In this document: piece after piece, positions 1 to 51,770 of the stretch
Position numbering within the stretch: position 1 is the stretch's first letter
How the letters are laid out: each line of letters opens with the position of its first letter
Assembly: GCA_020845895.1 (NCBI GenBank)
Contig: JADLEX010000011.1
Span: forward strand, 1-51,770
Reading direction: 5' to 3'
From: Deltaproteobacteria bacterium
GTDB taxonomy: Bacteria; Lernaellota; Lernaellaia; JACKCT01
Length of the DNA: 51,770 nucleotides
The notes under the pieces: generated by a model
What the model saw: the letters and a program-made list of their open reading frames with translations, nothing else
Database searches by the model: none
What the model was told of the DNA's origin: nothing
Program-made: the position numbers and the translations under genes

Positions 1-2
1 TG

Positions 3-642
<640 letters not shown>

Positions 643-723
643 AGAAAGTGGACGAACGCGGCGCGGGCCGCGATGCGATACGGCGGCAAGGAACGAACAC
701 AAACCCCGAAGGGAGGAGGACGC

Positions 724-2136
724 ATGACGCCGAAAGAGGTTCTGGATTACGCGAAGAAGCACAGCGCGGTGATGGTGGATCTGAAGTTCATGGATTTTCC
801 GGGCATGTGGCAGCACTTCACGGTGCCGCTGGAGCAGCTCAAGGAGTCGAGCTTCGAAGAGGGTTTCGGCTTCGACGGCAGCTCGATCCGCGGTTGGCAG
901 CCGATTCACGCCTCCGACATGCTGGTGATTCCGGATTCGGATACGGCGGTGATGGACCCGTTCACCAAGTATCCGACGCTCTCGCTGATCTGCAACATCG
1001 TCGACCCGCTCACGCACGAAGATTACTCGCGCGATCCGCGCAACATCGCCCGCAAGGCCGAAGCGTACGTCAAGGCGACCGGTCTCGCCGACACGGCCTT
1101 CATCGGTCCCGAGGCCGAATTCTTCATCTTCGATGACGTCCGTTACGATCAGACGATGAACAGCGGCTACTACTACCTCGACTCGATCGAGGGCACGTGG
1201 AACACGGGCCGCGTCGAGAATCCGAACCTGGGCTACAAGCCGCGCCTCAAGGAAGGTTACTTCCCGGTCGCGCCGAGCGACAAATTCGTCGACCTGCGTT
1301 CCGAGATGGCGCTCGAGCTCATCAAGCTCGGCATCGAAATCGAGGCGCAGCATCACGAAGTCGCGACGGCGGGCCAGGCCGAAATCGACATGCGCTTCGC
1401 GCCGCTCGTCCGCATGGCGGACCAGCTCATGTGGTTCAAGTACGTGCTCAAAAACGTCGCGCATCGCCACGGCCGCACCGTGACCTTCATGCCCAAGCCC
1501 CTCTTCGGCGACAACGGCTCGGGCATGCACACGCACATCAGCCTGTGGAAGGGCGGCAAGCCCCTGTTCGCCGGTGACCGCTACGGCGGCCTGTCCGAGA
1601 TGGCGATGTTCTTCATGGGCGGCATCATCAAGCACGCCCAGGCCCTGTGCGCGTTCACGAACCCAACGACGAACAGCTACCGTCGTCTGGTGCCGGGTTA
1701 CGAGGCGCCCATGAACATCGCGTACAGCAGCCGCAACCGCTCGGCCGCCCTGCGTATCCCGATGTACAGCGATTCGCCCAAGTCCAAGCGCATGGAGTGC
1801 CGTTTCCCCGATCCGTCGTGCAACGGTTACCTCGCGTTTTCGGCGCTGCTCATGGCGGGCCTCGACGGCGTGAAGAACCGCATCGATCCCGGCCAGCCGC
1901 TCGACCGCGACATCTACGGTCTTTCGCCCGAGGAACTCGCCGATGTGCCGAAGACCCCGGCCGATCTCGCCGCGGCGCTGGACTGCCTGAAAGCCGACCA
2001 CGAGTTCCTGCTCGCGGGCGACGTGTTCACGCCGGACGTCATCGACACGTGGATCGAGTACAAGATGGAGAAGGAAGTGGACCAGATCCGTCTGCGTCCC
2101 ACGCCGTACGAGTTCATGCTCTACTTCGACATCTAG
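724..2136 (+). CDS. glnA: Glutamine synthetase type I
   Basis: This 470-residue protein matches E. coli GlnA in length. The beta-grasp domain includes [11 protein letters not shown], the ATP/metal site includes EAEFFIFDD and [13 protein letters not shown], and the glutamate/ammonia region includes [11 protein letters not shown] and [17 protein letters not shown]. Tyr398 in [10 protein letters not shown] corresponds to the adenylylated Tyr of enteric GlnA (numbered 397 without Met), so this is the GSI-beta form open to control by adenylylation. The start at 724 is chosen because GGGAGGAGG lies just upstream; a longer frame from 673 would add 17 residues unlike the family. It sits downstream of glnB and is followed by a strong hairpin at 2169. 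Confidence 0.97.
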
Positions 2137-2168
2137 ACCGGTTCGCCACGAATCCGGTCTCGAGTTCG

Positions 2169-2224
2169 GCCGGGGACCCTGTCGCGGAGGCTATCCACGG
2201 CCGGTCCCCGGTCGATCAATTTTT
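2169..2224 (+). terminator. Probable rho-independent terminator after glnA
   Basis: A 10-bp inverted repeat (GCCGGGGACC at 2169-2178 with GGTCCCCGGT at 2203-2212, one G-T pair) is followed by CGATCAATTTTT. It lies 32 bp past the glnA stop. A second imperfect hairpin, TCAAT...CACC/GGTGAATTGA at 2216-2241, overlaps its T-run. The loop is long (24 nt), so termination efficiency is uncertain. Confidence 0.6.
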
Positions 2225-2301
2225 CACCTTCGGTGAATTGATGATGTGTGATCTTGTCGTGCGGCGCGTCGCGGATGGTCATGGTGTGGTCGCGCGCGTC
2301 C

Positions 2302-2313
2302 GATTCATGAATC
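2302..2313. other. 12-bp perfect palindrome in glnA-kinase spacer
   Basis: GATTCATGAATC is a perfect palindrome 65 bp upstream of the histidine kinase start. The 240-bp spacer (2137-2377) otherwise holds the glnA terminator and no recognisable gene. It may be an operator for the kinase gene, but a single 12-bp palindrome is weak evidence. Confidence 0.3.
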
Positions 2314-2377
2314 AATCGGGGTTGGAAAATCCCTCGCCGAAACCTGCGGCTACATATGAAACAAGGGATGTGAATCG

Positions 2378-5300
2378 GTGCGCGATCGTCGGACATGGGT
2401 GCTGCTGGCGCTGGTTTGGACCGCCACACTGGGCGTTTCGATTTACTTTCACGCGTTTCGGCAGTCGTCTTGGTCGATGGAGCCCGTTTGGGGCTGGATC
2501 ACGCATGCGCTGATCTGGTCCGCCGGGATGGGTCTGCTTGGATTCCTTTGGGTCGTGGACGGCAAGCTCAACCGAGTCCGCGATCTGGTGAGGGAAACCG
2601 GCGAAAGACGTGCCGACATCGGGATCTCGGAATCGGAGATCGCACTTCGCGAGACCGAAGCGCGTTATCGGTTCCTCGCGGAAAACTCGAACGACATCGT
2701 CTGGATGACGCGCCTCGACGGGGTGGGGGTCTATCACAGCCCGTCCGTCGAGCGCGTGCTGGGGTTCACGCCCGACGAAGCGAATCGCCGAACGACCGAG
2801 GAGGCGCTGACTCCGGCCTCGCTCGAGACGGTGGTGCGTCTCTTCGCGGAGGAAGCTGCCCGACCCAAAGAGGAGCGGCACCGCGAAATCACCATGGAGA
2901 TCGAACTCTATCGAAAGGACGGCTCGACCGTCTGGGTGGAGTCGTCGATTCGGGACATGCGCGATGCGAAGGGGAACGTCCTGGGATTTCAGGGGCGCTC
3001 GCGCGACATCACGGACCGACGAGTCGCGCAGGAAAACCTGAAGCGCAAGACGGACGTGCTCACGGCGCTCAGTCGATATTCGGCGGAACTGGCCGCCGCT
3101 CCGTATTGGTCGGACATCTTCGAGGTCGTCACGCGCCGGATTACGGAGATCTTCCGCGTGAGCGCAACGGCGGTCTCGACCTACGACCCGTCAACGCGCT
3201 CGCTCGTGATTCGGAAGACCGCCCTCGGAGACGACATTCGACGGGGAATCACGGAGGCGCTCGGACGTCCCGCCGAAGGCATGCACTTCCCCGTGAGCGA
3301 AGCGCTCTACGATCAAATGTCGGCCGAGGCCATCGCCGACGCAAAGACGCTCGCGGAGGTCACGTTCGGCGGGATCGCCGATCAGATCGCGCGGGATGTC
3401 CAGCAACACCTCGGAGTGGACTGGATGGTCAGCGTGGCGCTACGCACCGAGGACGACGTGATCGGGACCCTGCTCCTGGGGGCTCGTTCCGACATCCCGA
3501 GGCCCTCGGACGACGAATTGCATGCGTTCGGCGGCATCACGGCGAACGCGCTTGCCCGGTGGCTCACCGAGCAGCGGTCCGCGACCAACGAAGAACGGAT
3601 TGCGAGCCTGTTTCGCGCCGCGCCGATCGGAATCGGCGCGTGCGTCGGGCGCGTCATCACCGAGGTCAACGACCGCCTTTGCGATCTGGTGGGACGCGAG
3701 GCGGCGGATCTCATCGGCCGGCCGGAAAGCATCCTTTACGTCGATGACGAGGAATACGCCCGCATTCTGAATGAGGCTGAATCGTCGATCCGGGACGGCG
3801 GAATCGCGCACGTGGAAACTTGGTTTGCGCGCGGCGACGGCGCGGTGGTTCCGGTGTCGTATCGGCGCACCCCGCTCTCGCCCGGCAATCCGGCGCAGGG
3901 TCAGTTGTTCACGGCGCAGGACATCACGAGGCGCCTGCGCAACGAGGCGGAACTGCGCGAACAGAAGAACTTCTTCGAACAGATGTTCCTTCAGTCCTCG
4001 ATCAGCACGCAGATCCTCGATCGCGACGGCTGGTGCGAGCGCGTGAATCCGCAGCTCAGCAGGATCTTCGGCGTGAAGCCGGAGCATATCGAGGGCCGTG
4101 CGTACAACATTTTTCAGGACCGGGAGATCCACAACACGGGTGTCATCCGGCACCTGGAACGCGTCTTCCACCACGGTGAAACGGCCGAATGGGAGGTGCT
4201 CTTCGACCTCGGCGTAGCGGCCGAGTCCCAGAACATCGAGATCGAGGAGAAGCGTCAGGTCTGGTACCAGAACTGGGCGTTTCCCATCTTCGACGCGGAC
4301 GGAAAGCTTGCCCACGTCATCATCCAGCATACGGACGTCAGCGACCGAAAGCGCGCCGAGGCCGACAACACGCGGCTCCAAACGCAGCTTCGTCAGGCCA
4401 TGAAGATGGAGGCGATCGGTCGACTCGCCGGCGGCGTCGCGCACGACTTCAACAATCTCCTGACCGCCATCACGGGCAACGTGTCGCTCGCACTCGACGA
4501 CCTGCGTCCCGAGGACCCGCTGACCGAGCCGCTGCAGGAGGTGCGTCAGGCCGCCGCGAGCGCCGCCGACCTGACGCGCCAGCTTCTGGCGTTTTCGCGA
4601 AAGCAGATCATCGAGCCGCGGCTGGTCCAGTTGAACGACCTGATTGGGAATCTGAAGAAAATGATGGGGCGCCTGCTGGGCGAGGACATCGCGCTCACAA
4701 CCCGGCTTGCGGAAGATCTCGAACTCGTGAGAATCGACCCCGGTCAATTCGAGCAGGTCGTCGTGAATCTGGCCGTCAACGCCCGCGACGCGATGCCCAG
4801 GGGCGGCGCGCTGGTGATCGAGACGTCGAGCGTCGTATTGGGCGAGGAGCAGGTCGGCTTCCATCCGCAGGTGAAGCCTGGCGAATACGTGCTGCTCGCC
4901 GTCAGCGATACCGGATGCGGGATGACCGCCGAGGTCAAGGAGCATCTGTTCGAGCCGTTTTTCACGACGAAACCCGCGGGACGCGGGACAGGGCTCGGCC
5001 TCGCCACGACGTACGGCGTCGTTACGCAGGCCGGCGGCGACATTCGCGTGTATTCCGAACCGGGGCGGGGAACGACGTTTCGCATCTATCTGCCGATCGC
5101 CGAAGGGAGCATGCAATCCATGGCATCCGACACGACGAAGCACGAACTGCCGACGGGAACCGAAACGCTGCTCCTGGTCGAGGACGAGGACGGAGTGCGT
5201 CGGCTCGCGGCGCGGGTTCTGTCGCGTCTCGGGTACAGGGTGCTCGACGCGCGTGATGGGCGATCTGCTCTCGAGATCCTGTCCGAGACGACGACGCCCA

Positions 5301-5527
5301 TCGATCTGCTCGTGACCGATGTTGTGATGCCGGGCATGAACGGACGCGAACTTGCGGAAAAAGTCCTTTCCGAGCGTCCCACCACGAAGGTCTTGTTCAC
5401 TTCGGGCTACACCGAGGATGTCGTGTTGCTGCACGGCGTCGTCGATCGCGACTTTCATTTCATCGCGAAGCCGTACACCCCGCAGAGCCTGTCCGCCAAG
5501 GTCCGCTCGGTGCTCGATCGCGATTGA
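2378..5527 (+). CDS. Membrane-bound PAS/GAF hybrid sensor histidine kinase with receiver domain
   Basis: This 1049-residue protein has two hydrophobic helices (about residues 7-24 and 38-60) and then a PAS domain (about 95-215, ending DITDRR). A GAF-like region follows (about 230-395), then two more PAS domains (about 400-525 and 530-665, ending DVSDRK). The HisKA box is GRLAGGVAHDFNNLLTAITG with phospho-acceptor His689. The HATPase_c domain has NARDAM, DTGCGM and GTGLGLATTYGVV, and a C-terminal receiver has Asp981 in LLVTDVVMPGMNG. This is the membrane version of the common soluble hybrid-kinase layout in which the receiver follows the ATPase directly. Start is GTG 2378. No response regulator gene is adjacent, so its partner and signal are unknown. 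Confidence 0.92.
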   Translation: MRDRRTWVLLALVWTATLGVSIYFHAFRQSSWSMEPVWGWITHALIWSAGMGLLGFLWVVDGKLNRVRDLVRETGERRADIGISESEIALRETEARYRFLAENSNDIVWMTRLDGVGVYHSPSVERVLGFTPDEANRRTTEEALTPASLETVVRLFAEEAARPKEERHREITMEIELYRKDGSTVWVESSIRDMRDAKGNVLGFQGRSRDITDRRVAQENLKRKTDVLTALSRYSAELAAAPYWSDIFEVVTRRITEIFRVSATAVSTYDPSTRSLVIRKTALGDDIRRGITEALGRPAEGMHFPVSEALYDQMSAEAIADAKTLAEVTFGGIADQIARDVQQHLGVDWMVSVALRTEDDVIGTLLLGARSDIPRPSDDELHAFGGITANALARWLTEQRSATNEERIASLFRAAPIGIGACVGRVITEVNDRLCDLVGREAADLIGRPESILYVDDEEYARILNEAESSIRDGGIAHVETWFARGDGAVVPVSYRRTPLSPGNPAQGQLFTAQDITRRLRNEAELREQKNFFEQMFLQSSISTQILDRDGWCERVNPQLSRIFGVKPEHIEGRAYNIFQDREIHNTGVIRHLERVFHHGETAEWEVLFDLGVAAESQNIEIEEKRQVWYQNWAFPIFDADGKLAHVIIQHTDVSDRKRAEADNTRLQTQLRQAMKMEAIGRLAGGVAHDFNNLLTAITGNVSLALDDLRPEDPLTEPLQEVRQAAASAADLTRQLLAFSRKQIIEPRLVQLNDLIGNLKKMMGRLLGEDIALTTRLAEDLELVRIDPGQFEQVVVNLAVNARDAMPRGGALVIETSSVVLGEEQVGFHPQVKPGEYVLLAVSDTGCGMTAEVKEHLFEPFFTTKPAGRGTGLGLATTYGVVTQAGGDIRVYSEPGRGTTFRIYLPIAEGSMQSMASDTTKHELPTGTETLLLVEDEDGVRRLAARVLSRLGYRVLDARDGRSALEILSETTTPIDLLVTDVVMPGMNGRELAEKVLSERPTTKVLFTSGYTEDVVLLHGVVDRDFHFIAKPYTPQSLSAKVRSVLDRD

Positions 5528-5589
5528 TTGCGCGTTTGTCGCGCGCCCGAGCCTCGCCGCGCCTCGAAGTTGTGCTAGTATCCGTGGCC

Positions 5590-6366
5590 ATGAGTCGCAC
5601 GCGCTCGCATCCCTGTCCCCGTTGCGGAGCACCCTGCGAACCCGATCGCGCGATCTGCGATCGGTGCGGCGCGACGTTTGTCGTGGAGGGCTCGCGAATC
5701 GTGCAGACGGGACAGGTCTGCTTCGCGTGCGGCGCGCAGACGGACGACGCGACCGATCGTTGCGCGTCGTGCGGCGCGGCGTTTCTCGCGGAATGCGCCG
5801 CCTGCGGCGCGACCGTCGAGCCCACCGTGCGCATGTGCCCGACCTGCGGCGCGGATCGGCACGCGGCGGGAGACGGAAGTTCCGACGAGGAAACGCAGCC
5901 CATCCCTCCCATGACTCCGGGTTCCTATCCTCTGTTTCGCGCGTCGTTTCCGCTGGTCATCGCCGCCGTGTTCATGGTCGGGGCGCTCGCGCACCTCTAT
6001 ACGACAGGGCGCGTGGACACGACCTATGTGATTGTCGCCGCGGGTCTCTTCGTCTGCCTGCTCGCGCTCTTTCTCGGGTCCTTCGCGAGGCGCCGGCGAG
6101 AGGGCACGGTCCTGTCCGATCCCGCGACGCGAAAGCCGCCGAAGGGTCAGGTGGAGATCTATCGGACGCTCAATCTCGGCCGCGCGGAGCATCTGCTCTC
6201 GCTTCTGCAGTCGGAGGACATTCCGGCCACGATCGCGAACCGGCACTCGGCGACGCTGGAGCCGATGAGTCTGCTCACCGGAGTCCGCGTGATGGTGTCG
6301 GCGGCGCACGAGGTCGAGGCGCGGGAGATCATGACGGCATTTTCATTCAAGGAATCCGAGGAATGA
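5590..6366 (+). CDS. Zinc-ribbon two-TM protein with DUF2007-like C-terminal domain
   Basis: This is a 258-residue protein. The N-terminal 90 residues hold four CXXC zinc-ribbon halves (CPRCGAPC, CDRCG, CFACG, CASCG, CAACG, CPTCG). Two membrane helices follow at about 120-138 and 148-165. The cytoplasmic tail (about 185-255: VEIYRTLNLGRAEHLLSLLQSEDIPA...GVRVMVSAAHEVEAREIM) resembles the DUF2007 putative signal-transducing domain, a small alpha/beta fold of unknown function. Start ATG 5590 is preferred over the upstream in-frame ATG at 5524 because the zinc ribbon begins right after it. The gene overlaps the following lipoprotein gene by ATGA, so the two are probably cotranscribed. No enzymatic role can be assigned. 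Confidence 0.75.
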   Translation: MSRTRSHPCPRCGAPCEPDRAICDRCGATFVVEGSRIVQTGQVCFACGAQTDDATDRCASCGAAFLAECAACGATVEPTVRMCPTCGADRHAAGDGSSDEETQPIPPMTPGSYPLFRASFPLVIAAVFMVGALAHLYTTGRVDTTYVIVAAGLFVCLLALFLGSFARRRREGTVLSDPATRKPPKGQVEIYRTLNLGRAEHLLSLLQSEDIPATIANRHSATLEPMSLLTGVRVMVSAAHEVEAREIMTAFSFKESEE

Positions 6367-6878
6367 CGAAGCGAAATTGGGTTTGGGCGGCGTGTTTTGT
6401 GTTGGCGTGCGCGGCGATTGGATGCGCCCCGAAAGTGGACGAATCCTGCAATCAGGCCCTCGCGGCGTTTTACGAGGACCTCAAACTCGTGGACGATCCC
6501 CTGTACAAGGGCGCCGCGCTCAAGGAAGACGAGGAACCGCAGCGCGCGAAGGATTATTTCGACGCGCATGAACGGTTGCGCAATGCCTTCGACGATCCCA
6601 AGGCCAAGGCGGCGGTGCTGGCCGCGTTTCTCTCGCTCGAACCGACGTCTCTTCGTCCGGTCAAGGCGACCCCGACGCCGGATGGCGCGGAGGTCCTTGT
6701 GGCCCTCGGGCCGACCGATGATCGAACGGCGGTATTTTTGATGAAGAAGACCGAGACCGCTTGGAAGATCCTCGACTTCAACGGCGTCTGGAAGAAGCGG
6801 CAGGCCGAACTGGCCACGATGAACCCGGAGCCGGGTTTGGAACCGGCGCCGTCCGCCACTCCGCCCGCTGTGAATTGA
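6363..6878 (+). CDS. Hypothetical lipoprotein
   Basis: This 171-residue protein begins MTKRNWVWAACFVLACAAIGCAPK: a short basic end, a hydrophobic helix and a lipobox AAIGC, predicting lipidation at Cys21. The rest is soluble and charged, with a central segment (about 60-150) and a Pro/Ala-rich tail. The pattern of a value (VLVALGPTDDRTAVFLMKK) and then WKILDFNGVWKK resembles small SnoaL/DUF4878-like lipoproteins, but I do not recognise the family firmly. The ATG overlaps the previous gene's stop, indicating translational coupling with the zinc-ribbon membrane protein. Confidence 0.7.
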   Translation: MTKRNWVWAACFVLACAAIGCAPKVDESCNQALAAFYEDLKLVDDPLYKGAALKEDEEPQRAKDYFDAHERLRNAFDDPKAKAAVLAAFLSLEPTSLRPVKATPTPDGAEVLVALGPTDDRTAVFLMKKTETAWKILDFNGVWKKRQAELATMNPEPGLEPAPSATPPAVN

Positions 6879-6947
6879 CACGCCCGCGCCCGTTCACAAG
6901 AATCGCGAGTCCGGCGCACGTCCGGACCGCGTAAGGAAACATCCGGC

Positions 6948-7661
6948 TTGAACGGTTTTCGCGTCGATACGCACCTGCACACGCGCTTTTCCGAGTGCTC
7001 CTCGGTCACGGTCGATTTTCTGATCGAACGGGGGCGGGATCCCGGCATCCACGCGATCTGCTGCACCGATCACCACAGCCTGATGGCGACCCACCAGTTG
7101 CGAAGCGTATTGCCGGACCGTCTCGTCATCCCCGCGATCGAGGTCGACACGCGCGAAGGCGACGTGCTCGTGTATTCCGAGGACATGGACTATCTCGAGT
7201 CGCTCATCGACTTCGACGGTTCGGTGCGGGACCTGCGCCGCGACGAAACCACGTGCCTGGTCTGGGCGCATCCGTGCGTCAGCCAGCGCGTGTCGCTCGT
7301 CGGCGCGGATTTTTCCGATGCCGCGCGAGTGGCCGCCGATCCGAATCTGGTTCGCGTCGCGGATGTCCTTCCGCATGTCGATGGACTCGAAATCTACAAC
7401 GGCCAGATGCTGTCGCTATATCTCGAGGGTATGTTGCAGCCGGCTTATTTCCGAAATCTGATCTACGTTGCCGAAACTTTCGGGGTCGCGTGCACCGGCG
7501 GTTCCGACGCCCACGAAACGGAATCGTGGGGAACGGTTTGGACGAATTTCCCCGAGCGGCTCGGTTCGGTCCGCGACTTCGTGCGCGCGATTCGCGATCG
7601 GCGCGTCAATCCCGAATACGACCGCCGCGTTTACCCCACGGACTTGGGATTCGAACGGTGA
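6948..7661 (+). CDS. PHP-domain phosphoesterase
   Basis: This 237-residue protein has PHP motifs: DTHLHTRFSECSS near the N-terminus (motif I), AICCTDHHS (motif II), a conserved IPAIEVDTREGDVLVY (motif III) and a late GGSDAHE (motif IV). These His/Asp residues bind a di- or trinuclear metal centre. Relatives are histidinol phosphatases, 5'-3' nucleases and 3',5'-nucleoside bisphosphate phosphatases; the substrate here is not evident. The start is TTG 6948 after GTAAGGAAAC, and the next frame upstream gives no family-like sequence. Its TGA overlaps the GTG of coaE (GTGA), so the two genes are likely cotranscribed. Confidence 0.85.
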   Translation: MNGFRVDTHLHTRFSECSSVTVDFLIERGRDPGIHAICCTDHHSLMATHQLRSVLPDRLVIPAIEVDTREGDVLVYSEDMDYLESLIDFDGSVRDLRRDETTCLVWAHPCVSQRVSLVGADFSDAARVAADPNLVRVADVLPHVDGLEIYNGQMLSLYLEGMLQPAYFRNLIYVAETFGVACTGGSDAHETESWGTVWTNFPERLGSVRDFVRAIRDRRVNPEYDRRVYPTDLGFER

Positions 7662-8278
7662 AAGAACGATCATTTCGGCGCTTCGGTCTGACGGGCGGCA
7701 TCGCATCCGGGAAGTCCACCGTTGCGCGCTTTTTTCAGGCGCTGGGGGCGGGCATCGTCGATGCCGATCAGGTCGCGCGGGAGGTGGTCGCGCCCGGGTC
7801 CGACGGACTACGCGAAATCCGTGACGCGTTCGGCCCCGGCGTTCTGACGGAGCAGGGCGAGCTCGATCGCGACGCGATGCGGGCCGTCGTCTTCGCCGAT
7901 CCGGTGCAGCGGGTGCGTCTGGAGAGCATCGTGCATCCGTACATCTACATGGGCGTCATGCGCGCGATGGAAGAATTCGAGACTCGCGGCAAGCGCGCGG
8001 GCGTCGTCGAGGCGGCGCTCCTGCTCGAAAGCCCCGCGCCGTTCGAACTCGACGCGATCATGGTCGTGGTCTGCGGGCGCGAAACGCAGGCCGATCGGCT
8101 GCGGCAGGCGAAAGGTTGGCCGGCGGAAGAGATCGAGGGTGCGTTGGACGCTCAGATGAGCGACGAAGAACGAATGGAACGCGCCGATTACGTGATCCGC
8201 AACGACGGATCGCTCGCCGATCTCGAAAACGCGGTCGCGAAACTGTGGCAGGAACTGGTCTCGCCGGATTGGTCGTAA
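7658..8278 (+). CDS. coaE: Dephospho-CoA kinase
   Basis: This 206-residue protein is normal for CoaE, which phosphorylates the 3'-OH of dephospho-CoA in the last step of CoA synthesis. The Walker A loop is LTGGIASGKST (about residues 11-21), followed by FQALGAGIVDADQVAREVV, a classic CoaE signature. The core includes LESIVHPYI, VVEAALLLES and the lid region ERMERADYVIRNDGS. The start is GTG 7658, overlapping the previous stop. The gene ends 80 bp from a convergent DsbA-like gene, with a shared hairpin between them. Confidence 0.95.
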   Translation: MKERSFRRFGLTGGIASGKSTVARFFQALGAGIVDADQVAREVVAPGSDGLREIRDAFGPGVLTEQGELDRDAMRAVVFADPVQRVRLESIVHPYIYMGVMRAMEEFETRGKRAGVVEAALLLESPAPFELDAIMVVVCGRETQADRLRQAKGWPAEEIEGALDAQMSDEERMERADYVIRNDGSLADLENAVAKLWQELVSPDWS

Positions 8279-8311
8279 CGCACGGCCGAAATCGTCACCG
8301 ATGAAAACGAC

Positions 8312-8336
8312 GAAGGGCGCCGCGAGGGCGCCCTTC
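8312..8336. terminator. Hairpin between convergent coaE and DsbA-like gene
   Basis: A perfect 10-bp stem (GAAGGGCGCC / GGCGCCCTTC) with a 5-nt loop lies midway between two convergent stop codons. Read on the minus strand it is followed by GTCGTTTTC, a modest T-tract; on the plus strand there is no T-run. It probably terminates the minus-strand operon and may block read-through both ways. Confidence 0.65.
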
Positions 8337-8357
8337 GGGGTCTTCGGAGAAGTCCGT

Positions 8358-9275
8358 TCAGCCCTGCGGGGCTGCCGGAGCCGCGGGAGCCGCGGGGGCG
8401 CCGGAGCCCTCGGCTAGCAGCTTGTCGATGACCTCGGTGAACGTTTCGAGCGGGCGGGCACCGCGGATCTTGCGTCCGTTGATGAAAAAGGTCGGCGTGC
8501 CGCGAACCTCGAGATCGTTGGAAACCTTCTCCAGTCGATCGAACTCGGCCTGATGCTTCTCGACGGCCAAGTCGGCCTTGAACTGGTTCATGTCGAGGCC
8601 GATCTGCTTCGCCCATTCCAGATACTTCTCGTCGCTCAGATCCTTCTGATTCTGAAACGCGAGATCGTGGAACTCCCAGAACTTGTTCTGCGCCCAAGCG
8701 GCATAAGCCGCGGCGTGCGCGCCCGGGGCCTTCTTGTGCATGGGCAGAATCTTGCTGACGAACTGGAATCGGATCTTGCCCGGGTACTTTTCCTCGAGCT
8801 GCTTCGTCACGGCGTAGCCGCGCGCGCAGAACGGGCACTGGAACTCGGAGAATTCCACGAGCGTGATCGGCGCATTTTCGGGTCCCTTCGTCGGGACGTT
8901 GCCCGGCTCCACCTTCCAGACCTTGTTCGGGTCTTCTTCCTGCGCCGGCGGTTTCTGGCCGCGCATTGCCGCCATCTGCAGTACGCGCATCGGATCCTTG
9001 TCGAGCTGCTCAAGCATCGACTTGAACTTCTGCTCGTCCTTGGCTGCCGGACCGAGGGCCTCGACTACCTTCTTCGCCACCACGTCGGTCCCGCGAACCA
9101 TCCGCGTGGCGATTTCCTTCTCCTGATCGTTCAGCTTGGAAAGACCCTCGGTGACCATCTGGCCGCGGTGGAAGGTCTTGCCGCCGAAATTTCCCACGTC
9201 CGTGAAACGTCCCACCGTGAATCCGAAAACGCCGACGGACAGGCACAGCAGAACCACCAATATCGACTTACCCAA
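8358..9275 (-). CDS. Membrane-anchored DsbA-like thioredoxin-fold protein
   Basis: This 305-residue protein has an N-terminal anchor helix (about residues 4-22), a charged linker to about 130, then a Thioredoxin_4/DsbA-type domain. The active site is EFQCPFCARGYAV (Cys147 and Cys150), and the cis-proline loop is VRGTPTFFINGRKI. An Ala/Pro-rich tail ends the protein. It should act in the periplasm as a disulfide oxidase or isomerase. The start is a TTG at 9275 (CAA on the plus strand) preceded by GAGGAG; a longer frame reaching 9365 adds a non-conserved stretch. It is the last gene of a minus-strand group after a glycosyltransferase. No DsbB is visible nearby. Confidence 0.85.
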   Translation of the reverse strand: MGKSILVVLLCLSVGVFGFTVGRFTDVGNFGGKTFHRGQMVTEGLSKLNDQEKEIATRMVRGTDVVAKKVVEALGPAAKDEQKFKSMLEQLDKDPMRVLQMAAMRGQKPPAQEEDPNKVWKVEPGNVPTKGPENAPITLVEFSEFQCPFCARGYAVTKQLEEKYPGKIRFQFVSKILPMHKKAPGAHAAAYAAWAQNKFWEFHDLAFQNQKDLSDEKYLEWAKQIGLDMNQFKADLAVEKHQAEFDRLEKVSNDLEVRGTPTFFINGRKIRGARPLETFTEVIDKLLAEGSGAPAAPAAPAAPQG

Positions 9276-9366
9276 TTTCGTCTCCTCGTTCTCGCCCTCG
9301 CGGCGAATGACGCTCACGCCAAAGTGGCGGAAATGACGGCGTATGATATTCGCGGTCCGGGGCAAG

Positions 9367-10164
9367 TCAAGTTTGGATCGATGCGTCCGATGGAGAAAAT
9401 ATCGCCGAATTCATGATACCCGCCCGGTTGAGCACGAATCTGCCCGCTTCCACGAGCGTCCCGAGGCCATAACGCACCCCGGCGGCGAAACTGGTCGAGC
9501 TGGCGTCGGGACCGTAGCGGACGGGGACGGGAAGCTCGGCGATCTGAAACCCGAAATAGACGGCCTGCATCAGAAACTGCGTGTCGAAGAGGAAGTCGTC
9601 GGAATTGCGATGCCAGGGGATCGTTTCGAGCACCCGGCGGTGATAGGCGCGATAACCCGTATGACACTCGCTCAAGTTCGTCCCCATCATCAGGTTTTCG
9701 ACGATCGTCAGAAACCGGTTGGCGACGTATCTGTAGACCGGCATCCCGCACGCCAGCGCCTCGGCCCGCGTGCGGATGCGCGAGCCGAGCATCACGTCGA
9801 AATAGCCGTCGCGGATGAACCGGATGAAGTGCGGCGCGAGACGCGAGTCGTACTGATAGTCGGGGTGGATCATGAGCACGATGTCCGCGCCGCGCGCGAG
9901 CGCTTCGCGGTAGCAGGTCTTCTGATTGGCGCCGTAGCCCCGCGTCCGGTCGTGGCGAATGACCGTGAGGCCGAGGCGCGTGGCGATTTCCACGGTGCGA
10001 TCGGAGCTGGCGTCGTCGACGAGCAGGATCTCGTCCGCGGTGCCGGGTGGGATGTCGGCGACGGTCCGCTCGAGCGTCGACTCGGCGTTGAGCGCGGGCA
10101 TCACCACCATCGTCCGCGACGTTGCGTGCCCGGTCGAGCGATCCGCGGCCGGTCGAGCCGTCAT
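9367..10164 (-). CDS. Family 2 glycosyltransferase (dolichol-phosphate-mannose-synthase-like)
   Basis: This 265-residue protein has GT-A fold motifs: MVVMPALNAESTLERTV, EILLVDDASSDRTVEIA, RGYGANQKTCYREALARGAD and the metal-site-like MIHPDYQYD. Later ECHTGYRAYHRRVLETIP and DFLFDTQFLMQA match DPM1-like GT2 enzymes, which use nucleotide sugars at the inner membrane. No C-terminal membrane helices are seen, so it is probably soluble or peripheral. The start ATG at 10164 overlaps the stop of the upstream TPR gene (ATGA); Met19 is an alternative start. Acceptor and sugar are unknown. Confidence 0.88.
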   Translation of the reverse strand: MTARPAADRSTGHATSRTMVVMPALNAESTLERTVADIPPGTADEILLVDDASSDRTVEIATRLGLTVIRHDRTRGYGANQKTCYREALARGADIVLMIHPDYQYDSRLAPHFIRFIRDGYFDVMLGSRIRTRAEALACGMPVYRYVANRFLTIVENLMMGTNLSECHTGYRAYHRRVLETIPWHRNSDDFLFDTQFLMQAVYFGFQIAELPVPVRYGPDASSTSFAAGVRYGLGTLVEAGRFVLNRAGIMNSAIFSPSDASIQT

Positions 10165-10862
10165 TTCGGCTTCGCGGCCTTTTTCAGCTTGGGGTATTTT
10201 TCCAGCAGACGCTGGACGTTGACGCGCGCGGGCAGGAACGTGGGGTCGATCGCGAGGGCTGCCTGAAACGCGGCATAGGCGAGTTCGGGTCGGTTCTCGC
10301 TGCGTTGGAGCAAGCCGAGATTGTTATTGGCGTCGCGGGCGGTCATGGTTGCGGGAGCGAGGCGGATCGCCTGCTCGAACGCCACCACCGCGGCGTCTTC
10401 GTTCCCGAGGTTGTCCTCGCAGGTTCCGAGGTTCAGCCACGCGTCCGCGGCCTGGGCTTGGAGTTTCGTCACCACTTCGAACGACGACTTGGCGAGTTCC
10501 AGTTCCTCGCGCCCCTTCACGTAGCGCTTGACGTACTTGGTCTCGGGCGAGTCGGTGCCGTCGTTGCGGATTTCGAGCCGGTTTTTCTCGGCGGCGCGAA
10601 AAAGATAAATCTTTCCCAGCAGGTAATGGTAGTCGGGATTCTTGGGGTCGAGCGACAGGGCATTGCGCACGCTCTGTTCGGCGTTGCGTGAATCGCCCTT
10701 GCGAAACGCCTCGACGGCGACTGCAAAATGGTCGGCGGCGGTCTCCGGCGCGGCGACCTCGGGGGTCGGAGCGGGCGTGGTCCCGTATTTCGACTCGACG
10801 CTCGCGGCGCGGGCGATCCCCGCCGAGACGAGCGTGAGCAGGACGATCATGACGATGCGCAA
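10161..10862 (-). CDS. Exported TPR-repeat protein
   Basis: This is a protein of about 233 residues. A signal peptide (RIVMIVLLTLVSAGIARA) is followed by a Pro/Ala linker and about four tetratricopeptide repeats, for example AEQSVRNALSLDPKNPDYHY, AADAWLNLGTCEDNLGNEDA and PELAYAAFQAALAIDPTFLP. These are protein-protein scaffolds. The start is a TTG at 10862 with GGAAGGAG eight bases upstream; ATG at 10850 would shorten the signal by four residues. It is the first gene of a three-gene minus-strand operon with the glycosyltransferase and DsbA-like protein, and it diverges from the P5C dehydrogenase gene. Specific partner unknown. Confidence 0.8.
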   Translation of the reverse strand: MRIVMIVLLTLVSAGIARAASVESKYGTTPAPTPEVAAPETAADHFAVAVEAFRKGDSRNAEQSVRNALSLDPKNPDYHYLLGKIYLFRAAEKNRLEIRNDGTDSPETKYVKRYVKGREELELAKSSFEVVTKLQAQAADAWLNLGTCEDNLGNEDAAVVAFEQAIRLAPATMTARDANNNLGLLQRSENRPELAYAAFQAALAIDPTFLPARVNVQRLLEKYPKLKKAAKPK

Positions 10863-10975
10863 GTGGATGGCTCCTTCCCGCCCGGACGCGGGGCATGATG
10901 TCAAATGCGGGATGCGCCGGTCAACCGCGCAACGGAATTCGCGCTTTTTCTCTATCCACATCCGAAATTTGCCGA

Positions 10976-10981
10976 TATACT
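10976..10981 (+). promoter_or_regulatory. Possible -10 element upstream of P5C dehydrogenase
   Basis: TATACT lies 34 bp before the proposed ATG at 11016 and differs from the sigma-70 -10 consensus by one base. A convincing -35 at 16-18 bp is missing. The spacer 10863-11015 between divergent genes contains no other clear site. Confidence 0.3.
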
Positions 10982-11015
10982 CCGCGCGGTTCGCGGCACC
11001 GGACCGGAGTCTTCC

Positions 11016-12575
11016 ATGCCATCCATCTTTTCCAATGAACCCCTCACGAATTTTGCAACCCCCGAAAATCGCAAGGCTTTTACCGATGCACTGGCGCTGG
11101 TCGAGTCACGTCTGGGGACGACCTACCCGTTGGTGATCGGCGGGCGGGAAGTCGCGCCGGGCGCGACATTCGACAGCCTGAATCCCGCGAATCCCGCGCA
11201 ACGGGTGGCGACATTCGCCAACGCCGGAGCCGCCGAGGCGCGCGCCGCGCTTGATGCAGCGTGGCACGCGTTCCCCGCCTGGGCCGAGTGGCCGGCGAAA
11301 CGCAAGGCGAAACTGCTGTTCGACGCCGCCGCGCAGATGCGCGCACGCAAGCACGAGTTTTCCGCCGCCATGGTTTTCGAGGTCGGCAAACCGTGGGCTG
11401 AGGCCGACGGCGACACCGCCGAGGCGATCGACTTTCTCGAGTTCTACGCGCGTCAGGCCCTCGACCTGCAGGGCGGTCCGAAACCCTGCACCCAAATCCC
11501 CGACGAGCTCTCGGAACTCTTTTACATCCCGCTCGGCGCGGGCGTCGTGATCCCGCCGTGGAATTTTCCCGTGGCGATCATGGTCGGCATGACGGGCGCC
11601 GCCATCGTCGCCGGCAACACCGTGGTGCTCAAGCCGTCGAGCGATTCACCGCTCGTGGCGCAGATGTTCTTCGATGTTCTGCGCGCGTGCGGCCTGCCCC
11701 CGGGCGTCGTGAACTTCCTGCCCGGCGGCGGCGCGACGGCCGGCGAGGAACTCGTGACCCATCCGCGCACGCGGTTCATTTCGTTCACGGGTTCCAAGGA
11801 AGTCGGCCTCGGCATCGTCGAGAAAGCCGGCCGCACCGCTCAGGGGCAGATCTGGATCAAACGCGTCATCGCCGAAATGGGCGGCAAGGACACGATGGTC
11901 ATCGACCGGGGCGTGGAGCTCGACCTCGCCGCGGCGGCGGTGTCGGCCGCCGCGTTCGGATTCTCGGGTCAAAAGTGCTCCGCGTGCAGCCGCGCGATCA
12001 TCCACCCGGATGTGTACGACGAATTCCGCGACAAACTGCTCGCGCGCGTGGCGGCGATCCGCGTGGGCGATCCGCGCGATCCGGCTACTGGCATGGGCCC
12101 GGTCGTCAACCGCGCGAGTCTCGACAAGTGCCTCTCGTATGTCGAAATCGGCAAGACCGAAGGGCGGCTCATCGCCGGCGGCGAGACGCCGTCGATCGAC
12201 GGCGGGTACTATCTGACACCCACGGTGTTCGACGACGTGAAGCCCGGCGCGCGGCTCGATCAGGAAGAGATCTTCGGGCCCATCCTCGCGCTCATTCGCG
12301 GCGAGGGAGGCATCGAGGGCATGATCCGCGTGGCGAACGCGACCGAGTTCGGGCTGACGGGCGCCATCTGGACGAACGACCGCATGTCGGTCGAGTACGC
12401 CAAACGGCACTTCCACGTCGGGAATCTCTACATCAACCGCAAGTGCACCGGCGCGCTCGTGGACGTGCACCCCTTCGGCGGATTCAACATGAGCGGAACC
12501 GATTCGAAAGCCGGTGGACGCGACTATCTCCTCCTGTTCACGCAGGCCAAATCCATCAGCGAGAAATTCAACTAG
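11016..12575 (+). CDS. L-glutamate gamma-semialdehyde (1-pyrroline-5-carboxylate) dehydrogenase
   Basis: This 519-residue aldehyde dehydrogenase superfamily member has the length of RocA/PruA enzymes. It oxidises glutamate semialdehyde to glutamate with NAD(P)+. Motifs are IPPWNFPVAI (oxyanion/NAD site), SFTGSKEVGLGI, catalytic Glu287 in IAEMGGKD, catalytic Cys321 in GFSGQKCSACSRAI, and EEIFGPILAL. The QKCSACSR active-site stretch and ENRKAFTDAL N-terminus are typical of P5CDH. Start ATG 11016 is chosen because upstream in-frame codons are not family-like. The three genes behind it encode an oxidoreductase likely to supply its substrate from proline, so the set would convert proline to glutamate. 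Confidence 0.92.
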   Translation: MPSIFSNEPLTNFATPENRKAFTDALALVESRLGTTYPLVIGGREVAPGATFDSLNPANPAQRVATFANAGAAEARAALDAAWHAFPAWAEWPAKRKAKLLFDAAAQMRARKHEFSAAMVFEVGKPWAEADGDTAEAIDFLEFYARQALDLQGGPKPCTQIPDELSELFYIPLGAGVVIPPWNFPVAIMVGMTGAAIVAGNTVVLKPSSDSPLVAQMFFDVLRACGLPPGVVNFLPGGGATAGEELVTHPRTRFISFTGSKEVGLGIVEKAGRTAQGQIWIKRVIAEMGGKDTMVIDRGVELDLAAAAVSAAAFGFSGQKCSACSRAIIHPDVYDEFRDKLLARVAAIRVGDPRDPATGMGPVVNRASLDKCLSYVEIGKTEGRLIAGGETPSIDGGYYLTPTVFDDVKPGARLDQEEIFGPILALIRGEGGIEGMIRVANATEFGLTGAIWTNDRMSVEYAKRHFHVGNLYINRKCTGALVDVHPFGGFNMSGTDSKAGGRDYLLLFTQAKSISEKFN

Positions 12576-12588
12576 ACCGGGCGTCGTC

Positions 12589-14004
12589 ATGGCCCGAACC
12601 GACCGCCGCATTCTGAACGACCCGCGATTCGGCCACGCGCGGGGCGAACCCGTCGTCATTCGCTTCGAAGGCCGGGATCTGGCCGCGTTCGACGGCGAAC
12701 CGGTCAGCGTCGCGCTCCACGCGTCGGGCGTCGATATCCTCTCACGAAGCCTGAAGTTCCACCGACCGCGCGGGCTGTTTTGCGCCAAAGGTCATTGCGG
12801 CCGATGCCTCATGCGCATCGACGGCGTGCCGAACATGAACGGTTGCCGGGTTCGCTGCGCGTCGGGGATGTCGGTGCTGCGTGAGCCGGGCTATCCGAGC
12901 GCCGACTTCGACGTGCTCGGCGCGTCCGACCTGCTGTTTCGCGACCAGCTCGACTACCACCACATGGGCACGTCCTCGCGCGCGTCGATCCGCGCGATCA
13001 CGCGGCTCGTGCGCGGCGTTTCCGGTCTCGGCGAGTTGCCGGACCTGATGCCGACGCCGGAGAAAACGATCGGCGACCTTCACACCGAGGTCCTTGTTGT
13101 CGGTGGCGGCCTCGCCGGGCTCGGCATCGGCGCGACGCTCTCCGAGGCGGGAATCGGAGTTGTCCTGGTCGACTCTGACAAGGCCGGAGGGCGGTGGCTC
13201 GACGCCTTCGACGAAAACAGCAGCGCGCCCCGTGCCCGGGCCGATCAGCTTCGTTCGCGGATCGAGGCCGCGGGCGGTCGAGCGCTCTCGCGAACGGAGG
13301 CGATCGGATTTTTCGAGGAGGGGTTCTCGGTGGTGCGGGACGCCGATGGCCTGAAACGGGTGCATGCGGCGCGAACCGTCGTCTGCACGGGTTCGTACGA
13401 CCGGAGCGCGGCCTTCGTGCAAAACGATCTCCCGGGGGTGATGAGTGCCCGAGCGACCGAAGCACTGGCAGTGCGATACGGCGTGACGCCCGGCGAAAGA
13501 GTGATGATCTGGGGCGACGGTCTGAACGGCGCGCGAACGGCGCTGATGTTGATCATCGCGGGTGTCGAATTGGTTGCGATGGCGACGCCGTCCGATTTGC
13601 TAGTGGCTTCGCCCGAAGACATCGACGCGATTCGGGCGTCGGGTTGCGCGATTCTGACCGGCCATCACCTTCGCGCGGCCAAAGGGCGGCGGCGCGTGAG
13701 CGGCGTCGAATTCGAATCGGCTTCCGCGAACCGCCGCGCGGGCACATGCGACACGCTGATTCTCGATCTGCCGCCGCTCCCGGCGTTTGAGCTGGTCGCG
13801 CAGTCGGGAGCGCGCGTGACGTGGGATGGCGATCACGGTCGATTCGTGCCGGAGCGCGACGACGCCGGACGCACGACGCGCACCGACGTGTACGTCGCGG
13901 GTGAAGCGGCGGGTGTCGCGCCGCGCGCCGACCTCATCGAGGCCGACGCGTCACGCGTGGCGGACGCCATCGTTCGCGACCTTCGGGGAGGCGGCCGGCC
14001 ATGA
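12589..14004 (+). CDS. [2Fe-2S]/FAD oxidoreductase alpha subunit (SoxA/HcnAB/PDH-alpha-like)
   Basis: This 471-residue protein joins a Fer2_4 domain (Cys65, Cys70, Cys73, Cys86 in CAKGHCGRC...C) to an FAD-binding pyridine-nucleotide-disulfide oxidoreductase fold that starts at VLVVGGGLAGLGIG (about 168-181). A second Rossmann segment, GERVMIWGDGLNGARTALML, lies near residue 305, and an FAD C-motif TDVYVAGEAAGV near 440. This matches the alpha chain of dye-linked proline dehydrogenase, opine oxidase and hydrogen cyanide synthase (HcnA+HcnB fused). It lies 13 bp behind the P5C dehydrogenase and overlaps the BFD-like gene. Proline is the best substrate guess from context; sarcosine or an opine remain possible. 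Confidence 0.82.
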   Translation: MARTDRRILNDPRFGHARGEPVVIRFEGRDLAAFDGEPVSVALHASGVDILSRSLKFHRPRGLFCAKGHCGRCLMRIDGVPNMNGCRVRCASGMSVLREPGYPSADFDVLGASDLLFRDQLDYHHMGTSSRASIRAITRLVRGVSGLGELPDLMPTPEKTIGDLHTEVLVVGGGLAGLGIGATLSEAGIGVVLVDSDKAGGRWLDAFDENSSAPRARADQLRSRIEAAGGRALSRTEAIGFFEEGFSVVRDADGLKRVHAARTVVCTGSYDRSAAFVQNDLPGVMSARATEALAVRYGVTPGERVMIWGDGLNGARTALMLIIAGVELVAMATPSDLLVASPEDIDAIRASGCAILTGHHLRAAKGRRRVSGVEFESASANRRAGTCDTLILDLPPLPAFELVAQSGARVTWDGDHGRFVPERDDAGRTTRTDVYVAGEAAGVAPRADLIEADASRVADAIVRDLRGGGRP

Positions 14005-14288
14005 CCGCGAAAACACTCGTGTGCTGGTGCGAGGATGTGACGGAGATCGAGATCCGCGAGGCGATTCGCGGCGGCTGCCGCGACCTCGCAAGCCTCAAGC
14101 GCTATCTCGCGGGGGGGACGGGCGCGTGTCAGGCGAAGGGCTGCGCCGCGGCGATGGTGCGTTTACTGGAAGACGAGACCGGCGTTTCCTTCGCGGGCAG
14201 CGCGCCGTTTGTCAGCCGCCCGCCGACGAGCATGACGTCGCTCGCCGACTTCGCGGGGCGAGATCTGTCGGAGCCCGGCGATGGGTGA
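14001..14288 (+). CDS. BFD-like [2Fe-2S] small subunit
   Basis: This 95-residue protein has the Cys pattern of bacterioferritin-associated-ferredoxin-like domains: CWCEDVTEIEI near the start and GTGACQAKGCAAAM about 30 residues on, giving CXC...CX4C for one [2Fe-2S] cluster. In HcnB and many SoxA-type alpha chains this module is the C-terminal domain; here it is a separate gene overlapping the alpha chain by ATGA and the following flavoprotein by eight bases. It likely relays electrons between the two flavoprotein subunits. The last 35 residues are linker-like. Confidence 0.85.
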   Translation: MTAKTLVCWCEDVTEIEIREAIRGGCRDLASLKRYLAGGTGACQAKGCAAAMVRLLEDETGVSFAGSAPFVSRPPTSMTSLADFAGRDLSEPGDG

Positions 14289-15417
14289 ACGCGTCGTCAT
14301 CGTCGGCGGCGGCGTCATCGGCCTCGCCATCGCGTACGAGCTCGGGCGGCGAGGGCGGCGCGACGTGGTCATTGTCGAGCGCGGCCACCTGAACGGCGGC
14401 GCGACCGGGCGTTGCGGCGGCGGTGTGCGCCAGCAGTGGTCCACGGCGAATAACATCGAGCTGATGAAGCGCTCGGTGGAACTCTACGAGCGGCTGTCAC
14501 GAGAGACCGGCGAAAACATCTGGTTCCGCCAGGATGGTTATCTCTTTCTCGCCAAGTCCCCGGAGCAACTCGCGCAGCTCGAAACGAACGTCGCCCTGCA
14601 AAACACGCACGGCGTGCGCAGCCGTATCGTGAACCGCACCGAGATCCGCTCGATGTGTCCCTTCGTGAATCCGGACGGCGTGACGGGCGGCGCGTTCAAT
14701 CCGAAGGACGGAACGATTTTTCCGTTTTCCGTGCTGTGGGCGTATGCCCGCGCCATCGCGCGCTTCGGCCACGACCTGCGCACGCACACCGAGGTCAACG
14801 GCATCGACGGAGCGGATGGGACGATCACGCGCGTGCGAACGACGCGCGGAGACATCGAAACCGACCTCGTCGTCAACGCGGCGGGCGCGTGGGCGCCGTC
14901 GATCGGCGAGATGCTGGGTGTGCATCTGCCGAATCATCCCGAGAAGCACGAGGCGCTGGTGACCGAGGCGCTGCGCCCATTCCTCGGGCCGAACCTGGTG
15001 CCGATGGACAGCGGTTTGTTCGTATCGCAGACCATGCGCGGCGAGATCTACGCGTGCGTGGGAGTGGACAAGCACACGCCGACCGGATATACGCCGACCT
15101 TCCGTTTCGCGCGCAAGATCAGCCGGCTCATGATCGAGTTGATCCCTCGGCTCGCGCCGGTCAAGGTCCTGCGTCAGTGGGGCGGGTACTATGACATCAC
15201 GCCGGATACAAACCCGATTCTCGGCCCCGTACGCGGATGGCCGGGATTTTGGCAGTGTCACGGGTTCATGGGCCACGGATTCATGATGGCCCCGGTGATG
15301 GGTGAGATCGTCGCCGAGGCAATCGTGAACGGCCGCGGGCATCCGGAACTGGACGCCTGTTACCCGGAACGGTTCGAGAACGGACAACTCGCAACGGAGC
15401 AGATGATCATTGGCTAG
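14281..15417 (+). CDS. FAD-dependent amino-acid/amine dehydrogenase beta subunit (DadA/SoxB/PDH-beta-like)
   Basis: This 378-residue DAO-family flavoprotein starts with the dinucleotide fold ERVVIVGGGVIGLAIAYELG, then has the GATGRCGGGVRQQW motif and WFRQDGYLFLA, shared with beta chains of archaeal-type proline dehydrogenase, sarcosine oxidase and glycine oxidase. The C-terminus has YDITPDTNPILGP and HGFMGHGFMMAPVMGEIVAE, the FAD/substrate closing motifs. It would be the substrate-oxidising chain, passing electrons through the BFD-like and [2Fe-2S]/FAD partners to a quinone or other acceptor. All three subunits overlap head to tail, supporting a stable complex. Confidence 0.85.
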   Translation: MGERVVIVGGGVIGLAIAYELGRRGRRDVVIVERGHLNGGATGRCGGGVRQQWSTANNIELMKRSVELYERLSRETGENIWFRQDGYLFLAKSPEQLAQLETNVALQNTHGVRSRIVNRTEIRSMCPFVNPDGVTGGAFNPKDGTIFPFSVLWAYARAIARFGHDLRTHTEVNGIDGADGTITRVRTTRGDIETDLVVNAAGAWAPSIGEMLGVHLPNHPEKHEALVTEALRPFLGPNLVPMDSGLFVSQTMRGEIYACVGVDKHTPTGYTPTFRFARKISRLMIELIPRLAPVKVLRQWGGYYDITPDTNPILGPVRGWPGFWQCHGFMGHGFMMAPVMGEIVAEAIVNGRGHPELDACYPERFENGQLATEQMIIG

Positions 15418-16156
15418 ATCCATTCGGTTCTTCGGTGTCGCGGTGATCCTGCTGGGCTTCGCGACCGTCGCGCCCGCGCAGGAACGGATATTCTATATCG
15501 AGGAACTGCTCGCGACCTCGGCGCCCGCGGGACAGCGCGCTCCAGGCGGGACCATCAAGACCTGGGTGCGCGGTGACCGCATGCGCACCGAGTCGAGCAG
15601 CGGCGAGATCGCGATCTATCGGCAGGATCTCGGGCTCGCTTGGCTCATGCACGCGCCGTCGAAGACCTACGTCGAGGTCGGTTCGGACAAACTGGCGCAG
15701 ATGGGCATGCAGAGCCTGTCCGTCTTTGGGCGCGTCGAAAACGGCGCGTTCGTCATCCCCGAGCCGCTCTTTCAGCCGACGGGGAAAAAGCGCGACGTGG
15801 GCGCGTGGAGTTGCGAGGACCACGAGGTGGCGGCGAAGCAGGTGCTCGGCCCGGGGATCACGTCGACGACCACGCAGTGCGTCGCGCCGAAGACCGGTCT
15901 CTTGGCCGCGGATCTCGTGCACGTCTTTCGGCTTTCGGTGGGGGGCGCGACATCGGCGACCTTCGACAAATTCTACGCGCAGGTGCAGCTCCTGCCCGGC
16001 TATCCCGTCGAGCAAAAGACCGTGACCAACGCGCAGGGGCAAATCGTCTCGACGACGAAGACGCTGAAAAAAGTCGAATTCCCCACGATGAACGACGCGC
16101 TCTTCGAGTTGCCCGCCGGTTTCACGAAGATCCAGCCTCCTCCGGGGCTCAAGTGA
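15410..16156 (+). CDS. Exported protein of unknown function (DUF4412-like)
   Basis: This 248-residue protein has a signal peptide (SIRFFGVAVILLGFATVAPAQ). The mature part has alternating beta segments such as GTIKTWVRGDRMRTESSSGE, IYRQDLGLAWLMHAPSKTYVE, a short Cys pair (WSCEDHE...TTQCVAP) and FPTMNDALFELPAGFTKI. This resembles DUF4412/LolA-like exported domains, which suggests lipid or ligand binding, though I cannot confirm this. The start is TTG 15410, overlapping the previous stop; its own TGA overlaps the next GTG. Tight coupling to a catabolic operon does not by itself reveal a role. Confidence 0.7.
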   Translation: MARSIRFFGVAVILLGFATVAPAQERIFYIEELLATSAPAGQRAPGGTIKTWVRGDRMRTESSSGEIAIYRQDLGLAWLMHAPSKTYVEVGSDKLAQMGMQSLSVFGRVENGAFVIPEPLFQPTGKKRDVGAWSCEDHEVAAKQVLGPGITSTTTQCVAPKTGLLAADLVHVFRLSVGGATSATFDKFYAQVQLLPGYPVEQKTVTNAQGQIVSTTKTLKKVEFPTMNDALFELPAGFTKIQPPPGLK

Positions 16157-16974
16157 CGGGCGACGCATCGGCGGACCTCGCGCATTGGGCGAGTGTCGCG
16201 CGCGACGTCGCGTTCGAAGCGGGCGAATTGCTGCTCGGTTTTCAGGGCCGCGCGGCGATCGATCGAAAAGGCGAGTACGATCTCGTCACAGCGGCGGATC
16301 TCGCCGCCGAGGCGCTTTGTCGGGAGCGGCTGGTCGCCGCGTTTCCCGGCAGCGGATACGTGGGGGAGGAGGGCGCCAGGCACGATCTCGACGCCGCGTG
16401 GCGATGGGTCGTCGATCCCCTCGACGGCACGAACAACTACGCCAACGGCATCCCGATGTTCTGCGTTTCGATCGCGCTCGTGCGCGGAAGCCAGACACAA
16501 GTCGGCGTGGTTCACGCACCCCGTCTCGGCGAAACGTTCGTCGCGATTCGCGGCGGCGGCGCAACCTGCAACGGCGATCCGATCCGGGTGAGTGCGAAAA
16601 CGCGCCTTGCGGATGCGATCGTCGGCACGGGTTTTCCCTACGACAAGAAAACGAATCCGCAAAACAACCTCGACCACTTCGCGACGATCGTGCCGCACGT
16701 ACGCGGCGTTCGTCGGATGGGCAGCGCGGCGATCGACCTGTGCTGGGTTGCGATTGGGCGGCTCGACGGATTCTGGGAATTGCGACTCAACGCGTGGGAC
16801 GTCGCCGCCGGGGCGCTCGTGGTCACGGAGGCGGGTGGGCTCATCACCGACTTCGCGGGCGGACCGATCGGCGACCCGCCGCGCCACGTGGTCGCGGGGA
16901 ACGTTTCGATCCACGGCGAGCTGCGCCGGTTGCTCGATCTGAACCCCGCTTGGAAGGATGACCCCACTCCATGA
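16153..16974 (+). CDS. Inositol monophosphatase family phosphatase
   Basis: This 273-residue protein has metal-site motifs GEEG (71-74) and DPLDGTNNYANGIP (88-101) and the late WDVAAGALVVTEAGG motif. This is the lithium-sensitive, Mg-dependent phosphomonoesterase fold of SuhB and related inositol, fructose-1,6-bisphosphate or histidinol phosphatases. Length and motif spacing are normal. The start is GTG 16153, overlapping the preceding stop, and the end overlaps the next ATG by four bases. The physiological substrate cannot be read from sequence. Confidence 0.9.
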   Translation: MTGDASADLAHWASVARDVAFEAGELLLGFQGRAAIDRKGEYDLVTAADLAAEALCRERLVAAFPGSGYVGEEGARHDLDAAWRWVVDPLDGTNNYANGIPMFCVSIALVRGSQTQVGVVHAPRLGETFVAIRGGGATCNGDPIRVSAKTRLADAIVGTGFPYDKKTNPQNNLDHFATIVPHVRGVRRMGSAAIDLCWVAIGRLDGFWELRLNAWDVAAGALVVTEAGGLITDFAGGPIGDPPRHVVAGNVSIHGELRRLLDLNPAWKDDPTP

Positions 16975-17354
16975 TGGATGTGGTCGCCAAGTACGTCGAA
17001 GGCTGCCGCGACGACCTCGACGCCGCGCGCACGCTGTTGGACGCCGGGAAGGCCTTCTGGGTAGCCTTTCTCTGTCATCAGGCTCTTTTCAAATTGCTAC
17101 GCGGATATTTCCTCCAAACGCAAAACCGCTATCCACCGAACGAGCCCCTCCTGCCTGCGCTGGCGCGGGCGAGCGGCCTCGACGCATCGCTGACCGAAGT
17201 CGATCTCGAGTTTCTTCACGAGTTGTCGTTTTACCCGCAGGTCGTTTCGCAAAGCGTCTATCGTCAGAAGATCGCCGAACGGGCGAGGGATGCGACATCG
17301 GTCCTGCAAAAGGCGTCCGATCTGGCGGAATCGATTCGAGCCCGCATCCCCTAG
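16971..17354 (+). CDS. HEPN-domain protein
   Basis: This 127-residue all-alpha protein has the HEPN pattern: KYVEGCRDDLDAARTLLDAG, then FLCHQALFKLLRGYFLQTQN, a loop with YPPNEPLLPALARASGLD, and a fourth helix with VYRQKIAERARDATSVLQKA. HEPN domains are often RNases or partners of minimal nucleotidyltransferases. Here the RX4-6H catalytic motif is not evident: the loop that normally reads H-x-L has NEPLLPAL. No nucleotidyltransferase gene is adjacent. It may therefore be a non-catalytic binding protein. It is the last gene of the operon beginning at 11016. Confidence 0.7.
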   Translation: MMDVVAKYVEGCRDDLDAARTLLDAGKAFWVAFLCHQALFKLLRGYFLQTQNRYPPNEPLLPALARASGLDASLTEVDLEFLHELSFYPQVVSQSVYRQKIAERARDATSVLQKASDLAESIRARIP

Positions 17355-17418
17355 ACGCCAAATCGCGCCGAAAACGGCCTTCGGGTATCCGAATTCACCG
17401 TTCGCCCCATTTCCTTCC

Positions 17419-17447
17419 TTGAAACGTTCGACGCACCGTGTTATGAA
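17419..17447 (+). promoter_or_regulatory. Predicted sigma-70-type promoter of fadN-fadA
   Basis: TTGAAA (17419-17424), a 17-bp spacer and TATGAA (17442-17447) match the housekeeping promoter consensus at 5/6 and 4/6. The -10 overlaps the palindromic operator at 17444-17461. It lies about 130 bp before the ATG at 17579. Confidence 0.55.
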
Positions 17448-17461
17448 TGAATCCTCATTCA
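17444..17461. promoter_or_regulatory. FadR-like (TetR family) operator
   Basis: TGAATGAATCCTCATTCA is a perfect 7-bp inverted repeat with a 4-bp spacer. It differs at one position from the consensus known for Bacillus FadR, TGAATGAMTANTCATTCA, the TetR-family repressor of beta-oxidation genes released by long-chain acyl-CoA. It overlaps the predicted -10 of fadN-fadA, the ideal place for repression. Confidence 0.65.
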
Positions 17462-17578
17462 GAGGCCACGCCGGCCGAGGGGTCGGCGGGTGGGCCTTTC
17501 GATCAGCGGCCGTAACGATTTCGAGCGGATTCGGCTCGGCGTTTCGCGTTTTGGATTGCTACCACGGAGGAGATCCCG

Positions 17579-19972
17579 ATGAGTCATTCTATCCGGAAAG
17601 TGGCCGTGCTCGGCTCGGGCGTGATGGGGTCGGCCATCGCCGCGCATTTGGCGGGGTGCGGCTATCCCGTCGTGATGCTCGACATCGTGCCCTTCGACTC
17701 CATGCTCAATGACAAGGAGAAGGCGAAGAAGGACACGAAGGAAGTCCGCAACAAGCTCGGCACCGAGGCGCTGGCGGCGGCGCTCAAAGCCAAGATTCCG
17801 GCGTTCTACACGCCCAAAGCCGCGAACATCATCGAGATCGGAAACTTCGACGACGATTTCGCCAAAATCGGCGACTGCGACTGGATCATCGAGGTCGTCG
17901 TTGAGCGGATGGACATCAAGAAGCAGATCCTCGCGAAGGTGGACCAGTTCCGAAAAAAGGGCAGCATCGTTTCGACGAACACGTCGGGACTGTCGGTCGC
18001 CGGCATGTCTGAAGACTGCTCCGACGAGCTGAAGGCACACTTCCTGGGAACGCACTTTTTCAATCCCGTGCGTTTCATGAAGCTCCTCGAAATCATCCCC
18101 GGCCCGAAGACGAAGCCCGACGTGCTGAACTTTATGGCGGCGTTTTGCCAGAACGAGTTGGGCAAGGGCATCGTGTGGTGCAAGGACACGCCGAACTTTA
18201 TCGCGAACCGCATCGGCGTGTACGGCATTTGCGGCGTCATGCATGCGATGGTGGAAGAGGGCCTGACGATCCCCGAAGTCGACGCGATCGTCGGCGAGCC
18301 GATGGGCCGTCCGAAGACCGCGGCGTTCAAGACCTCCGACATGGTCGGTCTCGATACGCTCGGCCACGTCGCGAAGACCGTTTACGACAACTGCGTGAAC
18401 GATGAAGAACGCGCCGTGTTTCAGGTGCCCGACTTCTTCAACAAGATGGTCGAGTCCAAGCGCCTCGGCGACAAGACCAAGGGCGGTTTCTACAAGAAGG
18501 ACGGCAAGGACCGCTTCGTCGTCGATTACACGACGATGGAATACGTGCCGCTCGGCCGGCCGGAATTCGATTCGATCAAGAACGCCAAGGGCGAAAAGGG
18601 CCTCGGCAACCGGATGAAGTTCCTCGTGAATGCCGACGACAAAGCCGGCAAGTTCGCGTGGAAGCTCATGTCGCGCGGCCTGCTCTATTCGGCGCGCCGC
18701 ATCCCCGAGATCTCCGACAGCGTCGTCGAGATCGACAATGCGATGCAGTGGGGCTTCAACTGGAAAATGGGACCCTTCCGGACGTGGGACGCGATCGGCG
18801 TCGAAGAGTCCGTTGCCCGCATGAAGGCCGAAGGTCTCGAAATCCCCGCGCTCGTCGAGAAGATGCTCGCGACCGGCGCGAAGACGTTCTACAAAAAAGA
18901 GGGCGACACCGAGTACGCGTACGACCTGCTCGCGGGCAAGTACGTGGCCATCAAGAAAGACCCGATGTTCATGATCCTCGCCGAGACGGGCGGCACGAAA
19001 AAAGTCGCCGGCAACGACGGCGCTTCGATCTGGGACATCGGCGACGGCGTGTGCTGCCTCGAGTTCCACACGAAGATGAACGCCATCGACAACGACATCA
19101 TCGAGATGCAGACGGCGATGTGCGACATGCTCGACGACGGCAAGTTCGAAGCGGCGGTGGTCTTCAACCACGCCGAGAACTTCTCGGTCGGCGGCAACCT
19201 CTTCATGATGCTCATGGCGCACAACAACAACATGCTGAGCGAGGTCGAGAAGACCCTGCAGAACCTGCAGAAGGCTCAGATGCGCATGAAGTACAACCGG
19301 CGTCCGGTCGTCGTGGCCACCGGGGGGCTGACCCTGGGCGGCGGCTGCGAGGTCGCGCTCCACGGCCAAAAGGTGGTCGGCGCGGCGGAAACCTATATCG
19401 GCCTCGTCGAGGTCGGCGTCGGTCTGATTCCGGCCGGCGGCGGCACCAAGGAATTCGCGATGCGCGTGGTCGAGGGCATCCCCGCCGGCGCCAAGGTCCC
19501 GATGCTGCCCTTCGCGCAAAAGGCGTTCGAGAACATCGCCATGGCCAAGGTCGCTGTCGGCATCAAGCAGGCGATGGACTTCGGCATCCTGCGCGAGACG
19601 GACATCATGGTTCCCAATCGCGACCTGCTGCTGTATCGCGCCAAGGAGACCGCGCTCGGCATGGCGAAAGTGGGCTGGAACCCCGGCCAGCCGCGCACGG
19701 ACATTCCCGTCGCCGGCGAAAATACCTACGCCGCGTTCCTGATTGCCCTCGACGGCATGAAGAAGTCCGGGTGGATCAGCGAGCACGACGTGAAGGTGTC
19801 TTCGAAGGTCGGCTACATCGTCTCCGGCGGCAAGCGGGCCGAGGGCCAGACGGTGAGCGAATGGGAACTGCTGGATTGGGAAATCGAGGCCTTCATGAGC
19901 CTGCTCGGCGAACCGAAGACCATCGAGCGCATCCAGTACATGCTCATGAACAACAAACCCCTGCGGAACTAA
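17579..19972 (+). CDS. fadN: 3-hydroxyacyl-CoA dehydrogenase / enoyl-CoA hydratase (FadN-type)
   Basis: This 797-residue bifunctional beta-oxidation enzyme has the FadN domain order, dehydrogenase first and hydratase last, the reverse of FadB. The NAD fold is VLGSGVMGSAIAAHLAG (G12, G14, G17) and the dehydrogenase catalytic region is FLGTHFFNPVRFMKLLEI (His159). A second 3HCDH C-domain lies at about 190-420. The crotonase domain at about 470-700 has GGGCEVALHG with Glu591 and YIGLVEVGVGLIPAGGG with Glu611; the 20-residue spacing matches the two catalytic glutamates of hydratases. The ATG follows GGAGGAGATCCCG. It is followed 24 bp later by the thiolase. A FadR-like operator lies upstream. Confidence 0.93.
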   Translation: MSHSIRKVAVLGSGVMGSAIAAHLAGCGYPVVMLDIVPFDSMLNDKEKAKKDTKEVRNKLGTEALAAALKAKIPAFYTPKAANIIEIGNFDDDFAKIGDCDWIIEVVVERMDIKKQILAKVDQFRKKGSIVSTNTSGLSVAGMSEDCSDELKAHFLGTHFFNPVRFMKLLEIIPGPKTKPDVLNFMAAFCQNELGKGIVWCKDTPNFIANRIGVYGICGVMHAMVEEGLTIPEVDAIVGEPMGRPKTAAFKTSDMVGLDTLGHVAKTVYDNCVNDEERAVFQVPDFFNKMVESKRLGDKTKGGFYKKDGKDRFVVDYTTMEYVPLGRPEFDSIKNAKGEKGLGNRMKFLVNADDKAGKFAWKLMSRGLLYSARRIPEISDSVVEIDNAMQWGFNWKMGPFRTWDAIGVEESVARMKAEGLEIPALVEKMLATGAKTFYKKEGDTEYAYDLLAGKYVAIKKDPMFMILAETGGTKKVAGNDGASIWDIGDGVCCLEFHTKMNAIDNDIIEMQTAMCDMLDDGKFEAAVVFNHAENFSVGGNLFMMLMAHNNNMLSEVEKTLQNLQKAQMRMKYNRRPVVVATGGLTLGGGCEVALHGQKVVGAAETYIGLVEVGVGLIPAGGGTKEFAMRVVEGIPAGAKVPMLPFAQKAFENIAMAKVAVGIKQAMDFGILRETDIMVPNRDLLLYRAKETALGMAKVGWNPGQPRTDIPVAGENTYAAFLIALDGMKKSGWISEHDVKVSSKVGYIVSGGKRAEGQTVSEWELLDWEIEAFMSLLGEPKTIERIQYMLMNNKPLRN

Positions 19973-19996
19973 AACCCGCCGACGGAGGATGTCGAG

Positions 19997-21196
<1,200 letters not shown>

Positions 21197-21213
21197 TCCC
21201 GGCATCCGGCCAT

Positions 21214-21249
21214 GCGACGGCGGGGCTCTTCGGAGCCCCGTCGTTTTTT
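21214..21249 (+). terminator. Rho-independent terminator of fadN-fadA
   Basis: The stem GGGGCTC-TTCG-GAGCCCC, extended by CGAC/GTCG with a one-base bulge, is followed by six T. The UUCG tetraloop and T-run are textbook. It lies 18 bp after the thiolase stop. Confidence 0.9.
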
Positions 21250-21377
21250 CGCCCACGCGCCCACGGTTGGGGCGATTCGCGGCTTGACGATCAGATGTGC
21301 CGTTGATAAACAACGTGGCGCATTCGGGGCCGATTTCGCCCCGAATATCGGTCTTTCACGCGCCGCGGATCTTTGAA

Positions 21378-21884
21378 TTGGAAAACGCACCGGACGACAT
21401 CGCGTTCATGCGTCTCGCCCTCGATCAGGCGCGGGATGCGGCGGCGCGCGACGAAGCGCCGATCGGCTGCGTGATCGCGCACGACGGCGTTGTGATCGCG
21501 ACGGCGGGCAACCGACGCGAGCGCGATCGCGACCCGCTCGCGCACGCCGAGGTTCTCGCGATCCGCGAAGCCGCGCGCGTGCTGGGCCGCTGGCGTCTGA
21601 CGGGATGCACGATGTACGTGACGCTCGAACCGTGCACGATGTGCGCGGGCGCGATCGTCCTCGCCCGGCCGGACCGCGTGGTGTACGGTGCGGATGATCC
21701 CAAGGCGGGAGCGGTGCGCAGCCTGTACCGCGTGCTGGAAGACGAGCGGCTCAACCATGCGCCGATCGTCGAGCGGGGCGTCCTGGCCGAAGAGTGCGGT
21801 GCGATCCTGAGCGATTTTTTTCGCGCGAAACGCGAACGAACGAAGGCTTCCGACGATCCTTCAAAACTGAATCACGACCTGTAA
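21378..21884 (+). CDS. tadA: tRNA-specific adenosine deaminase
   Basis: This 168-residue protein has the zinc deaminase motifs HAEVLAIREAA and LEPCTMCAGAIVLARPDRVVYGA. TadA converts A34 to inosine in tRNA-Arg(ACG). The start is uncertain: TTG 21378 gives MENAPDDIAFMRLALDQA, which aligns in length with the start of known TadA; GTG 21297 would add 27 unlike residues and ATG 21408 would trim the first helix. A weak promoter-like TTGACG lies at 21284. It is followed by two tRNA-Ser genes on the same strand. Confidence 0.9.
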   Translation: MENAPDDIAFMRLALDQARDAAARDEAPIGCVIAHDGVVIATAGNRRERDRDPLAHAEVLAIREAARVLGRWRLTGCTMYVTLEPCTMCAGAIVLARPDRVVYGADDPKAGAVRSLYRVLEDERLNHAPIVERGVLAEECGAILSDFFRAKRERTKASDDPSKLNHDL

Positions 21885-21904
21885 CGCGATCACCGACCTT
21901 TGCT

Positions 21905-21991
21905 GGAGAGATGGCAGAGTGGTCGAATGCGGCGGCCTCGAAAGCCGTTGTACCGCTTGCGGTACCGGGGGTTCGAATCCCTCTCTCTCCG
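21905..21991 (+). tRNA. tRNA-Ser (anticodon CGA)
   Basis: The acceptor stem GGAGAGA/TCTCTCC with discriminator G encloses a D-arm with GGTCGAATGC, an anticodon arm GCGGC-CTCGAAA-GCCGT with anticodon CGA at 21939-21941 (reads UCG), a long class II variable arm (GTACCG..CGGTAC) and a T-arm GGGGG-TTCGAAT-CCCTC. CCA is not encoded. The long variable arm and discriminator G are serine identity elements. Confidence 0.96.
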
Positions 21992-22054
21992 AACGCCGCC
22001 GCCGATGAGCGGCGCCCGGTGATCCGTTTTTTTTTCCTATTCGTTTCGGTGCGC

Positions 22055-22142
22055 GGAGAGATGACCGAGTGGCCGAAGGTGCACGACTGGAAATCGTGTG
22101 TACGTCAAAAGCGTACCGAGGGTTCGACTCCCTCTCTCTCCG
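22055..22142 (+). tRNA. tRNA-Ser (anticodon GGA)
   Basis: The same acceptor stem GGAGAGA/TCTCTCC and discriminator G as the preceding tRNA are present. The anticodon arm CACGA-CTGGAAA-TCGTG has anticodon GGA at 22089-22091 (reads UCC and UCU). The variable arm is GTACG...CGTAC and the T-arm GAGGG-TTCGACT-CCCTC. CCA is not encoded. It lies 63 bp after the first tRNA-Ser, probably in the same transcript. Confidence 0.96.
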
Positions 22143-22153
22143 ATCCGATTCGC

Positions 22154-22178
22154 GCAGCCCTCAGGGCTGCTTTTTTTT
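22154..22178 (+). terminator. Rho-independent terminator after tRNA-Ser pair
   Basis: GCAGCCC-TCA-GGGCTGC is a perfect 7-bp stem followed by eight T. It ends the tadA/tRNA transcript. The loop and right arm are also the stop codon and last codons of the convergent minus-strand gene, whose C-terminal KKK is encoded by the T-run. Confidence 0.92.
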
Positions 22179-22955
22179 GCCCGGCCCCGGTACGCCGATG
22201 CGAATGTCGCCGGTTACGACATGGAGCGTCCATGCCGCGCCGCCGCCGCGCGTCGTGAAATAGACCGACGCCGGTTCGGGCTGCGTGATCGGCTGATCGA
22301 CCGAGACGCGCCCGGATTTTTCGACGAGGGCTTCGAGCGCGAGTTTCGCCCGATCGCCGACGCGGAAATCGACGGACCCTTCCTTGACCGAGATGAGCCC
22401 CGATCCCGTGCTCTCCGCCGAAATGTCCGCCGACACCTGGCCGCGCTTCAGCGCGATGCGCACGGCCTGCTTCGCGGATCGCGGGAGTTGAAGATCGACC
22501 TGGCCTTCCTTGATTTTCAGATCCACGTCGCCGCCATGATCGACGATGCGCACGCGGCCGGCGCGAAAATCTCCGCGGATGCGCCCGTCGAGACCTTCGA
22601 TCGCGAGCGATCCGTCCAGGGCGTCGATCACGACGGACGATTTCGCGGGGACTTCGATCACGAGTTCGAGTCGAAACTTGCCTGGCTTGTGCCGCGTCTC
22701 GATGCGCGCGCCGGTCGGTGCGGCGATGAGTCGGAACGCGCCGTCGCCCGGAGACGATGAACCGATCGCCGTGAGTTTTCCCATCGCGCGGATCTGACCG
22801 TCGGCCGATTTCACGATTCGGATGTCGCCCGCGCCGTCGACGACGAGCGTCGGTGCAGCGCCGACCGCGACCGACTGGATCATGGCGTCACTCCCCGCCC
22901 AAGCGACGCAGATCCACGCCAGGGACAAAACGATCGCCAAAAGGACGTTTCTCAT
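22161..22955 (-). CDS. Exported beta-strand-rich protein (DUF4097-like), paralogue A
   Basis: This 264-residue protein has a signal peptide (MRNVLLAIVLSLAWICVAWA). The mature region is a run of short beta repeats, such as SSVVIDALDGSLAIEGLDGRIRGDF, VRIVDHGGDVDLKIKEGQVDLQL and GLISVKEGSVDFRV, like a DUF4097 or right-handed beta-helix 'putative adhesin' fold. It ends with RGGGAAWTLHVVTGDIRIGVPGPGKKK. The GGAG ribosome site is seven bases before ATG 22955. It lies 16 bp downstream of a second gene of the same style; the shared ending makes them paralogues. Function unknown. Confidence 0.7.
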   Translation of the reverse strand: MRNVLLAIVLSLAWICVAWAGSDAMIQSVAVGAAPTLVVDGAGDIRIVKSADGQIRAMGKLTAIGSSSPGDGAFRLIAAPTGARIETRHKPGKFRLELVIEVPAKSSVVIDALDGSLAIEGLDGRIRGDFRAGRVRIVDHGGDVDLKIKEGQVDLQLPRSAKQAVRIALKRGQVSADISAESTGSGLISVKEGSVDFRVGDRAKLALEALVEKSGRVSVDQPITQPEPASVYFTTRGGGAAWTLHVVTGDIRIGVPGPGKKKQP

Positions 22956-22971
22956 GCGCGACTCCGCAGTG

Positions 22972-23877
22972 TCAGGGCTGGGGTTTCATGCCGTCGATCG
23001 AGTCCGGGCGCACGCCGTCCGGCGCGAAAACCCGGACGCTCGAACCGCTTTGGCGCACGACGACATCCCATTGCGCTCCGCCGCCGCGAAAGGCGTATTC
23101 AACCTCGCGCGGAACTCGTTCGAATCGTTCCAGACGCACCCGTTCGCCCACGAGACCTTCCTTGCTCAAATCCGTCGCGCGCACGCTCGCCCGCGTCTCG
23201 GGTGACACGGTGAGTTCGACGCGGCCTCGATCGACAACCACGCGCGCCGCGCCGGGGGTCTGCGACAGCAAATCGATGATCGCCGAGCCCTCGACGATTT
23301 CGATATTCACGGGCCTGTTCTCGGCGCGGAAACGCGAGAGTGTCGCCTTCCCCTTTTGCAATTCGATGTCGACGCCGCCGCCGTGCGACTGGAGTTCGAT
23401 CGAACCGGAGCGGCTTCGCGCGGAAAAGTCTCCGATGAGGTCGGTCGCGACGAGCGCTCCGTCGATGTGCGTGACGTGAACGGTTGTCACGGCGGGGACC
23501 GAAATCGCGAGCGTGCCGCCGGTTGGGACGTCTGCCTTGAGTCGAATCCCGCCGATGTCCGATTCCAGCCGGAATCTGAACGAAGGGGGAATGGCAGCGT
23601 TCGGCGAATCCGGAACGAACCGCGCGCGAATTTCCCGATCCGCTCCCCGTTGAACACGCAACCGACCGTGCGCGTCGATGAGCAGTCGCGGCGAATCGCC
23701 TGCGGGCACCACCTGAACGCCCGAAGGCGGCGGAGCCACGTCTTCGCTCGGCGTTGGTGCGACCGGTTCTTCGACGGAATCGGGTGGATCGGACTCTTCG
23801 GCGCTCGCGACACCTGGAAAGATCGCAAGGGCGACCGCGAGAAAAACAGTCCGGTTTCGTGCCCCGCGGAGATTCAC
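22972..23877 (-). CDS. Exported beta-strand-rich protein (DUF4097-like), paralogue B
   Basis: This 301-residue protein has a signal peptide (GARNRTVFLAVALAIFPGVASA) followed by a Pro/Glu linker of about 40 residues. Beta-repeat segments come next: THIDGALVATDLIGDFSARS, GSIELQSHGGGVDIELQKG and ARVVVDRGRVELTVSPE. It ends RGGGAQWDVVVRQSGSSVRVFAPDG, matching the RGGGAAWTLHVV...GDIRIGVPG end of the following gene. The start is GTG 23877, overlapping the TGA of mog. Cell-surface or periplasmic location is inferred; the ligand is unknown. Confidence 0.7.
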   Translation of the reverse strand: MNLRGARNRTVFLAVALAIFPGVASAEESDPPDSVEEPVAPTPSEDVAPPPSGVQVVPAGDSPRLLIDAHGRLRVQRGADREIRARFVPDSPNAAIPPSFRFRLESDIGGIRLKADVPTGGTLAISVPAVTTVHVTHIDGALVATDLIGDFSARSRSGSIELQSHGGGVDIELQKGKATLSRFRAENRPVNIEIVEGSAIIDLLSQTPGAARVVVDRGRVELTVSPETRASVRATDLSKEGLVGERVRLERFERVPREVEYAFRGGGAQWDVVVRQSGSSVRVFAPDGVRPDSIDGMKPQP

Positions 23878-24380
23878 GTGGAGCCGTGTTCCGTGTTCAC
23901 GCCTCGCAGTAACTCCACGGCGTGTGCGAGGACGGGCAGGACGACGTCGAGACACTCGAGTGCGCCTTTTCGGCTTCCGGGCAGGTTCACGATCAGCGTT
24001 CGGTTGCGGATCGCGGCGACGGCGCGCGAGAGCATCGCCATGGGCGTGATCGCGAGCGAGCGCATGCGCATCGCCTCGGCGATCCCAGGCGCCATTCGCT
24101 CGGAGACGGCCAGTGTTGCCTCGGGGGTCACGTCGCGGTCGGTGAAACCGGTGCCGCCTGTCGTCAGCACGACGGCGACCGCGGGGTCGTCGCAAAGACG
24201 CACGAGTTCAGTCTCAATGCGCGCGCGGTCGTCGGGGATCACGAGATAGTGGGCGCAGGCCCAGCCCGCGTCGTGCATGCGTTGCTGGAGCGCCGGGGCG
24301 CTCGTGTCCTCGCGCTCGCCGATCGATGCCTTGTCGGAAAGCGTCAGGATGGCGTAGCGGCGAATTGCGGCCTCGCTCAT
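23874..24380 (-). CDS. mog: Molybdopterin adenylyltransferase (Mog/MoaB family)
   Basis: This 168-residue protein has the MogA/MoaB signature TTGGTGFTDRDVTPEAT and IVNLPGSRKGALECLDVVLP, with an N-terminal YAILTLSDKASIGEREDTS. It adenylylates molybdopterin for molybdenum insertion. Start ATG 24380 follows GGGAGTCCCC. The stop overlaps the GTG of the downstream exported protein. It would serve the molybdopterin enzyme encoded at 28564, although the two loci are on opposite strands and not in one operon. MoaB versus Mog is not separable here. Confidence 0.88.
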   Translation of the reverse strand: MSEAAIRRYAILTLSDKASIGEREDTSAPALQQRMHDAGWACAHYLVIPDDRARIETELVRLCDDPAVAVVLTTGGTGFTDRDVTPEATLAVSERMAPGIAEAMRMRSLAITPMAMLSRAVAAIRNRTLIVNLPGSRKGALECLDVVLPVLAHAVELLRGVNTEHGST

Positions 24381-24463
24381 GGGGACTCCCGTTTGCCCGG
24401 CGAGTCGAACAGGGATCGATGCGTGGCCGAAGTAGGGGGGAGCCGAAACGGCCCCGACGAAGG

Positions 24464-25084
24464 TCAGATCTCGAGCTTCATCACCGTCAGGCGAAACTTG
24501 CGAAACGCCATCTTGTTCTCCCCGGACGCGCTGGACGACGCCTTGCTCGCCGAATACATCACCTGCATCAGCACGTGATAGGGCGTTCGTTTATCGGCCA
24601 GAATCATCAGGTTGTCCTGGGCCTTGAGCTTTGGGTGAAGCTTGGCCAGGCGATTGAGCGTTTCGGCCTGTTGGTCGAGAGCCCCCTTGAGATTGGGGAC
24701 CATGTAGGGATTTTCCTTCGCGAGAAAATCCTGCGGGATCACGCCGTTCAGAATCGGCGCGACCTTTTTGTCCTCGACGACGACCTCGTCACGGGTGACG
24801 AAGATCTTGATCGCCTCGAGCGGCTGCTCGTCCTCGGTGGAGTAGGGCAGCGTCATGGCGTCGGAGACACTGACGTTTTGGGCGCTGAACGACACGCTCT
24901 TGAGCAGGAAGACGAGGATGATGGTCATCATGTCCATCATCGCGACGATGTTCAAATAGGTGATCTCGTCCGCGGCGCGCTTGGCCTTCCCGATCGCCCG
25001 GCGGCGTCGGTGCACGGCGCGAATCGCCGTGAACATCGGGGTCGCTGCGTCCTGGGAACCGTTCGCGTTGGCGGACTGCGTCAT
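24464..25084 (-). CDS. ExbD/TolR-family protein 2
   Basis: This protein of about 206 residues has a short N-terminal cytoplasmic stretch, one membrane helix in LNIVAMMDMMTIILVFLLKS (about 44-63) and a periplasmic domain. The conserved membrane Asp of ExbD/TolR proton channels is present in MMDMMTIIL. The periplasmic domain (IKIFVTRDEVVVEDKKVAPIL) has the TolR/ExbD fold pattern. The ATG at 25084 is preferred over an in-frame TTG one codon upstream. It is third in the operon after an ExbB-type channel and a second ExbD. A C-terminal extension (SASKASSSASGENKMAFRKF) is not typical. Confidence 0.85.
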   Translation of the reverse strand: MTQSANANGSQDAATPMFTAIRAVHRRRRAIGKAKRAADEITYLNIVAMMDMMTIILVFLLKSVSFSAQNVSVSDAMTLPYSTEDEQPLEAIKIFVTRDEVVVEDKKVAPILNGVIPQDFLAKENPYMVPNLKGALDQQAETLNRLAKLHPKLKAQDNLMILADKRTPYHVLMQVMYSASKASSSASGENKMAFRKFRLTVMKLEI

Positions 25085-25099
25085 CAAATTCGTCCGGGA

Positions 25100-25672
25100 T
25101 TATTGCGGCGCGTTCGTCGTGATGCCGACGATGCCCGGTGAAAGCTGAACGTCAGGGAACAGGATTCTCGGCCCCTGGTTTCGCAGCGCGTCCATCGTTT
25201 TTACGACGATGTCGTACTCGATGTCCTTCTCCGCCGCGAGGATCACGAGGGTCTCGTTGGGATAAGCGTCCTTGACCTCGATCGCGACTCGCTGCAGCGC
25301 GTCGTAGTCGTACTTCTGGTCCGCGGTCATCGCGATGGGCGGCATGACACCTCCGCGGCCCGCCACCGTGAAGCCCTGATGCGTGACGAAAACCGTCAGC
25401 GTCAGTTCGTTCTTCGGCGTTTCCTGCGGCGTCGATGCCTCGGACGACTTCACCGTCAGCGGAAAGATCGACATCATCGCCAGCGGCAGAACTGTGCTGA
25501 TCGCGACGAGGAGGAAGATGATCAGGTTGACGTTGACGTCGAGGTAAGGGACGAGGTTCAATTCTTCGTTGGCGTGGTACGACGGAATCTTCCGCCGTGC
25601 GCGCCGCAACAGCACCTGCGCCGCCTGTTCCTCGGCGGTCGCTTTTTTCTCGGGGGCTTTGTCGTCGGTCAT
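25100..25672 (-). CDS. ExbD/TolR-family protein 1
   Basis: This 190-residue protein has a cytoplasmic N-terminus rich in Ala, Glu and Arg, then the membrane helix in LNLVPYLDVNVNLIIFLLVA with the essential Asp (LVPYLDV), and a periplasmic TolR-like domain (LTVFVTHQGFTV...LVILAAEKDIEYDIVVKTMDAL). It pairs with ExbD protein 2 and the ExbB/TolQ/MotA-type channel. The two ExbD proteins are distinct in sequence, so a heteromeric rotor is likely. These motors couple proton flow to outer-membrane transport, envelope maintenance or gliding. Confidence 0.9.
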   Translation of the reverse strand: MTDDKAPEKKATAEEQAAQVLLRRARRKIPSYHANEELNLVPYLDVNVNLIIFLLVAISTVLPLAMMSIFPLTVKSSEASTPQETPKNELTLTVFVTHQGFTVAGRGGVMPPIAMTADQKYDYDALQRVAIEVKDAYPNETLVILAAEKDIEYDIVVKTMDALRNQGPRILFPDVQLSPGIVGITTNAPQ

Positions 25673-25714
25673 GCTGCTTGCCGGCCTTGTTCGGTTCGCT
25701 CGGCGAATGCCGGA

Positions 25715-26353
25715 TTATTTGTGGGCCGTCTTGCCGTGACGCAGAATCAGGTAATTCTCGAACGCGGCCGAATTCGACTCCAGTTCCGCCAGCATCTTTT
25801 TGCTTTTGCCGGCGAGGAGCAGGTGGCCCATCATGCACAGAATCGCGATGCCCAGACCGATCGCCGTGTTGTTCATGGCTTCGGAGATACCGGTCGCGAG
25901 GAAGGCCGCCTTCTGCTCGGGGCTGACCGCCGCGAGGGCGGCGAACGACCGGATGAGGCCAAAGATGGTGCCGAGGAGTCCGACCAGGGTGGCGATGTTC
26001 GCGAGGGACCACAGCGACGCAATCCGCTTTTCGAGCAGCGGCGACACGCGCATGAGTTCCTCGTCCATCGAGGTCGAAATCGCCATCGCGCCATCCTGCA
26101 ATTTGGCGATGCCCGCCTTGAGCACGCGCGCGATCGGCGCCGAGCTGGCGTTGCAAAGCTGAATCGCCTTCTCGAGCTGACGCTCCTGGAGCAGCCCGAC
26201 GATGTGCCGCGAGAAGACATCGGCGTCGACGCGGTAGGCGACGAACAGGCGATACGCCCGTTCGAGAATGATGCCGACGACGAACACCGAGATCACGATA
26301 TTGATGTAGATCGGCAAGCCGGCGTCTTTAAAAACCGTCGCAAACGTTCCCAT
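25715..26353 (-). CDS. ExbB/TolQ/MotA-family proton channel
   Basis: This 212-residue protein has three membrane helices: about 9-28 (IYINIVISVFVVGIILERAY), a central pair in LANIATLVGLLGTIFGLIRSF and TAIGLGIAILCMMGHLLLAG. The MotA_ExbB signature is GLLGTIFGLIRSF. The start ATG 26353 is inferred because a longer frame adds 24 residues without hydrophobic sequence. It begins a three-gene minus-strand operon with two ExbD proteins. The spacer 26354-26555 upstream has several short inverted repeats and no gene. Confidence 0.92.
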   Translation of the reverse strand: MGTFATVFKDAGLPIYINIVISVFVVGIILERAYRLFVAYRVDADVFSRHIVGLLQERQLEKAIQLCNASSAPIARVLKAGIAKLQDGAMAISTSMDEELMRVSPLLEKRIASLWSLANIATLVGLLGTIFGLIRSFAALAAVSPEQKAAFLATGISEAMNNTAIGLGIAILCMMGHLLLAGKSKKMLAELESNSAAFENYLILRHGKTAHK

Positions 26354-26555
26354 CGTACGGCACCCAAATCGTTGACGGACCGGGCACGACTCGCGGCCAT
26401 CCCCGCGATACGGTCCCGTATCCATTGTTCGGAAGGTGTTTTTAGCATGACTGGGAAAAGAAAATCCAGACCATTGGAAATCTGCCCGGTTTTTTTCTGC
26501 AATCCCGGGCGAAATCCCGATTTCGGCCCGACCGGTTTCGGGCTCGCCGTCTCGG

Positions 26556-27521
26556 TTATTTCAACTCTGGCAGGCCCGTGGCGGGTTTTTCGCCTTCGGG
26601 AGCCCCGGCCAGCCACCGGCGCACCCGCCCGACCGTTCCGGCGAAGTCGGCGGGTTCGACCCACCAAATGGCCACCCCATGCCGCTCCATTCGCCGGAAC
26701 CACGTCCTCTGCCGCTTGGCAAACGCGCAAATGTCGCGCGCGAGTTCCCGTTCCATACGCTCCACGTCGACTTCTCCCGTCAGCAGCCGGGCGAGATGCC
26801 GATATTCCAGTCCGAAGTACGCGAACCGCTCCGGCGGCAGGCTCATCGCCAATCGGCGGGCCTCGTCGATCAGCCCCATCTTCAGACGCGTCGCTAGCCG
26901 TAGGCGGATCTTTGCGCGCAACTCGGCGGGATCGACGCGCAGACCGATCACGAGGTGGTCGAAATCTGTGGGGGGACCGGAATCGAAGGACGCGTTTTTC
27001 GCGGCGTGCGCGATTTCGATGGCGCGCAGTACATGCTCCCGCGTGTCGAGGTCGGTGTCGTTGTGGAGTTCCGGCTTCAAACGCCGGAGCATTACGGACA
27101 GTTCGTCGAGTGAAGCGTCCGCGAGGCGGCTGCGCAGATCCTCGTCCACGGGCGCTTTCGCCATGCGATAACCCCGCAGCACGCAGTCGAGATACAGAGC
27201 CGTGCCGCCGCAAAGAATGGGCAATCGACTCCGTGCGCCGATGTCGCGAGCCGCGGCGAAGAAGCGAGTCTGAAAATCGTAAACGGAGAAGTCTTCGGCG
27301 GGCTCGAGGATTTCGATGAGGTGCGCGGCTATGCGCGCTCCGTTGACGACGTAGTCGCCGAGGTCCTTGCCGGTGCCGATGTCCATGCCGCGATAGATCT
27401 GACGTGAATCGGCGGAGATGATCTCGCCGCCGAACTCGTACGCGAGCCGCGCCGCAACGCGCGTTTTGCCGGACGCGGTGGGACCGAGGATCGTCAGAAG
27501 TTTGGTCGCGGGCGCACTCAC
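26556..27521 (-). CDS. miaA: tRNA dimethylallyltransferase
   Basis: This 321-residue protein has the P-loop ILGPTASGKTRVAARLA, the DSRQIYRGMDIGTGK motif, LCGGTALYLDCVLRGY, GLRVDPAELRAKI and FAKRQRTWFRR. All are standard MiaA signatures for isopentenylation of A37. The start is GTG 27521, which gives SAPATKLLTILG; a longer frame adds 43 residues without similarity. The GTG overlaps the Xth stop (GTGA), so the two genes are translationally coupled. Confidence 0.95.
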   Translation of the reverse strand: MSAPATKLLTILGPTASGKTRVAARLAYEFGGEIISADSRQIYRGMDIGTGKDLGDYVVNGARIAAHLIEILEPAEDFSVYDFQTRFFAAARDIGARSRLPILCGGTALYLDCVLRGYRMAKAPVDEDLRSRLADASLDELSVMLRRLKPELHNDTDLDTREHVLRAIEIAHAAKNASFDSGPPTDFDHLVIGLRVDPAELRAKIRLRLATRLKMGLIDEARRLAMSLPPERFAYFGLEYRHLARLLTGEVDVERMERELARDICAFAKRQRTWFRRMERHGVAIWWVEPADFAGTVGRVRRWLAGAPEGEKPATGLPELK

Positions 27522-28303
27522 TTCACGATCTTGGGGTCCACCGTCACGCTGATCGGGCAGTGGTCCGAGCCGAGGATATCGGCGTGAATCGCCGCTTTTT
27601 TCACGTACGCCATCGCGCCCGGCGTGGCCAGAACATAGTCGATCCGCCACCCCACGTTGCGCTCACGCGCGCCGCCGCGCTGCGTCCACCAGGTGTAGCG
27701 GCCGCCGGTTTTCTCGAAGCGGCGAAACGTGTCGACCCACCCGGCCGCGAGCCAACGCCCGAATTCCGCGCGTTCCTCGGGCCGAAAACCGCTGTTTTCC
27801 ACGTTGTCTTTCGGGCGGGCGAGATCGATCGCCTCGTGCGCCGTGTTGAAGTCGCCGAAGATCAGCACGCGGCCTCCGTCGCGCAGATCCTTGGCGAGCA
27901 GATCGAAGAGCCGCCGAGAGAAATCGAGCTTATAGGGAATACGCGACAGATCGCGGTTCGGCCCCGTGCCGTTGGGCACATATACGTTGACCACGCGCAG
28001 TTTGCCGAAGGTCGCGCACTGGAAGCGCCCTTCGATGTCGAATTCACGCACGCCCATCGAGCGGACGAGGTCGTCCGGCTCGGTTCGCGACAGCAATCCG
28101 ACGCCGCTGTAACCGGCTTTTTGCGCGGGGAAATAGTCCTGATTCCACCGGCGCATCGAGGTGATCGACTCCGGCACCTGCGTTGGATCCGCGCGAACTT
28201 CCTGAAATCCGATGATTTTCGCGTCCGTTTCGGCGAGCCACCCGGCGAGCCCTTTCTTTTCGCAGGCGCGAATGCCGTTCACGTTCCACGAGACCATTTT
28301 CAC
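27518..28303 (-). CDS. xth: Exodeoxyribonuclease III (AP endonuclease)
   Basis: This 261-residue protein has the exonuclease III signatures SWNVNGIRACEKKG, IIGFQEVRADPTQVPE, YSGVGLLSRTEP, LIFGDFNTAHEAIDLARP, RIDYVLATP and GSDHCPISVTVD. It repairs abasic sites and removes 3' blocks. The start is GTG 28303, eight bases after AAGGAGG. MiaA follows directly. Confidence 0.95.
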   Translation of the reverse strand: MKMVSWNVNGIRACEKKGLAGWLAETDAKIIGFQEVRADPTQVPESITSMRRWNQDYFPAQKAGYSGVGLLSRTEPDDLVRSMGVREFDIEGRFQCATFGKLRVVNVYVPNGTGPNRDLSRIPYKLDFSRRLFDLLAKDLRDGGRVLIFGDFNTAHEAIDLARPKDNVENSGFRPEERAEFGRWLAAGWVDTFRRFEKTGGRYTWWTQRGGARERNVGWRIDYVLATPGAMAYVKKAAIHADILGSDHCPISVTVDPKIVK

Positions 28304-28460
28304 GGGCTGAACCTCCTTGGATAAGGGATCTCCAAAGCCATAACAGATGGTCCGCCGTCGGGCAAGTCTGATTCAATCGGAAAAATATACAATAAAAACA
28401 ATGAGATAAGCGCCATTTAGCCAATTCGCCACAAAAAGCGACATTCACGGCAAAAAAGGG

Positions 28461-28489
28461 TTGAACGGCAATTCATTCCGTATTATAAG
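28461..28489 (+). promoter_or_regulatory. Predicted promoter of the sulfur-oxidoreductase operon
   Basis: TTGAAC (28461-28466), a 17-bp spacer and TATAAG (28484-28489) lie in an AT-rich spacer (28370-28500 by eye), unlike the GC-rich surroundings. Transcription would begin near 28496, before the preferred ATG at 28564. No FNR-type dyad is apparent here. Confidence 0.55.
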
Positions 28490-28563
28490 GATATTGCGAA
28501 TACGCTATGTCGGCTTGTCCGACCCACCTCGGACCCGCCGACGAGATCGGAAAGGGACCGAAC

Positions 28564-30795
28564 ATGCCCACCGTCCACCGCCGAGATTTCATCCGCATCG
28601 CTTCGGTTTCCGCGGGCGCGGCCGCGGTCGCCACGGGACTGCCGACGAACTGGTGGGGCGCGTACGCGAGCGAGTCGCCCGATCCCGAAACCGACGGCGA
28701 CAGGATCGTCCCGACGTTCTGCGAGATCTGCTTCTGGAAATGCGGCGTGCTCGCGCACGTTAAAGATGGGCGCGTGACCAAGATCGTCGGCAATCCAGAT
28801 CATCCGCTTTCGAAAGGCCGGCTGTGTCCGCGCGGCACCGGCGGCACCGGGCTCCTCTACGACCCCGACCGGCTGAAGAAGCCCATGATCCGCGTGAAGA
28901 GTCGCGGCGAGCATCATTTCGAGGAAGTGAGTTGGGACAAGGCGCTCGACGAAACGGCCGAGCAACTGCTGCGCATTCGCGAAAAGCATGGCCCGGAAGC
29001 GCTCGCGCTCTTCACGCACGGCTACGGCGGAAAATGGTTCACGCACCTGCCGAAAGCGTACGGATCGCCGAACATCGGCGCGCCGTCTTATGCGCAGTGC
29101 CGTGGGCCGCGCGAGGTCGGCTACTCGCTCACCTACGGCACGGGCGTCGGATCGCCGGAAAACCTCGACATCGAGAACGCGCGCTGCCTGGTGCTGATCG
29201 GCTCGCATCTCGGCGAGAACATGCACAACACGCAGGTGCAGGAGATGGCGACGGCCATCGGGCGCGGCGCGGAGTTGGTGGTCGTCGATCCGAGGTTCTC
29301 CACCGCGGCGGGCAAAGCGCGTTACTGGTTGCCGATCAAGCCCGGCACCGACATGGCGCTGCTGCTCGCGTGGATGAACGTGATGATCTCCGAGGGGCGA
29401 TTCGACGCGGAGTACGTGGCGAAGTACGCCGTCGGTTTCGACGAACTCAAGGCGCACGTCGCCGACAAGACGCCCGAGTGGGCGTATCCGATCACGGGGC
29501 TGCGGCCCGAGCTGATTCGCGAGAGCGGACGATTTCTGGCGTCGTTCCGCCCCGCGACGCTGATTCATCCCGGCCGACGCACGACGTGGTACGGCGACGA
29601 CACGCAGCGCGGGCGCGCCATGGCGATCCTCGCAGCGCTTTTGGGCAGTTGGGGTCGGCGCGGCGGATACGTGTCGCACGGATCGAACGAACTCCCCGCG
29701 TACCCGTACACGAAATATGCGTATCACCCCAAGGTCCTTGCCGACAAACCGAATGCAAACACGTATCCGCTGGCGGACGAAGTGCTTGCGTCGGGTCTGT
29801 GCGACGCCACGTTCACCGGCAAAGCGCCTTACGAGATCAAGGGATGGCTCGTGTACGGCTCGAATCTGATGCAGTGCCTGCCGAATCCCAAGCAGACGAT
29901 CGAGGCGATCCAGAAACTCGACTTCATCGCGGCGATCGACGTGCTCCCATCGGAAATTGTCGGCTGGGCCGACGTGGTGCTGCCGGAGTCGACCTATCTG
30001 GAACGCTGCGACGAGCTGGTCGTCGATGCCTACAAGGGGCAACCGTACATCGCCGTGCGCCAACCGGCGGTCGAGCCCATGTATGACTCGAAACCGGGAT
30101 GGTGGATTGCGCGCGAGATCGCGCATCGCATCGGCCTGTCCGACTACTTCCCGTGGAAAGACAGCATGGAGTACGCCATGCATCGCCTCCACGCGGCGGG
30201 CTACGACTGCGACGTGCTGCGCGACACCGGCGTCATTCTCGGCGAACGCCAACCGAACTGCGAGGAGGAAGGACTCGCGCCCACCTTCGACACGCCGAGT
30301 GGAAAGATCGAGCTGCGCAGCCAGGCGCTCGCCGACATGGGATTCGAGGCGATTCCCGACTTCCACCCGCATGAGGAACCGCCCTCGGGCATGTTCCGTT
30401 TACTTTTTGGTCGCGCGCCCTCGCACACCTTTGGACGCACCACGAACAATCGATTCCTCGGCACCGTCTTCGATCAGAACGAGGTATGGGTCAACGCGGA
30501 TGTGGCGAAGTCACTGCCCGGCTTCGGCGCGCCGCTGAAAAACGGCGAACTCGTGGTGCTGGAAAATCAGGACGGAGTCCGCAGCACGCCCATTCGCGCG
30601 AAGGTGACCGAGCGGATTCGCGGAGACTGCGTGTACATGGTGCACGGCTGGGGCCACACGGCGAAGGGGCTCTCGTGGTCGCGCGGGCGCGGCGCATCCG
30701 ACAGCGAGCTCGTCACGCGCTACAAGGTCGACCCGATCATGGGCGGCACCGGCATGAACGTGAACTTCGTGCGCATCGCGCCGGTGGAGGCGTGA
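28564..30795 (+). CDS. Tat-exported molybdopterin oxidoreductase, PsrA/PhsA-like catalytic subunit
   Basis: This 743-residue protein begins with a twin-arginine signal (VHRRDFIRIASVSAGAAAVA). The [4Fe-4S] motif is CEICFWKC...C (Cys53, 56, 60, 88), then bis-MGD binding regions. SYAQCRGPR places Cys179 at the probable Mo ligand, as in PsrA. LARPTTL-like FRPATLIHPGRRTTWYG and the C-terminal PTFDTPSGKIELRS...MFRLLFGRAP belong to molybdopterin dinucleotide domains. The family reduces polysulfide, thiosulfate or tetrathionate in the periplasm with electrons from quinol, or runs in reverse. ATG 28564 is chosen over ATG 28507 because GAAAGGG precedes it and the Tat motif follows. Substrate not known. 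Confidence 0.88.
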   Translation: MPTVHRRDFIRIASVSAGAAAVATGLPTNWWGAYASESPDPETDGDRIVPTFCEICFWKCGVLAHVKDGRVTKIVGNPDHPLSKGRLCPRGTGGTGLLYDPDRLKKPMIRVKSRGEHHFEEVSWDKALDETAEQLLRIREKHGPEALALFTHGYGGKWFTHLPKAYGSPNIGAPSYAQCRGPREVGYSLTYGTGVGSPENLDIENARCLVLIGSHLGENMHNTQVQEMATAIGRGAELVVVDPRFSTAAGKARYWLPIKPGTDMALLLAWMNVMISEGRFDAEYVAKYAVGFDELKAHVADKTPEWAYPITGLRPELIRESGRFLASFRPATLIHPGRRTTWYGDDTQRGRAMAILAALLGSWGRRGGYVSHGSNELPAYPYTKYAYHPKVLADKPNANTYPLADEVLASGLCDATFTGKAPYEIKGWLVYGSNLMQCLPNPKQTIEAIQKLDFIAAIDVLPSEIVGWADVVLPESTYLERCDELVVDAYKGQPYIAVRQPAVEPMYDSKPGWWIAREIAHRIGLSDYFPWKDSMEYAMHRLHAAGYDCDVLRDTGVILGERQPNCEEEGLAPTFDTPSGKIELRSQALADMGFEAIPDFHPHEEPPSGMFRLLFGRAPSHTFGRTTNNRFLGTVFDQNEVWVNADVAKSLPGFGAPLKNGELVVLENQDGVRSTPIRAKVTERIRGDCVYMVHGWGHTAKGLSWSRGRGASDSELVTRYKVDPIMGGTGMNVNFVRIAPVEA

Positions 30796-30796
30796 C

Positions 30797-31354
30797 ATGA
30801 GACGCCTCACGCGCGAGATTCGCTATGCGATGGCCGTGGACACACGCCGGTGCGTGGGCTGCAATGCCTGTGTGCTGGCCTGCAAGGCTGAAAACAATCT
30901 GCCCGAAAACGGCTTTCGCGACTGGATCGTGACCGAAACGACGGGCAAGTTCCCAAACCTGTTTCAGGAGATTCGCTCGGAACGCTGCAATCACTGCGCG
31001 AACGCGCCATGCGTGTCGGCGTGCCCGACCGGCGCGAGTCACGTGGGAGTCGGCGGCATTGTGCTCGTCGATCCCGACAAGTGCACCGGCTGCAAAGCGT
31101 GCATTGCGTCGTGCCCTTACGACGCGCGCTACGTGCACGAGGACGGCGGCTTCGTCGACAAGTGCACGTTCTGCGTCCATCGGGTCGAAAAGGGCGGGCA
31201 GCCCGCGTGCGTCGAGATCTGCCCGACACGTTCGCTCACGTTCGGCGACGCGAACGATCCGGACAGCGAAATCTCCCGGCTTCGTGCGTCGCGCAAATCA
31301 AAGACATCGAAGCCCGAAGCCGGCACGCGGCCCAACGTCCACTTCCTGATCTAG
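30797..31354 (+). CDS. Four-cluster ferredoxin subunit (PsrB/NrfC-like)
   Basis: This 185-residue protein has four Cys sets: CVGCNACVLACKAEN, CNHCANAPCVSACPTGA, CTGCKACIASCPYDA and CTFCVHR...ACVEICPT, the pattern for four [4Fe-4S] clusters. It shuttles electrons between the molybdenum subunit and the membrane anchor. No signal peptide is seen, which suggests cotransport on the catalytic subunit's Tat signal. The gene follows the catalytic subunit by 1 bp. The C-terminal 20 residues are basic and linker-like. Confidence 0.95.
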   Translation: MRRLTREIRYAMAVDTRRCVGCNACVLACKAENNLPENGFRDWIVTETTGKFPNLFQEIRSERCNHCANAPCVSACPTGASHVGVGGIVLVDPDKCTGCKACIASCPYDARYVHEDGGFVDKCTFCVHRVEKGGQPACVEICPTRSLTFGDANDPDSEISRLRASRKSKTSKPEAGTRPNVHFLI

Positions 31355-31367
31355 GCGGGAGGCAAAG

Positions 31368-31883
31368 ATGAATCGCGCCGAGAAATTCTGGAATCCCTAC
31401 CTTGCCGGTATCGCGCTCGGTCTTGTGCTCTTGTCGTCCTTTCTCGTGATGGGCAAGGGACTCGGGGCGTCGGGCGCGGCGAACCGATTCGGCATCGCCG
31501 CACTCAACAGCATCGCTCCCGCTCACGTCGCCGCGAGTCCCGGCATGTCCGACGCGGTCGAAGGCGGGCGGCACCCGCTCGACAACTGGCTGGTCTTCGA
31601 GGTGCTCGGTGTGTTCCTGGGCGGCGCGGTCGCCGCGTACACGGCCGGGCGAATGAACTGGAAGATCGTCCGCGGCACGGGATGGTCCGCGCAGAAGCGC
31701 CTCGCGTTCGCGTTCGGCGGCGGCGTGGTGATGGGCATCGCCGCACGCATGGCGCGGGGCTGCACGTCGGGCCAGGCGCTCTCGGGCGGCGCGGTGCTCT
31801 CGGCGGGGAGCTGGGCGTTCATGCTGATGGTATTCGCGGGCGGCTACGCCGTCGCGTACTTCGTGCGGAGGCAGTGGTCATGA
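31368..31883 (+). CDS. YeeE/YedE-family transporter half, protein 1
   Basis: This 171-residue integral membrane protein has about four helices (about 12-30, 74-94, 112-128, 148-166). The diagnostic motif is ARGCTSGQALSGGAVLSAGSW with Cys132. DUF395 proteins, including E. coli YeeE (TsuA), take up thiosulfate through a Cys-relay pore, and half-size pairs are common. It overlaps the next gene by ATGA, so the two probably assemble. Placement inside the oxidoreductase operon points to a sulfur-anion substrate. Selenium transport is also reported in this superfamily. Confidence 0.88.
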   Translation: MNRAEKFWNPYLAGIALGLVLLSSFLVMGKGLGASGAANRFGIAALNSIAPAHVAASPGMSDAVEGGRHPLDNWLVFEVLGVFLGGAVAAYTAGRMNWKIVRGTGWSAQKRLAFAFGGGVVMGIAARMARGCTSGQALSGGAVLSAGSWAFMLMVFAGGYAVAYFVRRQWS

Positions 31884-33079
31884 ACACGCTCTTCCCCTTC
31901 GATTCGCTCGTACACGGCCATTATCAATTCGGCCTCGTCGCGGCGGTGGCGATCGGTTTTGCGTTCGGATTTGTGCTCGAGCGCGCGGGATTCGGCCGCG
32001 CCGACAAGCTCGCGGCGCAGTTCTATCTGCATGATATGCGCGTCTTCAAGGTGATGTTCACGGGCATCGTAACGGCGATGCTCGGCCTCGTCATCGCCGC
32101 CGGGCTGGGTCTCGCCGACCTTCGCGCGATCTCGCAGTCGGTGGCGAGCGAGACATTTTGGGTGCCGATGATCGCGGGAGGCTTTCTGCTCGGCGTCGGG
32201 TTCATCGTGTCGGGCTACTGCCCGGGAACGTCGCTCGTCGCGAGCGCGTCCGGAAACCTCGACGGCATTATGGCGTTCGCGGGCGTCGTCGTCGGAACGC
32301 TCATCTACGGCGAGGCGTTTCCCGCGATTCGCGAATTCCATTTCGCGGGCGCTGCCGGCCAAGTCTTTCTCTACGACGTTTTCGGTATGAGCCCCGCGCT
32401 ACTCGCGGCAATCGTCGCGGTCGCTGCCGTGGCGATGTTCTTCGGCGCCGAAAAGGTCGAGCGGATCGTTCGCGCGAAACGTACAATGGGAGCGGACGAA
32501 GCGCCCGAACCCGTTCGTCGCATGGCGTTCGGCGCGATCGGCGCGCTGGCCGCGACCGCAGTGGTCGTGATGCTCGTCCCCGTGACCATGGGCGCGGCGA
32601 CACCGGCCACGATTGATTCGATCGACGCCGAAACCCTCGCGCACCGCGTGGTAGAGTCGCCGTGGACGATCCGCGTGATCGACCTGCGCGACGCCGAGGC
32701 GTGCGCGGCCGCTCGCGTGCCCGGAAGCGAATGCGTCGGTCCGGACGGACTGGCGTCACTTGGCCTTGCCGACGACGCAGGCGCCCGCGAACTGGTGCTC
32801 GTCGGCGACGCCGCATTCCATGCGCCGGCCGCGGCGAATGCTTACCCGGGGAGAATTTCGGCGCTCGCGGGCGGGTTCCCGTCGTGGCGCGCGTTCGCGC
32901 TCGAAGCCCCCGCAGAATCGCCGGGTGCCGATTGGACGCCCGCTGAGTGGGATCGCTTTCGCTTCCGGACGGCGCTGAACGGCGTGCTCACGGGCGCGGC
33001 CGCCGCGCCGGTCGTTGCCGCGCCGACGGGCGCTGTCGCCGCCGCGCCGAAAAAGAAAAAGGCCGGCGGGTGCAGTTGA
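31880..33079 (+). CDS. YeeE/YedE transporter half fused to Cys-less rhodanese-like domain
   Basis: This 399-residue protein has a membrane part (about 15-240) with the pore motif SGYCPGTSLVASASGNLDG (Cys114) and six or so helices. A periplasmic or cytoplasmic domain (about 245-340) follows and resembles rhodanese: WTIRVIDLRDAEACAAARVPGS and ISALAGGFPSWRAFALEAP. The expected catalytic Cys position has VLVGDAAFHAP instead, so it should not be a sulfurtransferase; Cys275 and Cys285 are elsewhere in the domain. A Pro/Ala linker leads to KKKKAGGCS at the C-terminus, with Cys398 as the penultimate residue. Partner of the preceding half-transporter. Confidence 0.85.
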   Translation: MNTLFPFDSLVHGHYQFGLVAAVAIGFAFGFVLERAGFGRADKLAAQFYLHDMRVFKVMFTGIVTAMLGLVIAAGLGLADLRAISQSVASETFWVPMIAGGFLLGVGFIVSGYCPGTSLVASASGNLDGIMAFAGVVVGTLIYGEAFPAIREFHFAGAAGQVFLYDVFGMSPALLAAIVAVAAVAMFFGAEKVERIVRAKRTMGADEAPEPVRRMAFGAIGALAATAVVVMLVPVTMGAATPATIDSIDAETLAHRVVESPWTIRVIDLRDAEACAAARVPGSECVGPDGLASLGLADDAGARELVLVGDAAFHAPAAANAYPGRISALAGGFPSWRAFALEAPAESPGADWTPAEWDRFRFRTALNGVLTGAAAAPVVAAPTGAVAAAPKKKKAGGCS

Positions 33080-33115
33080 GAAGAGTTGCATGACAACAAA
33101 CGCGGGAGCGCGGCC

Positions 33116-34072
33116 ATGACGGAAATCGAAGTCAACCGAAACAGCCACCTGATCGATCCCGTGATGCACATCTGGGGTTGGGAGATTCCGGTCTATCTGT
33201 TCCTGGGCGGGCTCGCGGCGGGGATGATGATCCTCTCGGCGGCAATGGCGCTACGGGACGTGGATGGTCGTCGCTCGAAATGGGCGCGCTTCGCTCCGTT
33301 TGCCGCGCCGATTCTGCTCTCCATCGGCATGGCGGCGCTTTTCGCCGATCTCGAATTCAAATCGCACGTCTTTCGGTTCTATTTCGCGCTGCGCGTGACC
33401 TCACCCATGTCTTGGGGCTCCTGGATACTGCTGGGGATCTACCCCGCGACGATTCTGCTCGGACTGGCGTCGATGACCGAAAGCGAACGCGTCGCCGCGA
33501 CCTCGTGGAATCCGCGTTGCCCGGTGGTTGTCGGTCAGACGCTCGACCGCCTGTGGCGCTGGGCGCGCTCAAACGTCGCGATGCTGGCGAAGATCAACAT
33601 CGCCCTCGGCGTTCTGCTCGGAGGATACACGGGCGTGCTGCTCGGCACGCTCGCCGCGCGCGCCGCGTGGAACTCGATCTTCCTCGGACCGCTCTTTCTC
33701 GTATCCGGGCTCTCGACGGGCGCGGCGCTGTTCATGCTGTTTCTCGTGTCGGCTGACGAGCACCATCGCCTGCGTCGGTGGGATCTCGTCGCGATCGGTG
33801 TCGAGATTCTTCTGCTCGCGATGTTCTTTCTCGCCCTCGCGGGCGGCGGCGGACAGACCGGGCGCGACGCGGCCACGCTCTTTTTCGGCGGACCGTTCAC
33901 GGCGGTCTTCTGGTCGCTCGTGGTCGCCGTCGGCCTGATCGTTCCCGCCGTTCTCGAATTGCTGGAGTCCCGCCTCGGCCTGCGCCCCGCGAGGCTTGCC
34001 CAGGCGCTCATTCTGATTGGGGGATTGTCCTTGAGGTGGATTCTTGTCCTGGCGGGGCAGGCTTCCGTTTGA
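33116..34072 (+). CDS. NrfD/PsrC-type membrane subunit
   Basis: This 318-residue protein has about eight to nine membrane helices. It opens with HIWGWEIPVYLFLGGLAAGMMILSAAMAL, the signature of NrfD/PsrC quinone-interacting anchors that carry no haem. Other helices include LINIALGVLLGGYTGVLLG-like KINIALGVLLGGYTGV and a final AQALILIGGLSLRWILV. It takes electrons from, or passes them to, the quinone pool for the molybdopterin complex. Start ATG 33116 is chosen over 33086 because the conserved N-terminus follows it and GGGAG lies upstream. It is last in the operon and followed by a terminator. Confidence 0.93.
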   Translation: MTEIEVNRNSHLIDPVMHIWGWEIPVYLFLGGLAAGMMILSAAMALRDVDGRRSKWARFAPFAAPILLSIGMAALFADLEFKSHVFRFYFALRVTSPMSWGSWILLGIYPATILLGLASMTESERVAATSWNPRCPVVVGQTLDRLWRWARSNVAMLAKINIALGVLLGGYTGVLLGTLAARAAWNSIFLGPLFLVSGLSTGAALFMLFLVSADEHHRLRRWDLVAIGVEILLLAMFFLALAGGGGQTGRDAATLFFGGPFTAVFWSLVVAVGLIVPAVLELLESRLGLRPARLAQALILIGGLSLRWILVLAGQASV

Positions 34073-34105
34073 CCGCCGGGTCAATTGTCGCCCAAGATCT
34101 CCAAA

Positions 34106-34145
34106 GGCCGGATTGTGCGTTCGGGCACAATCCGGCCATTGTTTT
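34106..34145 (+). terminator. Rho-independent terminator of the sulfur-oxidoreductase operon
   Basis: A perfect 13-bp stem (GGCCGGATTGTGC / GCACAATCCGGCC) with a 6-nt loop is followed by ATTGTTTT. It lies 34 bp after the NrfD stop and separates the operon from the radical SAM gene. Confidence 0.85.
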
Positions 34146-34261
34146 GCCCAAGCGGGTTTGCTAACATTTTTCGACGATTTTTCCGGCGGTTTGGCCGGTT
34201 TAGGCGACGGCTCGTTGCAGCCGATCGGGCCCCGTGCATGGGACCTGAAGGAGACCTCGCG

Positions 34262-35554
34262 ATGAACTTGGATGTTCGCACCAACCCGGCGCTGCTGAAG
34301 CTCGATCTTTACTGCAAGGGGCTTCGCATCGACGATTCCTGCAAGACCGCCGTGGACAAGCGCGGCCGGCCCATCATGCGCACGCGCGCCGGGCTGGGCA
34401 GCGGGCTCGAACTGATCCTGCCCGACAAGATCTGGACGAACGTTCCGGTCGTCGAGGACTTCGTGAAGCAAAGCCCCTACACGCTGCACACGGAAGACGG
34501 CAAGTTCGTGCTTCGCCTTTCGGGCGAGCGCGTGTGCGAGGTGCGCGTGCCCAAGGAGCCGGACTTCTACGAGAAGCTCACCTCAACCGGACGCAAGATG
34601 AAGCGCATCGGCGTTTTGCAGGGCACGTACATCGGCATCTACCCGACGGCCGCGTGCTATTACTGGACCAAAAAGCCCCGCGAGAACTGCGACTTCTGCT
34701 CGGTCGGTCTGAATCTCGGCACCGAAGAGGAAGAGGCGAAACTCGTGCAGGACGTGGTCGAGACCTGCATCGCCGCGCAGGAAGAGTGCAACATCACCTA
34801 CGTGCACTTCAACACGGGCTTCTACGAGGGTGACACCTACCTCGACCAGTTGGAGCCGTACATCAAGGCGGTGCGTCAAAACACCGGCCTGCTCATCGGC
34901 GTGCAGACGCCGCCGCATCCCGATTTTCGCCGCTACGATCGATTGCGCGAAATGGGCGTCAACACCGTGTCGTTCTGTTTCGAGTTCTTCAACAAGGAAG
35001 TCTTCGACCGGCGTTGCCCCGGCAAGAGTCGCCACGTCGGCCTTCAGCGCTACCTCGACGCGGTCGCCTATTGCGCGAAGCTTTTCGACACGACCAACGG
35101 CGAGATCGTGGCCGGTCCCGAGCCGGTGCCCGACACGCTCGCGGCCATCGACTGGATCACGAGCGTCGGCGCGATTCCCACGGTCTGCATCTTCCGACCG
35201 CTTCGCGGCACCGACGCCGAAAAGGATCCGCCGCCGAACACCGAGGAGATGGTGCCCGTGTTCAAGCGCCTTTACGAGCGCTGCATGGAACGTAACCTTC
35301 CGATCGGCATCGCGCACAACGTCGAAGTCTCCATCGTGCTCAAGCCGGAGGAGTGCCACTACTTCTCTGATCACGAGGGAAAGTACGTTCTGAACAAGGC
35401 GAAAATCTGGCTCGGCAACAAGGTTCTGCGCGCAATCCTGTGGTGGCAGCGTACCCGCGCCAGCCTTTATCGCTCCCGCAATCCCCTCGCGCTTCCGGCG
35501 ACGGCCTCGTGCGCTTCGCGCCCCCTCGGTGGCGCTGCCGATAAGGCGGCTTGA
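34262..35554 (+). CDS. Radical SAM protein with CX10CX2C cluster motif
   Basis: This 430-residue protein carries the SAM-cluster region CYYWTKKPRENCDFC: Cys132, Cys143 and Cys146, i.e. CX10CX2C instead of the usual CX3CX2C. Radical SAM barrel features follow: NITYVHFNTGFYEGDTYLDQ (in the place of the GGE strand), TGLLIGVQTPPHPDF, GVNTVSFCFEFF and a GEIVAGPEPVPDTLAAI segment with a later TVCIFRPLRGTD. Other cysteines (18, 27, 92) lie in an unusual ~110-residue N-terminal domain. Start ATG 34262 follows GAAGGAGACC. Substrate unknown. The next gene starts on its stop codon (TGATG), so the two are coupled. Confidence 0.85.
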   Translation: MNLDVRTNPALLKLDLYCKGLRIDDSCKTAVDKRGRPIMRTRAGLGSGLELILPDKIWTNVPVVEDFVKQSPYTLHTEDGKFVLRLSGERVCEVRVPKEPDFYEKLTSTGRKMKRIGVLQGTYIGIYPTAACYYWTKKPRENCDFCSVGLNLGTEEEEAKLVQDVVETCIAAQEECNITYVHFNTGFYEGDTYLDQLEPYIKAVRQNTGLLIGVQTPPHPDFRRYDRLREMGVNTVSFCFEFFNKEVFDRRCPGKSRHVGLQRYLDAVAYCAKLFDTTNGEIVAGPEPVPDTLAAIDWITSVGAIPTVCIFRPLRGTDAEKDPPPNTEEMVPVFKRLYERCMERNLPIGIAHNVEVSIVLKPEECHYFSDHEGKYVLNKAKIWLGNKVLRAILWWQRTRASLYRSRNPLALPATASCASRPLGGAADKAA

Positions 35555-36924
35555 TGGTCGAAAAGTCGCTTCGCTGCCCGCGTTGCGGTACGGTGACGCC
35601 GGTTTCGACCGGCCAATGCGTGAAATGCGGGCTGAAGATGGTCAAGAAAAAGAAGTCGGGCGAGGTCGAGCCCGAATCTGCGCCTTCCCCTGCGCGCGTC
35701 GCGCCGCCGGCCGGGCCCACGGCGACCAAAGCCCTGCCGGGCGCGGCTCCGCCCGCTTCGCCGGCCAAACCCCAAAGACCGCCCGAGTCGCCGCCCCGCG
35801 CGGTTTCCGCCAAGTCCGGCGTCGCCATGCCCAAGCTGCGCGTGGATGGTCTCGAGCGTCACGACGACGACGCGAAGAAGGCCACGAGTGCCGGCGAGGG
35901 CGGGAAGCGCCTTAAGGGACTCGAACAGACCGCGGTTCAGGAAAAACGCGGCGCCGCGCCGCCGGCCAAGGATGAATTCAAGTCGTTGCTGATGGAGCCC
36001 CACGAGGTCGACGGCCCTGGGGTCGACCGCGTCAGCCCGCCGAATTCGGCGGAGGACGACACCTCGATTCAGAATCTGATGTTGGCTCCCCATGAAACAT
36101 TCGGGGACACGACAGCCGTCGATCCGGTCGCGGCCAAGGGGAAAGGGATCGCCGATTCGTTCGGGTTCAAGCCGCTCTACAAAATTCAGGAAGACCCCGG
36201 TCCGCGCCCGCCGGGCGAGTCCGCCGGTTACGACACGACGGGTCTCGCGAACGCCCTGCCGCCCGCGGGTGGGATCTCCCATCGCATGTCGGCGATGGAG
36301 GGCGCGTACCAAGACCCATACGCGGTCGATTCGCTCTCCGACGCGCCGATGAATCCCGATGCGGCACGTTTCCGGCGCTCGGGTCCGAAAACCGACGACG
36401 GACCGCCGGCGGACGAGGTCGTCTACCAACTCAAGGTACGCCAGGCGAAGAACCGGATTTTCACACGCATCCTTCCGATGGCGCTCTTTGCCGCCGCGTT
36501 CTGGTTCGGCGGTCGGGAGTTCCTGCTCCCCATGCTCCTGATCCAGGGCGAATGGAAAGGGCGCATCGTCGACATCGACGACCGGCACGTCGGCATGGAC
36601 ATGCACCTCTCCCGCACCGGTCGAAAGCTCGCCGGAACGGTGAAATTCGAGTTTCCCAAGACACCCGAGGGTCTGATGCACCCCGGCAATACGCCGCGGG
36701 TATTCGGGCAGGTGATTCACGGCGCGGACGGAAAGGTCGTCGGGGAATTCGACGTCAACAAGATCTACCTGAAGGTCTGGTCCGGCGACGCCGACAGTTA
36801 CCTGCTTCTCGAAGGTGGTCACACCTTTGACACGGACGGGCAGATGATCGTGCGCGACGGTAAGGCCACCAATTCGGAAGATTCGTCCGGCACGTTTGTC
36901 CTGGTTCGCGTCACCACGAAGTGA
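35554..36924 (+). CDS. Zinc-ribbon, single-TM protein with extracytoplasmic domain
   Basis: This 456-residue protein has an N-terminal zinc ribbon (CPRCGTVTPVSTGQCVKCG). A long disordered Pro/Ala/Lys-rich cytoplasmic region (about 30-290) contains two related short motifs, SLLMEPHEVDG and NLMLAPHETFG. One membrane helix lies at about 307-327 (RILPMALFAAAFWFGGREF), then a beta-rich domain begins GEWKGRIVDIDDRHVGMDMHLSRTG and looks lipocalin-like. The ATG overlaps the radical SAM stop. Function unknown; the two MEPHE/LAPHE repeats are likely short binding motifs. Confidence 0.7.
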   Translation: MVEKSLRCPRCGTVTPVSTGQCVKCGLKMVKKKKSGEVEPESAPSPARVAPPAGPTATKALPGAAPPASPAKPQRPPESPPRAVSAKSGVAMPKLRVDGLERHDDDAKKATSAGEGGKRLKGLEQTAVQEKRGAAPPAKDEFKSLLMEPHEVDGPGVDRVSPPNSAEDDTSIQNLMLAPHETFGDTTAVDPVAAKGKGIADSFGFKPLYKIQEDPGPRPPGESAGYDTTGLANALPPAGGISHRMSAMEGAYQDPYAVDSLSDAPMNPDAARFRRSGPKTDDGPPADEVVYQLKVRQAKNRIFTRILPMALFAAAFWFGGREFLLPMLLIQGEWKGRIVDIDDRHVGMDMHLSRTGRKLAGTVKFEFPKTPEGLMHPGNTPRVFGQVIHGADGKVVGEFDVNKIYLKVWSGDADSYLLLEGGHTFDTDGQMIVRDGKATNSEDSSGTFVLVRVTTK

Positions 36925-36945
36925 GGCCGCGCCCCGGCGAGCCGA

Positions 36946-37461
36946 TCAGGCCGCCATCTCGGAAAACAGGCCGAACACGAACATCACGACCATGAAGATG
37001 ATCGCGACGATCGACAGCGCGATGTTGATCCAATTGACGATGATCGCGGCCTTCACCATGTCCGCGCCGCCCACGCCGTCGGGATTCGCCTCGATCTGCT
37101 TCCGAGCCTGATAACCGAGAATCACGCCGGGGATCGAGAAGAAGATTCCGCACAGCAGGAAGCTCGCGACGCCGAGGACGAGCGACGCGATCGCCGCACC
37201 CGGCGGGGCCGGTTTCGCGGGCATCGGCGGACGCGGCCCGGACGGCGGATACGGGAGCGGAGCGGCGGCCTCCGGGCGGGGCTGATCGATCGCCCCCTCG
37301 GGCGCGCCGCTTCCGACGTCCGTGGCAATCGGCGCCGTGGGCGTCGAGACGGGCGTCGGCACGACGAACTGCCGTGTGCAGTGCCCGCACGCCGCGGTGG
37401 ATCCCGGCGCGAGTCCGCTGACATCGAGGATCGCCTGACAGTGCGGGCAACGAACGCGCAT
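36946..37461 (-). CDS. Zinc-ribbon DUF4190-like membrane protein
   Basis: This 171-residue protein starts with a zinc ribbon (RCPHCQAIL...CGHCTRQF), followed by a Pro-rich linker and two membrane helices: AAIASLVLGVASFLLCGIFFSIPGVILGY and VNWINIALSIVAIIFMVVMFVF. The GxxSxxLxxG...GxxxGY pattern is typical of DUF4190 proteins of unknown role. Start ATG 37461 follows GAGGGGGTTTC. It is convergent with the preceding gene (21 bp apart) and diverges from the acyl-CoA synthetase. Confidence 0.8.
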   Translation of the reverse strand: MRVRCPHCQAILDVSGLAPGSTAACGHCTRQFVVPTPVSTPTAPIATDVGSGAPEGAIDQPRPEAAAPLPYPPSGPRPPMPAKPAPPGAAIASLVLGVASFLLCGIFFSIPGVILGYQARKQIEANPDGVGGADMVKAAIIVNWINIALSIVAIIFMVVMFVFGLFSEMAA

Positions 37462-37637
37462 GAAACCCCCTCGCGCCGAATCGGCGTGACGCGAACGGCG
37501 TGTTCGCCTCGCTCCCTCATATCGTGAGTCCCCGGCCGGGGCAAGGATCGGGAATGGCGAGGCCAATCCGGATTGCCAACGCGGGCGAATCGTCGTAGCT
37601 TCGCGACCGCTTCCGCGCCCCGCGTCGGGAGGAATCC

Positions 37638-39434
37638 ATGCCTCATGGTCTCGAACAAAACCTCGCCGTCATGTGGAGCAATTCGGTTTGGCGCTTCGGC
37701 GACAAACCGTGCCACCGGTTCGTTCGCGACGGCGAGTGGATCACGCACACGTACAAGGATGTGGATGAGCGCGCCCGGCACTTCGCGCTGGGCCTCATTT
37801 CCCTCGGGCTGACGCCGCTCGACCGGGTGGCTCTGGTCTGTGAAAACCGACCCGAATGGGGCGTGGCGGACCTGGCGACCCTCGCGGCGGGCGGCGTGCT
37901 GGTCACCGTTTTCCCCACCAACTCCAACAAGCAGATCGGCTATATTGTCGACGATTCCGAAAGCCGCATCCTGATCGTCTCCAACTATTTTCAGCTCCGG
38001 AAGTGCCTCGAATCAAAGGAAGTGCAGCGCCACGCGAAAACGATCGTCATCATCGACCCCATCGCGGACCTGATTCAGGGCGATTCGCGCGTCGTGACGT
38101 TCGACGACGTCGTGAATCGCGGAAAGGGCTATGACGATCCCGCCGAGTTGGAACGCCGCGTGCGCGATATCCGCGCCGAGCACACGGCGACGATCATCTA
38201 CACCTCTGGCACGACGGGGAATCCCAAGGGCGTGATGCTCACGCACGGCAATCTCCTTTCCAACGTGCGCGTGTCGCAGAGCCTGTTCCATCTTCGACCG
38301 ACCGACGTCGCGCTCTCCCTGCTGCCGCTGTCCCACTCGCTGGAGCGCACCGCGGGGCATTTCGCGATGATGCTGTCGGGCGGAACGATCGCGTACTCCG
38401 AGGGAATGGATCATTTCGACGCGGAACTGAAGCAGGTGCGCCCCACCGTGCTCGTCGGCGTGCCGCGCCTGTATGAGAAAATGAAAAGCCGCATCGGGAG
38501 ATCGTTCGAGGAGCAGCCGTGGACGATCCGTCAGGCATTTCGCCACGCGCTGCGTATCGGACGCGAATCGACGCGGTTCCGGCTGCGCGGAAGGCGGCTT
38601 CCGGCGTATCTCGATCTGCAGGCGCAGCTCGCCGAGAGCCTGATCTTCCGCCGCGTGAAGGCCGGTTTCGGCGGACGCCTGCGGTTTGTGATCTCGGGCG
38701 GCGCGCCGCTTGCGGTCGAGATCGCGGAATTCTTTTTCGCGCTGGGCGTGCCGCTCTACGAAGGTTACGGCCTCACGGAGGCGAGCCCCGTGGTGTGCGC
38801 GAACTGCCCCGGCGCCGTGAAGCTGGGGACGGTGGGGCGACCGATTCCCGGCGTCGAAGTGCTGATCGAGGAGAGCGGCGAAATCCTTGTTCGAGGCCCC
38901 AACGTGATGAAAGGCTACTACAAGCTGCCGATGGAAACGGCGCAGGTCGTGCGCGGCGGATGGCTTCACACGGGCGATATCGGCGAACTCGACGCCGAAG
39001 GGTTTCTGCGCATCACGGGCCGGCTGAAGGACATCATCATCACCTCGGGCGGCAAGAACATCGCCCCACAGTGCGTCGAGACCCTGCTGGAGATGGAACC
39101 GAACATCAAGCAGGTGTGCGTCGTCGGCGATCGGAGGCCGTTTCTGGCGGCGGTGATCGTGCCCGATTTCGTGGAACTGCGCGCGTGGGCGAAGGCGCAG
39201 GGGCTCGCGTTTTCGCGCGACCGCGACCTCGTCCGGCACGCCGGCGTCGAATCGTCGATCCAGGCGGCCGTGGACCGTGTCAACGCGCAGCTTTCCTCGT
39301 CCGAAGCGGTTCGCAAGTTCATCGTCGCCGATTTCGAGTTCACGCAGGACAACGGCATGCTCACGCCGACGTTCAAGGTGCGCCGCAAGGCCGTCGAGAT
39401 CCGATTCGCGCACGAAATCGACCAGTTGTACTGA
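37638..39434 (+). CDS. Long-chain acyl-CoA synthetase (AMP-forming)
   Basis: This 598-residue adenylating enzyme has the P-loop-like motif IIYTSGTTGNPKGVMLTHGN, the A5 motif YGLTEASPVVCANCPG, and WLHTGDIGELDAEGFLRITGRLKDIIITSGGKNIAP. It activates fatty acids to acyl-CoA for beta-oxidation or lipid synthesis. The 600-residue length and RLKDIIITSGGKN match FACL/FadD15-like proteins. It fits with fadN-fadA elsewhere in the window, but no FadR-like box is visible in its upstream region. It is followed 1 bp later by thpR. Confidence 0.92.
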   Translation: MPHGLEQNLAVMWSNSVWRFGDKPCHRFVRDGEWITHTYKDVDERARHFALGLISLGLTPLDRVALVCENRPEWGVADLATLAAGGVLVTVFPTNSNKQIGYIVDDSESRILIVSNYFQLRKCLESKEVQRHAKTIVIIDPIADLIQGDSRVVTFDDVVNRGKGYDDPAELERRVRDIRAEHTATIIYTSGTTGNPKGVMLTHGNLLSNVRVSQSLFHLRPTDVALSLLPLSHSLERTAGHFAMMLSGGTIAYSEGMDHFDAELKQVRPTVLVGVPRLYEKMKSRIGRSFEEQPWTIRQAFRHALRIGRESTRFRLRGRRLPAYLDLQAQLAESLIFRRVKAGFGGRLRFVISGGAPLAVEIAEFFFALGVPLYEGYGLTEASPVVCANCPGAVKLGTVGRPIPGVEVLIEESGEILVRGPNVMKGYYKLPMETAQVVRGGWLHTGDIGELDAEGFLRITGRLKDIIITSGGKNIAPQCVETLLEMEPNIKQVCVVGDRRPFLAAVIVPDFVELRAWAKAQGLAFSRDRDLVRHAGVESSIQAAVDRVNAQLSSSEAVRKFIVADFEFTQDNGMLTPTFKVRRKAVEIRFAHEIDQLY

Positions 39435-39435
39435 C

Positions 39436-40020
39436 ATGGCGCCGGAAGCCCCGCTCATTCGCGCCTTCGTTGCCGTTCCGGTTCCCGAGGACATACGCCG
39501 CAAACTCGGCGTCGTCTGCACCGAGACCCTGGGCGATCTGACGCACCTGCGCCCGGTGAACGCTCGCAATATCCACGTCACGCTCAAGTTTCTCGGTGAG
39601 ATCGGGCGCGATGCGCTGCACGCCGTCGAACGCGCCCTGCACGCCGTCGCCGGGCGTCACACGGCATTCGATTTGCGTGTCGAGGGAGTCCGCACGCTGC
39701 CGACGCGCGGCGACCCGCGCGTGGTCTTCGCCGACCTTCTGGGTCCTGTCGATCGACTCGCGCTTCTGGCGCGGGACATCGAAGACGTGGCCGCGCAGGC
39801 GGGGATCGCGCGCGAGGACCGGCCATTCACGGCGCACCTCACGCTCGCGCGCATCAAGAGCCCGAAACAGCTCGGCCTGCTCCGCAAACGGATTGAGACC
39901 GTGGCGACGCAGTCCTTCGGCGTGCTGCCCGTGCGTGAAATCGTACTGTACCGGTCGGAACTCGATCCGGCGGGCGCGCGATACACGGCTGTCGGCGGCG
40001 CGGCGCTGCGCGATCGCTGA
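39436..40020 (+). CDS. thpR: RNA 2',3'-cyclic phosphodiesterase
   Basis: This 194-residue 2H phosphoesterase has the two HXTX motifs HVTLKFLGE and HLTLARIKS about 85 residues apart. LIRAFVAVPVPEDIRRKL opens it and VLYRSELDPAGARYTAVG closes it, both typical of ThpR/LigT. It opens 2',3'-cyclic phosphates on RNA. The gene starts 1 bp after the acyl-CoA synthetase stop and is probably cotranscribed. It is convergent with the next minus-strand gene. Confidence 0.93.
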   Translation: MAPEAPLIRAFVAVPVPEDIRRKLGVVCTETLGDLTHLRPVNARNIHVTLKFLGEIGRDALHAVERALHAVAGRHTAFDLRVEGVRTLPTRGDPRVVFADLLGPVDRLALLARDIEDVAAQAGIAREDRPFTAHLTLARIKSPKQLGLLRKRIETVATQSFGVLPVREIVLYRSELDPAGARYTAVGGAALRDR

Positions 40021-40046
40021 TCGACCCGACGAGCGATTCTTAGCCG

Positions 40047-41030
40047 CTACGAGCGATTTATCGCGGCGAGGTGATCGGCGAGCGCCTTGGCCGGCGGCGC
40101 GAGCACGATGCGATTCCCGCCGGAGGACGCCGCCGCAAACAGAGCCGCCTCGGCCTGCGAGACGAGTTCCGCGCGATCGCGGTAGTGGTTGTCGCCCGGA
40201 TGAAAGTGGGCGATTCCGAACGAAAGCGTGATCTTGAACTCGATGGATGCCGCCCGCACCTTGCGTCCCTCGATCGTCGTGCGAATTCTCTCGGCGTACT
40301 CGCGCGCATCGGGCGACGTATTCTCGGGCTGAACGATGAAAAACTCCCCCGGAGAAAACTGCCCGAGCAGATCGTACACGCGCTTGCGCGTGGACAGCGC
40401 CTTGGCGACAACGCTCACGACCTTGAGGCGCGTGTCCTCGCCCGCCATCTGATCGAGCGCCTGGGCGCGGTCGACGCCGCACAGCAACAACGCAAAAGGG
40501 CGGCCCGTGCGGATCGATCGGCCGATCTCGGCCTCGACGAACAGGTCGAGCATCTTGCGAATGAAGATCCCGGTCCCCGTCGTGAGCACGTGCTCGGCGC
40601 GGATTCGTCGGTTGAGCGCTTCGAGATAATCCACCTGCGCACGCAGTTCGTCGATCTCCCGCCGCGGATCGCCCGGCGCGACGGGTGCGGGCGCACTCGC
40701 CGAACTGGGGATGGGTTCGGCGAAAAACAGCGCACCGTCCGGCGTCGAAACGAGGATCGCCATGACGCGCGATTCGCGCTCGTTCGAACGCCAGGTGTAG
40801 ACGCCGCGCTCCAGCGAACGCGACGCGCGCACCTCCTCGATTGTGTCGGGCTTGATCGAAGGCAGAAACTCGACGACGGATCTGCCACTCAGTTGGTCGA
40901 GGGGACTGCCGGCCAGTTCCGCGAGTCCCCGCGAGGCGCGCACGATGCGCAAGGACGCGTCGAGCTGGGCCGCGACCGTGCGGGATACGGACCAGATCAG
41001 TTCGTCCAGCACTGCGTCGCGATCGGCCAA
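40047..41030 (-). CDS. PAS domain protein with degenerate GGDEF domain
   Basis: This 327-residue protein has an N-terminal PAS-like region (about 10-105), a short coiled coil (EIDELRAQVDYLEALNRRI) and a GGDEF-family domain (about 150-310). The GGDEF signature is replaced by FSPGEFFIVQP, so the two catalytic glycines and the metal-binding Asp are lost. VSVVAKALSTRKRVYDLLGQ and ITLSFGIAHFHPGDNHYRD align with conserved flanks. It is therefore expected to be catalytically dead, perhaps a c-di-GMP or GTP sensor. It lies 15 bp downstream of pspA on the same strand. Confidence 0.78.
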   Translation of the reverse strand: MADRDAVLDELIWSVSRTVAAQLDASLRIVRASRGLAELAGSPLDQLSGRSVVEFLPSIKPDTIEEVRASRSLERGVYTWRSNERESRVMAILVSTPDGALFFAEPIPSSASAPAPVAPGDPRREIDELRAQVDYLEALNRRIRAEHVLTTGTGIFIRKMLDLFVEAEIGRSIRTGRPFALLLCGVDRAQALDQMAGEDTRLKVVSVVAKALSTRKRVYDLLGQFSPGEFFIVQPENTSPDAREYAERIRTTIEGRKVRAASIEFKITLSFGIAHFHPGDNHYRDRAELVSQAEAALFAAASSGGNRIVLAPPAKALADHLAAINRS

Positions 41031-41045
41031 CGGACCTCCCCGGGG

Positions 41046-41834
41046 TTACGAACCCTGCGTGACGGACTCCCTGCCCATGGTCTTCGCGGCCTCGGGCGCG
41101 GCGTTCTTCTCGGCGGCCGGGACCGCTTCGCCGGGACCGAGGGTCTTCTCGGCGGCCACCGTTTCGGGCTTCACGAGACCGAGTTCGATCTCGAACTGCC
41201 GCAGCGTTTCGTTGGCCTGGAGTTTTTCGGCTTCCTTTTCGATTTCAAACTCTTCGGCGCCGACGTGGTCGAGCGCCAGTTCGAGCCGCGCCTGCGACTG
41301 GGCAGCGCGCTCCTCGATCTTGCGGATCATCTCGTCGTGCGTCTGATCGATGCTTCCGACCTCGAAGGTCTGCATGGTGTGAGCGACGCGGTTCTGCCAC
41401 TCGGTCTGTTTCGCGACGCTGATAGCGCGCAGGGCTTCCTTGATCTTGCGGTCGCGTTCGGCCAGGAACGCATTCTTGACCCGCTGCGCCTTTTCGAACG
41501 CCTTTTCAGAGATTTCGGCGTTGGTATTTGCCGAGGCGAGATCCTTTTGGACCTGCTCCAGCGTGGTCGCGAAATTGAGCGCCATGTCGCGCTTGTCGGC
41601 GAGCAGGGCCGCCTTGATCTTGCCTTTGAGCTGCTTTTCCTGCTCGACGAGCGAATCGCGCTGCTTTTGCGCCAGCACGACGTTGGCTTTGACCATGGCG
41701 ATATTTTCGTTCATCACGGGAATCTGGTCGTTCAGATCCCGGATATTTTGTTGCAGAATCTTCTCGGGATCTTCGAGCGAATCGACCGCGCCGCCGAACG
41801 TGGCGCGCAGCCATCGCATGAGCCGTTTGAACAT
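41046..41834 (-). CDS. pspA: PspA/IM30 family protein
   Basis: This 262-residue protein has MFKRLMRWLRATFGG, then a long coiled coil of helices through about residue 215 (DPEKILQQNIRDLNDQIPVM, KQRDSLVEQEKQLKGKI, KVANAFL-like RVKNAFLAERDRKIK). It is an ESCRT-III-related membrane-remodelling and stress protein. A low-complexity Ala/Glu tail ends it. Start ATG 41834 is chosen as the start of the family-like amphipathic helix. It is the first gene of a two-gene operon with the PAS/degenerate-GGDEF protein and diverges from the ECF sigma factor. Confidence 0.88.
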   Translation of the reverse strand: MFKRLMRWLRATFGGAVDSLEDPEKILQQNIRDLNDQIPVMNENIAMVKANVVLAQKQRDSLVEQEKQLKGKIKAALLADKRDMALNFATTLEQVQKDLASANTNAEISEKAFEKAQRVKNAFLAERDRKIKEALRAISVAKQTEWQNRVAHTMQTFEVGSIDQTHDEMIRKIEERAAQSQARLELALDHVGAEEFEIEKEAEKLQANETLRQFEIELGLVKPETVAAEKTLGPGEAVPAAEKNAAPEAAKTMGRESVTQGS

Positions 41835-41920
41835 GATGGTCTCCCGTCGAACGACGCAATGGTGAACCAGACTGATACATAGCCCTCGGTTACGAGGCGG
41901 GTCAAGCCGGTCGAGCGACG

Positions 41921-41936
41921 AAATCCGGTCGGATTT
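41921..41936. promoter_or_regulatory. 16-bp palindrome between pspA and the ECF sigma factor
   Basis: AAATCCG-GT-CGGATTT is a perfect 7-bp inverted repeat. It lies 87 bp before pspA (minus) and 77 bp before the sigma factor ATG (plus), so it could control either divergent gene. Confidence 0.45.
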
Positions 41937-42012
41937 AACCGACGACGCGGCGGCGGTGTCGAAGAGCAGGACGACCGTGTTCAAAACCGCAACGAAGAGA
42001 CGGGACGACACC

Positions 42013-42579
42013 ATGGCCCGGCCGGCCCGGACGGGCGATCTGGAAAATCTGGCCGACCGGGAACTGGTTCGGGCGTTCGTGGCGGGCGAGGTGGCCGCGT
42101 TCGAGGAGATCATGAAACGCCACCGGCGCATGGTATATTTCGCGGCACTGCGCGTCGCGGGCACGCACCACGACGCCGACGAGGCGGCCCAAAAGACCTT
42201 CATCGCGGTATACCGGAACCTGAGCCGGTTCGAACAAGCGAGCGCGCTGAAGACCTGGATTTTCCGCATTGCGCTCAACACCGCGAAGAATCAGGTGCGG
42301 GACCGGTCGCGGCGGGAGGGCGACGAACTGGGAGACCGTCACGCGGACGGGGCCGCGGGTGCGCCGGAACGCATGGAGGCCGAAGAGCGGCGGCAACAGG
42401 TGCGGCAGGCGGTGGCCGCGCTCCCGCCCCGCCAGCGCGAGGTGGTGGAGCTGCGCGTCGATCACGAACTGCCGTATGCCGAGATCGCCGAGGTGCTCGG
42501 GTGCAGCGTGAACACGGCGAAGGTGAATTTTCACCATGCCGTCAAGGCCCTTCGGCGAAAACTCGCCGAGGGCGATTGA
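42013..42579 (+). CDS. ECF RNA polymerase sigma factor
   Basis: This 188-residue protein has region 2 (FEEIMKRHRRMVYFAALRVAG, then DADEAAQKTFIAVYRNLSRF and LKTWIFRIALNTAKNQVRDR) and region 4 (LPPRQREVVELRVDHELPYA, EIAEVLGCSVNTAKVNFHHA). It lacks regions 1 and 3, as ECF sigma factors do. A GTG start at 41956 would add 19 basic residues; ATG 42013 is preferred. The downstream genes are a putative membrane anti-sigma factor and a CpxP-like protein, a typical envelope-stress module. Confidence 0.92.
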   Translation: MARPARTGDLENLADRELVRAFVAGEVAAFEEIMKRHRRMVYFAALRVAGTHHDADEAAQKTFIAVYRNLSRFEQASALKTWIFRIALNTAKNQVRDRSRREGDELGDRHADGAAGAPERMEAEERRQQVRQAVAALPPRQREVVELRVDHELPYAEIAEVLGCSVNTAKVNFHHAVKALRRKLAEGD

Positions 42580-42594
42580 AATCGGGACGAAGTC

Positions 42595-43227
42595 ATGCGG
42601 AATCGAGATGAGGACATTCGGGACGAGCCGGTGGGCCAAGAGGACCTCGACGGACTCGACGAGGCGGAACGGGCGCTGCTGAAGGATCTGTCGCCGGACG
42701 CGCTGCCCGACCCCGGCGAGGCGTACTTCGCGGCGCTCGGTGCTCGGGTCATGAATCGCATCGCCGCGATCGACGATCACGACGCGTCCTTGAACGCGCG
42801 GCCCTCGTGGCGGCAGGGGTTCTTCGACGCTTTGAGAGTCCGGCCGATGGCGTTTGGAATTCCGGCTGCGGTCGCCGTCGCCCTGGTGGCGGTGCTCGTG
42901 GTGCGCCCCACCTCGCGCATCCCCGGGCTCGACTGGGAGGCGCTCGACACGAACGCGGTCGCCGCGGAGGCGAAGCGGCTCGACCCATCCCGCGCGCTGA
43001 TGATGCCGAGCGATCTCGACGCGTCGGGGACGGGTGAACCGGCCGCCGAACTCGAGGATTCCGCACTCGACATCACGTTCGATTTCGACGACATCGACGC
43101 GACGGTCGCGGGCGTCGCGCCGCCGTTCGTACCGGTAACGGACCTGTCGGGTGCGGCGCTCTCCGACGAGGAACTGACGGAATTGCGCACGCGCGTGAGC
43201 GAGGCGCTGGATTCGCTGAAAATCTGA
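42595..43227 (+). CDS. Putative anti-sigma factor (single-TM protein)
   Basis: This 210-residue protein has an acidic cytoplasmic half (LDEAERALLKDLSPDALPDPGEAYFAALGARVMNRI) and one helix at about 82-104 (PMAFGIPAAVAVALVAVLVV). An acidic extracytoplasmic region follows, with DLSGAALSDEELTELRTRVSE. The PDPGEAYFAALGARVMNRI stretch resembles sigma-binding parts of zinc-free anti-sigma factors. It lies 15 bp after the ECF sigma gene, which is the main argument for the role. Confidence 0.65.
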   Translation: MRNRDEDIRDEPVGQEDLDGLDEAERALLKDLSPDALPDPGEAYFAALGARVMNRIAAIDDHDASLNARPSWRQGFFDALRVRPMAFGIPAAVAVALVAVLVVRPTSRIPGLDWEALDTNAVAAEAKRLDPSRALMMPSDLDASGTGEPAAELEDSALDITFDFDDIDATVAGVAPPFVPVTDLSGAALSDEELTELRTRVSEALDSLKI

Positions 43228-43255
43228 CATCGATCTTTCAGGCGAGGAGACGACG

Positions 43256-43831
43256 ATGAGAACGAAATCGAAATTTCTGGCGGGCGCTCTGATGGGAATC
43301 GTGGCGCTGGTGTTCGCGGCGAACGCGGCGGTCGCGCAGGACGATGGCGAGGATCGCGATCGCGTCTGGAAGCAGATGGAGACCATGCGGATCCTGAAGC
43401 TCACCGAGGTGCTGGAGCCCAGCGACGAGCAACTCGCGAAGATCATCCCCGTCGTGAAATCGTATGCCGAGGCGCAGCGGACGAAGATGGCCGAGCGTGA
43501 TGCGATCCTTCGGGAGTTGGAAGGGATGGGAAAGACGGGCGCGAGCCCCGAATCCACTGCGGTTCGGGCGAACATCAAAAAAATTCTGGAGATCGAAAAC
43601 GCCATGATGGGCGTTCGGCGCACGCACTACGATCAGATGGAAAAACTGCTCGACGCCCGCCAGATGGCCCGCTACATGCTCTTCGAAGTGCGCTTTCACG
43701 ACGAGGTGCAGGGATTCATGAGCGACCTGAAGCGTCGCCACGATCGACGAATGCGCCGTTACATGCGCGGCGGACCGGGCGGGGACGGCGAAGGGTCGCC
43801 CGACGGCGCTCCCCCACCCGAACCGAAGTGA
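43256..43831 (+). CDS. Spy/CpxP-like periplasmic protein
   Basis: This 191-residue protein has a signal peptide (LAGALMGIVALVFAANAAVA) and a helical body with LKLTEVLEPSDEQLAKIIPVVKSY, the 'LT-x-EQ' like core of Spy/CpxP/ZraP proteins. These sense misfolded proteins or metals in the periplasm. It ends with a basic helix and a Gly/Pro-rich tail (RRYMRGGPGGDGEGSPDG). It is the third gene after the ECF sigma and putative anti-sigma genes and probably part of their stress circuit. Confidence 0.72.
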   Translation: MRTKSKFLAGALMGIVALVFAANAAVAQDDGEDRDRVWKQMETMRILKLTEVLEPSDEQLAKIIPVVKSYAEAQRTKMAERDAILRELEGMGKTGASPESTAVRANIKKILEIENAMMGVRRTHYDQMEKLLDARQMARYMLFEVRFHDEVQGFMSDLKRRHDRRMRRYMRGGPGGDGEGSPDGAPPPEPK

Positions 43832-43950
43832 GTCAGCGCCGCCTTCGGAGCCGGTCGACGAATCTTGCCAAGTCCGCGAAAAAAGGCGAAATTCGGTCGC
43901 GTGATCGGCACCACCTTGCAGGCACATCTTTTCGTCGTCATTGAGGCGTG

Positions 43951-44265
43951 ATGGACAAGGTTCTCGAGCAGCTCGAATTCTCGTTCTGGGACCGGCTTGC
44001 CATGGGCCGGGTCGAGCCGTTCGGGATGCATTTGTTCGAGCTCATCCACGTCGTTCTCTTCGCGGTGATCGTGCTCTGGATGCTCAAGGTCATCCTGAAC
44101 ACGCTCGTGCTGCTCAAGAGGCCGTCGAAATCCGACTTGCTCAACCTGCCTTCGTCGCTGCGCGTCGAGCGCGTGCAGTGCTCCAGTTGCCAATGGATCG
44201 GCCACTTGCCGCTTCGCGGTCGCAAGTGTCCGTCGTGCGGCGGCGACAGCTTCGTCGCCCCGTAA
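43951..44265 (+). CDS. Small one-TM zinc-ribbon protein
   Basis: This 104-residue protein has a helix (LFELIHVVLFAVIVLWMLKVILNTL, about 28-52) and a C-terminal zinc ribbon CSSCQWIGHLPLRGRKCPSCG. Four cysteines form two CXXC halves. ATG 43951 is preferred over the preceding GTG at 43948. Gene and function are not recognised. It is convergent with the next gene, with 6 bp between them. Confidence 0.65.
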   Translation: MDKVLEQLEFSFWDRLAMGRVEPFGMHLFELIHVVLFAVIVLWMLKVILNTLVLLKRPSKSDLLNLPSSLRVERVQCSSCQWIGHLPLRGRKCPSCGGDSFVAP

Positions 44266-44271
44266 TCTCCG

Positions 44272-44847
44272 TCAAAACTCCACGCGGATGTACACGGCCT
44301 GCGGCACGAGCTGGTAGGTTTCGTAAAAGGTCTCCAAATCCAGATTCTCCGCATCGAGGACAAACTCACTCGCCGTGGGGTCCGTGGACCACAAATCGGG
44401 CTGCTCGCCGAACGTGGAATTGAGCGTCCCGGCGCGAAAGTCGCGTCCCAAAACGAGCGATCCGCGAAATCGGTTGCTCTCAACGCCGAGAATTGGGGCG
44501 CCGCCGGAAATCGGCCGAAAGAAAAAGTCGCTGGAAAGCGCCGGCTCCGCCGGTTCGTTGGTCGGTTCCGCGGCGCTCGCGGGGATGGGGGGCGCGTCGA
44601 ATCGGTCACCGCCCGAAAAACTCCAACGGAGAAATTTTTCGAAGGAGGACTGCGAGTCGAGAATCGGTCCGCTCCACGAACGCGGCAGAATCCCGATAAA
44701 TTTTTTCGTGACCGCGAACAGCCGAATCGGTTTTTCCTCTTCCTTTTCGTTCGCCTCGCCATCGTCCGCTTTCGAGTTCGAGGCGAACGCGATGATCGCG
44801 AGAGTGCCGAGCGCAAGGACCACAATTCGAAGAGAGCGCGTCGTCAT
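44272..44847 (-). CDS. Exported hypothetical protein
   Basis: This 191-residue protein has a signal peptide (RIVVLALGTLAIIAFASNSKA), an acidic stretch and then a region with WSFSGGDRFDAPPIPAS and Pro-rich linkers. It ends with LETFYETYQLVPQAVYIRVEF, whose final aromatic residue (VEF) is typical of outer-membrane-inserted proteins. I do not recognise a family. It lies 89 bp after the PilZ gene on the same strand. Confidence 0.6.
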   Translation of the reverse strand: MTTRSLRIVVLALGTLAIIAFASNSKADDGEANEKEEEKPIRLFAVTKKFIGILPRSWSGPILDSQSSFEKFLRWSFSGGDRFDAPPIPASAAEPTNEPAEPALSSDFFFRPISGGAPILGVESNRFRGSLVLGRDFRAGTLNSTFGEQPDLWSTDPTASEFVLDAENLDLETFYETYQLVPQAVYIRVEF

Positions 44848-44936
44848 GCGGCTTCAGCTCGGCTCGTTCGTTCGGCCCGTCGATCCAGCTCGCATTGTCC
44901 CGAATCCGAGCCCGATCCGGCCACGTCTTGACGCGA

Positions 44937-45671
44937 TCAGGGCTCGTCGACCTCGATCTCGATATCGATCTCGGGCGGCTTGGGAATGTCCGAAGGCCAA
45001 TGGAAGTGGAACAGGGATTCGAGCTGCTTGATGTAGTCGGCGAACCGCTCGGCGTCGCCGGATCGGAACGAAATGATCTTCACGCCCGCGCCGTATGGAT
45101 GATCGAAATCGTCGGCGTCGCATTCGAAACTGGTGACGACTTCGACGAGGCAGCGCAGCGGATCGAGCAGTCCCGAGCCCTGCAAATCGACCTCGTACTG
45201 CGCGCCGACCGGAAGCGGCGAACCGGTGCGGATGTACAGCCCTTCGGCGGAGATGTCCTGTGTGGCCGCGTCGAGCAGATCCATCACGTCGTCGTTCGAC
45301 ACGACGAGCGAGTCCGCGAAGCGCCGGTGCGCGCGGCGTTCGTACTCGCGGCGCATCAGCGATTCGATGTAGGCGCCATACTCTTCCGGGGGATTATTGA
45401 GACGCACCCCCAGATGCCAGCGGTTCCGGGAGAGCTTGGGCAATTCGCGACGCCACACGAGATGACCGGCGAGCTTGAGCGTCTTGTGCTCGGGGACGTT
45501 GAGGGAAATCGCGAGCGCGTCGCCCAGCGCGATGTCGCGATTGCAGGTCATCCCCATGCCGCCTTTCGCGACGTCCACGATGAACCCGAGAAACTGGACA
45601 TATCCATGCTGGACGACGGCCAGGAGGTTCTTGGACACGCGAACCTGACGACGATGATCGGAGCCGGACAT
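44937..45671 (-). CDS. Double PilZ-domain protein
   Basis: This 244-residue protein has two tandem PilZ-like domains. The first has RRQVR near the start, then IVDVAKGGMGMTC (the D/NXSXXG motif has Ala for Ser). The second has RRAHRR and TQDISAEGLYIRTG, a canonical pair for c-di-GMP binding. Start ATG 45671 (MSGSDHRR) is preferred over an in-frame TTG four codons upstream. It is a c-di-GMP effector that could influence flagellar, pilus or other motility. It diverges from the TetR gene. Confidence 0.82.
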   Translation of the reverse strand: MSGSDHRRQVRVSKNLLAVVQHGYVQFLGFIVDVAKGGMGMTCNRDIALGDALAISLNVPEHKTLKLAGHLVWRRELPKLSRNRWHLGVRLNNPPEEYGAYIESLMRREYERRAHRRFADSLVVSNDDVMDLLDAATQDISAEGLYIRTGSPLPVGAQYEVDLQGSGLLDPLRCLVEVVTSFECDADDFDHPYGAGVKIISFRSGDAERFADYIKQLESLFHFHWPSDIPKPPEIDIEIEVDEP

Positions 45672-45842
45672 CGACAACCTCAACGAAAAAGCAATGGCGA
45701 TTGCTTAACCCAAGCGACCGGTGGTGGCAAGAACGGACGGCGTCCGTCCGGAACAACCCCGCGTTTTGATCGGGCGTTCGGATTTGAACGGATCTTCAAA
45801 AAGTCTTTACAGATCCGGGCAAGTCTCCGAATATGCCCATTC

Positions 45843-45865
45843 CGAACCGGCGGGCTGCCGGTTCG
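45843..45865. promoter_or_regulatory. 23-bp inverted repeat upstream of TetR gene
   Basis: CGAACCGGC-GGGCT-GCCGGTTCG is a perfect 9-bp inverted repeat with a 5-bp spacer. It lies 21 bp before the TetR ATG at 45887. TetR-family regulators usually bind such palindromes near their own promoters, so this is a candidate autoregulatory operator. Confidence 0.5.
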
Positions 45866-45886
45866 CGGATCGACGGGTCCTACGAG

Positions 45887-46531
45887 ATGCCCAAGACCAC
45901 GTTCGGCCAGTTGCCCGATCGGCAGAAGAAGAAAATCGTGCGGGTCTGCACGCGACTGTTCGCCACGCACGGCTACGCCCACACCAGCCTGAAGATGATC
46001 AACAAGGACCTGCGCGTCGCCGACGGCTATCTCTACTACTACTTCGACGGCAAGGAAGACCTGACGAAGTGGGTCATCGATCGCGGTTTGGAGATCGCGC
46101 AGGAGCACTTCGAAAAGCACGTCACCGAAAAAAAGCCGGAAGGTCTTTACGAATTCTACAAGCTCGCCGTGCTGCAGGGCGTCCGGTTCATCCGCGACTT
46201 TCCGGACCTCTACGGGGCGTATTCGCAACTCGTGAACGAGCCGAATTTGCCGCTCGCGGACTGGCTGGCCGAGAAGATCGCGTGGATCGACGGCTACTAT
46301 CGGGAAGCGATTGATCGTGAAGTCGAACAGGGTCGCGTGCGCTCCGACCTCCCGCCCAATCTGGTCGTGATGCTTCTCGACGTGGTCAACACGCGAATCC
46401 AGGAATTCGTCTTTCGGCCCGAACTCGACCCCCTCGGCGTGGCCTCGATGGAAGAAGACGCGCTCGCGGAACTGGTTGACAAACTGATCGCCGTTTTCCG
46501 GCGCGGCCTGCGCCCCGCGTCGGGTGCGTGA
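45887..46531 (+). CDS. TetR-family transcriptional regulator
   Basis: This is a 214-residue regulator. The N-terminal helix-turn-helix region has KIVRVCTRLFATHGYAHTSL, INKDLRVADGYLYYYFDGKED, matching the TetR_N domain, followed by a long helical ligand-binding domain (about 70-210) with LAVLQGVRFIRDFPDLYGAY. A longer start at 45833 would place the inverted repeat at 45843-45865 inside the coding region, so ATG 45887 is preferred. Its ligand and targets are unknown; the FadR-like operator at 17444 is for a TetR-family protein of this kind, but the link is only a hypothesis. Confidence 0.85.
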   Translation: MPKTTFGQLPDRQKKKIVRVCTRLFATHGYAHTSLKMINKDLRVADGYLYYYFDGKEDLTKWVIDRGLEIAQEHFEKHVTEKKPEGLYEFYKLAVLQGVRFIRDFPDLYGAYSQLVNEPNLPLADWLAEKIAWIDGYYREAIDREVEQGRVRSDLPPNLVVMLLDVVNTRIQEFVFRPELDPLGVASMEEDALAELVDKLIAVFRRGLRPASGA

Positions 46532-46580
46532 ACGATCCAAGGCCGTGGAAAAACGGGCGTTTCGAAGGCGCTTCCAAAGG

Positions 46581-46609
46581 TTGACGCTCGTAGGGAAACC
46601 ACGTTAAAT
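46581..46609 (+). promoter_or_regulatory. Predicted promoter of the outer-membrane barrel gene
   Basis: TTGACG (46581-46586), a 17-bp spacer and TTAAAT (46604-46609) give a good sigma-70 match upstream of the gene beginning at 46731. The transcript would have a leader of about 115 nt. Confidence 0.5.
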
Positions 46610-46730
46610 CACGCGGGCGCAACGGGTGCGCGTTTCGCGCCGTCGCCCGCTCAACGTCGGCATGAGACCCGGTGATCGGTATGAGTTTCGGTGGGAAATG
46701 AGTCCGCTCCGGTCGGACGAGGGGGATTCC

Positions 46731-47705
46731 GTGGCTTTTCGTATCGAGAAATGCGTGTCGTTCCGCGTGACGCTCGCCGCGATCATCGTGGCGGTCGCGG
46801 CGGTGTGCGTTCTTTCCGTAACCGCCGACACCGCCGAGGCGCAGGTTCTGAACCCGAATCGTCACGTCTACGACAAAAACATCTACTACTTCCAGCCGCC
46901 GTCGGACGGCAGCGGTCTGATCGTCACATGGGGTTCGGAACCGATCGGCAACTTCGGCATCCACGCGGGCGCAATGGTCGACTACGCGCACCGGCCGATG
47001 GAATACACGGACCCGCAGGACAAGGTGAAAACCGTCATCTACAACCAGACGGCGGTCAACGGGATGTTCGGCGTCGGCCTGTGGCACGCGATCAACGTCA
47101 GCGGGGCGTTTGTGCAGGTGCCGTCGCGATCATTCAATTCGCGCTACCAGGACATCTACGAGTGGAAGGAAGCCGTTACGGGCGACGCCCGCGTCGCGGC
47201 CAAATACATGTTGTTCAACCGGCGCGAGGACGGCATGGGCATCGCCCTCGTCGGCGAACTCGGAATCCCGACGGGCGAGGAAGAAAACTTCGTCTCCGAC
47301 GAGCAGATGACCTTCCTGCCGCGCCTCGTCATCGACTGGGGCAACGAGTGGTACACGCTCGCCCTCAACGGCGGCTACAAGCTTTACACGGAAGAGATCG
47401 ACGGCGGCCTCTTCCGGATTCCGACCGGCAACGAATTCGTGGGCAGCGCGGGCGTGACCTTCCGCATGTTCCGGGTGCTGGAGCTCGTCGGCGACTACCA
47501 GATGCGCATGTACGAGGGCGAGAGCGACATGTCGAAGGCTTATATGGAAGCTTTCGGAGCGATCCGTACCACGTTTTTCGTGAACAACCCGCTGCGCTTC
47601 ACCTTCGGCGGATCGGCGGGGCTCACGGACGGCGTCGGCACGCCGATTTCGCGCGTGTACGGCGGATTCAGCTTCTTCTTCCGGGAAATCGGCAGGCCGC
47701 GCTGA
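46731..47705 (+). CDS. Outer-membrane beta-barrel protein
   Basis: This 324-residue protein has a signal peptide (FRVTLAAIIVAVAAVCVLS to TAEAQ) and then alternating amphipathic strands: GLIVTWGSEPIGNFGIHAGA, GMFGVGLWHAINVSGAFVQV, ARVAAKYMLFNRREDGMGIA and a final RVYGGFSFFFREIGRPR. The 'VGLWHAINVS...RVAAKYMLFNRREDGMGIALV' pattern resembles the barrel of myxobacterial OmpA-family proteins, but the peptidoglycan-binding domain is absent. Start GTG 46731 is chosen because GAGGGGG precedes it and the signal peptide follows; an ATG at 46626 has no such sites. Confidence 0.75.
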   Translation: MAFRIEKCVSFRVTLAAIIVAVAAVCVLSVTADTAEAQVLNPNRHVYDKNIYYFQPPSDGSGLIVTWGSEPIGNFGIHAGAMVDYAHRPMEYTDPQDKVKTVIYNQTAVNGMFGVGLWHAINVSGAFVQVPSRSFNSRYQDIYEWKEAVTGDARVAAKYMLFNRREDGMGIALVGELGIPTGEEENFVSDEQMTFLPRLVIDWGNEWYTLALNGGYKLYTEEIDGGLFRIPTGNEFVGSAGVTFRMFRVLELVGDYQMRMYEGESDMSKAYMEAFGAIRTTFFVNNPLRFTFGGSAGLTDGVGTPISRVYGGFSFFFREIGRPR

Positions 47706-47731
47706 CGCGATCCCAAGTCCGCGAGTCAAGA

Positions 47732-47761
47732 AGCCCCGGCGACGGATCGTCGGGGCTTTTT
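47732..47761 (+). terminator. Rho-independent terminator after outer-membrane barrel gene
   Basis: AGCCCC...GGGGCT with an inner CGACG/CGTCG stem (one bulged GG) is followed by five T. It overlaps the stop codon of the convergent glycosyltransferase gene at 47760. Confidence 0.75.
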
Positions 47762-49682
47762 ACATGCGCTCACGCAATGTTTCGAGCCCGGCGAGTAGCC
47801 GCGTGGCGCCGACCTCGAATCCCTTGTACAGCGCGGCGGTCTGCTTGAGGTTCATGATCGCCTGATTCTCGCGCGAGAGCCCGTCGTATTCGAAGACGGT
47901 GTTCGTGAGCAACAGGGATGTGTTGCACAGCGGCGTGAGCAGCGCGTCGAGTTCGCGCGCGACGGGAAGCGCCACCCGGTCGGCCCGCTCGCAAGCGGCG
48001 AGTGCCGCCTCGATCGCTCCAACGCGTTTGGCGGGTTTCTTCAGGCGGGACGACGTCTTTTCGAGCACGGCCAACAAATCCGTCGAAGCCTTCAGGAGAT
48101 CGCGCGTTCGTTCGATTGCGTGCCCGAGGCGCCCGAGAAACGCCTCTTCGTCGAAGGACTTCGCCGCGGCCAGCGATGCGATGCGATCGGTGAGATTTGC
48201 GTCCAGGGTGGGGAGCGTCGCGAGCACGTCGGCCAGAGGACGGTGGACGAAGCCCGCGATGTGCGCTCCGCCCTCGGTGCAGTTGTAGGCGGTGCGCCCA
48301 AGGCTCGTCACGGCCGAGACATTTTTCTCGAACCACATGAGGTAGTTGCGAAAATTCGCCCGCGTGAGAACGCGCTCGCCGTGCCAACCGGGAATCCAGG
48401 AGAATCCCCGACGCGACAACTCTTCATCGTCGTTCAGCGACTCGCGCACCGCGTCGGGCACGTCCTGGCCGGGCAGGGCGCCGACGCCCGTCGCGTGCAT
48501 CGCCCCGTCCGGAGAAAATGCGAGATCCTGTCCAACGAGGATGACGGGGTCGCACCCCAGATGCGCGGCGAAAGAGAACGCAGTCGTCGCCACGGACCCG
48601 CCGACCGCGATCTCGTCTCCCTTTCGTTCGACGGCCTCGGTAAGCCAGCCGAAACTCGCCGGCCGCCCCGTGTACCCGAACTTCGCGCGAAACGGCAGCT
48701 CCCAGAGCGCGGGGAAGGAATTCAGGTTCAGGACTCCGAAGGTCTTCGGAAGAAATTCGACGCCCTCGAACTGAAAACGAATGTCGTTGCTCTCAAGGGC
48801 GACCGCGAAGTCGGCAACGATTCCGAGGCGGTCGAGCTTTTTCAACGCCGTGCCCACCGCGATCACCAACACGCGGTCGCGGTGGGCGGCCAGATGCGTG
48901 ATGTTGTGGTCGAGCGATGGTCCCGCCGCGACGATCACCGCCGGGATGCCGCCGAACCGGTCGAAGAGTCGTGCGACGCCGGCGCTGCGTGCGTATGTCG
49001 GGAAATTGCGCACGGCATAGTCGAACCAAGTCCCCATCTTCACGAGCATCGTTTGCGAAAGCAAAAATGAATCGTTGACGAGCGTATTGATGCGCGCCTG
49101 AAAGTCCGCGTATGCCTCGGGATACGCCTTGGGATAGGCCGGCGCGGGGATGACCGCGAGATTCGGCTCCATCCGTTCGCGAAAATTCATCTGAAAGTAG
49201 AACTTGTCCAGGCGCGTCGTGAATCGGATACGTCCGCTTCGCGCCGATTCGACGAAGTCGTTCGTCCCGAGCGTGGCGGACAACACCCGTGCGTCGGGTT
49301 CGTAAACGTACACCTGCTCGAATCCCGCATCGAGCGCCGCCCGTGCGAGATAACCGCCCGCACTGCCGAAGACCGCGCAGATGGGCGCGATGTCGCCGCT
49401 GATGCCGGCGCGGTACTGTCCGATCGCCGTTTCGGCTTCACGTCGCGGCTCGTATCGGCTGCACAGCCAACGCCCCGACGCGACAACCGAATCTTGGCCC
49501 GACCGCGTGGGGACGAGACGGACGTCGTCATCGGGAGGCGCCAAAGCGCGAAGGTGATCCGCGGTCACGATATCCGCGGCTACGAGCGCATCGAGATTGC
49601 GTCGAAACAATCCGTGGTCGAAATACGCGGTCGGGCCCGAGCCGGGTGCGTCGTTCACGCCTGGGGCGGAAGGTTCCGCCAT
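47760..49682 (-). CDS. Maf-type flagellin glycosyltransferase (DUF115/MptE-like)
   Basis: This 640-residue protein has a central DUF115 domain (about 230-420) with GIPAVIVAAGPSLDHNITHL, VLVIAVGTALKKL and CDPVILVGQDLAFSPDGAMHAT, the motifs of the motility-associated factor (Maf) and MptE-like family. N- and C-terminal flanking regions are long and helical. Maf proteins transfer nonulosonic acids to flagellin in the cytoplasm. The call is supported by the divergent flaG and fliD genes 190 bp away. An MptE-like pyrophosphokinase activity is an alternative based on fold alone. Confidence 0.82.
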   Translation of the reverse strand: MAEPSAPGVNDAPGSGPTAYFDHGLFRRNLDALVAADIVTADHLRALAPPDDDVRLVPTRSGQDSVVASGRWLCSRYEPRREAETAIGQYRAGISGDIAPICAVFGSAGGYLARAALDAGFEQVYVYEPDARVLSATLGTNDFVESARSGRIRFTTRLDKFYFQMNFRERMEPNLAVIPAPAYPKAYPEAYADFQARINTLVNDSFLLSQTMLVKMGTWFDYAVRNFPTYARSAGVARLFDRFGGIPAVIVAAGPSLDHNITHLAAHRDRVLVIAVGTALKKLDRLGIVADFAVALESNDIRFQFEGVEFLPKTFGVLNLNSFPALWELPFRAKFGYTGRPASFGWLTEAVERKGDEIAVGGSVATTAFSFAAHLGCDPVILVGQDLAFSPDGAMHATGVGALPGQDVPDAVRESLNDDEELSRRGFSWIPGWHGERVLTRANFRNYLMWFEKNVSAVTSLGRTAYNCTEGGAHIAGFVHRPLADVLATLPTLDANLTDRIASLAAAKSFDEEAFLGRLGHAIERTRDLLKASTDLLAVLEKTSSRLKKPAKRVGAIEAALAACERADRVALPVARELDALLTPLCNTSLLLTNTVFEYDGLSRENQAIMNLKQTAALYKGFEVGATRLLAGLETLRERM

Positions 49683-49805
49683 TCGTCCTCCGGGAAAAGG
49701 TCCGTCAGGGCAAACATCATAACGCCGGGATCCAAGCGCGCCATAGATGGGGGAGAATCCGGAAGATTCGTGATCGCCAACGACGCGCGGTCGTTGCTTT
49801 TCGGC

Positions 49806-49833
49806 TCAAGCTTTGGAACTATACTTCCGATAA
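49806..49833 (+). promoter_or_regulatory. Candidate sigma-28 (FliA) promoter of flaG
   Basis: TCAAGCTT (49806-49813), a 12-bp spacer and TCCGATAA (49826-49833) match the enteric sigma-28 consensus TAAAGTTT-N11-GCCGATAA at 6/8 and 7/8, with one extra spacer base. It lies 39 bp before the flaG ATG. A weaker sigma-70 pair (TTGCTT at 49794 and TATACT at 49820, 20-bp spacing) overlaps it. Confidence 0.55.
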
Positions 49834-49872
49834 ACCGGTTTGGGAGACCATAGCCGGACAAGGAGGTGGGCT

Positions 49873-50226
49873 ATGATGATCGATAAAGTGAGCATGGTCA
49901 CACCTTTGAGCCGGGCGCAACACTTCGGGCCGAAAAGTGCCGAAGACAAGGATGCGACCGAGGAGCAGGTGAAAGATGCGGTAAAACCGGCCGCGTCGGA
50001 GCCAAAACCGGAGACTCGGGGCGAGTCGGACGTGAAAAACGTCGAATTCGCGGTCGGCGATCTCGCGGTTTCGTTCGAGATGGATCGGGAGATCAACCGC
50101 GTGGTCGTGACCGTGACCGACAAGGAGAGCGGAGAGGTGATCCGCGAAATTCCCGAGGAAGAGGTTCGGGAACTGGCGAAGCACCTCGCCGAGGTTTCGG
50201 GAAAACTGCTGAACCGGACGGTCTGA
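49873..50226 (+). CDS. flaG: Flagellar protein FlaG
   Basis: This 117-residue protein has a disordered N-terminus (residues 1-50) and the FlaG domain: VEFAVGDLAVSFEMDREINR, VVVTVTDKESGEVIREIPEE and VRELAKHLAEVSGKLLNR. FlaG affects filament length and often sits next to fliD. The ATG follows AAGGAGGTGGGCT, a very strong ribosome site. Tandem repeats begin at its stop codon. Confidence 0.92.
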   Translation: MMIDKVSMVTPLSRAQHFGPKSAEDKDATEEQVKDAVKPAASEPKPETRGESDVKNVEFAVGDLAVSFEMDREINRVVVTVTDKESGEVIREIPEEEVRELAKHLAEVSGKLLNRTV

Positions 50227-50280
50227 GCGCGAACCGTTATGCCTGAACGCGAACCGTTGTGTCTGAGCGCGAACCGTTGT
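50221..50280 (+). repeat. Three tandem 20-bp repeats after flaG
   Basis: Three copies with an exact 20-bp period: 50221-50240, 50241-50260 and 50261-50280, unit GTCTGAGCGCGAACCGTTGT. Copy 1 differs from copy 3 at one base and copy 2 at two bases. Copy 1 contains the flaG stop codon. The remaining spacer 50281-50395 holds the fliD ribosome site and nothing else clear. Confidence 0.85.
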
Positions 50281-50395
50281 GAGGGATGAACGGTCGGCTC
50301 GCAGTGATGAGCGGATCACCGAGAAGGACGCGCAGCCCGCGTTGCGGGAAACGCGAAACAGCGGCACGGACGCCTGACCGGGAAAGAGGACGCCA

Positions 50396-51770
50396 ATGTC
50401 GGGAGTGGGACTCGTCAGCGGGATCGACACCGCGACCCTGATTGCGCAGTTGATGGCCGTCGAGCGCAAGCCGCTCGTACGCCTCGAAAAAGCCAAGTCC
50501 AATCGCGAGGCGCAGCTCACGGTCCTGTCTGACCTTCGGACAAAGCTCGACAGCCTGCGCTCCAAGGTCACGTCGCTCAAAAGCGCCACCGCGTTTTCCA
50601 AGATCAACGCGAGCAGCTCCGACGAGGATCTCGTCACGATCAGCGCGACGGGTGCGGCGAGGACCGGCAGCCACACGATCAAGGTCGAGCAACTCGCGCA
50701 GGCGCACCAGAGCGTGAGCCAGGGGTTCGCGTCGTTCTCCGCCGCGATCGGGCAGGGGACCTTCCGCGTCAGCATCGAAGGCGAGGACCACGACATCACG
50801 GTCAACTCGTCCAATGCGACGCTGTCAGGCCTTCGCGACGCCATTAACGCGGCGGATTTCGGAGTCACCGCGTCGATCGTCAACGACGGCGGCGCAAATC
50901 CGTATCGACTCGTGCTCGCGTCGGACGAATCCGGCACCGAATACGCGCATGCGATCAGCCTGGTCGGATGGAGCGGCACGAGCCCGACGTTCACCGACGG
51001 GCTTGCGGGAGCCCCCGGTCAGCAGGCGCAAAACGCCCTGTTCGAATTCGACGGTCTCGATGTCGTGAAGTCGTCGAACGAGGTCGACGATCTGATCGAG
51101 GGCGTCACGGTCTTTTTACACGACATCGACACCGAGAAAACCGTCAATCTGCGCTTCACGAGCAACACCAGCGCGGTCAAAAAGAGCATCGAGGATTTCG
51201 TTTCGGCCTACAACGAAACCGTGACCTACCTCGACGGCAAACTCGGCACGGATTCGATGAAGGGAGATTTCACCCTTCGCCGCATCAAGAGCGAGCTGTC
51301 GTCGATCATTTCGAACGGCAATCCGAACACCGGCACGGACTACAAGCTGATGTCGCAGATCGGCGTCAGCCAATCGAGCGGCAAGCTGGTGATCGACGAC
51401 GAGGATCTTCAGGAAGCGCTCGAAGACCACTTCGACGAGGTCGTGAAAATCTTCACGACGCAGGGCACGGCCACCGACTCCAAGGTCGGCTACGTCAACA
51501 GCACGTCAAAGACCGCCGCCGGCACGTACGGCGTGGTCATCACCGGCGTGGGAGCGAACCTCGCCGGCACGATCGGCGGGTACGCGACAACCCGTTATTC
51601 CGAAAACCTGCTGATCGGCGCGACCGGCACGCCGGTCGAAGGACTGATGGTCCGGTTCGATGGCGACACGCCGGGAACCTACGGAAACATCACCGTCGGC
51701 GTCGGCGTGATGGAGTCGCTGGAGCGCCGGCTTTCGAGTTACACGTCGTATGCCGACGGACTGCTGAAAA
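50396..51770 (+). CDS. fliD: Flagellar hook-associated protein 2 (filament cap), 3' end outside window
   Basis: Open to the right edge, with 458 codons visible. The N-terminus GVGLVSGIDTATLIAQLMAV is the FliD_N signature, followed by coiled-coil LEKAKSNREAQLTVLSDLRT. A later FliD_C block includes DDLIEGVTVFLHDIDTEKTV and IEDFVSAYNETVTYLDGKLG. FliD caps the filament and guides flagellin polymerisation. Start ATG 50396 follows GGGAAAGAGGACGCCA. It is downstream of flaG, the usual order. The C-terminal coiled-coil segment lies outside the window. Confidence 0.95.
   Translation, partial: MSGVGLVSGIDTATLIAQLMAVERKPLVRLEKAKSNREAQLTVLSDLRTKLDSLRSKVTSLKSATAFSKINASSSDEDLVTISATGAARTGSHTIKVEQLAQAHQSVSQGFASFSAAIGQGTFRVSIEGEDHDITVNSSNATLSGLRDAINAADFGVTASIVNDGGANPYRLVLASDESGTEYAHAISLVGWSGTSPTFTDGLAGAPGQQAQNALFEFDGLDVVKSSNEVDDLIEGVTVFLHDIDTEKTVNLRFTSNTSAVKKSIEDFVSAYNETVTYLDGKLGTDSMKGDFTLRRIKSELSSIISNGNPNTGTDYKLMSQIGVSQSSGKLVIDDEDLQEALEDHFDEVVKIFTTQGTATDSKVGYVNSTSKTAAGTYGVVITGVGANLAGTIGGYATTRYSENLLIGATGTPVEGLMVRFDGDTPGTYGNITVGVGVMESLERRLSSYTSYADGLLK

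Follow-up and report, generated by a model that had tools for sequence, protein, structure and literature searches.

A Psr/Phs-type reductase operon with a split YeeE transporter and a candidate membrane-tethered sulfur-carrier arm

Five co-directional open reading frames in the window (the whole 51,770-nucleotide stretch of DNA that was analysed) encode PsrA, PsrB, YeeE1, YeeE2-Rho, and PsrC at positions 28564-34072, and the reading that we favor, which has about an even chance of being correct, is that they specify a Psr/Phs-type reductase with a YeeE pair and, between the two, a membrane-tethered sulfur-carrier arm. This reading builds on the gene content, the operon structure, the PsrA phylogeny, a conserved association of the genes, and the loss of the catalytic Cys from a rhodanese-like domain whose tail carries a conserved Cys. 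All five frames are real, in agreement with the coordinates and the order psrA-psrB-yeeE-yeeE(rhodanese)-psrC given by a first-pass annotation of this DNA, and Pfam/NCBIfam domains likewise support the three Psr-type subunits and two YeeE halves that it described. It had also taken the reductase to be fused to the transporter, which is not the case, the sole fusion being that of YeeE2 with a rhodanese. The intergenic gaps (psrA/psrB, 1 nt; psrB/yeeE1, 13 nt; yeeE2/psrC, 36 nt) and the 4-nt overlap of yeeE1 and yeeE2 (ATGA) are as in one transcription unit containing all five genes. The start of PsrC is probably at 33116 and not at 33086.

Table 1. Features of the five-gene operon, in positions of the window
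Feature	Positions	Strand	Evidence and remarks
psrA-type catalytic subunit, 743 aa	28564..30795	+	Pfam PF00384/PF04879/PF01568, PDB match, tree, residues
psrB-type ferredoxin subunit	30797..31354	+	PF13247, Cys count
yeeE1, half-size YeeE/YedE sulfur transporter	31368..31883	+	PF04143, E 1.9e-20
yeeE2-rho, half-size YeeE + rhodanese-like domain + Cys tail	31880..33079	+	PF04143, E 1.9e-17; AF2; alignments
Extra transmembrane helix, residues 213-232	32516..32575	+	AF2 helix; hydropathy and charge bias, 65 relatives
Rhodanese-like domain (predicted), about residues 244-341	32609..32902	+	AlphaFold, Foldseek, alignment; Gly309 codon 32804
Disordered Lys-rich tail ending KKKKAGGCS	32993..33076	+	AF2 pLDDT 34-64; Cys398 codon 33071-33073
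psrC-type NrfD quinol-reacting membrane anchor	33116..34072	+	PF03916, E 3e-41
Intrinsic terminator	34106..34137	+	Hairpin -34.7 kcal/mol, z -5.5; directly after psrC, closes the five-gene operon

The reductase genes have the sequence features expected of the Psr/Phs type. PsrA, which contains Molybdopterin and Fe4S4 domains (Pfam/NCBIfam), has a Tat signal (RRDF), a 4Fe-4S motif (Cys 53, 56, 60, and 88), and a Mo-ligand Cys, Cys179, while PsrB (Fer4_11) has the 16 Cys expected for a four-cluster ([4Fe-4S]) B subunit and PsrC is an NrfD anchor. The best PDB match of PsrA is the Thermus thermophilus Psr (2vpw, 728 bits), with the next at 217 bits and ArrA at 159 bits. In the PsrA tree, the PsrAs linked to the YeeE1/YeeE2-Rho pair (hereafter, the module) form one side of a branch that is sister to T. 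thermophilus Psr with support of 99/99, and ArrA and acetylene hydratase fall outside the Psr group. The first-pass annotation had named a different CISM group as the outcome that would speak against its proposal; PsrA instead clusters beside T. thermophilus Psr and apart from ArrA. On the PDB scores and the tree, we reject PsrA as an arsenate reductase or as a member of another molybdoenzyme group. Within the Mo-bisPGD family, its sequence places PsrA in the Psr/Phs clade rather than with ArrA, Ttr, or Fdh, and in the favored reading PsrABC would be a Psr/Phs-type enzyme that is linked to quinol and reduces a sulfur compound in the periplasm.

Both YeeE halves match PF04143 (Sulf_transp) above the cut-off, and each contains one conserved Cys, located in ARGCTSGQ in YeeE1 and, as Cys114, in GYCPGTS in YeeE2. 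Jointly, YeeE1 and YeeE2 would make up a single sulfur channel or transporter of the YeeE type. Searches of P0004 and P0005 against PDB sequences gave no matches.

C terminal to its YeeE half, YeeE2-Rho contains a domain that AlphaFold models as rhodanese-like at a pLDDT of 73-90 (across the full-length model, which was built from six sequences, pLDDT averages only 60), and the Foldseek matches of this domain are nearly all rhodaneses. A Pfam search of the window's YeeE2-Rho returned no rhodanese match; PF00581 is above the cut-off in relatives, including one of the same family (L003). The rhodanese fold is thus supported by prediction. Gly309 occupies the position of the catalytic Cys, as expected from the first-pass description of a rhodanese without this residue; the catalytic Cys is found in 0 of 65 relatives, and two secreted rhodaneses encoded in neighboring loci retain theirs. 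Because the active-site Cys is gone, the domain cannot act as a normal rhodanese. To call it "dead" on that account, as had been done, captures the missing Cys but not the conserved, probably functional architecture, in which a relocated Cys, the overlooked Cys398, is retained. Indeed, a Cys lies among the last three residues in 63 of the 65 relatives, which have endings such as GC, GGCG, GGCS, and GGCGG, whereas the second most frequent Cys column is occupied in 16/65. No columns of the tail are better conserved than this Cys and the Gly before it; apart from a few Gly, Pro, and Lys columns, little else in the tail is conserved. The two members that lack a C-terminal Cys count against a carrier arm. 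Half-YeeEs without a rhodanese have no terminal Cys. Ahead of the domain, 64 of 65 relatives contain a hydrophobic helix, and across the 65 there are more K+R residues before this helix than after it (2.9 vs. 1.6, p 2e-7). Because of the helix and the charge bias, the domain is predicted to lie outside, and a periplasmic location of domain and tail, beside PsrA, is supported by prediction.

The gene order is not peculiar to one genome, a possibility that the first-pass annotation had allowed for. The order A-B-y1-y2rho-C was found at 15 loci, corresponding to 14 sampled genomes besides that of the window, and the order A-B-C-y1-y2 in 11 further genomes from several phyla. A unique order or an assembly artefact is ruled out by the recurrence of the same order in many genomes. 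Among the carriers of this five-gene order is a culturable Anaeromyxobacter (G428, probably strain Fw109-5). The phyla of G056 and G329, with five genomes each, contributed little, and a plasmid search with P0004 gave just two weak partial matches. The module also lies beside an octaheme cytochrome c of the octaheme tetrathionate reductase (OTR) type and a cytochrome b561 in the loci of 24 relatives, beside PsrA and PsrB-b561 fusions at four loci, and beside secreted tandem rhodaneses at two. Because the OTR octaheme enzyme is unrelated to Psr and yet occurs with the module, YeeE1/YeeE2-Rho looks, by its sequence associations, like an interchangeable sulfur-handling device and not a Psr subunit. 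Judged by conservation, a sulfur transporter coupled to a Psr-type reductase is well supported. The coupling of transport and redox first proposed for this operon stands as a conserved association with Psr, but the transporter module is not specific to Psr. Among open-licence papers we found no report of a Psr combined with a YeeE/rhodanese tail.

In the favored reading, the tail Cys would take up sulfane sulfur as a per- or polysulfide, and the tail would swing between the mouth of YeeE and the molybdenum site of PsrA or, in other genomes, the heme site of the octaheme reductase, with the rhodanese fold serving as a docking platform. Such an arm would be SoxY-like but membrane-tethered and would fill the role that Sud has for the Wolinella Psr. 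We infer the loading of sulfur, its hand-over to PsrA, and the direction of YeeE, as well as the substrate, which may be polysulfide, thiosulfate, or tetrathionate. The broader proposal, a class of membrane-tethered carriers in which a half-YeeE channel is combined with an inactivated rhodanese whose sulfur-binding Cys has been relocated to a C-terminal swinging arm, for both Mo-Psr and octaheme cytochrome c, is tentative and falls somewhat short of an even chance. Two unrelated periplasmic reductases would then share one interchangeable module for delivery, with a single thiol channelling both the transport and the reduction of sulfur.

Several further points run counter to a carrier arm. The C-terminal Cys may be a redox switch, a metal or heme contact, or a tether. 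Rhodanese-less YeeE pairs lie beside an unrelated multiheme gene and once beside psrABC (L118), and T. thermophilus Psr functions without the module. Growth tests of Caldithrix abyssi, which has psr near single-domain sulfur transferases, showed no respiration with sulfur, polysulfide, or thiosulfate (PMC5317091), a result that may also count against the arm.

Of the alternatives, the one that survives best, though unlikely, is that the YeeE pair takes up thiosulfate or sulfane sulfur, using the rhodanese/Cys tail as its capture device, and makes no physical hand-over to PsrABC, which would be co-expressed because both answer to the same substrate. Characterized relatives do import, the split YedE1E2 pair moving zero-valent sulfur (PMC10812762) and TsuA/YeeE thiosulfate (as cited in PMC11582611), and YeeE pairs exist away from reductases too. 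However, in the window's genome, which is 99.5% complete, no TusA was detected and no DsrA scored over the cut-off, so there is no sign of the standard relay that would receive imported sulfur in the cytoplasm. Moreover, the neighbor of 58 of the 65 rhodanese-bearing modules is a periplasmic reductase, the membrane anchor of one, or a secreted rhodanese, and none of these neighbors is a cytoplasmic sulfur enzyme. A regulatory or assembly part, in which the rhodanese remnant and tail would sense redox state through the thiol, act as a tether, or dock PsrA to YeeE while carrying no sulfur, is improbable: the rhodanese site is inactive in every member, as it is in regulatory rhodanese-like domains, and the tail is disordered and Lys-rich, but a lone, near-invariant terminal Cys in a tail with little other conservation, in modules for two unrelated sulfur reductases, fits thiol chemistry better than structure alone. 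More improbable still is export by the pair, in which a sulfur species of internal origin (or sulfide/sulfite) would reach the periplasm and the arm there would feed the reductase or remove its product. Every catalytic partner is either periplasmic or anchored in the membrane, and no cytoplasmic acceptor was found, but import is the only direction known for YeeE relatives in the literature examined, and an internal sulfur source was not identified.

Sud explains for one organism how sulfane sulfur, which is insoluble or toxic, gets to a periplasmic reductase; for T. thermophilus Psr we know of no carrier. Because the conserved module offers a single candidate carrier thiol and occurs with two unrelated reductases, sulfur delivery can be tested by point mutation. 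As a genomic marker for uncultured bacteria, the module helps to distinguish sulfur metabolism of the Psr/Phs and OTR types from molybdoenzymes and cytochromes that resemble them, and its association suggests that many cytochromes of the OTR family have a function linked to sulfur.

Among known systems, T. thermophilus PsrABC has the closest characterized catalytic subunit (about 49% identity) and the same A, B, and C subunits, but it has no YeeE pair nearby, and the PsrC of the window is of the PF03916 type. A P0004-like gene is absent from a genome whose PsrA is identical to T. thermophilus Psr (G169/L092). As in PmpA/PmpB and YedE1E2, two half-size YeeE proteins would make one transporter (PMC11582611, PMC10812762); in contrast to those, the window's pair has a rhodanese/Cys-tail appendage and adjoins a reductase. 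Its DUF6691 match is weak, at 18 bits against a cut-off of 27. YeeE2-Rho shares its predicted fold with active rhodanese sulfurtransferases, among them the rhodanese Sud, but lacks their active-site loop Cys. Like Wolinella succinogenes Sud, which presents polysulfide to Psr (PMC2628731), it is proposed to be a periplasmic, rhodanese-fold presenter of polysulfide sulfur to Psr. Unlike Sud, it is tethered to the membrane as a fusion with half of a transporter, and its candidate carrier Cys is C-terminal. Similarly to SoxY, which ends in GGCGG, YeeE2-Rho has a Cys near the very C terminus of a flexible, Gly-rich arm, some members having the same ending, and a putative carrier role. However, its domain has a rhodanese and not a SoxY fold according to Foldseek, is tethered to the membrane, and has no SoxZ; the resemblance is convergent. 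SoxY is a swinging-arm carrier, and soxY adjoins otr in lucinid symbionts (PMC11237559). No OTR gene was found beside the window's genes; in the 24 relatives' loci noted above, OTR (TIGR04315), an unrelated heme enzyme, is the alternative catalytic partner of the module.

The five genes were verified, and domain searches on their products identified a molybdopterin catalytic subunit (PsrA), a four-cluster ferredoxin with 16 Cys (PsrB), two YeeE/YedE proteins of half size, and an anchor subunit of the NrfD type (PsrC). The arrangement psrA-psrB-yeeE-yeeE(rhodanese)-psrC described in the first-pass annotation, including the rhodanese without its catalytic Cys, was confirmed in its genes, domains, and Cys-less column. 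Because spacing is tight, the yeeE1 and yeeE2 genes share a 4-base ATGA overlap, and a terminator follows psrC, the genes are most simply read as one five-gene operon. No other YeeE pair occurs in the genome as a whole (4.98 Mb, 99.5% complete).

Features of the window and of sampled loci (L, locus; G, genome)
Feature	Location	Detail
psrA-psrB-yeeE1-yeeE2rho-psrC operon	28564-34072 (+)	five genes
Long antisense ORF	28483-30372	opposite psrA; not counted as a gene
Strong intrinsic terminator	34106-34137	3' of psrC; -34.7 kcal/mol, z -5.5 versus shuffles
TolQ/ExbB-like gene, then two ExbD-like genes	24464-26425 (-)	upstream of operon, opposite strand; called by eye from translations
tRNA-Ser pair (CGA, GGA)	21904-22143 (+)	adjoining
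Order A-B-y1-y2rho-C	window, L003, L004, L050, L051, L106-L110, L111 (second copy), L112-L114, L115 (second copy)	L004, Myxococcota by name
Order A-B-C-y1-y2(rho)	L005, L052, L053, L054, L064, L065, L069, L070, L117, L126, L129	L005, Gemmatimonadota by name
psrA in two reading frames	L003 (same-family MAG):4671-6900	residues 1-415 and 393-743; frameshift or assembly error
Second yeeE pair of G344	L062:7946-9673	preceded by psrA N-terminal 219 residues only; apparently broken or chimeric
Two different Psr/YeeE modules in tandem	L111:2-11200; L115:7193-18600	NrfD-type PsrC versus PsrB-cytochrome b561 fusion
In-frame TGA at conserved YeeE2 Cys (GGY-TGA-PGTS)	L009:8235-8237; L074:8230-8232	consistent with selenocysteine

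The strongest part of the analysis, missed by the first-pass annotation, is a family-wide swap of the rhodanese loop Cys for a terminal Cys, together with an exchange of reductase partners. Among 65 YeeE2-linked rhodanese-like proteins recovered (48 fused to YeeE2, 17 encoded by a separate downstream gene), none has Cys at the catalytic column (G 24, S 22, A 12, others 7), which was located with a GlpE sequence as reference. In the same alignment, two secreted tandem rhodaneses of neighboring loci do carry this Cys. The remaining fold signature is retained (DxR Asp and Arg, 62/65 each; GG, 64; W, 56), and nearly all Foldseek matches listed for the window domain are rhodanese domains, including YgaP (TM 0.71 by target). 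AlphaFold pLDDT is 73-90 for this domain and about 34-64 for the last 28 residues. Judged from these alignments, the "dead" rhodanese is a family-wide trait.

Past the last rhodanese helix, the relatives carry a tail of 15-98 residues (median 65), with Cys among the last three residues in 63 of 65 and followed by 0, 1, or 2 residues in 20, 30, and 13 cases; GCG, GGC, EGC, CGG, and CSG are the commonest endings. The best-conserved tail columns are this Cys (63), the preceding Gly (62), and a small number of Gly, Pro, and Lys positions. Half-YeeE proteins that lack a rhodanese do not have Cys as their C-terminal residue. A hydrophobic helix lies upstream of the domain in 64/65, the 17 separate proteins having been taken stop to stop, such that some upstream residues fall outside the real protein. 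Lys/Arg are more numerous before than after this helix (2.9 vs. 1.6, p 2e-7, which overstates independence among related sequences). The helix and this charge excess place the domain and tail, by prediction, in the periplasm.

The gene order was examined in 386 sampled genomes, in 195 from the phylum to which G178 belongs, and in named loci. The window's order occurs at 15 loci and so is not limited to one genome, while psrC precedes the YeeE genes at 11 loci and in additional examples truncated where a contig stops (L123; L090 with L055). In the PsrA tree, the five sampled rows that share the window's order group as a single clade (99/98) nested inside rows of the other order; the YeeE genes therefore appear to have been inserted ahead of psrC in a single derived rearrangement.

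Window PsrA scores 728 bits against Thermus thermophilus Psr (2vpw), 217 against acetylene hydratase, and 159 against ArrA, and contains Cys179 as the Mo ligand, the Cys residues for the 4Fe-4S cluster, and a Tat motif. In the maximum-likelihood tree, 14 YeeE-linked PsrA fall on one side of a weakly supported branch (47/75); the larger group, which adds the contig-truncated L091, has support of 99/98, with T. thermophilus Psr as its sister (99/99). On these scores and this tree position, placement of PsrA in another CISM group is rejected. No YeeE-Rho gene was found in G169 (locus L092), the genome whose PsrA is identical to the T. thermophilus protein.

The module is Psr-linked in 32 of the 65 cases, linked to octaheme tetrathionate-reductase-type cytochromes (OTR; TIGR04315, E down to 1e-182) in 24, beside secreted tandem rhodaneses in two, and alone or at a contig end in seven. 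The OTR-type loci usually add a multihaem protein and cytochrome b561. Four loci (L111, L115, L128, L138) combine the module with PsrA and a PsrB-b561 fusion, Pfam-confirmed for L128 and read by eye for L111. These neighborhoods argue that the module is a device of at least two unrelated reductases, not a Psr subunit. The proposed coupling of transport and redox for a sulfur anion is partly supported: the arrangement is conserved, but the module is not Psr-specific. Rhodanese-less YeeE pairs at L116, L119, L120, L121, and L122, mostly from an Anaeromyxobacter-like genus, adjoin a gene weakly similar to OTR (28-30%), which may represent a third multihaem partner for YeeE pairs. Selenocysteine-containing YeeE proteins with a GUxSG motif are known (PMC13188914), but the TGA of L009 and L074 sits at the Cys of the other half.

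No report of the YeeE1/YeeE2-Rho module was found in the open-licence papers searched. Substrates of Psr/Phs enzymes are not readable from sequence (PMC13047784). TusA was not detected in the window's whole genome, which argues against a standard cytoplasmic sulfur relay in this organism; no DsrA scored over the cut-off there. By analogy, the most likely role of the tail Cys is that of a thiol that carries sulfur and works between the mouth of YeeE and the reductase, for which the rhodanese fold would serve as scaffold. This role is suggested by three precedents taken together: Sud of Wolinella, which is periplasmic and presents polysulfide to Psr (PMC2628731); SoxY, a swinging-arm sulfur carrier, a divergent gene for which adjoins otr in lucinid symbionts (PMC11237559); and the split pair YedE1E2, which brings zero-valent sulfur into Escherichia coli (PMC10812762).
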